Shown here one piece after another: positions 1 to 64,000 of a stretch of 64,000 nucleotides of DNA; position 1 is the stretch's first letter, and each line of letters starts with the position of its first letter. The position numbers and the translations under genes are program-made. This stretch comes from Peristeroidobacter soli (GTDB lineage Bacteria; Pseudomonadota; Gammaproteobacteria; Steroidobacterales; Steroidobacteraceae). The stretch covers positions 257,718 to 321,717 of the forward strand of contig NZ_RYEV01000004.1 of the NCBI RefSeq assembly GCF_004138485.1, read 5' to 3'. The notes beneath the pieces were generated by a model. The model did not search any database and was not told where the DNA came from. It worked only from the letters and a program-made list of their open reading frames with translations.

Positions 1-1
1 A

Positions 2-277
2 GGGCTGCTGGCTGAACGCGATCGCGTGCTCGGCTGGTGGCTGGATGCGCAGCGTCGCTCCATTCGACGCAATGTCATCGGGCTCGCCTCGGTCATCCCC
101 TGTGCGCATTATGAAAAGATGCCGCGCCTGGGCACGCACGAGCTGTTCGGCATTCCGACCGCGACCTTCGCCTCGATCAGCACGGCGCTGGTGTGGCTCG
201 AGGCGCGCGCGTTCCGGCCTCATGAGCTCGCGTTCAATCGCGCGGCCGTGGAAGCCACGCTCGCCGGCGTCGCATAA
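2..277 (+). CDS. C-terminal part of an unrecognised protein
   Basis: An open frame enters from the left edge and ends with TAA at 275-277, leaving 91 residues of the C-terminus. The visible part contains HYEKMPRLGTHELFGIP and TALVWLEARAF, which reads like a soluble alpha/beta domain with a final helix. There is no signal peptide or membrane segment in this part. The stop directly abuts the GTG of the downstream TetR gene, so the two are probably cotranscribed and translationally coupled. I do not recognise the family with confidence. A small SpoIIAA/STAS-like domain is one possibility, but this is only an impression. Confidence 0.6.
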   Translation, partial: GLLAERDRVLGWWLDAQRRSIRRNVIGLASVIPCAHYEKMPRLGTHELFGIPTATFASISTALVWLEARAFRPHELAFNRAAVEATLAGVA

Positions 278-889
278 GTGACGGCGCCAGCGAAAGCGCG
301 GGGTCGCCCCCGCACCAAGCCCGCCGAATTGCGCCGTGAAGAACTGCTCGATGCCGGCCAGCGGTTGTTCGTCGAGAAAGGCATCGGCGCCACCAGCATC
401 GATGAGATCGCGACGGCCGCCCAGGTCGCCAAGGGCACGTTCTATCTGTACTTCCCTTCCAAGGAAGCGCTGCTGCACGCCATTCAGGAACGATTCGTCT
501 CGAGCTTTCTGCAACGGCTGGAACAGGCCATGGACCGCTGCGGCCCGGAGCGCTGGCGACTGCGCCTGCAAACCTGGATCAAAACCCTGATCGAGGGCTA
601 TCTCGACCAGGTCCGGGTGCACGATGTGATCTTCCATGAGATCCATCAGGAATACGATCGACACTCGATGAGCAACAATGAAGTGATCGATCAGTTGGCG
701 GCGCTCATCGGCGAGGGCGCCAGGGCCGGTGCCTGGACCAGCGAAGAGCCCCGCACCACCGCGATCCTGTTCTTCCACGCCCTGCACGGCGGTGTCGATG
801 CCGCCATCGCCGACAGCAAAAAAGTCAACCGCGCAAAGTTGATCCGCAGCATCACCACATTCATCGAGCGGGCCCTCGCCGCCAAGTGA
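278..889 (+). CDS. TetR family transcriptional regulator
   Basis: A 203-residue protein with an N-terminal TetR helix-turn-helix (about residues 15-65): EELLDAGQRLF, then TSIDEIATAAQVAKGTFYLYF, the classic recognition-helix signature ending in the YLYFPSKEAL turn. The remaining helical domain should bind an inducer and form a dimer. The GTG start sits directly after the preceding TAA with no gap, implying translational coupling. The ThuA-like gene follows after 10 bp and may be in the same transcript. Neither the ligand nor the target genes can be read from the sequence. No obvious palindromic operator was identified within the window edge. Confidence 0.9.
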   Translation: MTAPAKARGRPRTKPAELRREELLDAGQRLFVEKGIGATSIDEIATAAQVAKGTFYLYFPSKEALLHAIQERFVSSFLQRLEQAMDRCGPERWRLRLQTWIKTLIEGYLDQVRVHDVIFHEIHQEYDRHSMSNNEVIDQLAALIGEGARAGAWTSEEPRTTAILFFHALHGGVDAAIADSKKVNRAKLIRSITTFIERALAAK

Positions 890-899
890 GGCACGATCC

Positions 900-1679
900 A
901 TGAAGCCTGTGAGAACCTGGTTGTTGACCGTGCTCGGCTGCCTGATCGCGCCGGTCACGTTGGCGCAGCAGTTCAGCGTCGCGGTGTTCAGCAAGACCGC
1001 CGGCTGGCATCACGAAGCCATCAACGAAGGCGTCACCGGGCTGCGCGGGCTCGGCAAGCTGCATCACTTCGAGGTGTTCTGGACGGAAGATCCCACTCGC
1101 CTGTTCAAGGATGAGGAGCTGTCCAAGTACGCGGCCGTCGTATTCCTGCTGACCACCGGCGATGCATTGAACGATGAGCAGCAGGCCACGTTCGAGCGCT
1201 ACATCCGTCGCGGCGGCGGCTTCGTCGGCGTGCACAGCGCGGCCGACACCGAGTATCAATGGCCGTGGTACACGAAGATGGTCGGCCACATGTTCAAGCG
1301 TCACCCCGCCATCCAGACCGCGATGGTCAACGTCGAGAGCCGTGCCTTTCCGGGCATGGAACGCTTCGCCCAACGCTTCCTCGCGACCGAGGAATGGTAC
1401 GAGTTCGACGCCTCGCGCTCGCCTGCGATCAAATATCTGTTGTCGGTGGATGAGTCGTCGTATCAGCCTTCGCCCGAGCGGCGCGCCGAGGCAAAGTCGG
1501 TGCCCTTCCATCCGATCAGCTGGTATCAACCCTATGACGGCGGCCGTGCGTTCTACACGGCGCTAGGTCACCTGCCCGCGACCTACTCCGATCCGTTCTT
1601 CATGCACCATCTGTACGGTGGGATCTACTGGGCTGCGACCGGAAGAGGCGTAGAGCCAGCAGCACCAGCACGCCGCTGA
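900..1679 (+). CDS. Exported ThuA-like domain protein
   Basis: A 259-residue protein starting with a signal peptide (hydrophobic WLLTVLGCLIAPVTLAQQ) followed by a ThuA-like, class I glutamine-amidotransferase-fold domain. Family features are VFSKTAGWHHEAI near the N-terminus, a GGGFVGVHSAADT segment around residues 105-118, and the closing HHLYGGIYWAATG. ThuA proteins are linked to trehalose and related disaccharide metabolism, and secreted versions are common in glycan degraders; the exact reaction is unsettled. The last 80 bp overlap, in convergent orientation, the 3' end of the permease gene on the other strand. Domain assignment is firm, substrate unknown. Confidence 0.85.
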   Translation: MKPVRTWLLTVLGCLIAPVTLAQQFSVAVFSKTAGWHHEAINEGVTGLRGLGKLHHFEVFWTEDPTRLFKDEELSKYAAVVFLLTTGDALNDEQQATFERYIRRGGGFVGVHSAADTEYQWPWYTKMVGHMFKRHPAIQTAMVNVESRAFPGMERFAQRFLATEEWYEFDASRSPAIKYLLSVDESSYQPSPERRAEAKSVPFHPISWYQPYDGGRAFYTALGHLPATYSDPFFMHHLYGGIYWAATGRGVEPAAPARR

Positions 1680-2991
1680 TCATCACCGCCAGCGCGACAT
1701 AGGTTGCGTTCTTCGACTCCGCATAAGTGATGCTCGAGTAGAGCAAGTAAGCGCACGTCGCGATGAACAGTATCGGCAGCACCGGATAGAGCGGCACCCG
1801 GAACGGCCGGGGGCGTGCCGGATCTCGTCGACGCAACACCAGCAGCGCGATGCCGCTCAACATGAAAAAGAACCAGAACACGGGCGCGGTGAATTCAACC
1901 ATCGTGGAGAAACCATCCTTCTCCAGAGCGCCGAAAGCGATGAGCGCGAGCGCAATCGCCGCCTGCACGATGAAGCCCACGACGGGCGCGTGACGCGCGC
2001 TCTGCCACCGCCCCATGAACCGCAGCGCCGGCCAGTCCTGCGCCACTGAATAGTTACTGCGCGCACCGACGATCATGGTCGAGTTCATCGACGTGAGCGA
2101 GGCGATCGCGACGATCACACCGAGCGACTGAGCGCCGAACGGGCCGAACGCCTGTTCGATCACATCGATGCCGACGGCCTGGCTCGCCTGAAGTTGCTCG
2201 AAGCCCAGGCCATGCAACACGCTGGCGACGAAGAGCAGATAGGCGAGCGTGATGATGCCGATCGAAATGATCAGCGTTCGCACGATCGCCCTCGGACCGC
2301 CGCGCACTTCGGCGGAGACATAGGCGGCCTCATTCCAGCCACCGAACGTCAAGAGCACGAACACCATCGCCAGACCGAACGCCCCTGCCCCATCCGACGA
2401 TGCTTGCGCGACCGCGGGCGCCGCCGAAGGTTCGATGGTCAGGCCCGCGACGGCGACCAGCAGCACACCGGAAATCTCCACCAAAGTGAGTGCGTTCTGC
2501 ATTCGCGAGGAACCGCGCAGCCCGATGAGATTGATGGCCGTCAACATCACGGTCGCAAGCGCGGCGTACACCGCCGATGAGTACTCGCCGAGACTGAACA
2601 ATCGGGTGAGATAGTCCCCGAGGATGAACCCGAGCAGCGCGATCGAGCCGGTGCAGATGACGGCGCTGCGCGCCCACGCGAACAGGAAACTCACATTCTT
2701 CCCATAGGCCCGCGTGAGAAACGTATAGTCGCCGCCCGCGCTCGGATAGGTCGTCGCGAGCTCTGCATAAGTGAGTGCACCGACCAACGACAGCACACCG
2801 CCCGACACCCACGCCGTCATCATCAGCGTCGGCGAGCCCGCGATGCCCGCGACCAGCGACGGCGTCTGAAATATGCCGGCGCCGATCACGATGCCGACCG
2901 TGATCATGGTCGCATCGAAGACGCTCAGCGTCGGCGTCGGCACGTCGGGGGCAGCGATCGCCTCGGTCGCACCGTCGAGGGCTGAGCTCAT
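1600..2991 (-). CDS. APC-family amino acid permease
   Basis: A 463-residue inner-membrane protein with about 12 hydrophobic segments. The first carries VGIVIGAGIFQTPSLVA, the typical APC helix-1 motif with an unwound GAGIF turn that binds the substrate amino group. Family knowledge says it would exchange or import amino acids or amines with protons; the substrate cannot be told. The gene starts 3 bp after the stop of the exported methyltransferase on the same strand, so the two are likely cotranscribed. Its final 27 codons overlap the ThuA-like gene on the opposite strand, but both C-termini look like intact family ends. Confidence 0.9.
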   Translation of the reverse strand: MSSALDGATEAIAAPDVPTPTLSVFDATMITVGIVIGAGIFQTPSLVAGIAGSPTLMMTAWVSGGVLSLVGALTYAELATTYPSAGGDYTFLTRAYGKNVSFLFAWARSAVICTGSIALLGFILGDYLTRLFSLGEYSSAVYAALATVMLTAINLIGLRGSSRMQNALTLVEISGVLLVAVAGLTIEPSAAPAVAQASSDGAGAFGLAMVFVLLTFGGWNEAAYVSAEVRGGPRAIVRTLIISIGIITLAYLLFVASVLHGLGFEQLQASQAVGIDVIEQAFGPFGAQSLGVIVAIASLTSMNSTMIVGARSNYSVAQDWPALRFMGRWQSARHAPVVGFIVQAAIALALIAFGALEKDGFSTMVEFTAPVFWFFFMLSGIALLVLRRRDPARPRPFRVPLYPVLPILFIATCAYLLYSSITYAESKNATYVALAVMISGVLVLLALRLFRSQPSRSHRTDGA

Positions 2992-2994
2992 GCG

Positions 2995-3867
2995 CTAGCG
3001 ACGCGTGCCGATGAACGTGGAGGTCACGTCGTTACGCGTGACCTGAGCTTCGATTTGATTGCCCTTCAACTCGCCCTTGAGGCGCGTCTGCACGTCCCCT
3101 TCGGAGAACATCATCTCGATCCTGTTGCCATCCATCTCTGCATTGCTGATCTCATCCGTGCCCTTGCCCACCGTGCCCGAGAGCTTCTGGAACGCCTGCT
3201 CCAGAGTCACCTCGAAGCTGTCATTGCCGCGCTGCTGCTTGAAGGTCCATTGGCCGGCGACCCCGGCGGGAACGATCCACAGATACGCCGCGCCGTCGGT
3301 GGACACCGAGCTTTCATCGGGCCGCCAGTCGTCCATCAGGAACGAATGCGATACCACGCGCGTGCCCGGCTTCATTTTCAGGATCGTGGGACGCAGGCGC
3401 AGATTCAACTCCGGCAGCAGGTACAGCGTGACGACGCTGGCCGCGCTGAAATCCGTCTCGAAGATGTCGCCCTGGACGACTTTGACTCTGTCGCCGACAC
3501 CTTCGGCCTTCACCATGCATTGCGCGAGTTGCGCCATGTCGGGGTTGTACTCGACGCCGACCGCGCGGGCACCAAACTGCTTCGCGGCCGCGATGGCGAT
3601 CTTGCCGTCGCCGGCGCCGAGGTCGTACACCAGATCGTTCTTACCGACCTTCGCCATCTCCAGCATGCGGGTGACCAGCGGATCGTTGGTCGGTACCCAG
3701 ACCACGTCCTTACCGGCCTGCCCGGTGCTCGGCTTATAAGACTTTTCGCAGTCCTCGCGCCTGACCTCCGCACTGAGCGCCTGTGCCGCAATAGCGCTGA
3801 TCAGGATCAGACCCGCCCCCCAGGCAGTCACCCACGGTTGCAAACGATGGCGAATCGGCATCGGCAT
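2995..3867 (-). CDS. SAM-dependent methyltransferase with signal peptide
   Basis: A 290-residue protein. Residues about 1-33 form a signal peptide or membrane anchor (basic MPMPIRHRLQ, hydrophobic WGAGLILISAIAAQALSA). From residue 80 a class I methyltransferase Rossmann fold is clear: motif I YDLGAGDGKIAIAA, then the acidic GVEYNPDMAQ that would hold the SAM ribose. The C-terminal 90 residues contain a beta-rich domain. A GGGGGAGG Shine-Dalgarno 8 bp upstream supports the ATG at 3867. Export of a SAM-dependent enzyme is puzzling because SAM is cytoplasmic; it may stay membrane-anchored facing inward. The methyl acceptor is unknown. The permease gene follows immediately. Confidence 0.85.
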   Translation of the reverse strand: MPMPIRHRLQPWVTAWGAGLILISAIAAQALSAEVRREDCEKSYKPSTGQAGKDVVWVPTNDPLVTRMLEMAKVGKNDLVYDLGAGDGKIAIAAAKQFGARAVGVEYNPDMAQLAQCMVKAEGVGDRVKVVQGDIFETDFSAASVVTLYLLPELNLRLRPTILKMKPGTRVVSHSFLMDDWRPDESSVSTDGAAYLWIVPAGVAGQWTFKQQRGNDSFEVTLEQAFQKLSGTVGKGTDEISNAEMDGNRIEMMFSEGDVQTRLKGELKGNQIEAQVTRNDVTSTFIGTRR

Positions 3868-3971
3868 GTTTGATCCTCCCCCGGGCAGTCAGGCTGAACG
3901 CGGCGTCACCTCGGAAAGTTCACCGACAATAGCGTCAATGAGTACTACGGGTGTGGCGCGGATTGCGCATC

Positions 3972-5834
3972 CTAATGCATCCCGCCGCCGGCTGCGTCAA
4001 CGGGCGCGTGATTGCCGGAGGGCCCGATACCCACACGCGGCCGGATGAAGCTCGAGAACGTTTCGGTGCCGATCATATCGGTGTGCAGGCGTGACTGAGT
4101 GACGCGATCGGCGATGGTCCAGTGCGCCGAGGGCACCGACACGAAGCCGTCATTCGGAATGATGGTCTTGCACATGGTCGGCAACGCATTGCCCGCCAGC
4201 GACGCGAGCTGCACGCCGCGGCTCTGCGGGAAGCGGCGATTGAACGCCGCCATGTCGTCCTGACGAATCTCCTGGATGACGTAGGGTGTCGTGCCCGTGA
4301 GACTGAATGTGAGGTCCATGACATCGGCGCAGGGCGTGCCCAGGTTCGGCGTCCCCAGCATCAGCAGATGTGAGACCTGCGGCCGGCCATCCTGATACGG
4401 CGCCGGCATCAATGCGTTGATGTAGTAGCGACCGATGAGCCCACCGACCGAATGCGCGACCACATCGACGTGCCACGCATTCCGATCTTCCTGAGCATAG
4501 GTGATGTAACGGCCCAGCGCCGCGGCGTTGTCCGCCATGGTATTCGTCTGCTCGGACGAGAGCACGTCGCGGCCCGTGTTGATGATTCCCTTGCTGGTGA
4601 CTTCACCGACCGGGAACGCCTTCCAATCATAGGAATGGCTGGTGGTCAGGAGGTTCTGCCACGACTCGAACACGGTCCAGTTGCTCCACAGCCCATGCAC
4701 CAGCACCAGCGGCTTGGGTACGACCTTCAGGTTCTGGGTCATCTCGTTGACGACTCGATTGCGTTCCTTGAGCTCGGCCTTGATCCGCTGCAAGAGCCGC
4801 GGCCGCCCGTCGTCGTACCAGGCATAGCCGGAGGAATCCCAGAGCATTTCGACGTCCCTGGTCTCGCCCGGCCCGGCGCTCACCGACAACACGATATCGC
4901 CCAACGCTTTATCCGGTTTCGCGCCGTCCCACTTGTCGCCGCGATAGGTTTCCTTGAACACCACCTCGCCGCTCTTCTGCTCGGCCGAGGTGTTCAGCAC
5001 CTTGGCTTTGATCTTCACCAGGTTGCCATCGATCGTGCCACGCTGCTCGACGATGGACTGCCACTGGTTCCAGGTCGGGAACTTCATGTCCTCGAACTCG
5101 AGGGCGATGAGGCGCCAGGGCGCGCCGCACTTTTCCAGATTCCAGGTCATGCGCTCGGTGACATTCACATTGGTCAGCGCATAGGAGCCCGAGATGCGGT
5201 TGGGATTGGAGCGATTCACCCGATCGCGGCCGCTGCTGGTCAGCGCGCCGCCCTCCACTTCCACCTGCGTCGGCGGCATGGTGGTGGTCTTGCCTTCCTT
5301 CGGCCGGCATTGACCGCTGTAAGTCGAGCTCTCCGACGCCGAGCGCTGCGCCTTGATACGCGGCACGGAGACGCTGACCGAGTACGTTCCGTCATCGTTC
5401 ACGCTGACGATCACATTGGCGTCGTCGCTGCCATTGCCGGAAATCGACGACTGCTTGGTGAAGTTGCCGGTCATCGTCTGCCAGGTCTTGCCCTGATCGC
5501 AGGAGTTCTTCTCGGTGGATGACGCGGTTTCGTTGAACGTCTGCTGGTGCGTGACCGTGGCCTTGCCGATGCTGCCGTCAGTCTCGCTGTCCGGATCTTC
5601 GAGGACGGCGACGTTCGCCTTGAATTCGTAGTACAGCCGCGATTGCTTGTAATCCAGGCCGCGATTCGAGACGCGCTCCACGGTCTTCTCATCGTCGACC
5701 TGCAGCGTGCGGCTATAGGTCACCGAGCCGGTCCACGCTCCCGAAGCACATGAGGGCCCGCTCTGCGCGAGTACCGGAGCACCCGACCACAATGCGGCCG
5801 TGGGAATGAGCACGAACAAGGAATACGAGCGCAT
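3972..5834 (-). CDS. Exported lipase-like alpha/beta hydrolase
   Basis: A 620-residue secreted protein. The N-terminus is a signal peptide (MRSYSLFVLIPTAALWSG). The first 370 residues are a beta-rich region I do not recognise. The C-terminal domain is a lipase fold: oxyanion region LVLVHGLWSNW (about residue 378), nucleophile elbow VVAHSVGGLIG with the catalytic Ser in HSVGG (about 463), and a late His candidate in PSAHWTIAD. The elbow resembles PGAP1/LipA-type esterases. Cysteines in both halves suggest periplasmic or extracellular disulfides. It lies 81 bp after the FMN reductase on the same strand and may be a separate unit. Substrate unknown; an esterase of long-chain or polymeric substrates is likely. 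Confidence 0.82.
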   Translation of the reverse strand: MRSYSLFVLIPTAALWSGAPVLAQSGPSCASGAWTGSVTYSRTLQVDDEKTVERVSNRGLDYKQSRLYYEFKANVAVLEDPDSETDGSIGKATVTHQQTFNETASSTEKNSCDQGKTWQTMTGNFTKQSSISGNGSDDANVIVSVNDDGTYSVSVSVPRIKAQRSASESSTYSGQCRPKEGKTTTMPPTQVEVEGGALTSSGRDRVNRSNPNRISGSYALTNVNVTERMTWNLEKCGAPWRLIALEFEDMKFPTWNQWQSIVEQRGTIDGNLVKIKAKVLNTSAEQKSGEVVFKETYRGDKWDGAKPDKALGDIVLSVSAGPGETRDVEMLWDSSGYAWYDDGRPRLLQRIKAELKERNRVVNEMTQNLKVVPKPLVLVHGLWSNWTVFESWQNLLTTSHSYDWKAFPVGEVTSKGIINTGRDVLSSEQTNTMADNAAALGRYITYAQEDRNAWHVDVVAHSVGGLIGRYYINALMPAPYQDGRPQVSHLLMLGTPNLGTPCADVMDLTFSLTGTTPYVIQEIRQDDMAAFNRRFPQSRGVQLASLAGNALPTMCKTIIPNDGFVSVPSAHWTIADRVTQSRLHTDMIGTETFSSFIRPRVGIGPSGNHAPVDAAGGGMH

Positions 5835-5915
5835 GAAACTCTCGAAGAATGCAGGTGGCGCATTGTTTCGATCTCATGCGCCCGCCGGCATCACTCCGAA
5901 GAGCCAGTCGAGGAA

Positions 5916-6479
5916 CTACTGCCCCGAGGGTCGCGGAAACCGCTCCAGCCAGGTCGCGAACGCCTGCAGGAAGCCCGTCATGAACTCACGCGTCGGGGCA
6001 TTCTGCAACCGGCCGCTGTCGTCGAATAAGGTCGCCACGGCAGGAATGTAGGCTTCAGGATGAGGCATGGCGGCGAGGTTCACTGCCAGCAACACCTGCC
6101 GCAGATGATGTGCGGCGGCCATGCCGCCGAGCGCCCCGGGGCTCTGGCCTATCACTGCCGCGGGCTTGCCATCCCAGGCGCTCTGACCCCACGGACGTGA
6201 GCCCACGTCGAGCGCATTCTTCAGCACCCCAGGAATGCTGCGATTGTATTCCGGAGTGATGAACAGAATTCCGTCGGCGCTGCGCACTTGGTGTCTGAAG
6301 CGCGTCCACGGCGCCGGTGGTGAGCCGGTCTCCAGATCCTCGTTGTAGAACGGCAGGTCACCGATCTCGAGTGTGAAGAACTCCAGAGACGACGGCGCAA
6401 GCTCCGGCAACGCGCGAGCCATCAACCGAGTGAATGCGCCAGTGCGCAGGCTGCCGACGATCAATCCCACCTTGGCCAT
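5916..6479 (-). CDS. NADPH-dependent FMN reductase
   Basis: A 187-residue flavodoxin-fold protein of the NADPH-dependent FMN reductase/ChrR group. Evidence is the N-terminal phosphate-binding loop VGLIVGSLRTGAFTRLMA, the ITPEYNRSIPGVLKNALD motif around residues 77-95, and the GQSPGALGG loop. Such enzymes supply reduced flavin or reduce quinones and nitro compounds. It is the last gene of the leftward catabolic run, 15 bp beyond the alpha/beta hydrolase stop, so a role as reductase partner or quinone detoxifier in that pathway is plausible but not shown. Confidence 0.88.
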   Translation of the reverse strand: MAKVGLIVGSLRTGAFTRLMARALPELAPSSLEFFTLEIGDLPFYNEDLETGSPPAPWTRFRHQVRSADGILFITPEYNRSIPGVLKNALDVGSRPWGQSAWDGKPAAVIGQSPGALGGMAAAHHLRQVLLAVNLAAMPHPEAYIPAVATLFDDSGRLQNAPTREFMTGFLQAFATWLERFPRPSGQ

Positions 6480-6494
6480 CTGCTCCTCCAGAAA

Positions 6495-7325
6495 TTACAG
6501 GGCCGCGCCGGCACTCATCGCCGGCTGGCCCGAAAAGAAATCACGCAGCGCCTGCACGTACGAAACCGGATCGTCCAACGCGCCGAGATGACCGACGCCG
6601 CTCAATACCCTCAGGCGCGCCTCCGGCAACGCCCGAGTCATCCGGGCTGCAATGGATCGACGTTGCGGGGAATCGTGCTCGCCACTGAGAATCAGCGTCG
6701 GCACGGACACACGCTGCAAGTCACGTTCGCAAAGCAACGGCAACTCCGCCGGTTCGTTCAACAGATCCAGCGCGGGATAGCGAACGACGATTTCACGCAA
6801 CAGCGCGTGCGCGCACGGCGAGCCTGTATGGAGCTTCATGAAAGGATGCTGTAGCCACATGCTGCGAAATGCATCCACGCCGCCGACACCGATCCGCTGC
6901 CGGTATTCATCGATGGGAATCTCCTTCGCACCGACCGACTGCGGCCAGCCCTCCGCCGGCGGACCGTCCAGCACCAGACACGAGATTCGTTCCGGATGTT
7001 TCAAAGCCCACCGCAGGGCGACGCGCGCGCCTTGCGACATTCCGACCAGCGCCGCGGATGAGACGGAGAACGCGTCCATCACCCGCTCGATATCGTGCAC
7101 ATCCTGTTCGAGACCAGGCACGCCGGAGGAACGACCGAAGCCCCGCCGGTCGAAGGCGATCACGTGATATCGATCGGCGAGCAGATCGATCTGTGCCCGC
7201 CACATTTCCAGATCGAGCGCCCAGCCGTGCACCAGTACCACGGCCGGACCCGCTCCAGCACTGCGCGCCCGCAGACTTGCGCCGTCCACCTCGATGTATT
7301 GCGCGCCGCTCAGTGTCGCCCCCAC
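6495..7325 (-). CDS. Alpha/beta hydrolase
   Basis: A 276-residue hydrolase with LVHGWALDLEMW (oxyanion loop), the nucleophile elbow GMSQGARVALR (Ser in GxSxG) and a late GVGHLGALDDP with the catalytic His. No signal peptide, so cytoplasmic. The open frame extends upstream to 7481, but that part lies over the MetE-like gene and has no family similarity. The GTG at 7325 places the start 16 bp inside the upstream gene's end, the usual overlap for coupled genes. The family includes C-C bond hydrolases, esterases and lactonases. In this operon it may hydrolyse an ester, lactone or ring-cleavage product; the substrate is not readable. Confidence 0.85.
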   Translation of the reverse strand: MGATLSGAQYIEVDGASLRARSAGAGPAVVLVHGWALDLEMWRAQIDLLADRYHVIAFDRRGFGRSSGVPGLEQDVHDIERVMDAFSVSSAALVGMSQGARVALRWALKHPERISCLVLDGPPAEGWPQSVGAKEIPIDEYRQRIGVGGVDAFRSMWLQHPFMKLHTGSPCAHALLREIVVRYPALDLLNEPAELPLLCERDLQRVSVPTLILSGEHDSPQRRSIAARMTRALPEARLRVLSGVGHLGALDDPVSYVQALRDFFSGQPAMSAGAAL

Positions 7326-8461
7326 AACCGGTTCGAGGCGATCGCCGCGCCCTCCGACAATGACTTCAGCTTGAGATAAGCCACATCGGGATCGACCGGC
7401 CCGAACCCGGCGAACGTGCCGAAGCCACAGTCGGTGCCGGCCATGACACGCTCGCGACCCACCACATCGGCGTATCGACACAGCCGTTCCGCGACCAGCA
7501 ACGGATGCTCGATGTAATTGGTCGTGGAGCTGATGACACCGGGAATCAGCACCTTGTCGTCGGGCAGGGGCTGCTCACGAAACACCGACCACTCGTGCTC
7601 GTGGCGCGGATTGGCGCCCTCGATCAACAATCCCTGCACGCGCGCCCCGAGCACGATCGGCAGCAACTGTTCCAGCGGCACATCGTGGTGATGCGGGCCT
7701 TCGTAGTTGCCCCAACACACGTGCATGCGCACGCGGTCGGCGGGCACGTTACGCAAGGCATGGTTCAGTACTTCCACGTGACGCGAGGCGCTGCGGAGAA
7801 AGTCCTCGGCCGTATGGTGGCGATACATCGTGTGTCGCCCCATCGCAAGATCCGGAGCGTCGATCTGCAACAGCAGGCCGGCACCGGTTATCAGCTCATA
7901 TTCGGCGCGCATCCCTTCGGCCACCGCTTCGAGATAGTCGTCTTGCGTGCGGTAGTAATCGTTGGGTTGAAACAGCGCGATCACGCCCGGCGAGGCGGCG
8001 TTGAGAAAGCCCTCCGCAGGCCCGGCCGCATGCACGGCCGCTTGCAGGTTATCGACGTCGGTCTGCGCCGGACGCAGATCGCTGACTCGAATCTCCGCCA
8101 CGCAGCGAGGTCGCTGGTACCTGGCCGTTGCCCCCGTGTCCGCGAGACGCTTCAGGATGCGAGGGAAATCCACCAGATCCTGGCCCGGCTCACGCGGTGT
8201 ATCCCCCGCAAATCCCGTCAATCGGTCCTTGATGTAGGTGGCATAGCTGATCTTGCTCATCTCGCCGTCGCTCACCACGTCCACGCCGCTGGCGACCTGG
8301 CGTCGTACCGCGTCGATGACTCCAGCGGCGATGGTGGCACGGGCGGCGAATTCGTCGAGCGGCTCCCCTCGCTCGCGAGCAAACAGCACGTCGGTGACCG
8401 CCTGCGAGCGCGGCAGACTCCCGACGAGCGTGACCAGTATCCGATCCGCGCTGGTCTTCAA
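7310..8461 (-). CDS. MetE C-terminal-domain-like zinc methyltransferase
   Basis: A 383-residue single-domain member of the UROD/MetE-C superfamily. Family zinc ligands are visible: HVCWGN (His-x-Cys), a Glu in IEGANPRHEH, and a Cys in AGTDCGFG. It lacks the N-terminal half of true methionine synthase MetE (about 750 residues). Similar short proteins include the vitamin-B12-independent methionine synthase family and epoxyalkane:CoM transferases. The TTG at 8461 is preceded by GGAGGGGG at 5-6 bp and lies 17 bp after the VOC gene, so it is preferred over start codons further upstream. The operon context suggests a thiol alkyl-transfer step in catabolism rather than methionine synthesis. Confidence 0.8.
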   Translation of the reverse strand: MKTSADRILVTLVGSLPRSQAVTDVLFARERGEPLDEFAARATIAAGVIDAVRRQVASGVDVVSDGEMSKISYATYIKDRLTGFAGDTPREPGQDLVDFPRILKRLADTGATARYQRPRCVAEIRVSDLRPAQTDVDNLQAAVHAAGPAEGFLNAASPGVIALFQPNDYYRTQDDYLEAVAEGMRAEYELITGAGLLLQIDAPDLAMGRHTMYRHHTAEDFLRSASRHVEVLNHALRNVPADRVRMHVCWGNYEGPHHHDVPLEQLLPIVLGARVQGLLIEGANPRHEHEWSVFREQPLPDDKVLIPGVISSTTNYIEHPLLVAERLCRYADVVGRERVMAGTDCGFGTFAGFGPVDPDVAYLKLKSLSEGAAIASNRLWGRH

Positions 8462-8477
8462 GGTGCCCCCTCCCCGA

Positions 8478-9014
8478 TCAACGGAACATGTTGTTGGAAC
8501 GATGTTCGCCCGCGAGCCAGCGCTTGAGCTCCGCATGAGCATCGGCACGGCGCGTGGCGTTGATTTTTTCCACCTCGGGATGGTCGACGGTGAATTCGAC
8601 GATCATGCCGTCGGGATCGACCGCGTACAGCGAACGGCAATAGCCGTGTTCGAGGACATACATCTTCGGCTCGGTATAACCGGCCGCGCGCAGCCGCTGC
8701 TCGATCCCCTTCTGCACGTCCGCATCCACTTTGAGCGCGACGTGATGAAACGGCGTTTCCGGCATCTTCGGTCCGAACAGCGCCTGATCCTCCGGCCGCG
8801 CGAATTGAAAAAACGCGAGCGCGCTGCCATCGCCGAGCCCGAAGAACAGGTGACAATACGTGCGCTCGGCACCGAACAGCTCGTCGGACTCGCACCAGGC
8901 CGCCATCAGCGGCAGGCCGACGACATCCTCGTAGAACTGGCGCGTCGCCTCCAGGTTCTTGGCAACGTAGGCCGTGTGATGCAGCCGGGACGGCAATTTG
9001 TTGGTGGTGGCCAT
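8478..9014 (-). CDS. VOC-family glyoxalase/dioxygenase-like protein
   Basis: A 178-residue vicinal-oxygen-chelate protein. Metal-ligand candidates are the His in RLHHTAYVA near the N-terminus, the His in FHHVALKV around residue 87 and the Glu in MIVEFTVDH around residue 145, giving the usual His/His/Glu set. The pattern of paired beta-alpha-beta-beta-beta repeats fits type I extradiol dioxygenases, glyoxalase I or epimerases. It lies between the TonB receptor and the MetE-like gene on one strand with short gaps. The name VOC protein is secure; whether it cleaves an aromatic ring or does glyoxalase chemistry is open. Confidence 0.87.
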   Translation of the reverse strand: MATTNKLPSRLHHTAYVAKNLEATRQFYEDVVGLPLMAAWCESDELFGAERTYCHLFFGLGDGSALAFFQFARPEDQALFGPKMPETPFHHVALKVDADVQKGIEQRLRAAGYTEPKMYVLEHGYCRSLYAVDPDGMIVEFTVDHPEVEKINATRRADAHAELKRWLAGEHRSNNMFR

Positions 9015-9038
9015 GTCAGTGCTCCTGTGATCCTCGAA

Positions 9039-11240
9039 CTAGAACCGGTACGTCAGATCGACGCCCCAGCGCCGCGGCAGCGCTTTGAAAACAAAGTTGT
9101 TGGTGTAGCCGGGATTGGGAAAGAACTGCGGGCCCGGCGACCACTCCGCGTTGTACTCCTCGTCGGTGAGGTTCTTCACCCACGCCGTCGCCGACCACCG
9201 GCCGCCGTCCAATCCCAGCCGCAGGTTCAGCAGCTCCACCGGATCGCGCTTGGTGAAGTTATCAGGATAGAACCACGTCGGCCCGATCGCCTCGAAATCC
9301 GTGCGCACCAGCACGCTCAACGTATCGCCGAGATGACGGCGATACTGTAGCCCGAGATTCGCACTGTACTCCGAGACCAGCGGTGCCTGGTTGCCCACAT
9401 CGGTGGCGGCGCGGTCGGACTGCTTGATCTCGCTATCCGTATACCCCAGGCCGAGGAACGCATCGAAGCCCTCGGCGAGCGCCGCCTTCAGCTCCAGCTC
9501 CATGCCCTGATAGTCGACGCGATCCAGATTGCCCAGATTCTGGGTGCTGGTGTTCGGATCGAACACGAAGAAATACGAGCCCTCGGCGCGCGTGTAGTAA
9601 GCATTCACGCTCGCGCTCAGACGGCGGTCCAGAAATTCGGCCTTCGCGCCGATCTCATAAGTGTTGGCGGTCTCCGCGTCGAACAGATCCTGGATGCCGG
9701 CAATGCCCGCCGCCGAGACACCGGTTTGATTGAACCCGCCGCTGCGAAAGCCGCGGCTGTAGCCGGCGAACAGCATCGAATCGTCGGTGGGCTTGAACCG
9801 CAGCGTAATCTTCGGCTGCCACTCATCCCACGTGTGCTTGCGAACCTGCCCCGGCTGCGCCAGGCCGACCAGAGACGCCGGAATGAACTCGGCCGGTGTC
9901 TTGGTGGTGTTCTCGCGCTCGTCGCGGTCGTAACGCAGGGCGAGCGACATTTCCACGCGAGACGAGAGGTCAACGTCGACGTTGCCGAAGACCGCCCACG
10001 CGAAGTTGTCCTGCGAGTCCGCTAGATAGGTGAACTGCGGGTTGAACAGCGGCAGTGGCTGACGGCGCACCTGTGGCACCGCGCCGGTGCCCAGATCGAA
10101 GACGTTGCCGGTGGAGATGAAACGATCGGTGGCGATGCCATACACACCGGCGATCCAGCGCACGCGCTGCCCGGCCGGTGAAGTGAAACGCAGCTCCTGG
10201 CTGATCGCATCGACATCCAGGTACTGGTGCTGCGCCTGGTCGGCGCCGAAGAATTGAAACAGCACCGACTCGGGGATGGGCAGAAAGTTGAACTGGTCGC
10301 CGGTGAGGATTTCCTCGAGGGTGTCATAGGAGCTCACCGAAGTGAACGTGCCGGCGCCGGTCTCGTAATCCAGCTTCAGCGACAGGCCATACATGTCGCG
10401 CTCGTTCACTCCCGGATTGTTCACGCGCACCGGCAGGCTGGTGTCGTTCACGCTCTCGGTGATGTTGAAGTACAGCGCCTGCGTGTCGACCTGCGATGAA
10501 TTGAACCGCAAATCGGCGGTGAACGCCTCGGACGGCTCCCATAGCAGGCGCACGCGCGTCGACACGTCCCGGAAAGGATCCGCCTCCTCGCCGAGGAACG
10601 CATTGTCGATGTAGCCATCGGTTTCGAAGTAGGAAGCGGCGACCCGGTATTTCAAGGTGTCAGTGATCGGGCCGCTGACGCTCCCACGCAAACGCTGCCC
10701 CGGGCCAGACTCGTAACCGGCAGTGAAGCTGCCTTCGAACGTGTCGCTGGGCCGCTTGGTGTTCACGATGATGGCGCCGCCGATGGCGTTGCGCCCGTAG
10801 AGCGCGCCTTGCGGCCCCTTCAGCACCTGAATGCTTTCGATGTCGACCAGCTCCTGGTTGAACTGCGCTGGATTCACCATCAGCACGCCATCGATGAGCA
10901 CGGCCACGGAAGGCTCGCTGTTGCGCGCTTGTGAAATGCCGCGCACGGTGACGAACGACGTTCCCTGATTCTGAGTCTGCACCAGACTCATGTTGGGCGT
11001 GAGATCGATGAAGTCCTGCGGCCGCTCGATGCCCGCCGCTTCGATATCCGCAGCCGTGAACACGTTGATCGCCACCGGCACATCGAGCACGGACTCATCG
11101 CGCTTGCGTGCCGACACGATCACCTCCTCCAGATTGGCGCCCTGCACCTGTTGCTGATCCTGAGCGGGTAAATCGAACGGGCTCATGCACAGCACCGCAG
11201 ACGCGCCAGCTAACACCAGCCCTCGCCTCTTGGTAGTCAT
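9039..11240 (-). CDS. TonB-dependent outer-membrane receptor
   Basis: A 733-residue receptor: signal peptide, a TonB-box-like segment (EEVIVSAR, about residues 38-45), a plug domain with VAVLIDGVLM and VLKGPQGALYGRNAIGGAIIV, and a 22-strand barrel ending in WGVDLTYRF with the C-terminal aromatic residue needed for outer-membrane insertion. It should import the substrate of the surrounding catabolic operon. It sits between the CoA-transferase gene (23 bp upstream) and the VOC gene (24 bp downstream). The plug and barrel resemble the FecA/FyuA-like receptors common in aromatic and terpenoid degraders. The ligand is unknown. Confidence 0.94.
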   Translation of the reverse strand: MTTKRRGLVLAGASAVLCMSPFDLPAQDQQQVQGANLEEVIVSARKRDESVLDVPVAINVFTAADIEAAGIERPQDFIDLTPNMSLVQTQNQGTSFVTVRGISQARNSEPSVAVLIDGVLMVNPAQFNQELVDIESIQVLKGPQGALYGRNAIGGAIIVNTKRPSDTFEGSFTAGYESGPGQRLRGSVSGPITDTLKYRVAASYFETDGYIDNAFLGEEADPFRDVSTRVRLLWEPSEAFTADLRFNSSQVDTQALYFNITESVNDTSLPVRVNNPGVNERDMYGLSLKLDYETGAGTFTSVSSYDTLEEILTGDQFNFLPIPESVLFQFFGADQAQHQYLDVDAISQELRFTSPAGQRVRWIAGVYGIATDRFISTGNVFDLGTGAVPQVRRQPLPLFNPQFTYLADSQDNFAWAVFGNVDVDLSSRVEMSLALRYDRDERENTTKTPAEFIPASLVGLAQPGQVRKHTWDEWQPKITLRFKPTDDSMLFAGYSRGFRSGGFNQTGVSAAGIAGIQDLFDAETANTYEIGAKAEFLDRRLSASVNAYYTRAEGSYFFVFDPNTSTQNLGNLDRVDYQGMELELKAALAEGFDAFLGLGYTDSEIKQSDRAATDVGNQAPLVSEYSANLGLQYRRHLGDTLSVLVRTDFEAIGPTWFYPDNFTKRDPVELLNLRLGLDGGRWSATAWVKNLTDEEYNAEWSPGPQFFPNPGYTNNFVFKALPRRWGVDLTYRF

Positions 11241-11263
11241 TCTCGCTCCCCCCTGACTCGCCG

Positions 11264-12415
11264 TTAACTTTTTTCGGGCCAGCCTCCGCCTGCAGCCAAG
11301 GCATCTCGAATCGCCGCGCCGTGCTCGTTGAGCTGCGGCGCCGATGTCACTCGCTCCGACCTCACACCATCGAACTGCACTGGCGGACGCACCGCGCGCG
11401 TGCCGCCACTCCCCGCGTCCACCGGCACGATCAGTCCGAGATGGCGTACCTGCGGATCCTCGACGACCTGGTCGATACGATTGATTGGCGCGAACGGCAC
11501 GTCGTTGCGTTCGAGCTGTTCAGTCCAGTGACGCAATGGATGGCGCGCGAACAGCGCGTCGAGCTCGGCGCCGAGCGCCTCGTAGTGCTCGATGCGCCCC
11601 TGTCGGGTGTGAAAGCGCGGGTCGGCGCTCAATGGCTCGCTGTCCAGCGCGCTGGTGAGCCCTTGCCAGAATTTCTCGATCGACGACAGATGAATCGCGA
11701 TCAGCTCGCCATCGGCAGTGCGAACGATGTACGCCTGCGCCAGCCGCGGTCGATCACTCGACTTCGGCACCTGGTTCAGCGCGAAGAACGCGGCGAACGG
11801 TTCCACCGCGAAGTGGGCCATCGCTTCGAGCATCGAGACTTCGACGTGACGGCCACGAGCCGTGCGCGCGCGCTCGAACAAGGCGCCGAGCACGCCAAAC
11901 GCCGCATATATTCCGGTGATCGCGTCGGCCAGCGCCGGACCGAGGAATCGCGGACGCTCTTCATCGACGACGACACTGAGAAAGCCGCTGAGCGCCTGAG
12001 CCACCGAGTCGTAGCTGGGTCGGTCGACATACGGTCCGCTCGACCCGAAGCCGCTGATGGAGCAATACACCAGGCGCCAATTCAGCTCGCGCAGCCGATT
12101 GACGCCGGCACCGAGGCGCTCGGCGGTGCCGGGCCGGAAGTTCTGGATATAAACATCCGCGTTTCGCACCAGGCAGTCGAATGCACCTCGGTCGGCTGAC
12201 TGGTGCAGGTCGAGTGCGACGCTGCGCTTGTTGCGGTTGTAGGCCTGAAAGTGAGGTGAGAACTGTCCGCCCTGGTAACTGCGATACGGATCGCCGGCGG
12301 GACTCTCCACCTTGATCACATCAGCGCCGAGATCCGCGAGCATCATGCCGGCGCACGACCCGGTGATGAAGGTGCCTTGCTCGACGACGCGGATGCCAGA
12401 GAGAACGGATTGCAT
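11264..12415 (-). CDS. CaiB/BaiF class III CoA-transferase
   Basis: A 383-residue family III CoA-transferase. Evidence: GIRVVEQGTFITGSCAGMMLADLGADVIKVE-type N-terminus (read in pieces), FRPGTAERLG, and ALADAITGIYAAFGVL, where the Asp aligns with the catalytic Asp that forms the acyl anhydride in formyl-CoA transferase. The ATG at 12415 gives a family-standard start and a 19-bp gap from the citrate-synthase-like gene; the longer frame to 12574 would overlap that gene. It would move CoA onto a carboxylic acid, preparing it for the neighbouring lyase. Donor and acceptor are unknown. Confidence 0.9.
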   Translation of the reverse strand: MQSVLSGIRVVEQGTFITGSCAGMMLADLGADVIKVESPAGDPYRSYQGGQFSPHFQAYNRNKRSVALDLHQSADRGAFDCLVRNADVYIQNFRPGTAERLGAGVNRLRELNWRLVYCSISGFGSSGPYVDRPSYDSVAQALSGFLSVVVDEERPRFLGPALADAITGIYAAFGVLGALFERARTARGRHVEVSMLEAMAHFAVEPFAAFFALNQVPKSSDRPRLAQAYIVRTADGELIAIHLSSIEKFWQGLTSALDSEPLSADPRFHTRQGRIEHYEALGAELDALFARHPLRHWTEQLERNDVPFAPINRIDQVVEDPQVRHLGLIVPVDAGSGGTRAVRPPVQFDGVRSERVTSAPQLNEHGAAIRDALAAGGGWPEKS

Positions 12416-12434
12416 GACGGCTCGGTTGCCTGCG

Positions 12435-13244
12435 TTACTGATCGGATGCCACGAAGCCTTCCGGCTTGCGTCCGTCGTAGTCGATCGCTGCCGCGCCGGC
12501 ATGAGAAAGCACGAAGCCGATGGGCCGAGTGCGCTCTTCCAGCAGGTGCGCAATGAGACTCGCGGTACGCGCAAGCAGCGGTGCTCCTCTCAGCGCGAGC
12601 AGCGGATAGCCCGCATCCAGAAGCGTCGCCGGAATGGCAGCCGATACGTTCATCGCAAGCGGCTTGCCGGTAATCTCCGGCAGCACGAGCGCGATGGCCT
12701 GCGCGGCCTCGGTGTAGCGGCCGCGAGCGCCAACTTCACTGGCAACTGCGAGCAACCGTCGCGCGCGCGGGTCGTAATCTTTGTGCAGCGGATGGCCGTA
12801 GCCCGGAATCGCTCGCTGCGCGGCTCGATACTCGCCAACGATCTCGCTGGCCGCCGCTCGCATCGATTTGTTTGATTCCGCTCGCGTCACCGTTTCGTGC
12901 AACAGGCGTCCGGCATCTTCGGAAGCCCCCAGAATGACCGAGCCACACCCGAGCAGCCCTGCCGCGACGGCGCCCTGCAGCGCCTCGGGAGCGGCGGCGA
13001 GCGTCATGCGGGCTGCCTGCACACTCGGCACCAGTCCGTGCTCGGCGATCGCGACCAGCACCGCGTCGAGCACGCGACGCTGTGCCTCGCTCGGCAATTC
13101 CCCGGTCACCAGCAACCAGACGTGATCGGTGAAAGAAATGCGCCCGACCAGCTCCTCGCACAGATCATGTCCACGCACGAGGATGGCCGCCTCGTTCGAA
13201 GTGGAGATCGCCGAGGCGCGATGAGTCTGACGACCGATCTTCAT
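12435..13244 (-). CDS. Short citrate-synthase-family lyase (citryl-CoA lyase-like)
   Basis: A 269-residue protein with the citrate synthase fold but only about 60 percent of the length of a housekeeping citrate synthase (about 430). The active-site PGYGHPLHKDYDPRA segment holds the conserved His-x-x-His loop. Short members of this family include citryl-CoA lyase, which splits citryl-CoA to acetyl-CoA and oxaloacetate. Next to a CoA-transferase, a retro-aldol or retro-Claisen cleavage of a CoA ester is a reasonable inference. The ATG at 13244 follows a GGCGGGGGG stretch; ATG codons at 13259 and 13292 are alternatives. It is the first gene of the leftward operon facing the IclR gene. Confidence 0.82.
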   Translation of the reverse strand: MKIGRQTHRASAISTSNEAAILVRGHDLCEELVGRISFTDHVWLLVTGELPSEAQRRVLDAVLVAIAEHGLVPSVQAARMTLAAAPEALQGAVAAGLLGCGSVILGASEDAGRLLHETVTRAESNKSMRAAASEIVGEYRAAQRAIPGYGHPLHKDYDPRARRLLAVASEVGARGRYTEAAQAIALVLPEITGKPLAMNVSAAIPATLLDAGYPLLALRGAPLLARTASLIAHLLEERTRPIGFVLSHAGAAAIDYDGRKPEGFVASDQ

Positions 13245-13285
13245 GCGCCCCCCCGCCATCCAGATCGCTGAGGTCTGGATAATTT

Positions 13286-13298
13286 TTCGCATACCGAA
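13286..13298. promoter_or_regulatory. IclR-type operator candidate 1
   Basis: TTCGCATACCGAA is an inverted repeat TTCG-N5-CGAA, the first of three copies between the divergent lyase operon and the IclR regulator. It is just upstream of the lyase start and would be well placed to control the operon promoter. Centre-to-centre distance to copy 2 is 19 bp, close to two helical turns. Confidence 0.5.
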
Positions 13299-13304
13299 TA
13301 TAAC

Positions 13305-13317
13305 TTCGTCATGCGAA
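13305..13317. promoter_or_regulatory. IclR-type operator candidate 2
   Basis: TTCGTCATGCGAA, second copy of TTCG-N5-CGAA. Copies 1 and 2 are 19 bp apart. Copy 3 lies 63 bp further on, three times 21 bp. Confidence 0.5.
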
Positions 13318-13367
13318 TCATGGTGAATCCCGCCACCGCCGGCCGTCAATCGCGATCGCGGCGTTTT

Positions 13368-13380
13368 TTCGCTAGCCGAA
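13368..13380. promoter_or_regulatory. IclR-type operator candidate 3
   Basis: TTCGCTAGCCGAA, third copy of TTCG-N5-CGAA, flanked by extra T and A residues that extend the dyad to TTTTCG...CGAAAA. It ends 16 bp before the iclR ATG, so binding here would block the regulator's own expression. Confidence 0.5.
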
Positions 13381-13396
13381 AAGAGCTGTTGTTCTC

Positions 13397-14194
13397 ATGA
13401 AGAAATCCGCACGACGCGAGGCGATGGGCGGCCTCGCGAAGGGGCTCGAAGTCATTCGCGCCTTCACGTACGACTCTGCTTCGCTGACACTGAGCGAGAT
13501 CGCCAGCAGAGCGGGCCTGCCGGCCGCGACGGCGCGACGGTGTTTGCTCACGCTCGCGGAGCTCGGCTACGTCATGCAGTCGGGCCGGGACTTTCTACTG
13601 CGTCCCAAGGTGCTCGAGCTCGGTGCCGCGTATCTCGATTCGATGAACATCGAAGTGCTCACCAGAACCTACCTGGAAGACCTCGCGCGACAGACCGGCG
13701 ACTCCGCCGCGCTCACCGTGCTCGATGGAACTCACATCGTGTACGTCGCTCGCACCTCCGTGCGCACCTTGATGCGACTGGAAGCTCACGTTGGCAGCCG
13801 TTTGCCGGCCTATCCCACTTCGATGGGACGCGTGTTGCTCGCCGGCCTGTCTCCGGAACGACTGCAACAATATTTCGAGCAGGCGGAAATCAGTGCGCTG
13901 ACCGAGCGCACCGTCACGGATCGCGGCAAATTGCGTTCGCTGATCGATGAATGCCGGCGCGTCGGCTACTCGGCTGTCGAGGACGAATTGGCTTATGGCG
14001 TCGTCGCGGTCGCGGTCCCGGTCTTCGACAAGGCCCGCCGTGTGGTCGCGGCGCTAAACAGTTCCAGTCACTCGAAGAAGACGACACGCACGAAGCTTGC
14101 AGCGGAGCGGCTGGAGCTACTGCGCAGCGTGAGCGCCCAAATCTCACGGGAGCTGCAGCGAGTGCCCGGACTGTCTCTCAGCGCCCAGACATGA
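13397..14194 (+). CDS. IclR-family regulator (PcaR/PobR-like)
   Basis: A 265-residue IclR protein. N-terminal winged helix: GGLAKGLEVIRAF, then LTLSEIASRAGLPAATARRCLLTLAELGYV (read in segments) around residues 14-60. The C-terminal effector domain has TSMGRVLLAGL and VEDELAYGVVAVAVPV, as in PcaR, PobR and CatR, which respond to aromatic-pathway intermediates. It is transcribed away from the lyase/CoA-transferase/TonB operon and very likely controls it through the three TTCG-N5-CGAA sites. Activator or repressor mode is not readable; many PcaR-type members activate. Confidence 0.92.
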   Translation: MKKSARREAMGGLAKGLEVIRAFTYDSASLTLSEIASRAGLPAATARRCLLTLAELGYVMQSGRDFLLRPKVLELGAAYLDSMNIEVLTRTYLEDLARQTGDSAALTVLDGTHIVYVARTSVRTLMRLEAHVGSRLPAYPTSMGRVLLAGLSPERLQQYFEQAEISALTERTVTDRGKLRSLIDECRRVGYSAVEDELAYGVVAVAVPVFDKARRVVAALNSSSHSKKTTRTKLAAERLELLRSVSAQISRELQRVPGLSLSAQT

Positions 14195-14269
14195 TCATCT
14201 AAACCCATGCTTGCAGAAGAGCGTCGGCCTCACGCACTATGTAAGTCTCCTTCCGAGAGGTTTCCCCAA

Positions 14270-15271
14270 ATGTCGTCATCTGGTCACGGCCTCGCGCGAT
14301 CCGTTCTGCTGGCGTTGGTATCAGCCACATCCATTGCTTCTGCCGCCGAGGTTACCGCGCCGCAGATGATCGATGCCTTCGAAGGGACCTTCGGCGCCCA
14401 TGCCGGCCAACGCAGGAATCACATCAAGGGCACGTGCGCGGCGGGTGAGTTCGTCGGCACGACCGAAGCTGCGGCACTCAGCCGATCCGTGCTCTTCTCC
14501 GGCAAACCCATCCCGGTCGTCGCCCGCTTTTCGCTCGGCGGTGGCAATCCGGAAGTCCCGGATGCGGCGCCGGCCCCTCGCGGCATGGCGCTCGAGTTCC
14601 GCCTTCCCGGCGGCGCCTTGCATCACATTACGATGATCAATGCGCCCATCTTCGCCGCCAGGACGCCGGCGTCCTTCCGTGATGCGCTCATTGCCGCCAG
14701 GCCGGATCCGAAGACCGGCCAGCCCGATCCGGAGAAGTTGAAAGCCTATCTCGCCACGCACCCCGACGCGATGGCCCTGCGCGAGCTCTCCAGCGGCCAC
14801 AATCCAACGGCGAACTACTATCAAACGCCCTACTTCGGCATCCATACTTTCAAGTTCATCGACTCGAAGAACGCGGAACACCTGGTGAAATGGCGCTTCG
14901 TGCCGCGCGATGGCGTGAAGGAACTGACGGCCGAGGAAATGAAGGCAGCGCCTCATGACTTCCTGGAGAAGAACCTGATCGAGCGAACCGGCAAGGCACC
15001 GGCGGTGTGGGACATGATCGTCTACGTCGGCGAGCCCGGCGACCCACAGGACGACCCGACGCTGGCCTGGCCGGAGACCCGCAAACATTTCAAGGCCGGT
15101 ACGCTGACCATCACCCAGGCGACGCCCCAGCAGAAGGGTAAGGCGTGCGAGCCGATCAACTTCGATCCGCTGGTCATGACCGATGGCGTTGCGCCCACCA
15201 ACGATCCCGTGCTGCTGTTCCGCTCCCCGGCCTACGCGGTCTCGTTCGGAAAACGACTCTCCGGCCAGTGA
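14270..15271 (+). CDS. Exported SrpA-like catalase
   Basis: A 333-residue periplasmic member of the small catalase family. The signal peptide reads LARSVLLALVSATSIASAAE. The distal heme His is in HAGQRRNHIKGTC, and the proximal Tyr in RSPAYAVSFGKR near the C-terminus, matching the catalase R-x-x-x-Y pattern. Family members are catalases or broad peroxidases shorter than the 480-residue monofunctional enzymes. The ATG at 14270 begins right before the signal peptide; the open frame to 14207 adds a non-family extension. The gene stands alone after the IclR gene. It would remove hydrogen peroxide or organic peroxides in the periplasm. Confidence 0.9.
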   Translation: MSSSGHGLARSVLLALVSATSIASAAEVTAPQMIDAFEGTFGAHAGQRRNHIKGTCAAGEFVGTTEAAALSRSVLFSGKPIPVVARFSLGGGNPEVPDAAPAPRGMALEFRLPGGALHHITMINAPIFAARTPASFRDALIAARPDPKTGQPDPEKLKAYLATHPDAMALRELSSGHNPTANYYQTPYFGIHTFKFIDSKNAEHLVKWRFVPRDGVKELTAEEMKAAPHDFLEKNLIERTGKAPAVWDMIVYVGEPGDPQDDPTLAWPETRKHFKAGTLTITQATPQQKGKACEPINFDPLVMTDGVAPTNDPVLLFRSPAYAVSFGKRLSGQ

Positions 15272-15348
15272 GGCCTGCGGCCGGCAACGAGCGGATGAGG
15301 CAGTTCATCAGCGAACGGCTGATTGGTTCCGTAAGGCGAGCGCGGCCG

Positions 15349-16428
15349 TCAGGGCCAAGCCTTGGGAAACAGGCGGCGGGCATTGCCACTGTAGACTTTA
15401 TCGATCACGTCTCGCGGTAACGCGAGGCCCTGAAAAGGCGCTGCAAACTCAGCCGAGTGCAACGTGTCCGCGCTGCTGAGAAAACGCCAATCGTCTCGCC
15501 ACGCCTGGTCCGCTTGAGCGGCGCATGCGCTGTCCTCCTGCGGCCCCTGACAGGCAATATCCGTGGCGTACAGGATGCGATCCTGGAACTGAATGAAGAA
15601 ACGTCGCACCCGTTCCCGGTCGGTGCTCGCCTGCACCTGCAGATGCGACATGCGTGCGGCGAGATCCACGGACGCATTGGGATAGCGATTCAAGAACCCG
15701 GCGATGCGATCCACGCTCCACTCGAGCGAGGCCAGATGCACACCGACGAACCGTAGCGTCGGATGGCGGTCGAGCATGCGATCGCGCGCAGCGATCTGCT
15801 GCTCATAGGACGGCCACTCGCCATGCATCGCCATGTGATACTGCGGATGTTCCTTGAAATATTCGCGGTCGCCATTGACGGTCATCTCGGCCAGCGGCAG
15901 CCACGCGTTGCGGGGCTCGCCCAGATGACCGAGCACGACCGTGCCGCGCGCTTCGAGCATGCGAAAGATCGGCGTGAATCGCGGATCATCGATCATCACC
16001 GCTCGACCATCGGCGTCACGCTGCTGCATGCCGATGTCCTTCCAGACTTTAACCGCGACTGCCCCGGCATCGAGCGCTTCGATCAGCTGTCGCTCGACAC
16101 CTGGCGCCCATCCTGGCCGATCGCTGCCGGCCGCATCGAAGGTGGTTGCGAACGCCACGCGATCCGGATACGACGCTCGTAACGCCAGCGCGTCGCGATG
16201 CTGTTGTGACAGTGGCGGGAAATCGCCGTAGTTGACGTTGATCGTCAGCAGCCGGAAGTTATCGGCAGCCGCGCGTGCCACGAAGGTCGGCAGGGTTCCG
16301 TGCAAGTGAAGATGCGTGTCGATCTTTTCGATCTTCACGAAATCGGCATCCTGATACGGCGGCTGCTCAGCCTGCGCGAGCGCCGTGCTCGAGAGCAGCA
16401 TCGCGAGCGTCCACGCTAGGCCGCGCAT
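15349..16428 (-). CDS. Exported amidohydrolase-2 family metal hydrolase
   Basis: A 359-residue TIM-barrel hydrolase of the amidohydrolase-2 type (PF04909-like) with a signal peptide (LAWTLAMLLSSTALAQAE). Metal-binding candidates are KIDTHLHLHG (His-x-His, about residue 37), GHLGEPRN, FVGVHLASLEW and LYATDIACQ with the late Asp. It is the last gene of the amino-sugar operon, overlapping the kinase gene by 13 bp. It is not a NagA/AgaA deacetylase, and the operon contains no such gene, so it could be a periplasmic amidase, lactonase or decarboxylase; the reaction is open. Confidence 0.83.
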   Translation of the reverse strand: MRGLAWTLAMLLSSTALAQAEQPPYQDADFVKIEKIDTHLHLHGTLPTFVARAAADNFRLLTINVNYGDFPPLSQQHRDALALRASYPDRVAFATTFDAAGSDRPGWAPGVERQLIEALDAGAVAVKVWKDIGMQQRDADGRAVMIDDPRFTPIFRMLEARGTVVLGHLGEPRNAWLPLAEMTVNGDREYFKEHPQYHMAMHGEWPSYEQQIAARDRMLDRHPTLRFVGVHLASLEWSVDRIAGFLNRYPNASVDLAARMSHLQVQASTDRERVRRFFIQFQDRILYATDIACQGPQEDSACAAQADQAWRDDWRFLSSADTLHSAEFAAPFQGLALPRDVIDKVYSGNARRLFPKAWP

Positions 16429-17387
16429 TGCTGCCTCAATGTTTGTTTCGCCGATTCATCGAGCGACTGTGCCGCGAGCTGGGCCGCATATAACGCCGCC
16501 CCGATGTCCGGCGCATAGAGCGGCACGCGATACTCGAAGCCGGCGCTCGCGGATTCGAGCGCCCGGCGGAAGGCGTCGCGTGAGAAGCTCGTGCCGTTGA
16601 AGACGCCGCCAGTGTGCGACACCGGAATGACGACGCCGTCGGGCACCGATAGCGAGCGGCGCACCGCCGCCACGCACTCGACCAATTCCTGCGCACCTCG
16701 ATCGAAGATCGCCTTCGCCTGCGCATCGCCCGCCTGCGCCGCCTCGTGCACCAGGATCGCGAACTGAGCAAACACGCTGCGCACGCTGCCCGACTCGCCG
16801 TAGATGCGGGAACACAAGTCGAGGTCGATCGAGAGCCCGAAACGTTCGCGCACCCGTTCGTGGAGCGGTCCGCGCGGCGCCCGGCCATCGCTCATGCGAG
16901 AAAACAGATTCAATCCTTCGCGTGCGATCCAGTAAGCGGAGCCCTCATCGCCGATCAGCTCGCCCCACCCGCCCGCGCGAGCGTCGCGGCCCGCATATTG
17001 GCCATAGGCGATGGATCCGGTGCCTGCGATCACACTGATGCCGTCCTGGCAGCCCAAGGAACCTGCCCAACTGCACACCGTGTCGTTACCGCATCGATAG
17101 CGACTCGCATCGAGGAGCGACGCGGGCATCGCGTCCATCGTGCCGGTCGTCGCACTGTCTTCACCGTACGCTGGCAGCCCCACGAACGCATAAGTCACTT
17201 TGGCCGGCGAGCTGGCCGCTTTCTCCAGCGTCGCGGCGATCCCGCCGATCAGCAGCTCTGTGGCACCTGCGAAACCCTCGGCCAGATGGCTGATGCTCGG
17301 CCCCACATGTCGCGCACGAATGCGACCGCTCGCATCGATGAGCGCATAAGCGGTCTTGGTGCCGCCGCCGTCAACGCCGAGGAACAT
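16416..17387 (-). CDS. BadF/BadG-type N-acetylhexosamine kinase
   Basis: A 323-residue ASKHA-fold kinase. Phosphate-1 loop FLGVDGGGTKTAYAL at the N-terminus, VIAGTGSIAYGQ (phosphate-2, about residue 120) and GGWGELIGDEGSAYWIAREG, as in mammalian GlcNAc kinase and bacterial homologues. It would phosphorylate an amino sugar at C6. The ATG at 17387 overlaps the AgaS gene end by 17 bp, indicating coupling. Between AgaS-like, AgaZ-like and a GH27 enzyme, GalNAc or galactosamine is the likely substrate, by analogy with AgaK of Shewanella; GlcNAc cannot be excluded from sequence. Confidence 0.85.
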   Translation of the reverse strand: MFLGVDGGGTKTAYALIDASGRIRARHVGPSISHLAEGFAGATELLIGGIAATLEKAASSPAKVTYAFVGLPAYGEDSATTGTMDAMPASLLDASRYRCGNDTVCSWAGSLGCQDGISVIAGTGSIAYGQYAGRDARAGGWGELIGDEGSAYWIAREGLNLFSRMSDGRAPRGPLHERVRERFGLSIDLDLCSRIYGESGSVRSVFAQFAILVHEAAQAGDAQAKAIFDRGAQELVECVAAVRRSLSVPDGVVIPVSHTGGVFNGTSFSRDAFRRALESASAGFEYRVPLYAPDIGAALYAAQLAAQSLDESAKQTLRQQCAA

Positions 17388-18552
17388 GCTCGCGCTGCTC
17401 CGACCAGGGATGAATGATCACGCCTTGAACGACGCGATTCACCACGCCCGCCGCGTTCGGACGATCCGGCGTCAGCCCGAGCGCCAGGGATTGCAACAGG
17501 GCGTAGCTCTGGGCCATCAGGATGTGCACGAACGACAGCTCGAAATCGCCGCTGTCGCGCGGGGCGTCGTAAACCACGTTCTCTCCTTCGGGCATGCCGT
17601 CGTGCCGGGCGCTGAGCGCCAGAATAGCGCCGGCGCGGGCATCGCGTCGAAGTTCGGCGAGCAGGTCCAGATCATAAGCGCGCGTGTACGGGTCGTTCGA
17701 AACCATCACGACCACGAGGGTCCTGTCGTTGATCACCGTCTTCGGACCATGGCGGAACCCGAGCGTCGAATCGGCCAGCGCCACGACCTTGCCATCGGTC
17801 AGCTCCAGCAGCTTGAGCGCGGCCTCCGATGCCAGACCTCGCAGCTCGTTACTGCCCAGATAGACGACTCGCTGAAACTCGCGCGCCACCAGGCGCTGCG
17901 CGACCGGAGCAGCCTGTTGTAACACTTTGGCGGCGGCACTGGCGACGGACGCAACCGCCTCGGGCCTCACGACGCCGAACGCGAGCGCGGCCGTGAGCAG
18001 CATCGAGGTGAAGCTGGAGGTCATCGCGAAACTTCGATCGTTGGTCGCCTCCGGCAGCACGATCAGATGAGCGCTGCGCAGTTCACTGGTCCGTTTCGCC
18101 AGCGCTCCGTCGGCATTGCAAGTGATGATCAGATGATGCACGTCGGCCACGGCACGTTCGGCGAAGTCGACCGCGGCAACACTCTCCGGACTGTTGCCGG
18201 AACGGGCAAAAGAAACGAGTAGCGTCGGCACGTCGCCTGGAAGAAGGAAACGCGGACCACTGACGAGATCCGTCGTGGCGATCGACTCGACTCGTCGCTG
18301 CAGCCGGACTGTCAATACCGGCACGAGACAATCACCGATGAACGACGAGGTGCCCGCGCCACTCATCACGATTCGCAGCGAAGGCTTCGTCAGCAACGGC
18401 TGCAGGAATCGATCGAGCGGTGCGCGCTGCCCGGCGACGAGCCGCTCCACTTGCGACCACACCGACGGCTGCTGCGCGATCTCGCGAGCCGTCCATTCGG
18501 CGCCGCGGGCTTGCAGCTCTGCCTGCCCCACGCCGGGAAAATCAGTCGCCAT
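17371..18552 (-). CDS. agaS: SIS-domain galactosamine-6-phosphate deaminase/isomerase (AgaS-like)
   Basis: A 393-residue protein with two SIS domains. Diagnostic motifs: MSGAGTSSFIGDCL, SFARSGNSPESVAAVDFA and EATNDRSFAMTSSF, all typical of AgaS rather than GlmS. AgaS converts galactosamine-6-phosphate to tagatose-6-phosphate with ammonia release. The start at 18552 is chosen because the longer frame runs into the AgaZ-like gene; the resulting gap is 7 bp. It lies between the AgaZ-like gene and the sugar kinase, consistent with the order kinase, deacetylase, AgaS, kinase/aldolase in known Aga pathways. Family call firm; in vivo substrate inferred. Confidence 0.88.
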   Translation of the reverse strand: MATDFPGVGQAELQARGAEWTAREIAQQPSVWSQVERLVAGQRAPLDRFLQPLLTKPSLRIVMSGAGTSSFIGDCLVPVLTVRLQRRVESIATTDLVSGPRFLLPGDVPTLLVSFARSGNSPESVAAVDFAERAVADVHHLIITCNADGALAKRTSELRSAHLIVLPEATNDRSFAMTSSFTSMLLTAALAFGVVRPEAVASVASAAAKVLQQAAPVAQRLVAREFQRVVYLGSNELRGLASEAALKLLELTDGKVVALADSTLGFRHGPKTVINDRTLVVVMVSNDPYTRAYDLDLLAELRRDARAGAILALSARHDGMPEGENVVYDAPRDSGDFELSFVHILMAQSYALLQSLALGLTPDRPNAAGVVNRVVQGVIIHPWSEQREHVPRR

Positions 18553-18559
18553 TGACTTG

Positions 18560-19846
18560 TTACTCCTGAGAACCGGGCACACCGCAGGCGCGCATGTAAG
18601 GGCGCAGCGCCAGTGCGATGCCTTCGTTGAGCAGCGCGTCGACCTCGGCCTGCAAGCGGCCGGCACGCACTGCCTCGTATTGATGAGGCAGGAACTGACT
18701 GAGCAGCGTGAGCGGCAAAGCCACGCCTCTCAATCGCGCGAGCAACGATTCATACGCCTGCTTCACGCGGGGATTCGGCCAGTAGTAGCGGATGCGATCG
18801 CTCAGGCTGAATTGCAGATCGAGGGTTTCGCGCTCGGCGTCGTGATAGTAGCTGCGCCAATGCCGGGGATCGTTGCGCATGGCTTCGATCGCGGTCGCTC
18901 GCAGGTCTTCCTGAGCGGCGCCGCCCGGCAACTCATGCGCGATGGCCGCCAACCCCCACAGCGTTTCGCGCAGGGCATAGGTTGCGCCCGGCCCGACTTT
19001 CAAAATCGCGAAATGATCGCGCACCAGCGCTTCGAGATTCGGCGCGGTCTGATAGTCCGTCGAATGCGCCTCGAAAACGAACTGCCGATCATCCGCAATG
19101 AACGCACTCAAGGCCTGCGCTTTGCCGGGTCGATAGTCGATCACTTTATGATGATCGAACTCGACGCCCGGCTGGACCACCAGGGCGATGACGCGTGACC
19201 ACGCGGCGTCGAGCCCGAGGTCCGCAAACGCCACTTGATGCGCTTGAATGGTCGCGCGAGCTGCGGCTGGACTCGTCACCTCCAACTCGCCGAGCGATTC
19301 GGTGGCACCACCCGGCACGGGCACCTCGGTGCCGATCACATACACCGGCGGTTCACCACCCGCGTCGTGCCACGTGTTCTCGGCAATCGCACACAAGCGC
19401 GCCGCCCTTCGGGCAATCAGGGCTTCCGGCAGCGGCTCCGGATCGCCGCTGCACGCCATGGAGCAATCGAGATGAATCTTGCGAAAGCCGGCCGCGACGT
19501 ATTGCCGGATCATCTCGGCGGACTTCCCCAGCGCCACGTCCGCCGGTTCGTGTCGCCAGGCATTCGGCCCCAGATGATCGCCGCCGAGCCACAGCCTCTC
19601 TTCTCGAAACCCGACCTGCTGCGCGATGTCGAGCACGAACCGACGGAAGTCCACCGGCGTCATGCCGGTGTAACCGCCGAATTGATTCACCTGATTCGAC
19701 GTAGCCTCGATGAGCAGCGGTGCGCCACTGGCGTTCGCCTCACGCATGGCGCTCTCGATCACCCGCGGATGCGCCGAGCACAGGGAATAGACGCCCGCCT
19801 GCTCTCCTCGCTTGTGCCGAGCCACGATGTCGAGCAGGGTCTTCAT
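18560..19846 (-). CDS. agaZ: D-tagatose-bisphosphate aldolase non-catalytic subunit family (AgaZ/GatZ-like)
   Basis: A 428-residue GatZ/KbaZ/AgaZ family protein: LLDIVARHKRGEQAGVYSLC at the N-terminus, SNQVNQFGGYTGMTP, GGDHLGPNAW and IGTEVPVPGGA. In enteric bacteria these proteins accompany the class II aldolase GatY/KbaY, and some workers assign tagatose-6-phosphate kinase activity to them. No catalytic AgaY/GatY aldolase is present in this window. The ATG at 19846 overlaps the transporter gene end by 4 bp (ATGA-type coupling). The frame runs open far upstream, but that region is antisense-like and overlaps the transporter, so it is not part of the gene. Confidence 0.87.
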   Translation of the reverse strand: MKTLLDIVARHKRGEQAGVYSLCSAHPRVIESAMREANASGAPLLIEATSNQVNQFGGYTGMTPVDFRRFVLDIAQQVGFREERLWLGGDHLGPNAWRHEPADVALGKSAEMIRQYVAAGFRKIHLDCSMACSGDPEPLPEALIARRAARLCAIAENTWHDAGGEPPVYVIGTEVPVPGGATESLGELEVTSPAAARATIQAHQVAFADLGLDAAWSRVIALVVQPGVEFDHHKVIDYRPGKAQALSAFIADDRQFVFEAHSTDYQTAPNLEALVRDHFAILKVGPGATYALRETLWGLAAIAHELPGGAAQEDLRATAIEAMRNDPRHWRSYYHDAERETLDLQFSLSDRIRYYWPNPRVKQAYESLLARLRGVALPLTLLSQFLPHQYEAVRAGRLQAEVDALLNEGIALALRPYMRACGVPGSQE

Positions 19847-20721
19847 CGCTGCGCCGGCTCCTCCGGCTGCACGGCCAGCAACAGCGCGGCCGTGAGCGCG
19901 AGCACGATGCCTGCGATCTTGAACGGGCCAGGGATCGCCCCCGCCAGCATCAACGACAGCAGCGCGGTCAACAACGGCGCGCCGGCATTGACCAGCGGAG
20001 AAACGATGATGGCTTTGCCGTAACGGAATGCGAACACGAGCGTGAGCGCGCCCACCGCGTTCAAGACCTGAATCGCCGCGGCGAGGCCCGGGCCGTCGAG
20101 GGAATAGTTGATGGGCTGTGAGAAATCCGTCATGGCCAGCGCCACCGGACTCAACAGCAAACCGCTCAGCATCATGTAGAAGAAGATGCTCGCGGCATCC
20201 ATCGTCGCGTTCGCAAGCTTGATCACATACGCCTGTACGCCCCACGCAGCGAGCACGGCGAGCGCCATCGCAAACCAGCTGCCATAGCCCGTGGGCTCCC
20301 CGTCCGCCCGATAGTCGAACAACGGCAGCGACAGCAACGCGAGCACGATGCCCACCAGCCCGAGCAGTCCCGTTCTTTCGCGCAAGAGTGCAAACGACAG
20401 GGCAATGGTGAGTGCCGGCGACAGCGAGATGATCGGGAAGATCAGATACGGCGGACCGATGCGAACCGCATGAAACAACAGCAGCTGTCCGCCTGCGCCG
20501 AGCAGACCAATGGCCAGGCCCAGCGTCACCGAGCGTGGATCCCGGAGCAACGGTTGGCCACTGCGGCTCAACACCAGAATGGCAGGCGGAATCATCGTGA
20601 GCGACCACACCACGTAGTTCAGCGTCTCGGGCAGGCCGTTCTCGCTCGGCAGCCCCGCCAATGCGCCCCACACGCCCCAGAGGACGAGCGTGGTCAGGGC
20701 GTAGAGCAGCCACGGTTTCAT
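19843..20721 (-). CDS. EamA/DMT-superfamily transporter
   Basis: A 292-residue membrane protein with about ten hydrophobic helices arranged as two EamA repeats. The first repeat begins LLYALTTLVLWGVWGAL and ends with PIISLSPALTIALSFALLRERT; the second ends with GPFKIAGIVLALTAALLLAV. It is a drug/metabolite-type carrier in the inner membrane. Inside an amino-sugar operon with an outer-membrane receptor it may carry the free sugar across the inner membrane, replacing the AgaP permease or PTS seen elsewhere. It overlaps the glycosidase gene by 4 bp and the AgaZ-like gene by 4 bp. Confidence 0.86.
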   Translation of the reverse strand: MKPWLLYALTTLVLWGVWGALAGLPSENGLPETLNYVVWSLTMIPPAILVLSRSGQPLLRDPRSVTLGLAIGLLGAGGQLLLFHAVRIGPPYLIFPIISLSPALTIALSFALLRERTGLLGLVGIVLALLSLPLFDYRADGEPTGYGSWFAMALAVLAAWGVQAYVIKLANATMDAASIFFYMMLSGLLLSPVALAMTDFSQPINYSLDGPGLAAAIQVLNAVGALTLVFAFRYGKAIIVSPLVNAGAPLLTALLSLMLAGAIPGPFKIAGIVLALTAALLLAVQPEEPAQR

Positions 20722-22037
20722 CGCGTGGACTCTTGCCTGGCGGCGTCGCTCACGGAACGGCCGTTCGCACTGGTCGACAGCTGACGAATGCGGAACACGC
20801 GTGCCTCATGGCTCTGTACTTCCGCCGTAAACGGAATGTCGTACGTGCCAAGATCGCGGTGCTGCCACAGGTCGCGGATGCTGTAGGTATCCATGGGCAC
20901 CTGCAGATCCGCACGCGGACTGAAAGTCATCGTCGCCGTCGCTGCGCCTCGATTGAGCAACAGGACCGCGTGACTGCCGTCCGCCAGCTCTCTGGCGAAC
21001 ACTTCGAGATCACCGTCATCGCGCACCTTGCGAGCCACGTCGCCGGCGGGGTCCTGATTGAGCGCGATGATCTCCTTGTTGGTCAGCGTCTGGAGCGAAT
21101 AGGGATCGAGCTTGCGAACGTCGGCGCCCACCAGCATGGGCGAGGACACCATGGCCCACAGGCTGAAGTGCGTGCGGTACTCGATGTTGGAGGCACCGGT
21201 GCCGACCAGCTGCTTGCTCTTGCCGTCGAGCCCGACGATGAGCATGTCGTAGTCGTTCCAATGGCCCGGACCGGAATATTTCTCCAGGCCCACACCGCGA
21301 TCCAGCTGATCGAGCACGTCGAAATAATACTGCTCGCGATTGCCCGGATAGTTGAAGTCATCGGAGATGTCCTGACCGATGCGCCAGTGATTGATACCGA
21401 GCGCGCCCGCCCACTCCCAGATGTCGCCCCAGCCACAATGACACGCATGCAGCACGATGCCGCGCTGCTGTGACATCAGCGCATTCGACATGGTCCGGAA
21501 GATCTTCTGCAGCTCTTCCTTGGGCGCTTCGCGATGCGAGCAGCAGCTGTCGTACTTCAGATGATCGACGCCCCAGCTCGCGAACATCTTCGCGTCCTCG
21601 GCTTCGTGCCCTTCGCTGCCCGTGTATCCGGCGCAGGTCGTCTGCCCGGGCCCGGAGTAGATGCCGAGCTTCATGCCACGCTGATGGGCATAGTCGGCCA
21701 GATAGCTGATGCCGCGCGGGAACTTCTTCGGATCGTATTCGAGCGGATGATCCCGACGGGCGCCCTTGTAGCGCTGCCAGCCGTCATCGAGATTGACGAA
21801 CACGTAGCCCGCATCGCGCATCCCGTTGGCGATCATCGCGTCGATGGACTCGATGACGATCTGTTCGTCGATGTCATCGCCGAAGTTGTTCCAACTGCTC
21901 CAGCCCACCGGCGGCGTCAGCGCCAGCCCGTTGCTCCGGGGCGCCGGCTGCGCCGCCGACAGCGTCGAGGCGAATGCCAGCGCGACGATCGCGATCAGCC
22001 CCTGCAACCCGCGGCAATGTCGTTTTCGATCGGCCAC
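20718..22037 (-). CDS. GH27 alpha-galactosidase / alpha-N-acetylgalactosaminidase
   Basis: A 439-residue secreted glycosidase. Signal peptide GLIAIVALAFASTLSAAQ is followed by the GH27 opening TPPVGWSSWNNFGDDI. The nucleophile Asp is in HLKYDSCC and the acid/base Asp in WRIGQDISDDF. GH27 enzymes remove terminal alpha-galactose or alpha-GalNAc by a retaining mechanism. The operon (AgaS, AgaZ, hexosamine kinase) favours alpha-GalNAc, but the specificity loop was not compared. The GTG at 22037 has AAGGAAG at 6 bp and lies 13 bp after the TonB receptor stop; the longer frame overlaps that gene. Expected location is the periplasm or cell surface. Confidence 0.88.
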   Translation of the reverse strand: MADRKRHCRGLQGLIAIVALAFASTLSAAQPAPRSNGLALTPPVGWSSWNNFGDDIDEQIVIESIDAMIANGMRDAGYVFVNLDDGWQRYKGARRDHPLEYDPKKFPRGISYLADYAHQRGMKLGIYSGPGQTTCAGYTGSEGHEAEDAKMFASWGVDHLKYDSCCSHREAPKEELQKIFRTMSNALMSQQRGIVLHACHCGWGDIWEWAGALGINHWRIGQDISDDFNYPGNREQYYFDVLDQLDRGVGLEKYSGPGHWNDYDMLIVGLDGKSKQLVGTGASNIEYRTHFSLWAMVSSPMLVGADVRKLDPYSLQTLTNKEIIALNQDPAGDVARKVRDDGDLEVFARELADGSHAVLLLNRGAATATMTFSPRADLQVPMDTYSIRDLWQHRDLGTYDIPFTAEVQSHEARVFRIRQLSTSANGRSVSDAARQESTR

Positions 22038-22050
22038 AAAGCTTCCTTGG

Positions 22051-24840
22051 TTAGAATTTCGCGCTCGCGCCCAACAGATACGATCGTCCCCAGGTCTCGA
22101 AGCCGGCCAGCATGTCGCTGCGTCCGCCGAGATAGACGAGGTTGTACTCATCCAGCAGATTGCGCCCTTCCAGCGAGACGCTCAATGCGTCGGTGATCTT
22201 GTAGGCCACCGAAGCGGTCACCCAGGTGATGGGCTGCGCCTTGGTCGACATGTCGGCGACCGAATCGCTCACCGCGGTATATTCGCCGCTGTAATCGGCG
22301 GCGAGCTGTGCGTCCCAACGATCGTTTTCGTACAGCACTGCGACGGAGTAGGCGGACTTGGATACGTTTTCCAGCGGACCGACGTGCACGCCGCCGACGT
22401 AGGCTTTCGTGTCGGTGTATGTGTAGTTGGCGCGCACGCCGAAGCCGTTGTCGAAGAAGTGCTGCATCCCCAGCTCCACGCCGAGCACTTTGGCTTTGTC
22501 GCCATTGATCGGGCGGCTCACGTCGTACAGCACCGGCGCCTCGCCCGCCTCGCCGATGTTGCCGACCACGCCGATATCGACGTTCTCCTGCAGTTCGGTG
22601 GTGATGAAGTTCTTGATGTTCTTCCAGAACACCGCGCCGCTCAGGATGGATTTGCTGGCGAAGTACCACTCGGCCGACACGTCGAGCTGATCGGCTTCCA
22701 CCGGTTCCAGATTGGCATTGCCGTCGTACACCACGAAGTAATTGCGATCGAGCGTATTGTCGATGCGCGTCGGTGCGAGCTGGTTGAGCGACGGACGCGC
22801 CATTACCTGGGCAGCGGCGAGACGCAGCAGCACATCGTCGCGCAGCCAGTAACCGACGTTCAGTGCCGGCAGGAATTTGTCGTAGCTGCCCTTCTGTTTC
22901 AGCGGCTCGGCCTCGCTATACGTGACATCGGGGCTGGAGGTCGGAATCTCTGGAGTGGGATCGTCGACGAACACGATTCTGTTGACGGCGGTCCGGGCCG
23001 TCGTATCGGTCGAGACCCAGCGCACGCCGGCACTCGCGAACCAGGCATCGCCGCGGAAGTTCGCATTCAGATACAGCGCCGTGGTTTTCTCATCCACGTC
23101 GTAGGACTGCACCGGATTGAACGCCGGCGCCGTCAGCGACGAGTCGAACACCGCGCCGGTCGGATCGCCGTGCTCATCGAGGACGGGCTGGCCATCGAGT
23201 GCACGGATCGCATTCAGATACGAGCTTGCTGAGATCGATGCGAAGCGGCGCGGATAGCTGCCGCCGGCGTTGCGCATGAAATTCGGCAGCGACATTGGCC
23301 GAATCACCTGCTCGCCGAGGCTCGCGAAGGTGGTGCCGTACATGTTGCAGTACTGGCACGAGCCACCATTCGTATCGTTCTCGATGGTGTTGCGAACCTT
23401 GTTACGATCAGTGCTGGCAGCGCCGAACTGCAGCGTCTGAAGCGCGCCGAACTCCAGCTTCAGCTCACCGGCAATGGACAGGCCCGTGACTTCATCAGTC
23501 ACATCGGTACCGGACAAACCGATGTAATGCAGGCCGTAATCGGCATCGCCCAACGCCCCGCTCTGCAGCGCCGTCGCAAGGTCGCGCCCGTCCTCCAGCG
23601 TCACGCTGATATTCGGCAGACCGCCGCTGCGCATGTCCACGCGTCCGGTGTGATGGCCGCCGATGCCCGACACCATCCAGGTGTCCTTGCCGCCGGAGTC
23701 ACGCACGGCCTTGGAACGATAGGCATCGAAATTGAATTTGAGGCGGTCCGTGGTCTGCCAGCCGGCATTCCAGCCGAACTGCGTGGTGTCGACGACACGA
23801 TACTCGGTGATCGTGGAAATCTCGGGCACCAGCTGATCGATGCTCATGCCCGTGACCCAGTGATCCCGAATGCTCACATTGCTCCAGCGATGCAGGCCCG
23901 TGTCCTCATCGAGAATGGAATCCTCGACATAGTAGGACTGGTGATAGCCGACCGTCGGCGCATCCAGGCGCGTGAACATGCCGTCCACCGTCATCTGAAA
24001 ACTGTCGTTGACCTGCCATTGCCACACCGCCGTGACGCCGCTGCGCTTCTTTTGCTGGATGCGCGCGCCGAAGCTGGTACAGCACAGGCCGAGCAGATCG
24101 CTTTCCGAGTCGGAGATTTCCCCGTCGCCGTTGGCGTCGAACTCGCCCGGGGAGTCGGCCGTGATGAAGTATTCGTGCACGGCGTCGGAGCGCACTTCGG
24201 TGTCCTGATACACCGCCGTGAGCATCACGCCCATGCGATCTTCGGCAAACGTATCGCTGAACACGCCGCTGAATTTGTAACCGGACTTCTCGGACAGATC
24301 GTTGTAATCGCCTTCCACCGACAAGGAAGTGCGCAGGCCGGGCCGATCGAGCGGCCGCGCCGTGCTCAGATTGATCGCACCGCCGATGCTGCCTTCGAGA
24401 TTGACGGCATTGGCGGACTTGAACACGTCCGCGCCCGCGATGACTTCCGAGGGCAACACGTCGAAGGCGAACTCACGACCGTCGCCATCGGTCGCGAGGA
24501 TGCGATTGTTCAAGGTGACGATGCTGAACTCGGGGCCCAGACCTCGTATGTTGACGTACTGGCCTTCGCCACCGCGCGTTCGTTGCAGCGTGATGCCGGT
24601 GATGTGAGATAGCGAGTCGGCGACATTGTCGTCCGGAAAACGCCCCAGGTCTTCGGCGACGATCGAGTCCTGCACGATCGGCGCCTCGCGTTTCTTGTTG
24701 CGGGATTCGGCGAGCGCGGCGCGCGTTCCCGTCACCACGATTTCTTCGAGAGGATCCGAGGCGGTGTCTTGAGCCAGCGCCGCGGCGCCGAGCGTGACGC
24801 CGATCAGGGCGAGCGAGACCGCTTTATAAGTGTGAGACAT
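22051..24840 (-). CDS. TonB-dependent receptor of the amino-sugar operon
   Basis: A 929-residue receptor of the carbohydrate-type class: signal peptide (AVSLALIGVTLGAAALAQ), TonB box LEEIVVTGTR, plug segments ITGITLQRTRGGEGQYVNIRG (in parts) and SIGGAINLSTARP, and a barrel ending in YLLGASAKF with terminal Phe. It is the first gene of the operon that runs leftward to the amidohydrolase, and it should import galactosaminides across the outer membrane, like the Omp-Aga receptors of Shewanella. The DeoR-type regulator is divergent, and the shared region holds repeated GCTTTCG motifs, so repression by that regulator is likely. Confidence 0.94.
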   Translation of the reverse strand: MSHTYKAVSLALIGVTLGAAALAQDTASDPLEEIVVTGTRAALAESRNKKREAPIVQDSIVAEDLGRFPDDNVADSLSHITGITLQRTRGGEGQYVNIRGLGPEFSIVTLNNRILATDGDGREFAFDVLPSEVIAGADVFKSANAVNLEGSIGGAINLSTARPLDRPGLRTSLSVEGDYNDLSEKSGYKFSGVFSDTFAEDRMGVMLTAVYQDTEVRSDAVHEYFITADSPGEFDANGDGEISDSESDLLGLCCTSFGARIQQKKRSGVTAVWQWQVNDSFQMTVDGMFTRLDAPTVGYHQSYYVEDSILDEDTGLHRWSNVSIRDHWVTGMSIDQLVPEISTITEYRVVDTTQFGWNAGWQTTDRLKFNFDAYRSKAVRDSGGKDTWMVSGIGGHHTGRVDMRSGGLPNISVTLEDGRDLATALQSGALGDADYGLHYIGLSGTDVTDEVTGLSIAGELKLEFGALQTLQFGAASTDRNKVRNTIENDTNGGSCQYCNMYGTTFASLGEQVIRPMSLPNFMRNAGGSYPRRFASISASSYLNAIRALDGQPVLDEHGDPTGAVFDSSLTAPAFNPVQSYDVDEKTTALYLNANFRGDAWFASAGVRWVSTDTTARTAVNRIVFVDDPTPEIPTSSPDVTYSEAEPLKQKGSYDKFLPALNVGYWLRDDVLLRLAAAQVMARPSLNQLAPTRIDNTLDRNYFVVYDGNANLEPVEADQLDVSAEWYFASKSILSGAVFWKNIKNFITTELQENVDIGVVGNIGEAGEAPVLYDVSRPINGDKAKVLGVELGMQHFFDNGFGVRANYTYTDTKAYVGGVHVGPLENVSKSAYSVAVLYENDRWDAQLAADYSGEYTAVSDSVADMSTKAQPITWVTASVAYKITDALSVSLEGRNLLDEYNLVYLGGRSDMLAGFETWGRSYLLGASAKF

Positions 24841-24891
24841 GGAACCACCACATCCTTCTTTGGGCCAGCGCTCATCCTATGTGACGATATT

Positions 24892-24982
24892 CGAAAGCAC
24901 AAGAAACTTTCGTTTGCTTTCGTTTTAGGTTGGACCGTAAGAATTAATGGGTTATGCTTTCGGCCATCGGCAAAACGAAAGC
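24892..24982. promoter_or_regulatory. AgaR/DeoR-type operator cluster (five GCTTTCG-like motifs)
   Basis: Five copies of GCTTTCG or its complement CGAAAGC lie in 91 bp: 24892-24898 (reverse), 24906-24912 (ACTTTCG), 24916-24922, 24956-24962, and 24976-24982 (reverse). The two central copies form a 10-bp direct repeat CTTTCGTTT. The last two form an inverted repeat. E. coli AgaR and related DeoR proteins bind CTTTC-rich sites, so this is the likely operator for both the TonB-led operon and the divergent regulator. Confidence 0.65.
24930..24958 (+). promoter_or_regulatory. Probable sigma-70 promoter of the DeoR/AgaR-like gene
   Basis: TTGGAC (24930-24935), a 17-bp spacer, and TATGCT (24953-24958). 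The promoter is flanked on both sides by GCTTTCG motifs, which suggests autorepression. The predicted start lies about 40 bp before the ATG at 25005. Confidence 0.45.
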
Positions 24983-25004
24983 TCCATACCTGCCTATCGC
25001 AACC

Positions 25005-25811
25005 ATGACCAAGCCCAACAAGACTGCCCGCGCAGGCACCAGCGCCCTGTCGATGGAGGAGCGCCGGCGTCGCATTCGCTCGCTCATCGAGACGAACACG
25101 CAAGGGTCGGTGGCTCAGCTCGCGGACAGCTTCGGCGTCTCCGCCGTGACCATTCGCACGGACCTGACGGCGCTCGAACAGATGGGAGTCGTGGTTCGCA
25201 CCCACGGCGGCGCCCTGCCCCGGGGCGACAGCGATGAGCTGCCGATCAACGTCAAACAGACATTGCACCGGGCGGAGAAAGTGCGGATCGCAGCTGCCGC
25301 GGCCGAGCTGATTCAGGATGGCGAGACGGTGATCCTCGATTCCGGCACCACCACCGCCGAGATCGCAAAGCAGATTCGCACCTTGAAGCTCGCATCCATC
25401 AATGTGATCACGAACGCGTTGAACATCGCGGTGTTGCTCGCGAACTCCTCGCACGTGAACGTGATCATCCCGGGCGGCGTGCTGCGTCAGAAATCGTTTT
25501 CTTTGTCGGGCCCGCAGGCCGAGCAGGCGCTCAGCACGCTGCATGCCGATGTGCTGTTCCTCGGCGTGGACAGCCTCGATCCGCAGATCGGGCTGATGAC
25601 GCCGTACGTCCTCGAAGCTCAGCTGAACGCGCAGATGATCCGGATCTCACAGCGCGTCGTCGCGGTCACGGATTCATCCAAGTTGTTGCGACGGAATCTG
25701 TCGGTCATCGCACCGGTGGATCAAATGGACGTGTTGATCACCGATACCGGCGCGGATGCGGCCTGCATCGACGCGATCCGGGCGCAAGGAGTCGACGTGC
25801 GCCTGGTCTGA
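25005..25811 (+). CDS. DeoR-family repressor, AgaR/GlpR-like
   Basis: A 268-residue DeoR-type regulator. N-terminal winged helix: MEERRRRIRSLI, then GSVAQLADSFGVSAVTIRTDL and TALEQMGVVVRTHGGAL. The C-terminal sugar-phosphate sensor has VILDSGTTTAEIAKQI, IPGGVLRQKSFSLSGPQ and VLFLGVDSLD, which match AgaR-type members closely. The ATG at 25005 is preferred to one at 24954, which would lie inside the operator region. It is divergent from the TonB/GH27/Aga operon and should repress it until galactosamine-6-phosphate or tagatose-6-phosphate binds, as known for this family. Confidence 0.9.
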   Translation: MTKPNKTARAGTSALSMEERRRRIRSLIETNTQGSVAQLADSFGVSAVTIRTDLTALEQMGVVVRTHGGALPRGDSDELPINVKQTLHRAEKVRIAAAAAELIQDGETVILDSGTTTAEIAKQIRTLKLASINVITNALNIAVLLANSSHVNVIIPGGVLRQKSFSLSGPQAEQALSTLHADVLFLGVDSLDPQIGLMTPYVLEAQLNAQMIRISQRVVAVTDSSKLLRRNLSVIAPVDQMDVLITDTGADAACIDAIRAQGVDVRLV

Positions 25812-25814
25812 GGC

Positions 25815-26309
25815 TCAGAACAGCTGCACGAGGCCGTACACGACCAGCACCGGAATCGCGATCAACAGCAGCACCATCAAGCCCAGCAGCAGAAAGAACC
25901 CCGCGACGAACCAGCGACTGCCCCGCCGGCTGCCCACGGGATCCAGCTGATACCGGGCGAGCAGCGCGAGATTGCGGGTGTTGGATTTGTAGGCCGCGTC
26001 GAACAGATCGCCCGCGAATGGCACCGCGCCGAGGACGGTGTCGAACATCACGTTGCTCATCATTCGCAGCAGCACACTGCGTGGCGCGCCCATCGAGCGG
26101 GCTTCATTGATGATGTACGCCGAAATCAATGCGCCGAACGCGTCGCCGAGCCCCGGCACCAGTCCGATGATGGCATCGAGGCCGATACGAAATCCGCCAG
26201 GCAGCGCAATGGAGTTGTCCATCAGCCAGGCGAGCGCACGCAGCCGCTTGATGCGCTCGGCGCTGTCGACTTCTTTGGCTGTGATCAGGGTACCGGTGAC
26301 CGTCTTCAT
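25815..26309 (-). CDS. DUF4112 membrane protein
   Basis: A 164-residue small membrane protein of the DUF4112 family. Evidence: LAWLMDNSIALPGGFRIGLDAIIGLVPGLGD, in which IGLDAIIGLVPGLGD is characteristic, then VLGAVPFAGDLFDAAYKSN, and a C-terminal hydrophobic helix (FLLLGLMVLLLIAIPVLVVYG). The function is unknown for the whole family. It is convergent with the DeoR-like gene, with only 3 bp between their stops. The next gene, PilU, is 47 bp away on the same strand. Confidence 0.85.
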   Translation of the reverse strand: MKTVTGTLITAKEVDSAERIKRLRALAWLMDNSIALPGGFRIGLDAIIGLVPGLGDAFGALISAYIINEARSMGAPRSVLLRMMSNVMFDTVLGAVPFAGDLFDAAYKSNTRNLALLARYQLDPVGSRRGSRWFVAGFFLLLGLMVLLLIAIPVLVVYGLVQLF

Positions 26310-26356
26310 GTCTTAGTGGAACGCGCTTCGCATACGCGGGTTCCGCCATGAAGATT

Positions 26357-27517
26357 CTAAGCCGCCTCGGCGTCGTCCTTCTTGGCCGGCTCGGCCGCCA
26401 GCGACAAGGTGTCGCCCGTTTGCGCCCGGCCGTTGAGCTTGATGTTCAAGCGCAGCTCATTGGCGGAGTCGGCGTTGCGAATGGCTTCGTCGAAGGAAAT
26501 CACGCCTTCGTTATAGAGCTCGAACAACGACGCATCGAAGGTGCGCATGCCCAGCTCCTGAGATTTGCCCATGATGGCCTTGATCTCGTGAAACTCGCCC
26601 TTCAGCAGCTTGTCCGAAATGATGGGCGTGTTCAGCAGGATCTCGACGGCCGCGCGCCGGCCCTTGCCGTCCGCGGTGCGCACCAGGCGTTGTGAAATGA
26701 TGGCGCGCAGGTTGCTCGACAGATCCATCAACAACTGCTTGCGCCGATCTTCGGAAAAGAAATTGATGATGCGATCGAGCGTCTGGTTGGCGCTGTTCGA
26801 ATGCAGCGTGCCCAGACACAGATGGCCGGTCTCCGCGAACGTGATGGCGTGCTCCATGGTCTCGGTATCGCGAATTTCGCCGATCAGAATCACGTCGGGC
26901 GCCTGACGCAGCGTGTTCTTGAGCGCGTTGTGCCAGGAGTGCGTGTCGATGCCCACTTCGCGGTGGGTGATCAAGGATTGTTTCGATTGATGCACAAACT
27001 CGACCGGATCCTCCACCGTGACGATGTGACCCGGCGAGGTACGATTGCGATGATCGATCATCGCCGCCAGCGACGTCGACTTGCCCGAGCCGGTCGCGCC
27101 CACGACCAGCACCAGACCGCGCTTGGTCATGATGATGTCCTTGAGGGTCTCGGGCAGACCGAGCTTGGCCAGATCCGGAATGTCGTTGGCGATGGTCCGG
27201 ATCACCATGCCGACGTTCTGCTGCTGCACGAACACGTTGACGCGAAAGCGCGCCACGTTGGCAATCGAGATCGCGAAGTTACATTCCAGGTCGCGCTCGA
27301 ACTCCTCGCGCTGTTTCTCGTTCATGAGCGAGTGCGCCAGCGCCCGCGTGACCTCCCCCGTGAGCTTCTGGTTGGTCATGGGCTTCATCGCGCCCTGCAG
27401 CTTCATCGAGGGCGGAAAGTCCCGGGAGACGAACAGGTCCGAGCCGCCCGCCTGGCTCATGGCCGTCAATAGCTTGACGATGTACGACTTGGCTTGTTCT
27501 TCAGTCAGCGCGCCCAT
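26357..27517 (-). CDS. pilU: Type IV pilus retraction ATPase PilU
   Basis: A 386-residue GspE/PilT-type ATPase. Walker A GATGSGKSTSLAA (about 138-150), Walker B PDVILIGEIRDTETM, the His box region GHLCLGTLHSNSANQ, and an N-terminal domain with GGSDLFVSRDFPPSMK. The REVGIDTHSWHNALKNTLR stretch and the C-terminal acidic tail fit PilU better than PilT. PilU assists PilT in pilus retraction and is membrane-associated on the cytoplasmic side. PilT, usually next door, is not in this window. The cotranscribed candidate downstream is the DUF4112 gene. Confidence 0.9.
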   Translation of the reverse strand: MGALTEEQAKSYIVKLLTAMSQAGGSDLFVSRDFPPSMKLQGAMKPMTNQKLTGEVTRALAHSLMNEKQREEFERDLECNFAISIANVARFRVNVFVQQQNVGMVIRTIANDIPDLAKLGLPETLKDIIMTKRGLVLVVGATGSGKSTSLAAMIDHRNRTSPGHIVTVEDPVEFVHQSKQSLITHREVGIDTHSWHNALKNTLRQAPDVILIGEIRDTETMEHAITFAETGHLCLGTLHSNSANQTLDRIINFFSEDRRKQLLMDLSSNLRAIISQRLVRTADGKGRRAAVEILLNTPIISDKLLKGEFHEIKAIMGKSQELGMRTFDASLFELYNEGVISFDEAIRNADSANELRLNIKLNGRAQTGDTLSLAAEPAKKDDAEAA

Positions 27518-27673
27518 TGCCTACCCATTAGCTGTCGCAAACCGGCCGATGCTAGCCAAGCCGCAACCTTTTGCCTGAGACGCTCGTCGCAGGCGGGCGC
27601 TTCCGATGAAATCGTGACGGTCATTCCGCGCGGTCGATGACTCGACCGCGCGAAACTCGAGGGGAATCGAGGA

Positions 27674-28438
27674 TTATGACGGCTGGGTATTGCCGCGCTG
27701 GCGAGTCAGGTGACCGAGCAGGCCCCAGTTCTGCAACGACTGCAGATGGAAATGCAGCAGCGGCAGCCAGCCCTTCTTGTGCAGCTCGAGCACCTGCGCA
27801 TCCTCCAGCGCGCGAGCGCGATCCGGGTTCAGCAGCTTGAAGCCACGCAGCGTGAACGTCTGGCCGCCGCCGAGATCGGCGCGGGCCATACGGTCTTCGA
27901 GCATGTTGTTCTGATCCAGCCACTCACCGAAGCGGCGCGTGTCCATGTAGTGCGCCTGGAACGTTTCGTTGAATTGCAGAGCGCGCTGCAGAGCTTCGCT
28001 CGGCTTGCCATCGGTGAACAGCGGCTGCCCCGAGTTGGCTTCGAAGTTCGACGCCCCCTCATCGATGCACAACACCAGGCGCTGCGACTCCGGCACCTCG
28101 GAAAAAATGAACGGATAGCGACGCACGTATGCCGGGATGTAGCTGTCATCCCGCCACGCACCTTCGGAATTCACGAACAGGTTCTCGCCATCGCGCAGGC
28201 CCACCACGGCAAACGGCACGATCGGCGCGTTCACCGAAAACACGATGGGATACGTGCGAGCGGCGTGCGGCATCTCCGACGCGGTCAACGGGATGGCATT
28301 GGTGCCGGCGGCGAAACGGAACTCGACCTCCCGCTTCAGCCCGGCCTGCCCATGGCGCGCCGGCTCCAGCGGTACGGGGTTCTTATAAAACATCGGCAAA
28401 GGCGCGGCGGGCGCGGCAGCGGCGTCAGTCATGAGCAT
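27674..28438 (-). CDS. SapC-family protein (first copy)
   Basis: A 254-residue protein of the SapC family (PF07277-like). Motifs include ARTYPIVFSVNAPIVPFAVVGLRDGENLFVN and VRRYPFIFSEV (given in parts), matching the second SapC copy at 32.3 kb (AREYPIFF-like and VARGPFLIG regions). SapC was named from an S-layer secretion locus in Campylobacter, but the many homologues beside TonB receptors in Caulobacter, Xanthomonas and relatives have no proven function. It is divergent from the big TonB receptor, sharing its 534-bp upstream region, so the LacI-type operators there may affect it too. No signal peptide; likely cytoplasmic. Confidence 0.85.
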   Translation of the reverse strand: MLMTDAAAAPAAPLPMFYKNPVPLEPARHGQAGLKREVEFRFAAGTNAIPLTASEMPHAARTYPIVFSVNAPIVPFAVVGLRDGENLFVNSEGAWRDDSYIPAYVRRYPFIFSEVPESQRLVLCIDEGASNFEANSGQPLFTDGKPSEALQRALQFNETFQAHYMDTRRFGEWLDQNNMLEDRMARADLGGGQTFTLRGFKLLNPDRARALEDAQVLELHKKGWLPLLHFHLQSLQNWGLLGHLTRQRGNTQPS

Positions 28439-28628
28439 TCCGTATCGGTAAAAAGGCGGCGCATTCTGAACCGCCCATCCGCGCGCGGCAACGCTAAATT
28501 GATGACAGCTGCGTCGTCGTTCCCGCCACGTTCAGCACCGCCAACGACCCTCGATGACCATCGTTGGTCAGCCTGGTCGCAATAAGAGTTGCAAACCGCC
28601 CCGGACTGGATCATCTTATGCCCAAGAA

Positions 28629-28642
28629 TGATAGCGGTATCA
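28629..28642. promoter_or_regulatory. LacI-type operator candidate
   Basis: TGATAGCGGTATCA has perfect TGATA/TATCA arms around a central CG, the layout of LacI-family sites placed upstream of TonB receptors in Xanthomonas and Caulobacter. No LacI gene lies in the window, so the regulator would act from elsewhere. Confidence 0.5.
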
Positions 28643-28696
28643 CCAGGGGATACACCGTGTCGTACAGGGTGGAACGACAACACGAGCACCGCGATT

Positions 28697-28710
28697 TGAC
28701 AGCGATGTCA
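28697..28710. promoter_or_regulatory. LacI-type operator candidate
   Basis: TGACAGCGATGTCA has perfect TGACA/TGTCA arms around a central CG, extended by one more base pair on each side (T...A). It closely resembles the TGACA-NCGN-TGTCA sites described for NagQ/NagR-type LacI regulators of N-acetylglucosamine genes. It lies 263 bp before the receptor start. Confidence 0.55.
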
Positions 28711-28882
28711 ACACCTCGCGCCGCTTCCGACCGCCGCGCCCTGCCTGCGGGCCCCTGCAACCTTGTCGATATTTCCAGGCCGGCCGACTCGTTCGCCCGG
28801 CAGATCACCGGCCGTCGCTCCCCTCTCCCGCTTCGACGCAGCCACTGAAGCAGGCGATGAGCGCACGGACATTCAATGGCGA

Positions 28883-28896
28883 TGGTAGCGGTATCC
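28883..28896. promoter_or_regulatory. Weak LacI-type operator candidate
   Basis: TGGTAGCGGTATCC shares the central GCGG and the TAT arm with the site at 28629-28642 but has two mismatches between arms. It is nearest the TonB receptor start (77 bp) and could be a degenerate half of the control element. Confidence 0.3.
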
Positions 28897-28972
28897 GCGC
28901 CCTCGCCCACTCACATCGGAGCGGTTTTCAAGCAGTGAATTGATCGACGTTCGTTAATCAGGGGGACTCGAG

Positions 28973-31900
28973 ATGATGAGAAATAACAGGCTCGCGGTAG
29001 CCATAGCCGCGGCGCTGGCTTCGGTCGCGCCTCTGCAGGGCGCATTCGCCCAGCAGGCCGCCCCTCAGCAGCCCGCCGCCACCACACCTGGCCAGACCGA
29101 ACTGGAAGAAGTGGTGGTGACCGGCATGAGGGCCAGCTTGGAAAGTTCGATGGACATGAAGCGCGACGCGATCGGCGTCGTCGATGCCATCAATGCCGAG
29201 GACATCGGCAAATTTCCGGACAGCAATCTGTCCGAATCGTTACAACGCATCACCGGCATCTCCATCGACCGTCGCAACGGCGAAGGCGCGCTGGTGACGG
29301 CACGCGGCTTCGGCGCCCAATACAACATGGTGACGCTCAATGGACGCACCATGCCGGCGGCCGACGCCTTTGCCGGCGGCAACTCCGGCGACGGCGGCGT
29401 GGCCGGCCAGTCGCGCGCGTTCAACTTCGCGAATCTCGCGAGCGAAAGCATCAGCGCCATCGAGGTATACAAGACCGGCCGCGCCGATCAGGCGACCGGC
29501 GGCATCGGCGCCACGCTCAATGTGAGAACCGCGCGGCCGTTCGACAGCGACCAGCCGGTGATGAACGTCGGCGTCAAGGCGGTTGCCGACACCACCAATC
29601 GCACCGGCGATGACATCACGCCGGAAGTTTCGGGCATCTTCAGCTTCGCCAATGATGACAAGACCTGGGGCGTCGGCCTGTCCGCGAGCTATCAGAAGCG
29701 CGACAGCGGCTCCTCCAGCTCCACCATCAACGACTGGAACATCCGCAACTGGACCCCGGGCAACCAGACGACGCGCTTCTCACCCGACGTCGTCATCGTC
29801 AATGCACCGGCCGACGGGTCGTTGTATGCCATTCCCAACGATATCCGCTATCACTTCTCCGATCGCGAGCGTGAACGCACCAATGCACAGCTGACCGTGC
29901 AGTTCGCGCCGACCGACACACTCACCCTCACCGCCGATTACACCTACGCGGAGACCGATCTGACCGAGGACCGCGGCGACCAGACGTTGTGGATGAACGC
30001 GAACCGCTACAACTATCTCGAGTTCGACACCGGCCACGCGGTCGCAACGCCGCTGGTGCTGCAGGAGGACGAAGGCACCGCCAAGGACTTCGGCTTCGAA
30101 CAACAGCATCGCGAACAGAAGAACGAGCTGAAGTCCATCGGCTTCAACGCCGAGTGGCACGTCACCGACAACTTCTCGCTGGCGCTGGACGTGCACGATT
30201 CCAAGGCCGAGAGCTTGCCGGACGATCCGCTCACCGGCGGCGGCGAAACGCTATTCAGCTTCGCGGCTCGGGTCCCGAGCACCTGCGACCCCGGCAACCC
30301 GAATCTTTGCACCAACCGATTCGTGCAAACATTCCGGTTCAACAACGGCCTGCCGCTCGCGGAGCGAACGCTGTACGCAGCCCCCTCCACGGGCGTTCCG
30401 GCCAGTGGCGGCGATCCGAACTACGCGTTCACGCTCAACGACCTCGGCAGCCAGTACCTGCGCATCAACTATCAGGAACAGACCAGCGACATCACGCAAG
30501 CGCGCATCGACGGCAACCTGAAGTTCGAAAACGACAGCCGCGTGCAATTCGGCGTCGAGACTCGCGCCATGGAATCGCGTCAGCGCGCTTCCAATGCGCA
30601 AATGACGCTGGGCGACTGGGGCGTGGCACGTCCCGGCGAATTGCCGGCCGATCTGTTGCAGCCTTTCAGCCTCATCGGTCAGTTCAACGACTTCTCGACC
30701 GCGGGCGTGCCGCGCTCCGGCTGGAAAGGCAATGCCAATGCGCTCGCGCAATGGGCCGTGCAGGCCCAGAACTACGGCACCTGGCGTGACGCATCCAACA
30801 CCTTCCGCGTGCTCGGCTACAACCCCGCCTTCGAACAGGATCACACCGTCTCCGAAGACACGGTGGCGGCGTACGCTCAGTACGGCATGCGCTTCGATCT
30901 TTTCAACCGGCGCTCCAATCTGTTGGTGGGCGTGCGCTATGAGAAGACCGATCTGGAGGCGGTGTCCAACCAGATCGTGCCGCTCGGCCTGATCTGGCAA
31001 GACAACAACGACTTCTCCGAGCAGCAAGGCACGGGCGTCTCGTCGGTCAAGGAAAAGAACGACTACGACTATTTCCTGCCGAATCTGGACTTCGACATCG
31101 AGGTCGTCGACAACGTCAAGGCGCGCTTCTCCTACAGCAAGACCATCGCTCGCGCGCAGTACAACCAGTTGCGCGCCGCCGTGGATGTGGGCGGCTCGCA
31201 AGGCTCGTCGCTCAACGGCTTCAATCCGACCGCGACCGCGTCGAACCCGCATCTGGAGCCGCTGGAATCCGACAACATCGATCTGTCGGTGGAATGGTAC
31301 TTCGCCGATGCGAGCTATCTGTCCGCCGGCTTCTTCCACAAGAAGGTGGCGAACTTCATCGGCCAGGAAGTGAGCACGGAAGGGCTGTTCGGTATCACGG
31401 ATCAAACCTCCGGCCCGCGTGCGCAGGCGGCGGTTGCAGCGTTGCAAGCCGGCGGCTACAGCACGGACGACACCAATCTGTTCGTGATGATGGCCATGAT
31501 GTCGCGTCCCGGCGGGTTCACCGATGCCAACGGCACGAGATGGGACGGCGGCGCCGCGGCCTTCAACGGCACCGAAGCGCAGCACCTGGCGTGGGCCACC
31601 GAGGTCGACCTGCTGTCGACCCCGGCGGATGGCGATCCGGAGTACCAGTTCGACGTGACCCGCCCGGTCAACAACAAGGACGCCAACATCTATGGTTGGG
31701 AACTGGGTGGCCAGCACTTCTTCGGCCAGACCGGCTTCGGCATCCAGGCGAACTACACCATCGTCAAAGGTGACGTGGCCTTCAACAATGCCGGCGCTCA
31801 GAACCTCAACCAGTTCGCCCTGCTCGGCCTGAGCGACTCGGCCAACCTGATCCTGATGTACGAGAACTATGGTTTCCAGGTGCGCCTGGCCTACAACTGG

Positions 31901-32140
31901 CGCGACGAGTTCCTGCAAAACACCAACCGTGGCAACGACCACAATCCGGAGTACGTGGAGGCGTACTACCAGATCGACTTGAGCGTCGGTTACGAGGTGA
32001 ACGAGCACCTCACGCTGTCGCTCGAAGGCCTGAACCTCACCGAACAGGACATCCGGTGGCATGGCCGGTCGGTCAATCAACCCTGGTACGTGGAAGATCA
32101 GGGCGCGCGCTACGCACTGGGTGCGCGGTACAAGTTCTAA
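28973..32140 (+). CDS. TonB-dependent receptor, large carbohydrate type
   Basis: A 1055-residue receptor. Signal peptide LAVAIAAALASVAPLQGAFA, Gln/Pro/Ala-rich linker, TonB box ELEEVVVTGMRASLESSM, plug with GKFPDSNLSESLQRITGISI and ARGFGAQYNMVTLNGRTMP (fragments), and a barrel ending YALGARYKF. The GMRASLESS opening defines the Caulobacter/Xanthomonas TonB receptor group tied to SapC, tryptophan halogenase and glycan use. It leads a rightward set that continues, after a strong hairpin, with SapC, a JmjC-like protein and a halogenase homologue. LacI-type operators lie upstream. The ligand is likely an oligosaccharide; not demonstrated. Confidence 0.94.
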   Translation: MMRNNRLAVAIAAALASVAPLQGAFAQQAAPQQPAATTPGQTELEEVVVTGMRASLESSMDMKRDAIGVVDAINAEDIGKFPDSNLSESLQRITGISIDRRNGEGALVTARGFGAQYNMVTLNGRTMPAADAFAGGNSGDGGVAGQSRAFNFANLASESISAIEVYKTGRADQATGGIGATLNVRTARPFDSDQPVMNVGVKAVADTTNRTGDDITPEVSGIFSFANDDKTWGVGLSASYQKRDSGSSSSTINDWNIRNWTPGNQTTRFSPDVVIVNAPADGSLYAIPNDIRYHFSDRERERTNAQLTVQFAPTDTLTLTADYTYAETDLTEDRGDQTLWMNANRYNYLEFDTGHAVATPLVLQEDEGTAKDFGFEQQHREQKNELKSIGFNAEWHVTDNFSLALDVHDSKAESLPDDPLTGGGETLFSFAARVPSTCDPGNPNLCTNRFVQTFRFNNGLPLAERTLYAAPSTGVPASGGDPNYAFTLNDLGSQYLRINYQEQTSDITQARIDGNLKFENDSRVQFGVETRAMESRQRASNAQMTLGDWGVARPGELPADLLQPFSLIGQFNDFSTAGVPRSGWKGNANALAQWAVQAQNYGTWRDASNTFRVLGYNPAFEQDHTVSEDTVAAYAQYGMRFDLFNRRSNLLVGVRYEKTDLEAVSNQIVPLGLIWQDNNDFSEQQGTGVSSVKEKNDYDYFLPNLDFDIEVVDNVKARFSYSKTIARAQYNQLRAAVDVGGSQGSSLNGFNPTATASNPHLEPLESDNIDLSVEWYFADASYLSAGFFHKKVANFIGQEVSTEGLFGITDQTSGPRAQAAVAALQAGGYSTDDTNLFVMMAMMSRPGGFTDANGTRWDGGAAAFNGTEAQHLAWATEVDLLSTPADGDPEYQFDVTRPVNNKDANIYGWELGGQHFFGQTGFGIQANYTIVKGDVAFNNAGAQNLNQFALLGLSDSANLILMYENYGFQVRLAYNWRDEFLQNTNRGNDHNPEYVEAYYQIDLSVGYEVNEHLTLSLEGLNLTEQDIRWHGRSVNQPWYVEDQGARYALGARYKF

Positions 32141-32149
32141 CGTCGATTC

Positions 32150-32183
32150 GGTGGCCGGATACCTGCAGAGGTATCCGGCCACC
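32150..32183 (+). terminator. Strong hairpin after the TonB receptor gene
   Basis: A perfect 14-bp stem (arms 32150-32163 and 32170-32183, GGTGGCCGGATACC and its complement) with loop TGCAGA starts 9 bp after the receptor stop codon. There is no T-tract, so it is not a standard intrinsic terminator. It could be a partial terminator or an mRNA 3'-end stabiliser that makes receptor expression higher than that of the genes downstream. Confidence 0.6.
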
Positions 32184-32347
32184 GCTCGCTCGTGGCGGGG
32201 CTCGGCGGTGCCTTTTAGCGAAGCACGGCTTCGCTCCGCCGAGCGGGTGTGCAGGGAGGGACACCCGGGGCTTATGCGGAGCAGGATCGCGCAGCATAAT
32301 GCGCGGGCCTGAAGTTGATTGCGGGGGAAGTCTTGGCCAGGCATGTG

Positions 32348-33085
32348 ATGCTCAATAACGTCGCCCACAAGGATTTGCGGGTGATCGCCCGGCACGGCGC
32401 CGAATTCGGCGACAATCTCGGCACGGTACTGACCTTCCCCACCGAGTACGGGGACGTGCAGCGCGAGTATCCGATTTTCTTTCGCAAGGAGGCGCAGAGC
32501 GGTGAATTCCAATCCATCGCCCTGCTCGGTTTTCAGCAGGACGAGAATCTGTTCCTCGATCAAGGCGGCTGGAATGCCTCTTACATACCGGGCGTGGTCG
32601 CGCGTGGCCCGTTTCTGATCGGCTTTCAAAACCAGGACGTGGACGGCGAGTTGCGCAGGGAACCGGTGATCCACGTCGACCTCGACAGTCCGCGCATCAG
32701 CACGACCGAAGGCGAGCCGGTGTTCCTGCCGCAGGGAGGCAATACGCGCTACCTCGATCGCATCGGCGCCATCCTGCAAGGCATTCATCAGGGACTCGCC
32801 CTCAGCAAGGCGATGTTCGAGGCCTTCACCGCGCACCAGCTCATCGAGCCGGTGAACGTCGAAGTGAAGTTCAACGCCGAGGAACAATTCAATCTGCGCG
32901 GGCTGTACACCATCAGCGAAGAGAAGCTGCGCGGCCTGAGCGGGGAAGCCTTGTTTCAACTGAACAGCGCCGGCTTCCTGCAGGGCGCGTTCCTGGTGAT
33001 CGCCTCGCTCAACAACATGAAGAAGCTCATCGATATGAAACATCGGCGCCGGCGCCAGCAGGCGGGGGTGGCCACGGCATCATGA
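32348..33085 (+). CDS. SapC-family protein (second copy)
   Basis: A 245-residue SapC-family protein: MLNNVAHKDLRVIARHGAEF at the start, REYPIFFRKEAQ, ALLGFQQDENLFLDQGGWN and VARGPFLIGFQNQ. It is paralogous to the protein encoded at 27674-28438, sharing the YPI...F, GL/GF...DGEN/DENLF and YIPxxxRRYPF pattern. The ATG at 32348 is favoured by the family N-terminus; in-frame GTG at 32345 and TTG at 32315 are possible. It follows the receptor across the hairpin and overlaps the JmjC-like gene by 4 bp. SapC function in these loci is unknown; no signal peptide is seen. Confidence 0.86.
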   Translation: MLNNVAHKDLRVIARHGAEFGDNLGTVLTFPTEYGDVQREYPIFFRKEAQSGEFQSIALLGFQQDENLFLDQGGWNASYIPGVVARGPFLIGFQNQDVDGELRREPVIHVDLDSPRISTTEGEPVFLPQGGNTRYLDRIGAILQGIHQGLALSKAMFEAFTAHQLIEPVNVEVKFNAEEQFNLRGLYTISEEKLRGLSGEALFQLNSAGFLQGAFLVIASLNNMKKLIDMKHRRRRQQAGVATAS

Positions 33086-34104
33086 CCGGTATCACTCAAC
33101 GCACCCGCGAGCTGCACGGCTTCACCGTCGACACCCTGCCCTTACAGGAACTGCTGGCGGGCGACGAGCCGGTCGTGTTGAAAGGCCTCGTCGCGCAATG
33201 GCCGCTGGTGCAGGCGGGCCTGCGCTCGCATCGCGAGGCGATGAGTTACCTGCGCTCCTTCTACAACGGCAAAACCGTCGGGACCTCGCGCGGCGACCCG
33301 CAGATCCAGGGCCGCCTGTTCTATAACGACGACTACACGCAGCTGAATTTCGTGAGTCAGCGCGCGCCGCTCGATCACGTGTTGATGGACATCGAGAAAC
33401 ATCTCGAAGACGAGCGCCCGCCCACCAACTACATCGCATCGACGACCATCGACGCGTGCCTGCCCGGCTTCCGGCGCGACAACGACGTTCCCTTCGCCGC
33501 GCACGGCTACGAGCCGCTGGCGAGCATCTGGATCGGCAACCGGACCATCGCGTCCTGTCATTACGACGCGCCCAACAATCTCGCCTGCTGCGCGGTCGGC
33601 AGCCGGCGCTTCACGATGTTTCCGCCCGAGCAGATCGCCAATCTGTATCCCGGTCCGCTCGAGCCGACGCCGGGCGGCCAGGTCGTGAGCCTGGTGGATT
33701 TCGCGAAGCCGGACTTCGAGCGTTTCCCGCGCTTCCGGCAGGCCCTGGCGGCCGGCCAGTCGGTGGTCGTCGAGCCGGGCGATGCCGTGTTCATTCCGAG
33801 CCTGTGGTGGCATCACGTCGAGGCGCTGAGCCCGTTCAACACGCTGATCAACTATTGGTGGAGCACGTCGCCGAAGTTCATTCCCTCGCCGATGAATGCG
33901 CTGTATCACGCGCTCTGGGCGCTGCGCGATCGACCCGAGCGCGAGAAGCGCGCGTGGCAGAGTGTTTTCGATTACTACGTGTTCGGCCCCTCGGAGCAGG
34001 CTGGCGAACACTTGCCCGAGCAGGCGCGCGGCGCGCTCGGGCCGATGGATGACAGCAATGCACGGCGCATCCGGGCGATGCTGCTGAACAACTTGAATCG
34101 TTGA
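33082..34104 (+). CDS. Cupin-like/JmjC-type Fe(II) dioxygenase
   Basis: A 340-residue JmjC/cupin-8-like protein. The iron facial triad is recognisable: HYD in IASCHYDAPNNLACC (about residues 156-158) and a later His in WWHHVEALSPFNTLINYWW. The FTMFPPEQIANLYPGP segment is typical of asparaginyl-hydroxylase-like cupins (FIH family). It should use 2-oxoglutarate and O2 to hydroxylate a protein or small molecule. It overlaps the SapC gene by 4 bp and precedes the halogenase homologue by 10 bp, so all three are one transcript. The substrate is unknown. Confidence 0.86.
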   Translation: MTGITQRTRELHGFTVDTLPLQELLAGDEPVVLKGLVAQWPLVQAGLRSHREAMSYLRSFYNGKTVGTSRGDPQIQGRLFYNDDYTQLNFVSQRAPLDHVLMDIEKHLEDERPPTNYIASTTIDACLPGFRRDNDVPFAAHGYEPLASIWIGNRTIASCHYDAPNNLACCAVGSRRFTMFPPEQIANLYPGPLEPTPGGQVVSLVDFAKPDFERFPRFRQALAAGQSVVVEPGDAVFIPSLWWHHVEALSPFNTLINYWWSTSPKFIPSPMNALYHALWALRDRPEREKRAWQSVFDYYVFGPSEQAGEHLPEQARGALGPMDDSNARRIRAMLLNNLNR

Positions 34105-34114
34105 TGGAGCGACC

Positions 34115-35596
34115 ATGACGCCGATCAAACGAGTGGTCATCGCGGGCGGCGGCACCGCCGGCTGGATCACGGCCGCCGCCCTGTCGCAGCAGCTCGGTCC
34201 GTTGCTCGACATCACGCTGGTGGAGTCCGAGGAGATCGGCACCATCGGCGTCGGGGAATCGACCGTGCCGCCGATCCGCATCTTCAATCAATTGCTCGGC
34301 ATCGACGAGCAGGAATTCATGCGCAGCGTCTCGGCGACCTTCAAGCTCGGCATCTGGTTCGAGAACTGGGGTCAGATCGGCGATCGTTACATCCATCCCT
34401 TCGGCCGTCACGGCAAGCCCACCTGGCTGTGCGAGTTTCATCATTTCTGGCTGCACGGCCTGCGCTCGGGCCTGAACTCCGAGCTCGGCGAATATTGTCT
34501 GGAATGGCTGGCCGCGAAGCAGGGCCGCTTCGGCACCTCGCCGCAATCCGACATCAACTACGCCTACCACCTCGACGCGAGCGCCTACGCGCGCTTCCTC
34601 CGACGCTTCGCCGAGAACCACGGCGTCAAACGCGTCGAGGGCAAGATCAAATCCATCCAGCAGCATCCGACCACCGGCTTCGTCGAGTCGCTCACGCTGG
34701 TCTCGGAGCGCGTGGTGCCGGGCGACCTGTTCATCGACTGCACGGGCTTTCGCGGGCTGCTGATCGAACAGACGCTGCACACGGGCTTCGAGGACTGGTC
34801 GCACTGGCTGCCTTGTGACAGCGCGGCGGCCGTGCAAACGGAGATCACCGCGCCACCCAATCCCTATACCTGCGCATTCGCTCACGAAGCCGGCTGGCGC
34901 TGGATGATTCCGTTACAACATCGCATGGGCAACGGCTTCGTGTATTGCAGCCGCTACATCTCCGACGACGACGCCAAGCAAAAGCTGATGCAGGCGGTGA
35001 GCGGCGCGCCGGTACGACCGCCGTTCACGCTGAAGTTCCAGCCGGGCCGGCGTCGCAAGACCTGGAACAAGAACGTCGTCGCCATCGGACTCGCGAGCGG
35101 CTTCGTCGAGCCGCTGGAGTCCACCAGCATCCACGTGATCATCACCGCGGCGACGCGCCTGATGCAGATGTTTCCTTTCGACGGCATCCATCAGCCGCTG
35201 GTCGATCAGTTCAATCAGGAGTCGCGCCTGGAGATGGAGAGGATCCGCGACTTCATCATCCTGCACTATCACACCACCGACCGCGACGACTCACCCTTCT
35301 GGCGCTACTGCAAGCACATGGAGATCCCCGACTCGCTGGCGCATCGGGTCGCGATGTTCGAGGAAAGCGCGCACGCCTATCAGGACGCCGGCGAACTGTT
35401 CCGCGTCGACTCCTGGATCCAGGTGCTGCTGGGCCAGGGCATCGTGCCCAGGCACTACCATCCCTCCCCGCGTGGCATGCAGGAGCAGGAGCTCGTACGG
35501 GTCTTGAATGGCCTCAAGGCGAGCGTCGCCCAGGCAGTGGCCAGGCTGCCGAAGCACCAGGACTTCATCAACAGCTACTGCCGGACTACGGCATAA
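34115..35596 (+). CDS. Flavin-dependent tryptophan halogenase homologue
   Basis: A 493-residue PrnA-like protein. FAD-binding GGGTAGWITAAAL at the N-terminus, the GVGESTVPP loop, the Lys in SATFKLGIWFENW at the place of the halogenase catalytic Lys, GWRWMIPLQHRMGNGFVY containing the W-x-W-x-I-P motif that blocks monooxygenation, and SGFVEPLESTSIH. All hallmark motifs are intact, so real halogenase chemistry is possible. Most homologues beside TonB receptors have never been shown to halogenate anything, and some may act on glycans. It is the third gene of the SapC/JmjC/halogenase unit; a flavin reductase is not adjacent. Confidence 0.9.
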   Translation: MTPIKRVVIAGGGTAGWITAAALSQQLGPLLDITLVESEEIGTIGVGESTVPPIRIFNQLLGIDEQEFMRSVSATFKLGIWFENWGQIGDRYIHPFGRHGKPTWLCEFHHFWLHGLRSGLNSELGEYCLEWLAAKQGRFGTSPQSDINYAYHLDASAYARFLRRFAENHGVKRVEGKIKSIQQHPTTGFVESLTLVSERVVPGDLFIDCTGFRGLLIEQTLHTGFEDWSHWLPCDSAAAVQTEITAPPNPYTCAFAHEAGWRWMIPLQHRMGNGFVYCSRYISDDDAKQKLMQAVSGAPVRPPFTLKFQPGRRRKTWNKNVVAIGLASGFVEPLESTSIHVIITAATRLMQMFPFDGIHQPLVDQFNQESRLEMERIRDFIILHYHTTDRDDSPFWRYCKHMEIPDSLAHRVAMFEESAHAYQDAGELFRVDSWIQVLLGQGIVPRHYHPSPRGMQEQELVRVLNGLKASVAQAVARLPKHQDFINSYCRTTA

Positions 35597-35656
35597 GGCA
35601 CGGCGGACGGGCTTCGGGCAGAATAGCGGCTTCCCTACGAAGCCGAACGCTGTCCC

Positions 35657-36289
35657 ATGCCCGCCAAGTCCAAGTCAGCCGCCAAGCGCCCCGTGCCCGC
35701 CCCCGCCAAGGTCGTCAAAATCGGCAAGCGCCTGGAGACGCTCGCTCGCGAGATCAAGGACGCCGATGACTTCGTCGAGCACGTCGCGGGCCTCGCCAAA
35801 CGCTACCGGCGCGAGCATGCCCTGCGGGTCGGCGATGCCCAGGCGGAGTTGCGGCAGTCGCTGCGCACGTTCCACAAGTACGCTACCGCCCTGGCCGAGT
35901 GGCTGGATCAAGCAAACAACGGCAAGGCCACCGCGATCGAGCGCAAGGCCTTCGATGCCTTCGGTACCAGGCTCTACGGCTCCCCCGTGCTCGCCCGGCC
36001 GCCGAGCGCTCAAGCGCTGGATTGGCTGACCCGCGCGGGTGAGGCTGCCGATGCGACGGTCACCGAGATGAAGCAAGGAGGCGTCGATGACGCTCTGCGG
36101 ATCGCGGCCGAAGGATTGCGCGCCACGTTCGAACACCACAAGCTCAAGCTCGCCGCCGGCACGGACAAGAAGCCCGGCGACGCCGTTCGTCTGCTGTGCG
36201 CGATCGCGCGCGAGGGTGGCGAGACGGTCGAGCCGGCGGTCGCGAAGGCGGCTCTGCGAGACACCAATCGTCCGGCCGCGGCGGCGTAA
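35657..36289 (+). CDS. Hypothetical helical protein
   Basis: A 210-residue protein with a Lys/Ala/Pro-rich N-terminus (about 25 residues) and then mostly amphipathic helix, including KRYRREHALRVGDAQAELRQ, TFHKYATALAEWLDQ and GDAVRLLCAIAREGGE. No signal peptide, membrane segment or catalytic motif. The basic N-terminus could bind nucleic acid or be disordered. It starts 60 bp after the halogenase gene and ends 50 bp before the convergent 2OG-oxygenase. No family was recognised. Confidence 0.75.
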   Translation: MPAKSKSAAKRPVPAPAKVVKIGKRLETLAREIKDADDFVEHVAGLAKRYRREHALRVGDAQAELRQSLRTFHKYATALAEWLDQANNGKATAIERKAFDAFGTRLYGSPVLARPPSAQALDWLTRAGEAADATVTEMKQGGVDDALRIAAEGLRATFEHHKLKLAAGTDKKPGDAVRLLCAIAREGGETVEPAVAKAALRDTNRPAAAA

Positions 36290-36339
36290 TCACGCGCGCG
36301 GCCATTGATCGAACGCCGCACGCATCGATCGGACAGCGA

Positions 36340-37065
36340 CTAAGTCGCGTCGTGAAAGATCACGCCGAGCGTGTGCCTGTGACCCGATCGCAGACGGCTC
36401 ACGCCGTGCCGCATGTTGACTCGATAGATCCCCCGCGTCCCCTGCACCGGCCGCTGATGAACGGCGAACACCACGGCATCGCCCTGAGCTAGCGGCACCA
36501 CCTCCGCTCGCGACTGCATTCGCGGCCGCTGCTCGGTGAGTACGAACTCACCGCCCGTGAAATCCCGTCCGGGCTGCGACAACAGCACCGCGACCTGCAG
36601 CGGAAACACGTGCTCTCCATACAGATCCTGATGCAGACAGTTGTAGTCGTCCGCCTGGTACTGAAGCAGCAACGGCGTCGGCCGCAACTGACCCGCCGCG
36701 TGACATCGCGCGATGAACTCGTCGTGCTCGTCGGGAAAGCGCACGTCACTCGATAACAAGTCGTTCCATCGGTTCGCGATGGGCGCGAGATGCGGGTACA
36801 GCGCACGCCGCAACGAGCCGACGAGAGCCGGCAAGGGGTACTTGAAATACTGATACTCGCCGCGACCGAAGCCATGACGACTCATGACGACCCGGCTCCT
36901 GAACAACTCCGACGCCGCATAGAGATCGACGAGCGCCGAGCACTGCGTCGCTGGCACCAGATTGGGAATGATTGCGTGGCCCTGCGCACCCAACTCGTCG
37001 GAGATGCGCTGCCAATCGAGTGTCTGGAGCCGGGAAACATCGTTCTCTACCGAATCGGCCATCAT
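36340..37065 (-). CDS. 2OG-Fe(II) oxygenase
   Basis: A 241-residue prolyl-4-hydroxylase-fold enzyme. The iron ligands are likely His and Asp in NCLHQDLYGEHVF (about residues 142-144) and a late His around GTRGIYRVNMRHGVSRL; the Arg/His region RSGHRHTLGVIFHD near the end would hold 2-oxoglutarate. The double-stranded beta-helix core includes FPLQVAVLLS and FTGGEFVLTEQRP. The family hydroxylates proteins or small molecules, and some relatives act in nucleic acid demethylation. It is convergent with the hypothetical gene and divergent from the polysaccharide deacetylase gene. Confidence 0.85.
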   Translation of the reverse strand: MMADSVENDVSRLQTLDWQRISDELGAQGHAIIPNLVPATQCSALVDLYAASELFRSRVVMSRHGFGRGEYQYFKYPLPALVGSLRRALYPHLAPIANRWNDLLSSDVRFPDEHDEFIARCHAAGQLRPTPLLLQYQADDYNCLHQDLYGEHVFPLQVAVLLSQPGRDFTGGEFVLTEQRPRMQSRAEVVPLAQGDAVVFAVHQRPVQGTRGIYRVNMRHGVSRLRSGHRHTLGVIFHDAT

Positions 37066-37219
37066 CGAGCCTCACCCACTTGAGCTGCGCGCAGCGTAAG
37101 CCGAAGCACGCAGCTGCAACACTCCGAGTCTTGCGGCGATGGGCGCGCGCCGCGCCCGGTGTACGCGGAACTTGCCCATTCGCGAGGCGTTTTCTACGGC
37201 CTGAATACGGGAGGCGTCC

Positions 37220-38332
37220 ATGGGTGGGATCGGACGGTTCATGCGGACGGCGGCGCGGATCTCGCGCACCCGGTATCCCGGATTCGTGTTCGGCCTGCCA
37301 CTCTCGGCCCGCGAGATTCCGGTTTTCATCTATCACGACGTCGAAACGGCCGCCTTCGCGCGCGACCTGGACTTCCTGCAGCGGAATCACTACCGAACGC
37401 TCGGACTGGATGAATACCTCGCCGCCCGTGACGGCCAGGCTCGACCCGGGCGTTCCGTGCTCCTGACATTCGACGACGCACGCAAGAGTTTCGGCGAAGT
37501 CGCACTGCCGTTGCTCCGTCAATACGAGGCCCGTGCCGTACTGTTCGCACCGTCCTATTGGATGCAGCCGCCGCAGCGATCCGAGGACGATCTGTTCATG
37601 TCCTGGAAACAACTGCGCGCCTGTGTCGAGTCGGGCCTCGTGGACGTGCAATCACACGCCCATCGTCATGCGCTCGTGGCCACGGCACCTCAGGTGGTCG
37701 ACTTCGCCAATCCTGCCGCGCTGGCCCGCTTCGATATCTACGACTGGCCGATACGCTTCATCGACCGCAAGGACGAGCTCGGCAAACCCTCCTTCGGCAC
37801 CCCGGTGTATCGAGCTGCGCCGCTGCTGTCGGCGCCACGACGCTATCTCGAAAATGGCGACGTGACCCGCGCGTGTCGCGAGTTCGTCGACGGCCACGGC
37901 GGCCCGCAATTCTTCGTCCAACCGGACTGGCGCGTGCAACTGCAAAGCCATTTTGACGAGCGTGCCCAACGCGCACCCGGCCGCTTCATGGACGCGACCG
38001 CTTTCGAAGCCCTGGTCGCGTCCGAGTTCGAGCAGTGTCGTGACGAATTCAAACGTCACCTCGGCTATGCGCCCCACACCATCGCCTACCCCTGGCATCT
38101 CGGATCGACACTCTCATTGCAGCTGGCTCGCCGCAGTGGCTTCCAGGCAGCCTTTGGCGTCGCGATGGACTATGGCGCCGAGCGGCAGCGGTCGCGTCTG
38201 CCGTTGCCCGCCTACGGCCGGCTGAAATGCGATTGGCTGCAGTTTTTGCCTGGAGAACAACGCGCCAGCATTCTCGGCGCAGTCCGTCGGAAAGTCGCGG
38301 GGTTCAGCGCCGTTCAACATCTCGCTCACTGA
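37220..38332 (+). CDS. Polysaccharide deacetylase family protein
   Basis: A 370-residue NodB-homology enzyme. Motif 1 Asp pair in LLTFDDARKSF (about residues 84-94), metal-binding HxH..H in VQSHAHRHAL (about 142-151), and a later HTIAYPWHLGS corresponding to the RxxWP/YPxG region. The N-terminus is basic and has no clear signal peptide, so it may act in the cytoplasm on a lipid-linked or nucleotide-linked sugar. It is followed after 8 bp by a glycosyltransferase gene, consistent with assembly of a surface glycan or glycolipid. Substrate not readable. Confidence 0.84.
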   Translation: MGGIGRFMRTAARISRTRYPGFVFGLPLSAREIPVFIYHDVETAAFARDLDFLQRNHYRTLGLDEYLAARDGQARPGRSVLLTFDDARKSFGEVALPLLRQYEARAVLFAPSYWMQPPQRSEDDLFMSWKQLRACVESGLVDVQSHAHRHALVATAPQVVDFANPAALARFDIYDWPIRFIDRKDELGKPSFGTPVYRAAPLLSAPRRYLENGDVTRACREFVDGHGGPQFFVQPDWRVQLQSHFDERAQRAPGRFMDATAFEALVASEFEQCRDEFKRHLGYAPHTIAYPWHLGSTLSLQLARRSGFQAAFGVAMDYGAERQRSRLPLPAYGRLKCDWLQFLPGEQRASILGAVRRKVAGFSAVQHLAH

Positions 38333-38340
38333 GGCCAGCG

Positions 38341-39519
38341 ATGCTAAAGCGAACGATCGCCGTCATGGCTCGATTGGTGGACCAGAAGGATGGTCTGGGC
38401 ATCTACGGACAGTACCTGCTGCGCGAATTGATGAAAGCCGATCCCGAGACCCGCTATCTCATCCTGCTGGAGACCCCGGCCTGCGAGGAACTGTTCAGTG
38501 ACTTTCATAACGCGCAGGTCGTCGTGATACCCGCACGCAGCAAGCTCTATTGGGATCAGGTGAGCGTGCCGAGAGCGGCCCGCCAGTTCGGCGCCGATCT
38601 GATCTTCAACCCGAAGTTCTCCCTGCCGTTCTTCACGCGCCGGCCGTGCGTATTCGTGCAGCAAGGGTCGGACTGGTACGTCAACCCGCAGAATTATCCG
38701 TGGTGGGACAACTTATATATCCGCCTGATGCTGCCTCTGTACAGCTGGAAGGCGACGCGCACGCTGGCGATCTCGCAGACCACGCTCGACGATCTGGCCC
38801 ATTGCACTCGCATCGATGTGAGCCATTCCGTCGTGAGCTATGCGGGCGTCGGCTCGAACTTCACGCCGGAACGCGATGCGCGCGCCCTCGCGGAGTTTCG
38901 CGACGAGTACCACTTGCCCGAGCGCTTCATTCTGACCGTCGCCCGCGTCCTGCACGGCGCCCAGAAGCAGATCCGGATCTATCCAGGCGGCAACAATGAA
39001 ACATTGATTCGGGCCTACCGGCGCTACCGCGCTGCCGGCGGCGATCTGCCGCTGGCGGTGGTCGGCGCTCACGTGGAGGAATATCTCCGAGGCCGCGCCT
39101 TCACCGATGCAGATCTGAAGGACGTGCGATTCCTGGGCTTCGTGCCGAATCAGCGGCTGCATCTGGCCTATCAGCTGGCGGAATGTTTCGTGCTGGCGAC
39201 GCTGTGCGAGAGTTTTGGCATTCCGATCGTGGAGGCGTTCGCGTGCGGCTGCCCCGCCATCGTGCCGAACACGTGCTCGGCGCCCGAGATCGCCGGTGGC
39301 GCGGCCTTCCTGATCGATCCGCGCGACGAGGCCGACATCGCACGTGCGTTCACTGAGGTCACCGGCTCGGAGCAGCTGCGCCGGCGCCTGCGCGAACAGG
39401 GAATCCAGCGAGCACGGACACTGACGTGGAAAGAGACCGCTCGGCGGACGCTCGCTGTGTTGAACGAGGTCGTCCCGCTGCGCCGGAGCCCGCGTGCAAC
39501 GTCGGCCATCATGCATTAG
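38341..39519 (+). CDS. Glycosyltransferase, GT4/GT1 type
   Basis: A 392-residue GT-B glycosyltransferase. The C-terminal nucleotide-sugar domain has the E-x7-E signature in CESFGIPIVEAFACGCPAI plus VRFLGFVPNQRLHLAYQLA and SAPEIAGGAAFLIDP. The N-terminal half has KRTIAVMARLVDQKDGLGIY, the acceptor side. The ATG at 38341 is 8 bp after the deacetylase stop; the longer frame overlaps that gene. Its stop overlaps the convergent phosphotransferase stop. It should extend a glycan or glycolipid from an NDP-sugar; donor and linkage are unknown. Confidence 0.88.
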   Translation: MLKRTIAVMARLVDQKDGLGIYGQYLLRELMKADPETRYLILLETPACEELFSDFHNAQVVVIPARSKLYWDQVSVPRAARQFGADLIFNPKFSLPFFTRRPCVFVQQGSDWYVNPQNYPWWDNLYIRLMLPLYSWKATRTLAISQTTLDDLAHCTRIDVSHSVVSYAGVGSNFTPERDARALAEFRDEYHLPERFILTVARVLHGAQKQIRIYPGGNNETLIRAYRRYRAAGGDLPLAVVGAHVEEYLRGRAFTDADLKDVRFLGFVPNQRLHLAYQLAECFVLATLCESFGIPIVEAFACGCPAIVPNTCSAPEIAGGAAFLIDPRDEADIARAFTEVTGSEQLRRRLREQGIQRARTLTWKETARRTLAVLNEVVPLRRSPRATSAIMH

Positions 39520-40259
39520 AGGCCTGGCGCCAGATCGTCGGTTCGGAACAGCCGGCTGTGTCGCATGTATCGAGCGCTGAACGTCTTGCCGAGATAGGTG
39601 TCCCGCAGCAGCCCGTCCATGTGACGCTCGAGCATGGATCGATCGTACTCGGCGGGCGCGTCCCGGAAATAGCCTTCCATGAAACTGCGGGCGAGCTCTC
39701 GCAGCTGCGGCCTGAACGCCAGATAGATCAATTGCGGCGGATACTTCGCGCGCACGAACAGCACGAACGTCGCGATGTCTCGATAGGGACTCTGCTGGTT
39801 GTAGCGACGAAACGCGCTGTATTCGGGCGGCGTGAAATCCACGAACACCACTTTGTCGGCGCCTCGCTTCACCAGCACGTTGTCGAAATCGAAGTCGCCG
39901 TGGATCCGATGCGTGCGCCGATGAAACTCCTCCAGCGCGGCACCACACGTCCAGAACATGCCCACGAGCTCCGCCTCCGACATTCCCTCGAACGCGCGAT
40001 TCCGAAGCACCGTATGCAAAGGATTCCAGCCCTCGATGAATTCATAGTCGATGCGCATCTTGCGCTCATCGGCATTCAGCACTTCCGGAACTCGCAGCCA
40101 GGAGGATTGCTGCGCGGCCGACCAGGCACGCAGCGAATTCCGCAGCGTGGCGCGGAACAGCCATTCCTCGGCGAAATGTTTGCTGAAGCAGGACGGTGCC
40201 ACTTGCGATGAGCTCGCGTGAGCGTGGAGATTCTCGGTATGTAAATGATCCGGCGACAC
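39516..40259 (-). CDS. Phosphotransferase/lipopolysaccharide-kinase-like protein
   Basis: A 247-residue protein-kinase-fold phosphotransferase. Catalytic loop HGDFDFDNVLV (Asp and Asn) and the metal-binding VVFVDFTPPE are clear; YEFIEGWNPLH contributes the hinge. Such proteins include WaaP/InaA-like LPS core kinases and aminoglycoside-type phosphotransferases. The GTG at 40259 is preceded by GGAGG at 7 bp and gives a 16-bp gap from the flippase-like gene; a start at 40289 would overlap it. Sitting in a glycan cluster, phosphorylation of a sugar in a lipid glycan is likely. Family membership is moderate, substrate unknown. Confidence 0.78.
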   Translation of the reverse strand: MSPDHLHTENLHAHASSSQVAPSCFSKHFAEEWLFRATLRNSLRAWSAAQQSSWLRVPEVLNADERKMRIDYEFIEGWNPLHTVLRNRAFEGMSEAELVGMFWTCGAALEEFHRRTHRIHGDFDFDNVLVKRGADKVVFVDFTPPEYSAFRRYNQQSPYRDIATFVLFVRAKYPPQLIYLAFRPQLRELARSFMEGYFRDAPAEYDRSMLERHMDGLLRDTYLGKTFSARYMRHSRLFRTDDLAPGL

Positions 40260-40275
40260 GCTTGTTCCTCCGCGC

Positions 40276-41259
40276 TCAAGCCGATGCACGCTTCGCCAGG
40301 GGCCGCCCGCTCATCGCCAGCACGATTGCGCCGGGCAACAGAGAGATCAAGAACATCACCAGCTGTGTCATCAGCAGCACCAGCGCCGTGGAATAGTCAT
40401 AGCCGAGAGCGACGAGCAGCGCGGCCGCGCTCCCCTCGCGCAGCCCCAACCCGCCATAGGTCAGCGGCAGACGCTGGATGATCACCGCGACCGGCGTGAC
40501 GGCGAGACAGACCGTCCACGACAAGGGTGCCCCCAATGCGTACGACGCGATCCACATCGTGAACACGGGCGCGGTCTGTTCGATCATCGACAGGCCGAGA
40601 TTGATGGCCAGGGTGAGACGCCGGCTGGAATAGACACGGGCCGCCGCCACATATTTCGCAAAGCGTCCGTCCTCGATGGCGTGCGGTATTCTCGAAAGCC
40701 GGAGCAGCGCGCGACCGAACGGTGGATGAAAAATCAATGTCGCACCGATGAAGCCCATCACGCCGGCAATGAGCGCCGCTGCGATAGCGAAATGTCGCAA
40801 AGCCGGCTGAGGCGCCAGCCTCGCAAGCACGACACCCCCGGCGACGATGAACGCCAGCGTCGCGATCACGCCGTTCAAGCGCTCCATCACCATCGATGAC
40901 AGCGTCACGTGGGGATCGATCCCTCGGCCCTTGAGTCGCAGGAACCGCACGATGTCCGGACCGATACCGCCGAGCGGCAGCGCGAAACCGACAAACGTGC
41001 TTTCGTAATAGACGGCAATGGCGCTGCGGCGCCCGAGACGATCGTCGAGCACCCGTAACAGTTGATGCCATTTCAAGGCCATCAAGACCCGGTCCAGGAT
41101 GTGGACCAGCACGATGGCCGCCAGCCACAGCGGATTGGCGCCGCCGATCAATGCCCGGCTGTGTTGCCAGTCGAGTCGAGAGAGCAGATACGCAAGCAGT
41201 CCGACGCTTGCGCCTAGCTGCAAAGCCACCCGAATCCTCGGCCCGATTCGCAGCTTCAT
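40276..41259 (-). CDS. Flippase-like/LPG-synthase-type membrane protein (AglD/MprF-N fold)
   Basis: A 327-residue membrane protein with about eight hydrophobic helices. The family (UPF0104, lysylphosphatidylglycerol synthase transmembrane region) is indicated by WHQLLRVLDDRLGRRSA-type cytosolic loop, VGFALPLGGIGPDIVRFL, and LPLTYGGLGLREGSAAALL, in which PxxxGGLGxREG is conserved. Members help flip or transfer lipid-linked groups. It is transcribed leftward ahead of the phosphotransferase and diverges from the CapK-like ligase, with 70 bp between starts that must hold both promoters. Confidence 0.84.
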   Translation of the reverse strand: MKLRIGPRIRVALQLGASVGLLAYLLSRLDWQHSRALIGGANPLWLAAIVLVHILDRVLMALKWHQLLRVLDDRLGRRSAIAVYYESTFVGFALPLGGIGPDIVRFLRLKGRGIDPHVTLSSMVMERLNGVIATLAFIVAGGVVLARLAPQPALRHFAIAAALIAGVMGFIGATLIFHPPFGRALLRLSRIPHAIEDGRFAKYVAAARVYSSRRLTLAINLGLSMIEQTAPVFTMWIASYALGAPLSWTVCLAVTPVAVIIQRLPLTYGGLGLREGSAAALLVALGYDYSTALVLLMTQLVMFLISLLPGAIVLAMSGRPLAKRASA

Positions 41260-41329
41260 TGCATTCCTCGATGCGCGGATCGATGCTACTCCGCCGGAAC
41301 AGATTCGGATACGCCTGCATTCATCACAC

Positions 41330-42664
41330 GTGAGTCACCGTACCGAGCAACGTTTCCACAAGAATCTGTACTACACGCTGCAATCGATGCGTGGCCGACA
41401 CGTTGCTCCCTTCGTGCGACGCCTGCAGACGTGGGAACGACTGGATCGTGCATCGTTCGATCACCTTACACGGATGCTGCTGCGGGACGCTTTGAGTTAT
41501 GCACGCACGCAGGTTCCGCTCTACTCATCGGGTGACTGGCACACAGCACTGTCTCGCGCCGACGCCCAGGATCTCGGCAACTGGCCGGTGCTGGAACGCA
41601 AGATGTTGATTACTCATCGCGCGCAGTTGCAGGCACGCCGATTCACTCCGGGCGTGTTCGCACGACACAGCTCAGGATCGACGGGCGCGGTCGTCAGTGT
41701 TTCTTATAACCCGCACGCGGGCGGATGGAGCTGGGCACAGGAGTATCGCTCCATGCACTGGTTCGGCATTCCCACGGGCAGTCGCACCTTGCTGCTGTGG
41801 GGCGGCGGTCACCCGCTGCTCGACTGGGTGCGCAACTGCCGGGTGTTCTCGACCAGGAATCTGACCTTCGATCAACTGGAGCGCGCGAAACACTATCTGC
41901 TCGAGCAACGTCCGGTGTTGTGCATGGGCCTGCCCTCGGCGATCGCGCAGCTAGCCCGCCACGTTCGCGCGCACACCCCGCACGCGCCCGAGCGACTCGT
42001 GCCGTTCGTCAAACTGGGCGGCGAACAGGTGTATCCCTTCCAGCGCGAGGAGATCGCGCAGCACCTCGGCGCGCGCGTCTTCGAATCGTACGGCTCGACC
42101 GAGATGGGGCCGATCGCGCACGAATGTCCCGCCGGCTCGCGGCACATCATGTCGGATCACGTGTATCTGGAAATATTCAACGGCGATGAGCCAGCCGGGC
42201 CGGGCGAGCTCGGCGATCTGGTGCTCACGTCACTGTTCAATCGCGCCATGCCGCTCGTGCGCTGTCGCATCGGCGATCGCGGACGACTCTCGCCCGATCC
42301 CTGCCCTTGCGGACTGCCGCATCCAGTGCTGTCCGAGCTGGTCGGGCGAGCCGCCGATATGTTCGTGACGACGGAGGGCACGCTGGTGCACGGCTCGGAG
42401 ATCGGAAGGCGCCTGCAGTTGTTTCTTTCAAAGGCGCCGCTCGGCTCCGTCGGACAGGTGCTGTTTCAACAGAAAGACCCGACGCACTGGAACGTACTCG
42501 TCGAGAGCGCCGCCGGCTTCAACGATGAATTGGCCGCGCAGTTGCGACAGATCGTCCACTCGACGTTCGGCGAGAACTGCCGCGTCGATATCGAACGCGT
42601 GGCGCTGGTGCCTCGGGAAAAATCGGGCAAGTACCGTTACTACCGGCGCGCCGAATCGACGTGA
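41330..42664 (+). CDS. PaaK/CapK-like AMP-forming ligase
   Basis: A 444-residue ligase of the phenylacetate-CoA ligase/CapK group. The P-loop-like ARHSSGSTGAVVSVSYN (about residues 104-120), the FESYGSTEMGPIAHEC acyl-adenylate motif, and a GRAADMFVTTEGTLVHGSEI hinge toward the C-terminal lid with EKSGKYRYY. Enzymes like this activate a carboxylate as an acyl-AMP; in CapK proteins the target is often a capsule component. The GTG at 41330 is preferred because the longer frame overlaps the divergent membrane-protein gene. A role in attaching an acyl or amino-acid group to a surface glycan is inferred from the cluster. Confidence 0.85.
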   Translation: MSHRTEQRFHKNLYYTLQSMRGRHVAPFVRRLQTWERLDRASFDHLTRMLLRDALSYARTQVPLYSSGDWHTALSRADAQDLGNWPVLERKMLITHRAQLQARRFTPGVFARHSSGSTGAVVSVSYNPHAGGWSWAQEYRSMHWFGIPTGSRTLLLWGGGHPLLDWVRNCRVFSTRNLTFDQLERAKHYLLEQRPVLCMGLPSAIAQLARHVRAHTPHAPERLVPFVKLGGEQVYPFQREEIAQHLGARVFESYGSTEMGPIAHECPAGSRHIMSDHVYLEIFNGDEPAGPGELGDLVLTSLFNRAMPLVRCRIGDRGRLSPDPCPCGLPHPVLSELVGRAADMFVTTEGTLVHGSEIGRRLQLFLSKAPLGSVGQVLFQQKDPTHWNVLVESAAGFNDELAAQLRQIVHSTFGENCRVDIERVALVPREKSGKYRYYRRAEST

Positions 42665-42671
42665 GCGGTGC

Positions 42672-45600
42672 CTACGCCGAGTGCACCAGTCTCAGCTGAG
42701 GATGCGTGCGCGTGATGCGGCTGAGCGACTCCACCGACTCCGGCATGGCGATATAGATGCCCTGCGCATACTCGACGCCGATGTCAGCCAGACACTTGAG
42801 CACTTCGGCGCTTTCCACGCGCTCGGCGACGGTCTTCAGGCCCATGGCCCGGCCGATCTGGGTGATGGCCTCGACCATGCTGCGATCGACGTGATCGGTG
42901 GTCACGTTTTGAATGAACGAGCCGTCGATCTTCAGGAAGTCCACCGGCAGGTTCTTCAGATACATGAACGATGACAGGCCGCTGCCGAAATCATCCAGCG
43001 AGAACAAGCAGCCGCGCGCGCGGAACTCGCGCATGAAATGCACGACGTTGGCGAGATTGGAGATCGCCGCCGTCTCCGTGATTTCGAAGCACACGGCCCC
43101 CGGACTCAGGTCGTAGGTCTGCAGCTCGTTGATCAGGAACTCCAGGAACCGATCGTCGTTCAGCGACGTGCCCGACAGGTTGATCGATAGCGTATAGCCA
43201 TGACGCGGATCGCCGTCCGCGCGATAGTGCGCGAGCGCGCCGAGCGCCTGGCTCACCACCCACCGGTCGATCATCGGCATCACGTTGTAGCGCTCCGCCG
43301 CCGGAATGAACTCCGCCGGCTGCACCAGTTCACCGTGCTCACCGCGCATGCGCAGTAGCAGCTCGTAGTGACCGCGCGTGTCGCGGGTCGCACCGATCGG
43401 CACGATGGGCTGGTAGTACAGCTCGAGCCGGTTCTCTTCGCAGGCGCGCGTCAGACGCGACACCCACTGCATCTCGCGATGGCGTTCCGGCGCCGAGCCG
43501 GATTGATACATGTGAACGCGATTGCGGCCCGAGTCCTTCGCCGCATAACAGGCCACGTCGGCCGCCGCCATGACGCTGCCAATATTCTCGCTCGCGCTAT
43601 TGATCTCGACGATGCCGACGCTGACGCCGACGTTCATCGCGCCGTCCTGCCATTCGAAGCGGTATTCGCGAATCGCCTGTCGCAGGTTGTCGGCAATCTT
43701 GGCCGCGCGATCGGCGGTGCAATCCTGGAGCAGCACGCCGAACTCATCGCCACCGAGGCGCGCGATCGTGTCGCTGGTCCGGATGCGAGTCTGCAACAGC
43801 CCGGTGATCTGCTTGAGCAGACGATCGCCCGCCTGGTGGCCGCAGGTGTCGTTCACGAGCTTGAATTGATCGAGGTCGAGGTACATCAACGCATGCGTCG
43901 TGCCCTCATCCGAGCGCGCCGTCAGCAGCGCTTCGTTGAGACGATTCTCGAACTCACGACGATTGATCAGACCGGTCAGCGCATCGTGGCTCGCCTGATA
44001 CGCGAGCGCCCGACGCAGCCGTCGCTCCTTGCTCACGTCATGGAACACCATGACCGCGCCGATGATCTTGCCGCTTCGATCGCGAATCGGCGCCGCCGAG
44101 TCCTGAATCGCGATTTCCTGGCCGCGACGATTCACGAGCACGGTGTGATCGGCGACCGCGATGACCTGCCCTTCACGCAGGGCGCGCGTGACCGGATCTT
44201 CCAGCGGCTCGCGCGTCGCCTCGTTCAGGATGTTGAAGACTTCCCGCAGCTTCCGGCCCTTCGCCTCGGCGCCGTCCCAGCCTGTGAGGTTCTCGGCCAC
44301 GGGATTCAATGTCTCGATGCAACCGTTGGCGTCGGTCGTGATGACGCCGTCGCCGATCGACTGCAGCGTCACCTGCGCCTTCTCCTTCTCCTCGAACACC
44401 GCCGTTTCGGCGCGCTTGCGTTCGCTGATGTCGGAGATCGTGCCTTCGTAGCCGATGAGCTGTCCGCTCCTGTCGCGCACGGCACGCGCGCTTTCGATGA
44501 CGGCGAGGATGGTTCCATCCACCCGGCGCATCTGAAACTCGGCATTGCGAACTTCGCCATCGCGCGCAATGGTCGCAATGATGGCCAGACGTTCGGCGGG
44601 ATCGTGATACATGCTGGCGGGCGGCAGCGCCATCAACTCCGTCGGCGAGGCATAACCGATCATGCGAGCCAGCGCGGGATTCACGGATAGGAAGCGGCCG
44701 TCGCTGGTCGAGCTGTACACCCCTTCCATGACGTTGTCGAACAGGCTTCGGTAGCGGGCCTCGCTGTCACGCAACGCGTTCTCGGCCAGACGTCGTTCGA
44801 TCGCGATGCCCGCGAGCTGCGTCATGCGCGACATCAACTCGAAGTCCCGCCGCAGCGGGCTCTTCGGCGTGCGGAAGTACAACGCCAGCGTGCCGAGAAT
44901 GCGGCCATCGGACGAATGAATCAGCGTGGACCAGCAGCTGCGCAATCCGGCGCCGAGCACCGCATCGCGCGTGTTCTCCCACAATGCATCGCGCGCGATG
45001 TCAGCGACGATGACCTGCCGCTGCAAATAGACGGCTGCCGCGCACGAGCCGTTGCGAGCAGCGATCGCGACGCCTTCCATCGCCTGTGAGTACACGGCCG
45101 GCAGTCGCGGCCCGGAGCACAGATTCAGATGTTTGCCTTCGTCATCGAGCATGCGGATCGCGCTCACGCAATCCGGCGCGACTCGCTCGACGACGTCCGT
45201 GATCGCCTGCAACGTGATACGCAGATCCACGTTCGCCGCGAGACGCTCGAACACGCGCCGCTCACCGGCTGCCAGGAGCTCGGCGCGCTTGCGCTCCGTG
45301 ATATCGGTGATGCTGCCGCGAATCAGGCGCTGACCATGCGACTGCAGCCGAACCCAGCGCACTTCACAAGGAATGTCGTTGCCGAAGCTGTCGCGGAACA
45401 TCCATTCGAGCACCGGCGCTTCTCCCGCCAGCGTGCGATCCAGCTGCGCCCGGTTCGCATGCGATGACAGCGCGCCGTCCGGCTGATGCGGCGGACACAG
45501 CGTATCGGGGCTGCTCTTCAGCAGTGCCTCGCGATCCATCTTGAAAAAGCGCACGGCGTTTTCGTTCACGTCGACCAGACGATTCTGATCGAGATCGACC

Positions 45601-46232
45601 ACCACGATGATCTCCGGCGCGTGCTCGACGAGCGTGCGATAGCGCGCCTCGCTGTCACGCAATGCCGCCTCCGCCATCTTGCGATCGGTGGTATCGCGCA
45701 GACACACGACGAACACTTCGCGGCGATTCATCTTGGTCTTGCTGACGGCGATCTCGGCGGAGAACTGCGTGCCGTCGCTGCGCTGGCCCGTCGTTTCATG
45801 AGGCGCGAGATCGACCTGCGTGTCATCGAGACGCGCGGCGAGCTGTTCCAGCGCGGCGGAGATGGTCTGTTTCGCCGTCATCTGCGGCAGCAGGAAGCTC
45901 AGCGGGCGGCCGATGGCATCGGATTCCGTCTGACCGAATACGCGTTGACCGGTGGCATTGATGGAGGCGATGTGACCGGCATCGTCGACGGTCATGATCA
46001 CGTCCTTGACGTGATCGAGCACGGCCTGCAACTGGCTCGCGGTGCTCTCGCGCAGCTCGCGCGTCAGCGCCGTGGCCTCATCGGACATCAGCTGCATGGA
46101 ACGCACGATGCCCCGGCGCTCCTCATCGGTCTTGCTATAGGCAGCCGTGATCGCGGCAAGCAACTTGCCGAGATCCAGCTCACCGTCCGAGCGCGTCGCT
46201 TCCCTGACTTGCTGTTCGAGCAGTCGATGCAT
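42672..46232 (-). CDS. Multi-PAS/GAF GGDEF-EAL cyclic-di-GMP protein
   Basis: A 1186-residue cytoplasmic signalling protein. Order by residues (approximate): helical start 1-64, PAS 65-195, PAS 196-325, GAF 326-485, PAS 490-620, PAS 620-750, GGDEF 750-915, EAL 920-1180. The cyclase site ARLGGDEFGVLL is intact and preceded by an RTSD I-site for product inhibition. The EAL region has ELL in place of EAL (HYELLLRM) but keeps INLSG, ITETAAI, DDFGSG, FLKIDGSF, ERVES and YAQG, so phosphodiesterase activity is probable. Cyclic-di-GMP turnover here could affect pilus and glycan genes nearby. Signals sensed by the PAS/GAF parts are unknown. Confidence 0.92.
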   Translation of the reverse strand: MHRLLEQQVREATRSDGELDLGKLLAAITAAYSKTDEERRGIVRSMQLMSDEATALTRELRESTASQLQAVLDHVKDVIMTVDDAGHIASINATGQRVFGQTESDAIGRPLSFLLPQMTAKQTISAALEQLAARLDDTQVDLAPHETTGQRSDGTQFSAEIAVSKTKMNRREVFVVCLRDTTDRKMAEAALRDSEARYRTLVEHAPEIIVVVDLDQNRLVDVNENAVRFFKMDREALLKSSPDTLCPPHQPDGALSSHANRAQLDRTLAGEAPVLEWMFRDSFGNDIPCEVRWVRLQSHGQRLIRGSITDITERKRAELLAAGERRVFERLAANVDLRITLQAITDVVERVAPDCVSAIRMLDDEGKHLNLCSGPRLPAVYSQAMEGVAIAARNGSCAAAVYLQRQVIVADIARDALWENTRDAVLGAGLRSCWSTLIHSSDGRILGTLALYFRTPKSPLRRDFELMSRMTQLAGIAIERRLAENALRDSEARYRSLFDNVMEGVYSSTSDGRFLSVNPALARMIGYASPTELMALPPASMYHDPAERLAIIATIARDGEVRNAEFQMRRVDGTILAVIESARAVRDRSGQLIGYEGTISDISERKRAETAVFEEKEKAQVTLQSIGDGVITTDANGCIETLNPVAENLTGWDGAEAKGRKLREVFNILNEATREPLEDPVTRALREGQVIAVADHTVLVNRRGQEIAIQDSAAPIRDRSGKIIGAVMVFHDVSKERRLRRALAYQASHDALTGLINRREFENRLNEALLTARSDEGTTHALMYLDLDQFKLVNDTCGHQAGDRLLKQITGLLQTRIRTSDTIARLGGDEFGVLLQDCTADRAAKIADNLRQAIREYRFEWQDGAMNVGVSVGIVEINSASENIGSVMAAADVACYAAKDSGRNRVHMYQSGSAPERHREMQWVSRLTRACEENRLELYYQPIVPIGATRDTRGHYELLLRMRGEHGELVQPAEFIPAAERYNVMPMIDRWVVSQALGALAHYRADGDPRHGYTLSINLSGTSLNDDRFLEFLINELQTYDLSPGAVCFEITETAAISNLANVVHFMREFRARGCLFSLDDFGSGLSSFMYLKNLPVDFLKIDGSFIQNVTTDHVDRSMVEAITQIGRAMGLKTVAERVESAEVLKCLADIGVEYAQGIYIAMPESVESLSRITRTHPQLRLVHSA

Positions 46233-46420
46233 GTCGTGCTTCTGACGACGCGGTCCTGCGCCGTCATCGTCCCCGCGTTTTTAGTGTGAACCACTACCGA
46301 TGCGAGGCATCGTAAGGCGTTGACGCTCAAGGAGGTGTGAAATGCCTCCAGGTTTTATGTGAAAGCACGGCAAAGCACCGAGGACCCGGCGCGGGTTATG
46401 TCTGATGGCGCAGACAGGGC

Positions 46421-46447
46421 GGCGCCGGCGGCAATAATGCCGGCGCC
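46421..46447 (-). terminator. Hairpin following typA
   Basis: A perfect 9-bp stem GGCGCCGGC/GCCGGCGCC with a 9-base loop lies 13 bp beyond the typA stop in its direction of transcription. There is no clear U-tract, so it may end transcription weakly or protect the mRNA 3' end. Confidence 0.5.
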
Positions 46448-46459
46448 CCTCAGGTGGGA

Positions 46460-48298
<1,839 letters not shown>

Positions 48299-48445
48299 GC
48301 GGGAATTGGGAACCGGTGGGAGGGCAAAAAGGCGCGCATTGTAGAGGCACGGCGGGGGTTCCGGATACCTCCGCCGCATGATTTACGCAAAACCTTAACA
48401 CTGACCCCGGGCTACGCCCGTCCCGGAGGGGCTTTCCTACGCCCC

Positions 48446-48625
48446 CTACCCGTCTAACGCCCTCATTCCGTCGGCCCGTTGCATGCCCGGTCCCGGTGCA
48501 TGGGCCTCGTTCAGGGCCCGGGCACAGTCATCGCAACAGACTTCCACCGCTTTGCCGCCCACCGTCACCTCGATGCCGGGCCCTTCGATCCGGCAATCGC
48601 ACGCCGCACAGGTCCGCTCCGTCAT
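48446..48625 (-). CDS. Small Cys-rich protein, 59 residues
   Basis: A short frame on the minus strand encodes 59 residues starting MTERTCAACDCRIEGPG and containing GKAVEVCCDDCARALNEAH. The CxxC(x)C and CCxxC pairs separated by a small beta-rich stretch look like a treble-clef or metal-binding knuckle of the YHS/TRASH type. GAGGGCGAG precedes the ATG. It is divergent from the AlkB-like gene, and the palindrome at 48685-48712 lies between them, 59 bp from this ATG. Likely a metal or metal-transfer accessory protein; function not proven. The frame and cysteine pattern make a real gene likely. Confidence 0.7.
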   Translation of the reverse strand: MTERTCAACDCRIEGPGIEVTVGGKAVEVCCDDCARALNEAHAPGPGMQRADGMRALDG

Positions 48626-48684
48626 GGTCTCGCCCTCGTTTGCCCACCATGAGTGCAGTGTTGGCCTGGCGCCCGGGCGGCGCT

Positions 48685-48712
48685 GTCACAATCTTTAGCT
48701 AAAGATTTCGAC
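48685..48712. promoter_or_regulatory. 28-bp palindrome, copy 1 (AlkB / small Cys protein)
   Basis: GTCACAATC-TTTAGCTAAA-GATTTCGAC is a dyad whose inner AATCTTTAGCTAAAGATT is perfectly symmetric. It lies 37 bp before the AlkB-like TTG and 59 bp before the small Cys-protein ATG. A 24-base block, TTAGCTAAAGATTTCGACAG followed by CCCC, is identical to copy 2 in the same orientation relative to the downstream gene. It is probably an operator for the AraC-type regulator encoded at 49382-50212. Confidence 0.7.
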
Positions 48713-48749
48713 AGCCCCTGTCATGGATGAGTGTTGAGCTATCGGTGGG

Positions 48750-49406
48750 TTGTTCGCCGGGATTGAGCCATTGCGCCAGCAGGAAGATTTGTTTTCGACG
48801 CGCGGATCGCTGGCCATCGATCCGACTTTCGCCAGCGCGCGGCGGACTGCGCTGGATGCCACGTCGTGGGTCGAGCTCGTGCCGGGGTGGATGTCGGGCC
48901 CGGAATGTTTGTTCGACGCGCTGGCAACGGCGGTGCCCTGGAGTCAGCACTACCGCACCTTGTTCGAGCAAAGATTCCTGGAACCGCGGCTCACCGCTGA
49001 ATATCGCCGCCTGGACCGCGTGCCTCACGACATGCTGATTGCCGCCGCCACTGCCTTGTCGAGCCACTACGGCGTCGAGTACGACAGCCTGTGGCTGAAT
49101 CTGTACCGCAACGGCGAGGACAGCACCGGCTGGCATCGCGACCGGTTCTCGTGCCGGCGGGCCGAATGTATCGTGCCGGTGCTCACACTCGGTGCGACCC
49201 GTCGCTTCCAGCTCAAGCCGCGCGCCGGCGGCCCGTCGATCTCGTTCGCACCGAACTCGGGCGATCTGATCGTGATGGGCGGCCGCTGCCAGCAGGATTG
49301 GGTGCATGGCGTGCCCAAGCTGCCCGAAATACGCGAGCCGCGGATCAGCCTGAACTTCCAAAGCTCGATGCAGGCCGGGCGTCAGCGCAAATTGGCGGAG
49401 CGTTGA
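48750..49406 (+). CDS. AlkB-family 2OG-dependent dioxygenase
   Basis: A 218-residue AlkB-like enzyme. NLYRNGEDSTGWHRDR contains the N-x-Y and iron H-x-D; DWVHGVPK has the second iron His; RISLNFQ corresponds to the R-x-S-x-x-F 2-oxoglutarate site; SGDLIVMGGRCQQ precedes it. This fits the bacterial AlkB/ALKBH2-3 type, which removes alkyl groups from DNA or RNA bases by oxidation. The only in-frame start after the last upstream stop is TTG at 48750, so the true N-terminus is uncertain. Its 3' end overlaps the convergent AraC gene by 25 bp. The upstream palindrome links it to the DUF4331 operon. Confidence 0.88.
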   Translation: MFAGIEPLRQQEDLFSTRGSLAIDPTFASARRTALDATSWVELVPGWMSGPECLFDALATAVPWSQHYRTLFEQRFLEPRLTAEYRRLDRVPHDMLIAAATALSSHYGVEYDSLWLNLYRNGEDSTGWHRDRFSCRRAECIVPVLTLGATRRFQLKPRAGGPSISFAPNSGDLIVMGGRCQQDWVHGVPKLPEIREPRISLNFQSSMQAGRQRKLAER

Positions 49407-50212
49407 AACTGCGCCGGCGTGCGACCGTAGGCCTGTCGAAACGCCGCCGTGAAATGACTGTGACTGGAGAAGCCGAGATCCACGCCGAGCGTCGACAGAT
49501 CATCGTAGCTGCCAAGCAGATCCAGCGCGCGAGCCAGCCGCAGCCGCAGCTGATATCGATACAGCGGCACACCCTCCACCTGCGCGAACGCCTGCGTCAG
49601 ATACACCGGCGACACACCGACCTCCGCCGCGATCTCGGTCAGCGTCCAGCGACGCGAGAGCTCGGAAGAAAGAGTCAGCTTGGCCCGGTCGACCAGCTTT
49701 TGCCGACCGTAGGTTGCGCGGGTCGTCGGTGACGTGCGTTCGCCCAGCGCGCGACGGATCAGCGTCAACGTCAAGGTTTCCGCCTCCAGCAGCTCGATCG
49801 ATTTGTTGAGCAGGGTATGGCGCAGCAGCGCCACCAGGACCTGGGCTCTGGGTTCGATCCGCCAGCGCTGTTTGCTGAACGTCACGGCCGCGCCGTCATG
49901 CAGATGCTCGGTCGGCGCCAGCTCGCGCAACAGGTCTTCGCGGACCGAGATCGACAGACAGGCGTCGCCGCCCTGTACCGGATGACTGATCCGATAGCTC
50001 TCCATTTGATTGAAGCACAGGACCTGATTGGCTTCGGCGACCGCCTCGTTGCTGCCGAGGTGCCGCATGTAGACACCTCGATAAGGAAACACCAGATAGG
50101 TCGAGCTCGGACACTCCTCCGCGCTCTTGTGACGGCACTTGCCATCGCAGAGGACGTCGCGAATCGCGACGGTCTGCGTGTCCAGCAAGTCCTGAATGGC
50201 GAGCTCCGTCAT
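49382..50212 (-). CDS. AraC-family regulator with N-terminal cysteine cluster
   Basis: A 276-residue AraC/XylS protein. C-terminal HTH pair: LTEIAAEVGVSPVYLTQAF and LRLARALDLL, followed by LGFSSHSHFTAAFRQAYGRTP. The N-terminal domain has Cys at about 22, 26, 34, 66 and 85 (LCDGKC then CPSS; VLCFNQ; DACLS), including a CxxxC spaced like the methyl-acceptor site of Ada, though the rest differs from Ada. It is the third gene of a rightmost-to-left operon with DUF4331 and DUF4198, overlapping the latter by 4 bp. It probably acts on the two palindromes in this locus. Inducer unknown; metal, redox or alkylation sensing are possible. Confidence 0.87.
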   Translation of the reverse strand: MTELAIQDLLDTQTVAIRDVLCDGKCRHKSAEECPSSTYLVFPYRGVYMRHLGSNEAVAEANQVLCFNQMESYRISHPVQGGDACLSISVREDLLRELAPTEHLHDGAAVTFSKQRWRIEPRAQVLVALLRHTLLNKSIELLEAETLTLTLIRRALGERTSPTTRATYGRQKLVDRAKLTLSSELSRRWTLTEIAAEVGVSPVYLTQAFAQVEGVPLYRYQLRLRLARALDLLGSYDDLSTLGVDLGFSSHSHFTAAFRQAYGRTPAQFQRSANLR

Positions 50213-51063
50213 GGAAAGCCGAAAGTCAGACTGGAGAAGGTCGTGTCGAAGTCTACCTCGGCCGGCGCCGGGACGGGCTTGCTCCAGACCACGTTCAACA
50301 ACCAGGTCCCGTACGGTGTCAGCGGAAAACTCGCCCGGCCCGACGCGTCCGTCCGACGCGCCTCGACCGGTGCATCGTCATGCTCCAGTTGCGTGAGCTT
50401 CACGAGCGCGCCTGCGAGCGGCTGCCCCTCGAAATACACGCGCACCGGCAAGTCCCCTGCGCTCGCTGAGTAAGGACTGCGTTCCGGCACGATCTCCAGC
50501 GTCAGTCCCAGCGGCGTCGTGACATGTGCCTGAGATCGACGATCAACCGCTCCGTGCTGCACGATGGCCTTCGAGACGCGGCGATAACTCTCCGCCGTAT
50601 CCGCCGACATCTTTCCAGCGCGCTCACGATAGTCGAGCGCCGGCGTGAGCCCTTCATCGCGAGCATAATCATTGAACCGCTGTGCCGGTAACGCGCTGCG
50701 GCCGCCATTGTCCGTTTCCAGCACGACGACATACGTACCCGGCGCATCGAACTGCAGACGACCGTCGTCGTTCGCACCGCGCAGATGCAGATCGGCACGC
50801 ACGTCGTGCGATGTTCCATCCGGCGCGACAGTAACGAAGCGCGAGATCCGGTTGGAGCGGATCTGCGATCGCTGTCGCTGCGCGCCGTGCCCGACCTGTA
50901 ACGTGATCGGAATCGACGCGTCCGGTGGCGACCAGTACTGCAGTGGCTGGATCCAGAAGTCATGCGCGCTCGCACCGGACGTGACGAAGATCCCAGCCAG
51001 CAGGATTGCGCCCCACATGCAGCGACGCGCGTCATTCCCGCTCAATGGATGACGGCACTTCAT
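50209..51063 (-). CDS. Exported DUF4198-type protein
   Basis: A 284-residue periplasmic protein. The signal peptide (WGAILLAGIFVTSGASA) is cleaved before HDFWIQPLQYW, the AHDFW start that marks DUF4198 proteins, some of which are annotated with metal (cobalt or nickel) transport loci. The body is made of beta-sandwich domains, ending in GRASFPLTPYGTWLLNVVWSKP. It overlaps both neighbours by 4 bp (ATGA), so DUF4331, this gene and AraC form one unit. A metal-binding or transport-accessory role is suggested by the family, not shown here. Confidence 0.82.
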   Translation of the reverse strand: MKCRHPLSGNDARRCMWGAILLAGIFVTSGASAHDFWIQPLQYWSPPDASIPITLQVGHGAQRQRSQIRSNRISRFVTVAPDGTSHDVRADLHLRGANDDGRLQFDAPGTYVVVLETDNGGRSALPAQRFNDYARDEGLTPALDYRERAGKMSADTAESYRRVSKAIVQHGAVDRRSQAHVTTPLGLTLEIVPERSPYSASAGDLPVRVYFEGQPLAGALVKLTQLEHDDAPVEARRTDASGRASFPLTPYGTWLLNVVWSKPVPAPAEVDFDTTFSSLTFGFP

Positions 51064-52244
51064 GGTGCCGCCAGGAATGGAAATTCCGTGATCGAATGTT
51101 CGTGGTCGTCGCGGTCGACACCGTCATCGATGCCGGTCGCCTGCCCCATCGACAACACCGAGCGATAGACATCGATGGCATCGTCATTCGGCGTCCTGCC
51201 GCCGCAATACATCATCATCGCGTCCTGACCGGCCAGGGCCGCGAACTCGACCGAGAAGAATTCGCCGCAGATCGTCGATTCGCTGTTGACCCAGAGCCGG
51301 TCGTCGGCAAGCACGGTGGCGAGCGCTCGATAGCGTGCCGGCGAGGCCGTCTTCATATCGGCCAGCAGCTGATTGCCGCACTTGCCATCGAAGCCATCGT
51401 AGATCCCCAATGTTCGCTCCATCTCGGCGATGAACTCAGCGCCAGTCGCCGGCGTCGCGCCGTTGTAACGCTCTTTCAGCCGATCGCTCGTTGCTTCGTC
51501 CGAGAACGATCCCAGGAGCGCATTGCCGGTGAGCGGGCGGCCCATGCGATCTATTTGTTTGTTTGCATTCGCCGTCGTTGCCCACACCGCGAGCATCGTG
51601 CCGCCGCGATCGACGACATCCAGATCCACCGAAACCACCAGCGACGCCGGCGTCCAGCCCACGAGGAAGTTCTTCGCCGGACCACCGCCCGTGTGACGCC
51701 ACGTGTCGAGAATCGACCGGGCGGTTGCTTCGCTGAACATCGGACAGCCCGCGACATCGTTCTTTGCGCTGCCCATCATCGCGTCCGCGGCCACGGCATA
51801 TGCCTCTCGCGTGCCCTTCACGTTGTTGTAGAACGGATCGTCACGCAGCCCCGCGAACACGCGCAGGTGCTTGTTCCGACCCTCCAGACCCTTGGAGTCG
51901 CTCGCATCGCCGCTCGCGACGTCGGCATTACCCACCTTACAAAAGACGTTGTGAGCCGTCGCAATCCGACAGACGATGTCCGTCGTTGCATTGGTTTGTC
52001 CGAACCGTCTGCCGCTATCGATGTGGAACACGTACTCGAGCTGTTCCGAGAACGTGTGCCCCACGATCGTCATGACCAGGTTGAGCCGGCGCGCGTCGTG
52101 CGAAGTCCAGGCAAATACATCGCCGATATCGGCGCGCGGGTCGGCGATCACGCTGGGTGTGTCGAGATGATCGGCTGCAAACAAGGGACTGGCGGCCAGC
52201 ATCGCGGCCCCAACCAATGCGCGATTCCTGATTTGCTGTGTCAT
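51060..52244 (-). CDS. Exported DUF4331 protein
   Basis: A 394-residue secreted protein: signal peptide ALVGAAMLAASPLFA, then AADHLDTPSVIADPRADIGDVFAWTS, the DUF4331 signature (in parts HLDTP and DIGDVFAW). The rest is a large beta-rich region with several cysteines and FLVGWTPASLVVSVDL. DUF4331 proteins have no assigned function and often sit in stress-induced, ECF-sigma or peroxide-linked operons. It is the first gene of the operon with DUF4198 and AraC, and the palindrome copy 2 ends 58 bp upstream of its ATG. The presence of two exported partners suggests an envelope process. Confidence 0.85.
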   Translation of the reverse strand: MTQQIRNRALVGAAMLAASPLFAADHLDTPSVIADPRADIGDVFAWTSHDARRLNLVMTIVGHTFSEQLEYVFHIDSGRRFGQTNATTDIVCRIATAHNVFCKVGNADVASGDASDSKGLEGRNKHLRVFAGLRDDPFYNNVKGTREAYAVAADAMMGSAKNDVAGCPMFSEATARSILDTWRHTGGGPAKNFLVGWTPASLVVSVDLDVVDRGGTMLAVWATTANANKQIDRMGRPLTGNALLGSFSDEATSDRLKERYNGATPATGAEFIAEMERTLGIYDGFDGKCGNQLLADMKTASPARYRALATVLADDRLWVNSESTICGEFFSVEFAALAGQDAMMMYCGGRTPNDDAIDVYRSVLSMGQATGIDDGVDRDDHEHSITEFPFLAAP

Positions 52245-52302
52245 GCGTTCCCTCCATCGCCAAAGATGGACCAGACGATAGACACGGAGCGCCGACGGGG
52301 CT

Positions 52303-52331
52303 GTCGAAATCTTTAGCTAAGTGATTTCGAC
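52303..52331. promoter_or_regulatory. 29-bp palindrome, copy 2 (DUF4331 operon)
   Basis: GTCGAAATC-TTTAGCTAAGT-GATTTCGAC has perfect 9-base outer arms and the TTTAGCTAA core, with one extra base compared with copy 1. It ends 58 bp before the DUF4331 ATG. Distance and sequence match copy 1 relative to the small Cys protein, which argues for one regulator acting on three transcription units. Confidence 0.7.
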
Positions 52332-52377
52332 GGGAGGGTAACGGACGCGGCTGGACCGCGTCCGTCGAGGAGCGGAC

Positions 52378-52986
52378 TTACTTCTTCTTCGGCGCGGTGG
52401 TTTCTTCGGCCGGCAGCGACTTGATGGACTCGCCGGTCGCATCCTTCGGCGGCGCCGCCTTCTGCTGAGTCACCGGCTGGCCGACCACGAACGGAATCGA
52501 GAAGGTCCGGTTCAGGCCCGAGCCTGCGATCTGCGTGTTCACCGAGGCGGTGATATAGAACACGCCGGTGCGATCCGGCAGGACGGAGATCTTGTGACGG
52601 TACGGCTTGTCCGCTTCCACCGACGTGAACGAGGCGGTCAAGGGCCCGGCGAGCGTGATGCCGTCCATGCCGGCCAGCGTCGCTTCCATCGAATCGACGC
52701 CGGCGCTCGGAATGAACGCGATATCGAGCTCGGTCGGCACGCCGAGCGTCGGCTTGCCGCTGAACTCATAACGGATGTTCACGGCCGCGCCCGGCTTGCC
52801 GTCGCCCACCGCTCTGGCGAACGTGGCGGTCTCATCCTTCGGAGCCGCTGCCACCGGCTTGGTCGGTGCCTTGGCGGGCGCCGCCGCTTCGGGCTCGGGC
52901 TCGGAGCTGCAGGCCCCCAACAGGGCCAGCGTGGCCACCGGAATACACACCAGCAAACGCCGCGGTGAAAGCTTCATCCTGATCAT
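52378..52986 (-). CDS. Predicted lipoprotein, unknown function
   Basis: A 202-residue protein with a lipoprotein signal peptide and lipobox LLGAC (Cys about residue 26), followed by a Pro/Ala/Glu/Lys-rich linker and a beta-rich domain (VNIRYEFSGKPTLGVPTELD, LAGPLTASFTSVEADKP). The C-terminus is Lys/Pro/Thr-rich. It is likely anchored in the outer membrane facing the periplasm. It stands alone between the DUF4331 operon and the metalloprotease gene. No family was recognised. Confidence 0.78.
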   Translation of the reverse strand: MIRMKLSPRRLLVCIPVATLALLGACSSEPEPEAAAPAKAPTKPVAAAPKDETATFARAVGDGKPGAAVNIRYEFSGKPTLGVPTELDIAFIPSAGVDSMEATLAGMDGITLAGPLTASFTSVEADKPYRHKISVLPDRTGVFYITASVNTQIAGSGLNRTFSIPFVVGQPVTQQKAAPPKDATGESIKSLPAEETTAPKKK

Positions 52987-53028
52987 GCCTCTATTATGAC
53001 GCGCTTCGGTCTCAACGCACGCGGTGGC

Positions 53029-54789
53029 TCAGAGTTCTTGAATGGTGATGTTCATGCAGCGCGGAGTCGTCACCAACGGATTGGTCGTGTCCGGATCGAT
53101 CGTCTCGTAGGCGACCACCTCGATCACGTAAGTCCCCGCGGCGAGCAGTTGTTGCGAGATCGTCTCCTGACCTGAGACCTCGCTTCTGCCACTCGCCACA
53201 ATCGTGCCGCGTAGATACACCTCGATGTCGGGATCGACAGCGGCGCCGGAACCGGCAACGGCTCCCGACGCCGCGCCGGTCGCCTGAATGTTCACCAGTC
53301 CACTGCTCGCCTTGACGTACCGCAGGAAGCGGCGGTTGCCGAGCTTGTTGCCGGCGCGCGAGCCGTTGGTGCTGCAAATGCCGGAGACGATCACGCCCGG
53401 AGTGATATCCGTGTACACGCTGGTGAAGCCGATGTCGTTGCCGCTATTTGTCTCATTCGCGCCGAACTCGCCGGTGCCGTTGATATTCTCCAGCAGCAAC
53501 AGGTTCCGAATATCGCCCGACGCGCTGGCATTGTTGGTGCGCAGTGCATTGGCAAACGAATAAATGCTGGTCAGCGCCGGCGTGCTCACTTCCTGGTTCG
53601 TCATGGCATTGAAAATGGGCGTGAATCCGAGCGCCACGTTGTCGCCCGATTCATTCGTGCCATCGAACACGTCCCAAAGGAACTTGCCGACCGAGCCTTC
53701 CGAGTACCATCCCGTCGCGCCGCCGGTATCTTCGCCGGTTTCCAGATTGAAACCGTGGTCCCGAGTGATGCCGGCGTAAGAATCGCGATACACCGGATCG
53801 TTCAGCGCCATCGCGCCGAACGCGTTGCCCCAGCCCTCGCCGAACGCGACACGCAGGTCGAGAAGATCGCCTGCGTTGTGCTCGCCGCCGATGGAATCGG
53901 AGCGGCTGAAACGGTCCTCGAAATAATGTCCGAATTCGTGCGCGATCACGTGCTGATCGAACTCGTCGGTATCGGCCAGGCCGCTGTCGAAGGCGCCGAG
54001 AATGTAAATGCCGTCGGGCAGCACCGCCGACGGGCTGCACTGATCGGTCGTGGAGCGAGTCTCGTCTCTGAAATAGAACGAGGTACTGATGGCGCCGTCA
54101 TCGGGGCAGATGATCGGGTCGCCATTCCCATCGACCACGTTGCGGTTGGTGGGATTCCAGTACAGGTTCAGATCTGGAAACTGCTGATTCGGCGCAGCGC
54201 CGCGGATGAGTTCCTTGGTTCGATACACCGTATCGAGAATCGCGAACGGCGCCGCTGCGCGCGTGCCGGTGTAGCTGGTGGTGCCCCAACCCGATGTCGC
54301 ACGCAGATTCCGGGTCACCGCAGCGGTCCCGCTGTTGAAGGTGCTGCCATCCAGCGCATAGAGCGCAGCGGAGTCGCGGTTGTCGCGAACGGCGAAGTTC
54401 CAGATCGGCGCAGCACCGGTCTTTTGCATCTGGGCGCGCGCGCGAATGAACATGTTTGTATTCGCGTTGACGGTCAGCGTGTAGTCGCCATTGGCGTCGG
54501 TCGTCGTCGACGCGAGCACCGTCGAGCCGGACATCGCTTGCACCACCACTTCGCGAGCCGGCGATTCGACCGGCGTCGTATTCAATCCCTGACCGAGCGT
54601 AGGCTGGAACGCCAGCCGGTCGAAGGTGATCCTGCCGCTGACCGTGACGGTCGCACCCGTGGGCGGAGGATTGGGATTGCCGCCGTTACCGCCGCCCACC
54701 GACCCGCCACCGCCGCCGCAGGCGGCCAGCACGGTGAACCCGGCCAGGGTGGTGAACAACCGGGCGAGACGGGAGAATTCCTGCGGCAT
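53029..54789 (-). CDS. Secreted HEFGH zinc metalloprotease-like lipoprotein
   Basis: A 586-residue lipoprotein with lipobox VLAAC (Cys about 23) and a Gly-rich linker. A transthyretin/CNA-like beta domain follows (TVTVSGRITFDRLAF and TTTDANGDYTLTVNAN). The central region has the zinc site HVIAHEFGHYFEDRFSRSD (about residues 285-303) with HExxH-type His ligands and a downstream Glu in FGEGWGNAFGAM. The C-terminal 90 residues resemble a PPC-like domain (IDPDTTNPLV). The start at 54789 is chosen for the lipobox. It is probably a surface protease; target unknown. The related GluZincin families differ in detail, so the exact family is uncertain. Confidence 0.8.
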   Translation of the reverse strand: MPQEFSRLARLFTTLAGFTVLAACGGGGGSVGGGNGGNPNPPPTGATVTVSGRITFDRLAFQPTLGQGLNTTPVESPAREVVVQAMSGSTVLASTTTDANGDYTLTVNANTNMFIRARAQMQKTGAAPIWNFAVRDNRDSAALYALDGSTFNSGTAAVTRNLRATSGWGTTSYTGTRAAAPFAILDTVYRTKELIRGAAPNQQFPDLNLYWNPTNRNVVDGNGDPIICPDDGAISTSFYFRDETRSTTDQCSPSAVLPDGIYILGAFDSGLADTDEFDQHVIAHEFGHYFEDRFSRSDSIGGEHNAGDLLDLRVAFGEGWGNAFGAMALNDPVYRDSYAGITRDHGFNLETGEDTGGATGWYSEGSVGKFLWDVFDGTNESGDNVALGFTPIFNAMTNQEVSTPALTSIYSFANALRTNNASASGDIRNLLLLENINGTGEFGANETNSGNDIGFTSVYTDITPGVIVSGICSTNGSRAGNKLGNRRFLRYVKASSGLVNIQATGAASGAVAGSGAAVDPDIEVYLRGTIVASGRSEVSGQETISQQLLAAGTYVIEVVAYETIDPDTTNPLVTTPRCMNITIQEL

Positions 54790-54969
54790 TTGTTCGGTAC
54801 TCGAGCGCCCCTTGAGGGGGCGGATATTTGCACTGCTGTGAACGATTCGGCGCCGACCTGTCAGCGCGGGGACGCTATCACAGCGTCCGAACAGCAAAAA
54901 GTCGATGCGTTCGCATTCCCGATTGACGCAACGATGCATCTGTGACGGGCAGCGACATTCAGCAGGCGT

Positions 54970-55959
54970 TCAGCGCAAATCGAGCGGCCCCTCGGCAATC
55001 GCGCCCAGCTGCTCGCGCAACGACAGCACCTGGTTCTCCCAATAACGCGGCTCGATGAACCAGGGGAAGGCAGCCGGAAACGCCGGATCGGACCAGCGCC
55101 GCGCGAGCCAGGCGGAATAATGAATCATGCGCAGCGTGCGCAGGCTCTCGACCAGCACCAGCTCGCGATAGTCGAAATCGGAGAACTGCGAATAGCCCTC
55201 GAGCAACTGTGACAATTGCTCGCCCATGTCAGCGCGGTTCCCGGACAGCAGCATCCACAGATCCTGGATGGCCGGCCCGGTCATGCAATCGTCCAGATCC
55301 ACGAAGTGCGGACCATCGTCGGTCCACAGCACGTTGCCGCGATGACAATCGCCATGCAGCCGCAGTTCCGCCACGCCGTGCGCGCTCTGAAATGTTTCAT
55401 TCACCGCATCGAGCAGATCGTTGGTCAGCGAGTCGTAGGCCGTTTCCAGATGCGAGGGGATCCAGCCGTTGTTCAGCAGGAATTCACAGGACTGTTCGCC
55501 CATGCGCTCGATGTCGATGCGCTCGCGATGACGAAAGCGCTGCCGGCGACCGACCATGTGGATGCGTCCGAGGAACCGCCCCATCCATTCGCGCTCGGTC
55601 GCCGAACCGAGCTCCGGCCAGCGGCCGCCGCGACGTTCGAACAATGCGAAGCGAAAGCCTTCGTACTCGAACAGCGTGCGTCCGTCTCGCACCAGCGGCG
55701 GCACCACCGGCACTTCGGCCGCGGCCAGCTCCAGCGCGAAGCCATGCTCTTCATGAATCGCGGCATCGGACCAGCGCCCCGGCCGATAGAACTTCGCGAT
55801 CAGCGGCGCGCCCTGCTCGATGCCCACCTGATAGACACGATTCTCGTAACTGTTCAGTGCCAGAATGCGGCGGTCGGAATCGCGACCGAGCGATTCCACG
55901 GCGGCAATGATCACGTCGGGCGTCAATCGGTCGTACGGGTGCGGATCGGGTCTGGGCAT
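54970..55959 (-). CDS. srkA: SrkA/YihE-type stress response kinase
   Basis: A 329-residue Ser/Thr kinase of the SrkA (RdoA/YihE) family. Motifs: NSYENRVYQVG (ATP-lid region), FALFERRGGRWPELG, the catalytic loop LHGDCHRGNVLW and the metal site FVDLDDCMTGP; QDLWMLLSG is typical of SrkA. In E. coli the homologue protects cells under envelope stress and counteracts MazE/MazF death. It is transcribed leftward, divergent from galE with 153 bp between them, and has no neighbour in an operon. Confidence 0.92.
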   Translation of the reverse strand: MPRPDPHPYDRLTPDVIIAAVESLGRDSDRRILALNSYENRVYQVGIEQGAPLIAKFYRPGRWSDAAIHEEHGFALELAAAEVPVVPPLVRDGRTLFEYEGFRFALFERRGGRWPELGSATEREWMGRFLGRIHMVGRRQRFRHRERIDIERMGEQSCEFLLNNGWIPSHLETAYDSLTNDLLDAVNETFQSAHGVAELRLHGDCHRGNVLWTDDGPHFVDLDDCMTGPAIQDLWMLLSGNRADMGEQLSQLLEGYSQFSDFDYRELVLVESLRTLRMIHYSAWLARRWSDPAFPAAFPWFIEPRYWENQVLSLREQLGAIAEGPLDLR

Positions 55960-56068
55960 GTCACACGGGGCGTGGGCTCGAGGCCGCCAATGGTGACTGG
56001 CCGGAGGGATCCGCGTCCATCGCAGAATGTCTGGTACAAGCGACGCCTACGACGCGGATGGCAGCTGC

Positions 56069-56074
56069 TAGAAT
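56069..56074 (+). promoter_or_regulatory. Possible -10 box for galE
   Basis: TAGAAT lies 38 bp before the galE ATG, with no good -35 hexamer at the expected spacing. It has the same GC-TAGAAT-C(G/C)GC context as the sequence before the histidine kinase gene. Weak evidence. Confidence 0.25.
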
Positions 56075-56112
56075 CGGCATCAACGTTCTCATCAACGGAT
56101 CGACATTCACCT

Positions 56113-57108
56113 ATGACCATCCTCGTCACCGGCGGCGCCGGCTACATCGGCAGTCACGTGGTTCGGCAGCTCGGCGAACGTCAGGAGAAGGTGGTCGTGC
56201 TCGACAACCTCTCGACCGGATTCCGCTCGGCGGTGTTGCACGGTGAGCTGGTGGTCGGCGACACGGGCGATCGCGAGCTGGTCAGCCGCATCCTGCGCGA
56301 GCATCGCATCGAAACCGTGATGCACTTCGCAGCCAACACCATCGTGCCGGAGTCGGTGTCCAATCCGCTCAAGTACTACAGCAACAACACCTGCTCGACG
56401 CGCAACCTGCTGCAAGGCTGTCAGGAAACCGGCGTCAAACATTTCGTGTTCTCCTCGACCGCCGCGGTGTACGGCATTCCGGTCGGCGGCCTCGCCGCCG
56501 AGGACAGCCCGACTCAGCCGATCAATCCCTACGGCACCTCGAAGCTGATGAGCGAATGGATGCTGCGTGACCTCGCCGCCGCCACTGCGCTGCGCTACGT
56601 GGCCCTGCGTTACTTCAATGTCGCCGGCTGCGACCCGGGGCAGCGGATCGGTCAATCGACCCTCAAGGCCACGCTGCTCACCAAGGTGGCGGCCGAAACG
56701 GCGGTCGGCAAACGTCCGCACATTTCGATTTTCGGCACCGACTATCCGACGCCCGACGGCACCGGCGTACGTGATTACATCCACGTCGAGGACCTGGCGA
56801 GCGCGCATCTGAAGGCGCTCGACTACCTGCGCGCGAACGGCGCGTCGGTGACGCTCAATTGTGGCTACGGGCATGGATACAGCGTCCGCGAGGTGATCTC
56901 GACCATGGATCGCATCACGGGCCAGCCGCTGAAGACCGTCGAGGAACCGCGCCGGGCCGGCGACCCGCCCTCGTTGATCGCCAAGGCGCAACGCGTCCGC
57001 GACTTGCTGGGCTGGGTGCCACAGCACGACGACCTCGACGCCATCGTCCGCTCGCAGCTGGCCTGGGAGCGCCGCCTGCAACAGGAACCGGGCTTGCAGA
57101 AGAACTGA
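56113..57108 (+). CDS. galE: UDP-glucose 4-epimerase GalE
   Basis: A 331-residue SDR enzyme. N-terminal NAD loop VTGGAGYIGSHVVRQL, catalytic Ser in VFSSTAAVYG, YxxxK in NPYGTSKLMSEW, and RYFNVAGCDP plus the C-terminal NCGYGHGYSVREVI segment, typical of GalE. It interconverts UDP-glucose and UDP-galactose (or the N-acetyl forms), supplying sugars for surface glycans or feeding galactose use. The ATG at 56113 matches the family start; the longer open frame runs antisense to srkA. It is the first gene of the rightward series but is not obviously in an operon with the histidine kinase. Confidence 0.94.
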   Translation: MTILVTGGAGYIGSHVVRQLGERQEKVVVLDNLSTGFRSAVLHGELVVGDTGDRELVSRILREHRIETVMHFAANTIVPESVSNPLKYYSNNTCSTRNLLQGCQETGVKHFVFSSTAAVYGIPVGGLAAEDSPTQPINPYGTSKLMSEWMLRDLAAATALRYVALRYFNVAGCDPGQRIGQSTLKATLLTKVAAETAVGKRPHISIFGTDYPTPDGTGVRDYIHVEDLASAHLKALDYLRANGASVTLNCGYGHGYSVREVISTMDRITGQPLKTVEEPRRAGDPPSLIAKAQRVRDLLGWVPQHDDLDAIVRSQLAWERRLQQEPGLQKN

Positions 57109-57250
57109 CCTCGCCAGGCTCGCGATCTGAGGCGGTGGCTGAAGCCGGCATGAGACCGGCCCTGCCCCCGCCCCTGAGATCGGCCCGGCAATGACCCGGA
57201 TACGTCGCCCTTTGGCTGCACTTCCCGCGCAATGCGGTACTTCCGAGCGC

Positions 57251-57256
57251 TAGAAT
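57251..57256 (+). promoter_or_regulatory. Possible -10 box for the histidine kinase gene
   Basis: TAGAAT ends 8 bp before the ATG at 57265. If used, transcription would begin almost at the start codon, giving a leaderless mRNA. No convincing -35 was found. Low confidence. Confidence 0.25.
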
Positions 57257-57264
57257 CCGCCCCC

Positions 57265-58719
57265 ATGCGTCTGCCACGCCCGAGCTCCCTGAACAGCCTG
57301 ATGCTGACCGGTTTCGCACTGGTTTCCATCCCGCTGCTGCTCGGGGTGGTCATTGCCGCGACCAAGGTCCGGAAGCTGTCGGAGGAAAGCGCGACCCTGG
57401 TCCGCAGCGGCGTGCAGACCACGCATTACACCCAGCAGCTGTTCCAGCAGATCGCGCCCATCGAGCGCAGCGCCAAGCTGTATCAGGTGCTGAACGATCC
57501 GGGCCTGCTCGAGGTTTACGGCGACAGCCGCGAACGGCTGCTAGCGACGCTCAAGAGCATCGAAACGACCGCGGCCGACCAGGAGCATGCGGTGCAGCTG
57601 CGAGCCATCCGCAATTCGCTCCGGCGCATCGACGCAGCCCTGCTTTCGCCGATCCCGCCGGCGCCGGAGGTGATCCGGGACGCGGTGGAGGCCATCCAGC
57701 CCATGTGGCAGGCGGCATTCGCGTTGTCGGCGGCCACCGGCGAGCAGGTCGAGACCGGTCTGTCACGGCTGCAGCAGTCGACCTCCGACACCCAGAAATA
57801 TCTGTTCTGGCAGTCGGCGGTGCTGATCCTGCTGACCGCGATGCTGGTGGGCGTGTTTACGTTCCTGCTGATGCGTCCGATCCGCCAGATCGACATCGCG
57901 ATCAGCCAGCTCGGCAAGGGCACGTTCTCCAAGTCGATCGCCGTGCGCGGCCCGGTGGACCTGGTGAACCTGGGCCGGCAGCTGGAGTGGCTGCGCGTGC
58001 GTTTGCTCGAGCTGGCGCAGGAACGCAATCGATTCCTGCGACATATGTCGCATGAGTTGAAGACGCCGCTTGCCAGTATTCGCGAAGGCACGGAACTGCT
58101 GATGGATGGCGCGGTCGGTGAACTGGACAGCGCGCAGCGGGAGGTCACCACCATCCTGCGCGACAACGGCATCAAGCTGCAGCAGCTGATCGAGAACCTG
58201 CTGGAGTTCAGTGCCTGGCAGGCGCGGCACGCGGGCCTGGAGATTTCCGAGTTCCGGCTGCGGCCGCTGATCAAATCGGCGCTGGAGACGCATCAGCTGA
58301 CGCTGCTCGCGCAGCGGGTGCATCTGGATCTGAAAGTACAAGACATCGAGCTGCACGCGGACCGCGCCAAGCTCAAGCTGATTCTGGATAACTTGCTGTC
58401 GAACGCGCTCAAATACAGCCCCCGGGGCGGGACCATCTTCATTCATGCCAAAGCGGACAAGGATCAACTGGTGCTCGACGTGGCCGATACCGGCCCCGGC
58501 ATCTCCAAGGAAGAGCGCTCCGCGATTTTCGATGCCTTCTATTCCGGCAGCGCGCCGGTCTCCGGCCATCTCAAGGGCACCGGCATCGGCCTGTCGGTGG
58601 TCTCCGAATTCGTGCAGGCGCACGGCGGCTCGATCGAGATTCTCGACGGCCTGTTTCCCGGCGCCCATTTCCGCGTCCGGCTGCCTCTGGCACCCGCGCT
58701 CGAAGGCGAGCCGGCATAG
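57265..58719 (+). CDS. glrK: Sensor histidine kinase, GlrK/QseE-like
   Basis: A 484-residue kinase. First membrane helix MLTGFALVSIPLLLGVVIAA (about 13-32), a periplasmic helical domain, second membrane helix (SAVLILLTAMLVGVFTFLL, about 185-203), a HAMP-like linker, then HisKA with FLRHMSHELKTPLASI (phospho-acceptor His) and HATPase_c with NLLSNALKYSPRGG, DTGPGISKEE and GTGIGLSVV. It would phosphorylate the adjacent sigma-54-type response regulator. The gene order with a small lipoprotein and that regulator is the glrK-qseG-glrR arrangement, where the system controls envelope stress and the GlmY sRNA in enteric bacteria. Confidence 0.91.
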   Translation: MRLPRPSSLNSLMLTGFALVSIPLLLGVVIAATKVRKLSEESATLVRSGVQTTHYTQQLFQQIAPIERSAKLYQVLNDPGLLEVYGDSRERLLATLKSIETTAADQEHAVQLRAIRNSLRRIDAALLSPIPPAPEVIRDAVEAIQPMWQAAFALSAATGEQVETGLSRLQQSTSDTQKYLFWQSAVLILLTAMLVGVFTFLLMRPIRQIDIAISQLGKGTFSKSIAVRGPVDLVNLGRQLEWLRVRLLELAQERNRFLRHMSHELKTPLASIREGTELLMDGAVGELDSAQREVTTILRDNGIKLQQLIENLLEFSAWQARHAGLEISEFRLRPLIKSALETHQLTLLAQRVHLDLKVQDIELHADRAKLKLILDNLLSNALKYSPRGGTIFIHAKADKDQLVLDVADTGPGISKEERSAIFDAFYSGSAPVSGHLKGTGIGLSVVSEFVQAHGGSIEILDGLFPGAHFRVRLPLAPALEGEPA

Positions 58720-58725
58720 CGGCGC

Positions 58726-59406
58726 ATGATGAAACTCACTCCGAGCATTGGATTGCTGTCCGTGTGTGCCGTGGCGCTGCTGTTGCAGGGCTGCGAGCTC
58801 GCCGAACAGTTCCGCCGGCAGGAAACGAACAACGCGGCGTCGACCGCGCCGGCCACGCCCGCTCCCGCGAGCGGCAATACGCCCGCCTATCTGGACATCA
58901 TGAATGGCCTGAGCACGCCGGATCCGGCGCGCCAGGCGGATTTGTTTTATGAAGTCGAGCGCGAATACACCCGCGCGCCGACGACGGCCAGCACCCTGAG
59001 ATATGCCGTTGCCCTGGTCACGCCCGGCCATCCCGCAAGTAGTCCCTCGGAGGGCAAACGTTTGCTGGAAACGCTGCTGGCCACCCCGGAGCGGCTCACT
59101 CAGGATGAGCGGACGCTGGCCTCGGTATTGCTGCATGAAACAGATGTTAGATTGAAACTCGAGGCTGAAAATCGTCGGTTGCTTGCGACACTCGACGACC
59201 GTAGCCGGTCGCAGGCAAACTCGGACAAGCGCATTCAGGCGCAGATCGAAGAGAACGCACGTTTGCGCCGTGCCCTCGCCGAAGCCCAGCAGAAGCTGGA
59301 CGCGATCAAAGAAATCGAGAGGTCTATCATTGAACGCAGTCCCACGCCCCCTGGCAATCGCGATGCCGCCCCAAGTGAAACGCAAAGCCCGCCTGCTAGT
59401 CGTTGA
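58726..59406 (+). CDS. qseG: QseG-like lipoprotein
   Basis: A 226-residue protein with a lipoprotein signal and lipobox LLQGC (Cys about residue 23), a Thr/Ala/Pro-rich linker, and a helical domain with a coiled-coil stretch (RLKLEAENRRLLATL, EENARLRRALAEAQQKLDAI). Its place between the GlrK-like kinase and the GlrR-like regulator, 6 bp after the former, matches QseG. QseG in E. coli links the kinase to envelope signals and type III secretion effects. The C-terminal codons overlap the regulator gene by 44 bp if the ATG at 59363 is used. Confidence 0.72.
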   Translation: MMKLTPSIGLLSVCAVALLLQGCELAEQFRRQETNNAASTAPATPAPASGNTPAYLDIMNGLSTPDPARQADLFYEVEREYTRAPTTASTLRYAVALVTPGHPASSPSEGKRLLETLLATPERLTQDERTLASVLLHETDVRLKLEAENRRLLATLDDRSRSQANSDKRIQAQIEENARLRRALAEAQQKLDAIKEIERSIIERSPTPPGNRDAAPSETQSPPASR

Positions 59407-60712
59407 CGACGATCCGGGGCTGCTCCGGCTGCTCACGATTCGTCTGCGCGCCGAGAACTACGAAGTCGACGCGGTTGAAAGCGCCGCCGCGGCGCTCGCC
59501 GCCCTGGCTCGGGTCCGGCCGGATCTGGTGATCACCGATCTGCGCATGGATCAAATGGACGGCATCGGCCTGCTGAAGGAAATCCAGAGCCGGGCCCCCG
59601 GGCTGCGCGTCATCATCCTCACCGCCCACGGCACGATTCCCGATGCGGTGCAGGCGACCCAGAGCGGCGCATTCGCCTTCCTCACCAAGCCGGTCGACAA
59701 ACAGGAACTGCTCGATCAGGTGCAGAAGGCCCTCAAGGTCTCCGGCTTCGCCGACACCACCGAAGACTGGCGCAGCGAGCTCATCACGCGCAGCGCGGTG
59801 ATGGAAGAGCGCATGGCGCAGGCTCACATGGTGGCCGGCACCGACGCGCGCGTCATGATCACGGGCGAGAGCGGCACCGGCAAGGAACTGCTCGCTCGCG
59901 CCATTCACAAGGCCAGCCCGCGTCGCAATCGTCCGTTCGTGGCGATCAATTGCAGCGCCATGGCCGAGAATCTGCTCGAGAGCGAACTGTTCGGTCACGT
60001 GAAGGGGGCCTTCACCGGCGCGATTCGCGAGCACCGCGGTTTGTTTCAAGCGGCCGACGGTGGCACGCTGCTGCTCGATGAGATCGGCGACATGCCGATG
60101 CGCCTGCAGGTGAAGCTGCTGCGCGTCCTGCAGGAAAACCAGGTGCGCCCGGTGGGCAGCACCGAAGCGACCACGGTCAACGTTCGTATCATCTCGGCGA
60201 CCCACCGCGATCTGAAACAACTGATCATGGGCGGTCATTTCCGCGAGGATCTGTACTATCGCCTGAACGTCGTGCACATCGAAATGCCGTCGCTCGCGAA
60301 GCGTCGCGAAGACGTGCCGCTGCTGGTGTCGCATTTCCTCGAGAAGGTCGCGCAGGAGACCGGCGAGCAACGTCACATCTATGCGCCGGAAGCGGTCGAG
60401 TTGCTGGTCAGCGCCGATTGGCCGGGCAACGTGCGTCAGCTCGAGAACGTCGTGCGCCAGAACGTCGCGCTCGCCACGAGCCCGATCATCAGCGCGGAGC
60501 TGGTGCAGGCGGCGCTCGGCGGCGGCCCGACCCGCCTGCCCTCGTTCGATGAGGCGCGCGATGAGTTCACGCGCAACTATCTGTCACAGATCCTGCAGAT
60601 CACCGGCGGCAACGTGAGTCAGGCCGCGCGCCTGGCGAAACGCAATCGCACGGACTTCTACAAACTGCTCGCGCGTCATCAGCTGACGCCGGAAGATTTC
60701 AAGCAGCGTTGA
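59363..60712 (+). CDS. glrR: Sigma-54-dependent response regulator GlrR-like
   Basis: A 449-residue NtrC-type regulator. Receiver: KARLLVVDDDPGLLRLL, phospho-Asp in DLVITDLRMDQMDG, and Lys in FLTKPVDKQEL. AAA domain: Walker A GESGTGKELLARAIH, the GAFTGA sigma-54 loop in VKGAFTGAIREH, and GGTLLLDEIGDM. C-terminal FIS-like HTH: ITGGNVSQAARLAKRNRTDFYKLL. It should activate sigma-54 promoters after phosphorylation by the adjacent kinase. The ATG at 59363 overlaps the lipoprotein gene by 44 bp; a GTG at 59375 is an alternative. Confidence 0.93.
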   Translation: MPPQVKRKARLLVVDDDPGLLRLLTIRLRAENYEVDAVESAAAALAALARVRPDLVITDLRMDQMDGIGLLKEIQSRAPGLRVIILTAHGTIPDAVQATQSGAFAFLTKPVDKQELLDQVQKALKVSGFADTTEDWRSELITRSAVMEERMAQAHMVAGTDARVMITGESGTGKELLARAIHKASPRRNRPFVAINCSAMAENLLESELFGHVKGAFTGAIREHRGLFQAADGGTLLLDEIGDMPMRLQVKLLRVLQENQVRPVGSTEATTVNVRIISATHRDLKQLIMGGHFREDLYYRLNVVHIEMPSLAKRREDVPLLVSHFLEKVAQETGEQRHIYAPEAVELLVSADWPGNVRQLENVVRQNVALATSPIISAELVQAALGGGPTRLPSFDEARDEFTRNYLSQILQITGGNVSQAARLAKRNRTDFYKLLARHQLTPEDFKQR

Positions 60713-60719
60713 TGCTCAC

Positions 60720-60743
60720 AGGGGCTGCCTTCGGGTGGCCCCT
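60720..60743. terminator. Hairpin between convergent glrR and aldose dehydrogenase genes
   Basis: AGGGGCTGCC, loop TTCG, GGTGGCCCCT: a 10-bp stem when two G-U pairs are allowed, closed by a stable UUCG tetraloop. It lies 7 bp after the glrR stop and touches the convergent gene's stop. No T-tract on either side, so termination efficiency is uncertain. Confidence 0.5.
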
Positions 60744-61900
60744 CATTCCGCCGGCGCCACGCAGATCAGTTGCCCTTTCGGGCTGTCCGTGAGCACATAT
60801 AACAATCCATCCGGCCCGGTTCTCACATCCCGAATGCGCTGATTCAGCTGCTCCAGCAGGCGCTCTTTGTGGACCACCTTGTCGCCGTCCAGTTGCAGCC
60901 GCTCGACCATCCCATACAAACCGCCGGCAAACGCCTGCCCGCGCCATTTCGGGAACCGCTCGCCCGTATAGAACGTGAGCCCGCTGGTGCCGATCGAAGG
61001 CACCCAGTAGTACACCGGCGGCTCGATCCCCACGCGCTCCTGGCCGACGCCGACCTTGTCGCCGTTATAAGCAATGCCATACGTCACGAGCGGCCAGCCG
61101 TAGTTCGCCCCGGCCTTCACGTGATTCAACTCATCGCCGCCCTTCGGGCCATGCTCCGTGATCCACAGCTCACCTGTGTCCGGATGCAGCGCCGCGCCCT
61201 GCACGTTGCGATGCCCGTATGACCAGATCTCCGGCTGCGCGCCCGGCACCAGCAGAAATGGATTGTCCGGCGCCGCGCCGCCCTCGGGCTTCAGGTGCAC
61301 GATCTTGCCAAAGTGAGTTTCCAGATCCTGCGCGCGAACCGCGAAATGCTTCAGCTGCCGTTCGCCCAATGTCACGAACAATGAGCCGTCGCGTGCAAAC
61401 ACCAGTCGCGAGCCGAAGTGGCCCGAGCTGTCGACCGCCGGCGTCTGACGAAAAATCACATTGAGATCGGTCAGGCCCTGCGGCCCCAGCTTCGCTCGCG
61501 CCACCGAGGTGCCGTTGCCGCCGTCGCGCGGTTCCGAATAGGAAAAATAGATCCAGCGCGAGGTCTGGAAGTCCGGCGCGAGCGCCACGTCGAGCAGTCC
61601 GCCCTGCCCGGCCGCCGCCACCTTGGGCACGCCCGGTAATGGCGCTGAAATATTTCCTTTCGCATCGATGATGCGCAGGCGCCCCGGCCGCTCCGTGACC
61701 AGAAACTTCCCCTCCGGGAGAAACGCCATGCCCCACGGATGCTCGAGCCCGCCGGCGACCGTGGTCACACGCAGCTTATGTAACTCCGAGTCGAATATTC
61801 GTTCGTCGTCGGCACTGGCGACAGCGGCCGAGCATACGAACGTCAGGACGATTCCCGTCCGGCTAACGAAGCTTTTAAGCTGTGTCAGGATCGCTGGCAT
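60743..61900 (-). CDS. PQQ-dependent soluble aldose dehydrogenase (YliI/Asd-like)
   Basis: A 385-residue exported beta-propeller. Signal peptide SFVSRTGIVLTFVCSAAVASA; propeller motifs EHPWGMAFLPEGKFLVTERPGRL (as fragments), GQGGLLDVALAPDF, FGSRLVFARDGSLFVTLGER and YGHRNVQGAALHP, then RIRDVRTGPDGLLYVLTD. This matches soluble aldose sugar dehydrogenase, in which PQQ and calcium bind on the propeller face. It oxidises sugars in the periplasm. The ATG at 61900 is preferred over 61936, which lies 2 bp from the divergent gene. No PQQ synthesis genes are in the window. Confidence 0.89.
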   Translation of the reverse strand: MPAILTQLKSFVSRTGIVLTFVCSAAVASADDERIFDSELHKLRVTTVAGGLEHPWGMAFLPEGKFLVTERPGRLRIIDAKGNISAPLPGVPKVAAAGQGGLLDVALAPDFQTSRWIYFSYSEPRDGGNGTSVARAKLGPQGLTDLNVIFRQTPAVDSSGHFGSRLVFARDGSLFVTLGERQLKHFAVRAQDLETHFGKIVHLKPEGGAAPDNPFLLVPGAQPEIWSYGHRNVQGAALHPDTGELWITEHGPKGGDELNHVKAGANYGWPLVTYGIAYNGDKVGVGQERVGIEPPVYYWVPSIGTSGLTFYTGERFPKWRGQAFAGGLYGMVERLQLDGDKVVHKERLLEQLNQRIRDVRTGPDGLLYVLTDSPKGQLICVAPAE

Positions 61901-61938
61901 AGAATTCCCGTACGCCCCACCAACCAAAGAACACAATT

Positions 61939-62673
61939 ATGGCGGCAATCATCGGTGCAATGCTGGTTCCTTCGGGACTCGCGTACCTCCTGTTCGCACT
62001 GGGCCTGGTCACCGCGTTCAAGGAACAGTGGCGCAAGCTCTCCTGGGCGCTGCTGGCCGTCTCGGGCGCCATCACCACCGTCTTCTCGACCGGCAGCGTC
62101 GCAACCTTGCTGCTGAGCCCGCTCGAATACGAGTACCCGGCGGTGCACGACACCCGCACTCATCGGGACATCAAGCACATCGTCGTGCTGACCGGCTACG
62201 CCGCCGATGATCCGGCGATGCCACTCACCGGACGGATGCACTGGGCCTCGGCCTACCGGGTGATGATGGCCTTGCAATTGCAACGGGGCGGCTGCGGTAA
62301 CTGCGACGTGATCGTATCGGGCTCACCCATCACGGCCAGGATCATGGGCGAGTCTCTGGTCGCGCTCGGTCTGCCGAAGGAGCGCCTGATCCTGGAAGCC
62401 GACTCGGCCACGACCGCGGACAGCGCCGAGCATCTGGCGCCCATGCTGAAGGAGCCCTTCTTCCTGGTCACCTCCGCCGGACATCTGCGCCGCTCGCTCG
62501 CGGTCCTGCATAAGCAAGGCTTGCAACCCATCCCCGTGCCCACCGACTACCAGGGGCCGAGGGACTGGCGCAACGCCGAGGAGCGACCCTCGCCACAATC
62601 GCTCGTGACCTCGGACCTGGCCATGCACGAGTACATCGGCCTCATGTGGTATCGGTTGAAAGGCGCAATCTAG
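61939..62673 (+). CDS. DUF218 (YdcF/ElyC-like) membrane protein
   Basis: A 244-residue protein with two N-terminal membrane helices (GAMLVPSGLAYLLFALGLVTAF and LSWALLAVSGAITTVF) and a periplasmic DUF218 domain. Motifs IVVLTGYAAD, VIVSGSPITARIMGESLVALGLPKERLILEADSATTADSAEHL (in parts) and FFLVTSAGHLRRSLAV are the DUF218 core seen in ElyC, SanA and YdcF. ElyC acts in envelope and peptidoglycan-precursor maintenance in E. coli. It is divergent from the aldose dehydrogenase with 38 bp between starts. The SGNH hydrolase that follows has its own promoter. Confidence 0.88.
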   Translation: MAAIIGAMLVPSGLAYLLFALGLVTAFKEQWRKLSWALLAVSGAITTVFSTGSVATLLLSPLEYEYPAVHDTRTHRDIKHIVVLTGYAADDPAMPLTGRMHWASAYRVMMALQLQRGGCGNCDVIVSGSPITARIMGESLVALGLPKERLILEADSATTADSAEHLAPMLKEPFFLVTSAGHLRRSLAVLHKQGLQPIPVPTDYQGPRDWRNAEERPSPQSLVTSDLAMHEYIGLMWYRLKGAI

Positions 62674-62685
62674 CTTCGGGATAAT
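62656..62685 (+). promoter_or_regulatory. Probable sigma-70 promoter for the first SGNH hydrolase
   Basis: TTGAAA (62656-62661), an 18-bp spacer and GATAAT (62680-62685), near consensus. The -35 lies inside the end of the DUF218 gene and transcription should start near 62692, 24 bp before the ATG at 62716. Confidence 0.5.
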
Positions 62686-62715
62686 CGACGGCTCACGCAG
62701 CCTCTTGGGAATCCC

Positions 62716-63414
62716 ATGTTCTGCACCGTGCCGCCCCCGCGCGTCGTATTCAGCGCGCTGCTCTGTCTGTTCTTCTCACTGGTCTGCACCGCTCAAGCGC
62801 CTATGAATGCGACTGCCTCCGTCGACAAGCACCTGGTCATCATTGGCGCCTCCTACGCCGCCGAATGGGAGAACCCGAAGCTGCCGGGCTACACCGTGAC
62901 CAACAAAGGCATCGGCGGTCAGGAAAGCTCGGACCTGCGCGCCCGCTTCGAGCGCGACGTGATCGAGCTGAAGCCCGACACGGTCATGATCTGGGGTCAT
63001 TACAACGACGTGGTGCGCGCCCAGCCGCAGACCATGGCCGCCGCCAGGAAAAAGGCACAGGATAACTATCGAGCGATGGTCGAGCAGGCACGCGCCGCCG
63101 GCATCGTGCCCATCCTGGTCACGGAGCTCACGATTCCGGTGCCGGACACGATCAAGGAAAAACTGCTGGGCCTGGTCGCGGGCGTGCTCGGCAAGAACGA
63201 CTATCGCGCGCAGAAGAACACCGAGATCAAAGCGCTGAATGTCTGGTTGCGCGACTACGCGAAGGCGCAAAAGATTCAGCTGGTGGATCTGGAAACCGCG
63301 CTCGACTCTGGCAACGGCACGCGCAAGGTCGAATACACGCGCTCGGACAACAGCCACGTCAGTCCCGCGGGCTACGACGCCATCACCAAATACGTAGTGT
63401 CTCAACTCGGCTGA
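62716..63414 (+). CDS. Exported SGNH/GDSL-like hydrolase (copy 1)
   Basis: A 232-residue protein. Signal peptide VFSALLCLFFSLVCTAQA, then block I HLVIIGASYAAEW (Ser of the G-A-S version of GDSL), block III WGHYNDVVR with the Asn, and block V SDNSHVSPAGY (Asp-x-x-His). All four SGNH elements are present, so it should be an esterase or lipase of sugars or cell-envelope esters. It is followed by a close paralogue 145 bp away. Natural substrate unknown. Confidence 0.88.
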   Translation: MFCTVPPPRVVFSALLCLFFSLVCTAQAPMNATASVDKHLVIIGASYAAEWENPKLPGYTVTNKGIGGQESSDLRARFERDVIELKPDTVMIWGHYNDVVRAQPQTMAAARKKAQDNYRAMVEQARAAGIVPILVTELTIPVPDTIKEKLLGLVAGVLGKNDYRAQKNTEIKALNVWLRDYAKAQKIQLVDLETALDSGNGTRKVEYTRSDNSHVSPAGYDAITKYVVSQLG

Positions 63415-63446
63415 ACCGCTGGCCCGCTCGCGCTTTCGCGATGCGC

Positions 63447-63475
63447 GAGTACATCGGGCCATGAGTACATCGGGC
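63447..63475 (+). repeat. Direct repeat near the 3' end of the first SGNH gene
   Basis: GAGTACATCGGGC occurs at 63447-63459 and again at 63463-63475, 16 bp apart. A related GAGTACATCGGCC is found inside the DUF218 gene's last codons (about 62628-62640). This looks like a relic of the duplication that produced the second SGNH gene. Confidence 0.55.
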
Positions 63476-63559
63476 TGCCCCGGACGCGGCTGAAAAGGCG
63501 CACTCTATCTTCGCGATCTTCGCGATCGTCGCCCGCTCCGCCGCTTCGAGGAAGTTCCG

Positions 63560-64000
63560 ATGTACTACGCACCGGCCAGATTTTGTCGACTCGACAATCT
63601 GTGTGGCGCGCTGATCTGTCTGCTGCTGTCACTCGCCTGCCCGGCCCGGGCGTCGGTCAACGCCAGTGCCTTCTTCCACAAGAATCTGGTCATCGTCGGC
63701 GCCTCCTATGCCGAGGAATGGCATACGCCGCTGCTGCCGGGCTACACCGTGATCAACAATGCCGTCTGCGGCCAGATCACCTCGGACATACGCGCCCACT
63801 TCGAACGCGACGTGATCGAGCTCAAGCCCGACATGGTGCTGATCTGGGGTCACAACAACGACGTGATCCGCTCCACGCCGGAGAACATGGTGCTCACCCA
63901 ACAGCGAGCGGAAGAAAACTTTCGGGCGATGGTCGAGCAGGCCCGCGCCGCGGGCATCACTCCGATACTGGTCACCGAGGTCACGCTGCCCATTCCAGAG
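63560..64000 (+). CDS. Exported SGNH/GDSL-like hydrolase (copy 2, cut by window end)
   Basis: The first 147 codons of a paralogue of the gene at 62716, still open at the right edge. It has a signal peptide (CGALICLLLSLACPARA), NLVIVGASYAEEWHTPLLPGY and LIWGHNNDVIRSTPENM. The block structure matches copy 1, but signal peptide and spacer sequence differ, so it is an old duplication. The last SGNH block lies beyond the window. Start ATG at 63560 is preceded by GAGGAAG, a plausible Shine-Dalgarno. Confidence 0.85.
   Translation, partial: MYYAPARFCRLDNLCGALICLLLSLACPARASVNASAFFHKNLVIVGASYAEEWHTPLLPGYTVINNAVCGQITSDIRAHFERDVIELKPDMVLIWGHNNDVIRSTPENMVLTQQRAEENFRAMVEQARAAGITPILVTEVTLPIPE

Follow-up and report, generated by a model that had tools for sequence, protein, structure and literature searches.

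The AraC-family regulator encoded at this locus of Peristeroidobacter soli, an asymmetric 18-bp DNA motif and a set of recurring neighbor genes go together across bacteria in what looks like an undescribed detoxification response. On balance, we favor a regulon run by the AraC-family protein encoded within it, with a signal that may be a reactive, probably alkylating, electrophile. Regulator, exact DNA site, and targets are predicted from sequence alone across such distant carriers as Steroidobacter, Rhizobium, Caulobacter, Lysobacter, an acidobacterium, and a mycobacterium, and the orphan families DUF4331 and DUF4198, a TRASH-like microprotein, and a dehalogenase relative lacking its histidine are placed in one testable response.

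Two shared elements and an asymmetric motif

The window, i.e., the whole stretch of 64,000 nucleotides that was analyzed, contains the following features around the two elements:

48446..48625, minus strand: gene of a 59-residue TRASH-like Cys protein (below-cut-off TRASH match)
48682..48699, minus strand: candidate regulator site oriented toward the Cys gene, GCTAAAGATTGTGACAGC, with 2 mismatches (motif match)
48695-48718, minus strand: 24-base block GGGGCTGTCGAAATCTTTAGCTAA, common to both elements (sequence match)
48698..48715, plus strand: candidate regulator site facing AlkB, GCTAAAGATTTCGACAGC, 0 mismatches (motif match)
48750..49406, plus strand: AlkB-family 2OG-Fe(II) dioxygenase gene (PF13532, 1.4e-14)
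49382..50212, minus strand: AraC-family regulator gene (PF12833, 4.3e-18)
50209..51063, minus strand: DUF4198 protein gene (PF10670, 7.8e-33)
51060..52244, minus strand: DUF4331 protein gene (PF14224, 4.2e-16)
52297-52320, plus strand: 24-base block GGGGCTGTCGAAATCTTTAGCTAA, common to both elements (sequence match)
52300..52317, minus strand: candidate regulator site facing DUF4331, GCTAAAGATTTCGACAGC, 0 mismatches (motif match)
52316..52333, plus strand: imperfect inverted second motif copy with a one-base insertion (alignment)

A sequence-only reading of this DNA had described two elements, at 48685-48712 and 52303-52331, that share a 24-base identical block, and the block is found at both. 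The same reading had seen in them a palindromic operator, whereas the conserved unit is the asymmetric 18-bp motif GCTAAAGATTTCGACAGC and not a palindrome. Element 1 consists of two overlapping, divergent copies of this motif (the AlkB-facing site shares 2 bases with the Cys-facing one), and the three copies of the window face AlkB, the small Cys gene, and DUF4331. Element 2 owes its palindromic look to the imperfect inverted second copy, which is also present in the Steroidobacter relatives L037 and L038, as is a Cys-facing site of identical sequence. An inverted left arm that comes near a full palindrome was found only among elements of the Steroidobacter group; among 70 aligned sites the sequence left of the motif is low in information, and the conservation of both half-sites expected of a palindromic operator is not found. 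Near-equal spacing to the start codons, as noted earlier, holds true, but the values of 59 and 58 bp are corrected to 55-56 bp when measured from the end of the 18-bp motif (55 bp to the ATG of DUF4331, 56 bp to that of the Cys gene). For AlkB, the distance is 55 bp to the likelier start at TTG 48771, which has GGGA upstream, or 34 bp to TTG 48750. A -10-like TCTATC comes after the DUF4331-facing site.

Within the 9.37-Mb genome, TTTAGCTAA occurs at 3 places, none of them outside the two elements (on both strands of element 1 and one strand of element 2), compared to 44 places for its reversed control pattern. A 19-mer of the block retrieves the same 3 places when up to 3 mismatches are allowed (control, 2). 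Four other genome sites with 3 mismatches each are at background level (control, 3); two of the four were inspected. At L154 no gene of the set follows, and the L155 site, which comes directly after a sequence with weak similarity to the hydrolase described below (best E 8e-6), is taken as chance. In principle, a different regulator could use the elements as palindromic operators, for example KorA of IncP plasmids, for which PMC2680271 gives the operator GTTTAGCTAAAC and whose core TTTAGCTAAA is included in element 1. Yet the left half of the palindrome is without conservation, which leads us to reject KorA-like binding as exceedingly improbable; moreover, the motif accompanies the AraC gene across phyla, and TTTAGCTAA has no further genomic copy. 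An origin from a mobile element or repeat is not favored either because the motif recurs at oriented, gene-proximal positions in unrelated loci.

In the window, one site would drive DUF4331-DUF4198-araC, so that the regulator would induce itself, and the back-to-back site pair would drive the Cys protein and AlkB. The DUF4198 gene overlaps each of its neighbors by 4 bases. Matches to PF13532, DUF4198, DUF4331, and the AraC HTH lie above Pfam cut-offs. To our knowledge, no role has been assigned to DUF4331 or DUF4198. The structure model of the DUF4331 protein is only moderate (pLDDT 71), Foldseek gave no match for it at E 0.001 or better, and solved structures searched with a DUF4331 alignment reached only E 0.14. 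Its N-terminus has a signal-like stretch, as judged by eye.

Motif and regulator across genomes

The wider comparison supports the proposal of one regulon that contains its own regulator: the motif (at up to 3 mismatches) is present in 53 of 60 loci with this AraC gene and absent within this limit from the other 7. These loci comprise 51 of the 73 that a collection scan gave (L037-L086 and L093 were used, the other 22 left out), 3 from a family AraC search, 2 from a mycobacterial AraC search, the window, and L152, L240, and L241; 57 were thus reached by protein similarity or are the window itself, while the last 3 were reached through the motif and are therefore not independent of it. Gene maps were made by tblastn. 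The 60 loci contain 71 sites; 20 shuffled motifs gave 0.25 on average. The motif precedes the same families in Alpha- and Gammaproteobacteria as well as in the acidobacterium and the mycobacterium. At 57 of the 71 sites, the gene that follows belongs to a family that the window also has, and 69 face a gene of the set at most 300 bp ahead, a scoring set that includes families first seen behind a motif. Bases that appear invariant are partly so by construction since the 70 aligned sites were picked with CTAA in place and a further set of 54 at up to 2 mismatches.

In 46 of 50 whole genomes that hold the AraC gene (a search that left out L070), the AraC locus itself contains the motif at up to 2 mismatches. 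The exact pattern CTAAAGATTYCGACAGC is found at 29 places in these genomes, 28 of them in AraC loci, and at up to 2 mismatches there are 83 places (57 in AraC loci) versus 28 for the reversed pattern. Motif matches in G483 and G484 turned out, as predicted, to lie beside further AraC-Cys genes, in G484 together with DUF4331. In a survey with a single strict pattern that counted genomes irrespective of their AraC gene content, 368 of 369 evenly drawn genomes of the class lack the strict motif, and it is present only in this one.

It is highly likely from these comparisons that the AraC protein recognizes the 18-bp site. Given the co-occurrence in 53 of 60 loci and the rarity of the strict motif in the class, this protein is very probably the activator concerned; the site ends at or near the predicted -35 position, faces its target, and mostly lies 50-80 bp before the start codon, a geometry that makes activation the likely mode of action. 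A weak -10-like element follows about 35-43 bases past the motif start. In the open-access literature, we found no description of this regulon as judged by titles and abstract openings, no occurrence of the 18-base motif among the matches listed, and no mention of DUF4331, alone or with AraC.

Predicted regulon targets and the place of DNA repair

The core partner of the regulator is predicted to be the TRASH-like Cys protein, its most constant target, which is represented in 41 of the 60 loci by a homologue. These homologues have the pattern C-x2-C ... CC-x2-C, from which L093 deviates after CCE. The window protein scores 19.6 bits against the TRASH model PF24273, below the cut-off of 27, and is therefore called only "TRASH-like". 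Other partners are an Asp-nucleophile alpha/beta hydrolase, a PEP mutase, a saccharopine-dehydrogenase-like protein (these three being the most frequent enzymes), and the DUF4331 and DUF4198 proteins. In locus L039, the Cys protein and the hydrolase are fused in one 328-residue reading frame. Targets in L083 are a nitroreductase, a cupin, and, from below-cut-off matches only, a putative isochorismatase-like protein; a presumably VOC-like gene in L149 and a presumably "TAT-type" hydrolase likewise have putative labels.

The partner hydrolase resembles haloalkane dehalogenases (DhaA and relatives), its nearest solved relatives, in belonging to the alpha/beta-hydrolase family and in its Asp nucleophile position, which is kept as D103 in 21 of 21 sequences. 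It differs from them in that the catalytic-base His is absent from the aligned position in 16 of 16 sequences, where Ile/Leu or, by a one-residue shift, Arg/Lys is found (L054 has a His three residues beyond), and in having no Trp after the Asp. Its only invariant His is H35 of an HG motif, and it scores below NCBIfam cut-offs.

Such enzymes could instead form a pathway, in which case the regulon would serve the breakdown of a specific organic compound that the AraC cupin binds reversibly, with AlkB as a passenger or recruited oxygenase. AraC-type cupins usually bind small molecules, the structural matches of the regulator model include ToxT, BgaR, and RhaR, and the hydrolase, PEP-mutase-like lyase, saccharopine-dehydrogenase-like, and nitroreductase genes could make up its steps. 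We nevertheless hold this unlikely, given that the 69 assigned motif targets include no transporter or ring-cleavage gene and that a Cys/His cluster around Cys22 of the regulator, a Cys microprotein, and DNA-repair neighbors are unusual for a catabolic operon.

AlkB recurs in the regulon but only in a minority of loci. Nucleic-acid dealkylation had been placed at its center, but an AlkB-like gene is found in only 5 of 60 AraC loci, and we reject AlkB as a core member; two of the five genes sit 7-8 kb from AraC (L225, 47% identical; L051, 31%). In the window, an exact motif copy is directed at AlkB, G044 has a motif-led operon in the order DUF4331-DUF4198-AlkB, and the Mycobacterium locus L084 has the order AraC-PEP mutase-AlkB. 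With ALKBH3, ALKBH2, and bacterial AlkB, its closest known counterparts, the putative dioxygenase of the window shares PF13532 (55.2 bits, cut-off 31.2); among solved structures, ALKBH3 and ALKBH2 come closest, and its H-x-D and distal His align with those of ALKBH3. It is nearer to AraC-linked AlkBs than to other AlkB-like genes of these genomes: of 40 AlkB-like proteins matched across 54 genomes, the top three (46-100% identity) are each encoded no farther than 6 kb from AraC, and the others reach 37% identity or less. The uncoupling of AlkB and motif, which the sequence-only reading had named as speaking against a shared regulon, was seen in part: L037 and L038 carry the motif at a locus from which this AlkB is absent, and the copy of this AlkB in G478 (77%) has neither the motif nor an AraC neighbor.

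Ogt/MGMT directly follows AraC in L083, and Ogt with PF09859 directly precedes it in L041, in both cases without a motif of its own; the two motifs of L151 are both directed away from Ogt. Only one exact motif copy stands apart from the AraC loci; it belongs to Dyella sp. OK004 and adjoins an Ogt gene that is flanked on the opposite side by a copy with 3 mismatches. PF01035 genes are present in 54 of 54 genomes, and some adjacency by chance is therefore expected. Among repair genes, AlkB may be under the same motif in the window and in G044, and Ogt is adjacent only; most AraC loci gave no DNA-repair gene with the queries used.

The regulator, its possible signal, and known systems

The 276-residue regulator belongs to the AraC/XylS family by its HTH (PF12833, 65.8 bits versus a cut-off of 33.6; PF00165, 50.1 versus 26.6), has nothing above cut-off among the 25 NCBIfam models listed, and yields a confident structure model (pLDDT 92). 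A CxxxC at residues 22 and 26 had been pointed out correctly and is part of a C22-x3-C26-x-H28-x5-C34 cluster. C22 is kept in 57 of 58 sequences (2 of the 60 loci, which yielded no regulator of 240 residues or more, were dropped), and C26, H28, and C34 are missing from some homologues that keep it. Tentatively, the signal may be a reactive and most likely alkylating electrophile that the regulator senses through the near-invariant Cys22 together with its neighbors C26, H28, and C34. The hydrolase, PEP-mutase-like lyase, and reductases would serve to clear away the compound or its products, the Cys protein would protect thiols or metals, DUF4331 and DUF4198 would act in the envelope, and AlkB or Ogt would repair alkylated DNA in species that added them. 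HaloTag is an engineered protein that traps alkyl groups covalently. By a bolder and very doubtful extension, the regulon would be a second, Ada-independent bacterial defense against alkylating electrophiles in which alkylation of Cys22 switches AraC on, the dehalogenase-like protein among its targets, having kept its Asp nucleophile and lost its His base, traps alkyl groups covalently in the manner of HaloTag as a natural suicide scavenger, the Cys microprotein helps, and AlkB or Ogt repairs the damage that still reaches DNA.

The cluster could also bind metal together with the TRASH-like protein, and DUF4198 and DUF4331 would then take part in periplasmic metal supply. The below-cut-off TRASH match, the cluster itself, the iron requirement of AlkB, and the occurrence of the term DUF4198 in Caulobacter papers on Zur and iron regulons are consistent with this, but such metal homeostasis is improbable in view of homologues that lose C26, H28, and C34 and retain C22, of enzymes without an obvious metal role (hydrolase, PEP mutase, SDH-like), and of assigned motif targets without a metal transporter family. 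RclR, an AraC-family protein, responds to hypochlorite through Cys. By analogy, the N-terminal Cys and the nitroreductase, cupin, and isochorismatase-like targets of L083 might point to a reactive oxidant (hypochlorite or quinone) acting through Cys22. This seems quite improbable: the RclR model matches the regulator via the HTH alone (19.1 bits versus a cut-off of 400), catalase, peroxiredoxin, and thioredoxin genes are absent from the 69 assigned targets, and the AlkB and Ogt neighbors would be left unexplained.

The regulator shares with AraC, MarA/SoxS/Rob, ToxT, and RclR a C-terminal AraC HTH, a cupin-like N-terminal half, and an asymmetric predicted site near -35, and differs from these activators by its N-terminal C-x3-C-x-H-x5-C cluster and its own motif and gene set. 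The regulon is not the Ada system. A slight resemblance to Ada had been suggested, but it comes down to the Cys-rich N-terminus; no methyltransferase (PF01035-type) domain was found in the regulator with Pfam at E 0.1, and an identity with Ada or Cada2, as these are described in PMC10957082, is rejected. The regulator resembles Ada of E. coli and Cada2 of Caulobacter as an HTH transcription factor with a possibly reactive Cys that is probably autoregulated and has direct-repair genes (AlkB, Ogt-type) among or beside its targets. It differs from them in having the 18-bp motif in place of A/B-box or B/X-box sites (GCAA, CGG), a cupin-AraC architecture, and targets most of which are not DNA repair. 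If the signal is an alkylating electrophile, the regulon would be a detoxification-plus-repair system separate from both Ada and Cada2.

The repeated element and its conserved unit

The two elements described in the sequence-only reading, one between the genes for an AlkB-family dioxygenase and a 59-residue TRASH-like Cys protein (48685-48712) and one before a DUF4331-DUF4198-AraC operon (52303-52331), are present and have 24 identical bases in common. Across the whole genome, TTTAGCTAA has no copy outside these elements, and a 19-base part of the 24-base block finds no further match at up to three mismatches. Both elements are as real as claimed, but comparison with relatives shows that the conserved unit is not a palindrome: what dozens of loci retain ahead of their Cys gene is the asymmetric 18-mer GCTAAAGATTTCGACAGC (the motif). 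A motif scan places three copies in the window:

48698-48715, + strand, motif copy facing AlkB
48682-48699, - strand, motif copy facing the Cys gene
52300-52317, - strand, motif copy facing DUF4331

The AlkB-facing and Cys-facing copies share two bases, which creates the palindrome of the first element. The second element carries a further, inverted and imperfect copy, which also occurs in L037 (Peristeroidobacter agariperforans) and L038 (Steroidobacter agaridevorans), the closest relatives with a name among those found (regulators 89% identical to that of the window); a scan of the other loci for the full inverted repeat gave no comparable pair. The motif ends 55 bp before the start codon of DUF4331, 56 bp before that of the Cys gene and, provided that AlkB begins at TTG 48771, 55 bp before that of AlkB. 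Motif positions 1-5 (CTAAA) and 12, 13, 15, and 17 (G, A, A, and C) are invariant in 54 sites, partly by construction since these sites were picked by at most two mismatches. Among 70 sites, the flanks are poorly informative; around 35-43 bases after the motif start comes a -10-like stretch (TCTAT, TCTCCTATG), itself weak. Four more sites in the genome have three mismatches each, compared to three such sites for the control.

Co-occurrence of motif, regulator, and gene set

The proposed link of the motif to the regulator and its gene set (i.e., the families found with the AraC gene) extends well beyond the window. Similarity to the AraC protein was the only criterion used to gather the named loci, and three of the 60 AraC loci scored were reached via the motif itself. 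The motif is present in 53/60 loci at up to three mismatches and in 48/60 at up to two, with 71 sites in total, where 20 shuffled motifs average 0.25 sites in the same 924 kb. All but two of these sites (69/71) lie at most 300 bp before a member of the gene set: the Cys gene (41), DUF4331 (12), a TAT-type hydrolase (6), the AraC gene (3), and one each for AlkB, PEP mutase, a saccharopine-dehydrogenase-like protein, hydrolase, nitroreductase, isochorismatase-like, and cupin genes. Seven of the 60 loci are without the motif at three mismatches; versions with four mismatches occur in L064 and L065 and, before PEP mutase, in L225 and L226, and no version was found in the scanned AraC loci L070, L084, and L085.

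At the level of whole genomes, 48 of 50 with the AraC gene have a match at up to two mismatches (83 places, some of them background, since the reversed pattern gives 28), and 57 of these places fall inside fetched AraC loci of 46 genomes. Exact CTAAAGATTYCGACAGC matches number 29 in the same 50 genomes, 28 in AraC loci and one elsewhere, and the strict pattern occurs only in the window's own genome among 369 drawn evenly from the class. Motif sites occur in 6 of the genus's 14 genomes. Two genomes newly found by the motif, G483 and G484, both encode the AraC and Cys proteins, the latter also DUF4331-DUF4198. Homologues at least 47% identical to the AraC protein are found in 4/60 genomes of the family (own genome included) and 3/118 mycobacterial genomes; the regulator is an accessory gene. 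Mycobacterium interjectum (L083, 2599-12525) has five motif copies at up to three mismatches within 10 kb, four facing or leading towards hydrolase, cupin, isochorismatase-like, and nitroreductase genes and one, an exact copy at 2599, without assigned target.

Partner genes and a possible link to alkylation repair

The small Cys protein (TCAACDxxLDxNxIxVxIGGxxVEVCCEECA) is the most constant partner of the regulator (41/60 loci), and in many gamma- and alphaproteobacterial loci an alpha/beta hydrolase gene follows it. In Phyllobacterium sp. YR531 (L039:8921-9907), the Cys protein and this dehalogenase-like hydrolase form a single 328-residue reading frame, which suggests that the two act together. 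The closest solved structures are haloalkane dehalogenases, with which the hydrolase shares an Asp nucleophile (invariant in 21/21). In an alignment of 16 hydrolases, all keep this Asp, yet a His at the catalytic-base position is missing from every one (in L054, one lies three residues beyond it). Judging by these alignments, the protein may be something other than an ordinary hydrolase. PEP-mutase-like (PF13714) and saccharopine-dehydrogenase-like (PF03435) proteins are also among the partners. DUF4331-DUF4198 is led by the motif in cis and, in G430 (L150), at a distance from the AraC gene as well, and in Rhizobium G433 (L149) the motif leads a gene resembling, by eye, a VOC protein. Elsewhere in the window, 53029-54939 (-) encodes a protein of 636 residues that matches Peptidase_M36 only weakly, under the cut-off, and 42672-46232 (-) is a 1186-residue open frame that by eye resembles a PAS/GAF-GGDEF-EAL signaling protein.

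The suggestion that AlkB belongs to the regulon holds in part. The window gene faces an exact site, and G044 of the same genus has a motif-led operon DUF4331-DUF4198-AlkB (AlkB 65% identical and overlapping DUF4198; AraC gene 3 kb off). Mycobacterial loci have AraC-PEP mutase-AlkB (L084; 43% identical, PF13532) or a 47% identical AlkB 7.5 kb from AraC (G595). Among 40 AlkB-like matches in 54 genomes, the closest three (100, 65, and 46%) all lie within 6 kb of AraC; the other 37 are at most 37% identical, and the motif is absent from around 1.5 kb on either side of the 27 of them fetched. Ogt/MGMT (PF01035) genes directly follow AraC in L083 and, with PF09859, directly precede it in L041. The sole exact motif outside an AraC locus (50 genomes) adjoins an Ogt/MGMT gene of Dyella sp. 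OK004 (L151, 4233-4850), on a different contig than the AraC gene; a three-mismatch copy lies on the gene's other side, and both point outward. PF01035 genes are common (roughly three to four per genome), so a single adjacency could be chance; by a rough estimate for around 54 loci, 0.2 would be expected within 3 kb of AraC, compared to two seen. Against a repair link, most AraC loci show no repair gene, L037 and L038 are without this AlkB at the locus, and the 77% identical AlkB of G478 sits beside TypA with neither AraC neighbor nor motif. In that genome (L227:8940-9723), AlkB stands alone between an ORF6 homologue and TypA, in the slot that holds DUF4331-DUF4198-AraC-AlkB-Cys in the window, and the gap contains a possible remnant, a weak stretch of GTAAAGATACGCAGC.

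The regulator and its proposed mode of action

The AlphaFold model of the regulator is confident (pLDDT 92), with a cupin-like N-terminal half and an AraC HTH in the other; its top structure matches are ToxT, CsvR, and Rns, at low whole-length TM-scores of around 0.35. Of 58 regulator sequences (window included), 57 retain C22, 52 C26, 51 H28, and 44 C34. The model places C22 at the end of the second strand and C26, H28, and C34 in the loop that follows, an arrangement that would suit a Cys- or metal-based switch. Sequence comparison shows a regulon that includes its own regulator gene, with a site that is asymmetric and at nearly constant distance from start codons. The AraC protein probably binds the motif directly, activates from a site near -35, and induces its own gene. 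More tentatively, the signal might be a reactive electrophile, alkylating or of another kind; rival readings are a catabolic, a metal, or an oxidant response.

Open-access PubMed Central yielded no paper on DUF4331, none on the 18-base motif among the best matches listed, and no description in its listings of an AraC regulon like that of the window. We rate the system as a new AraC regulon, with a motif and a gene set of its own, and not as a new kind of regulator.
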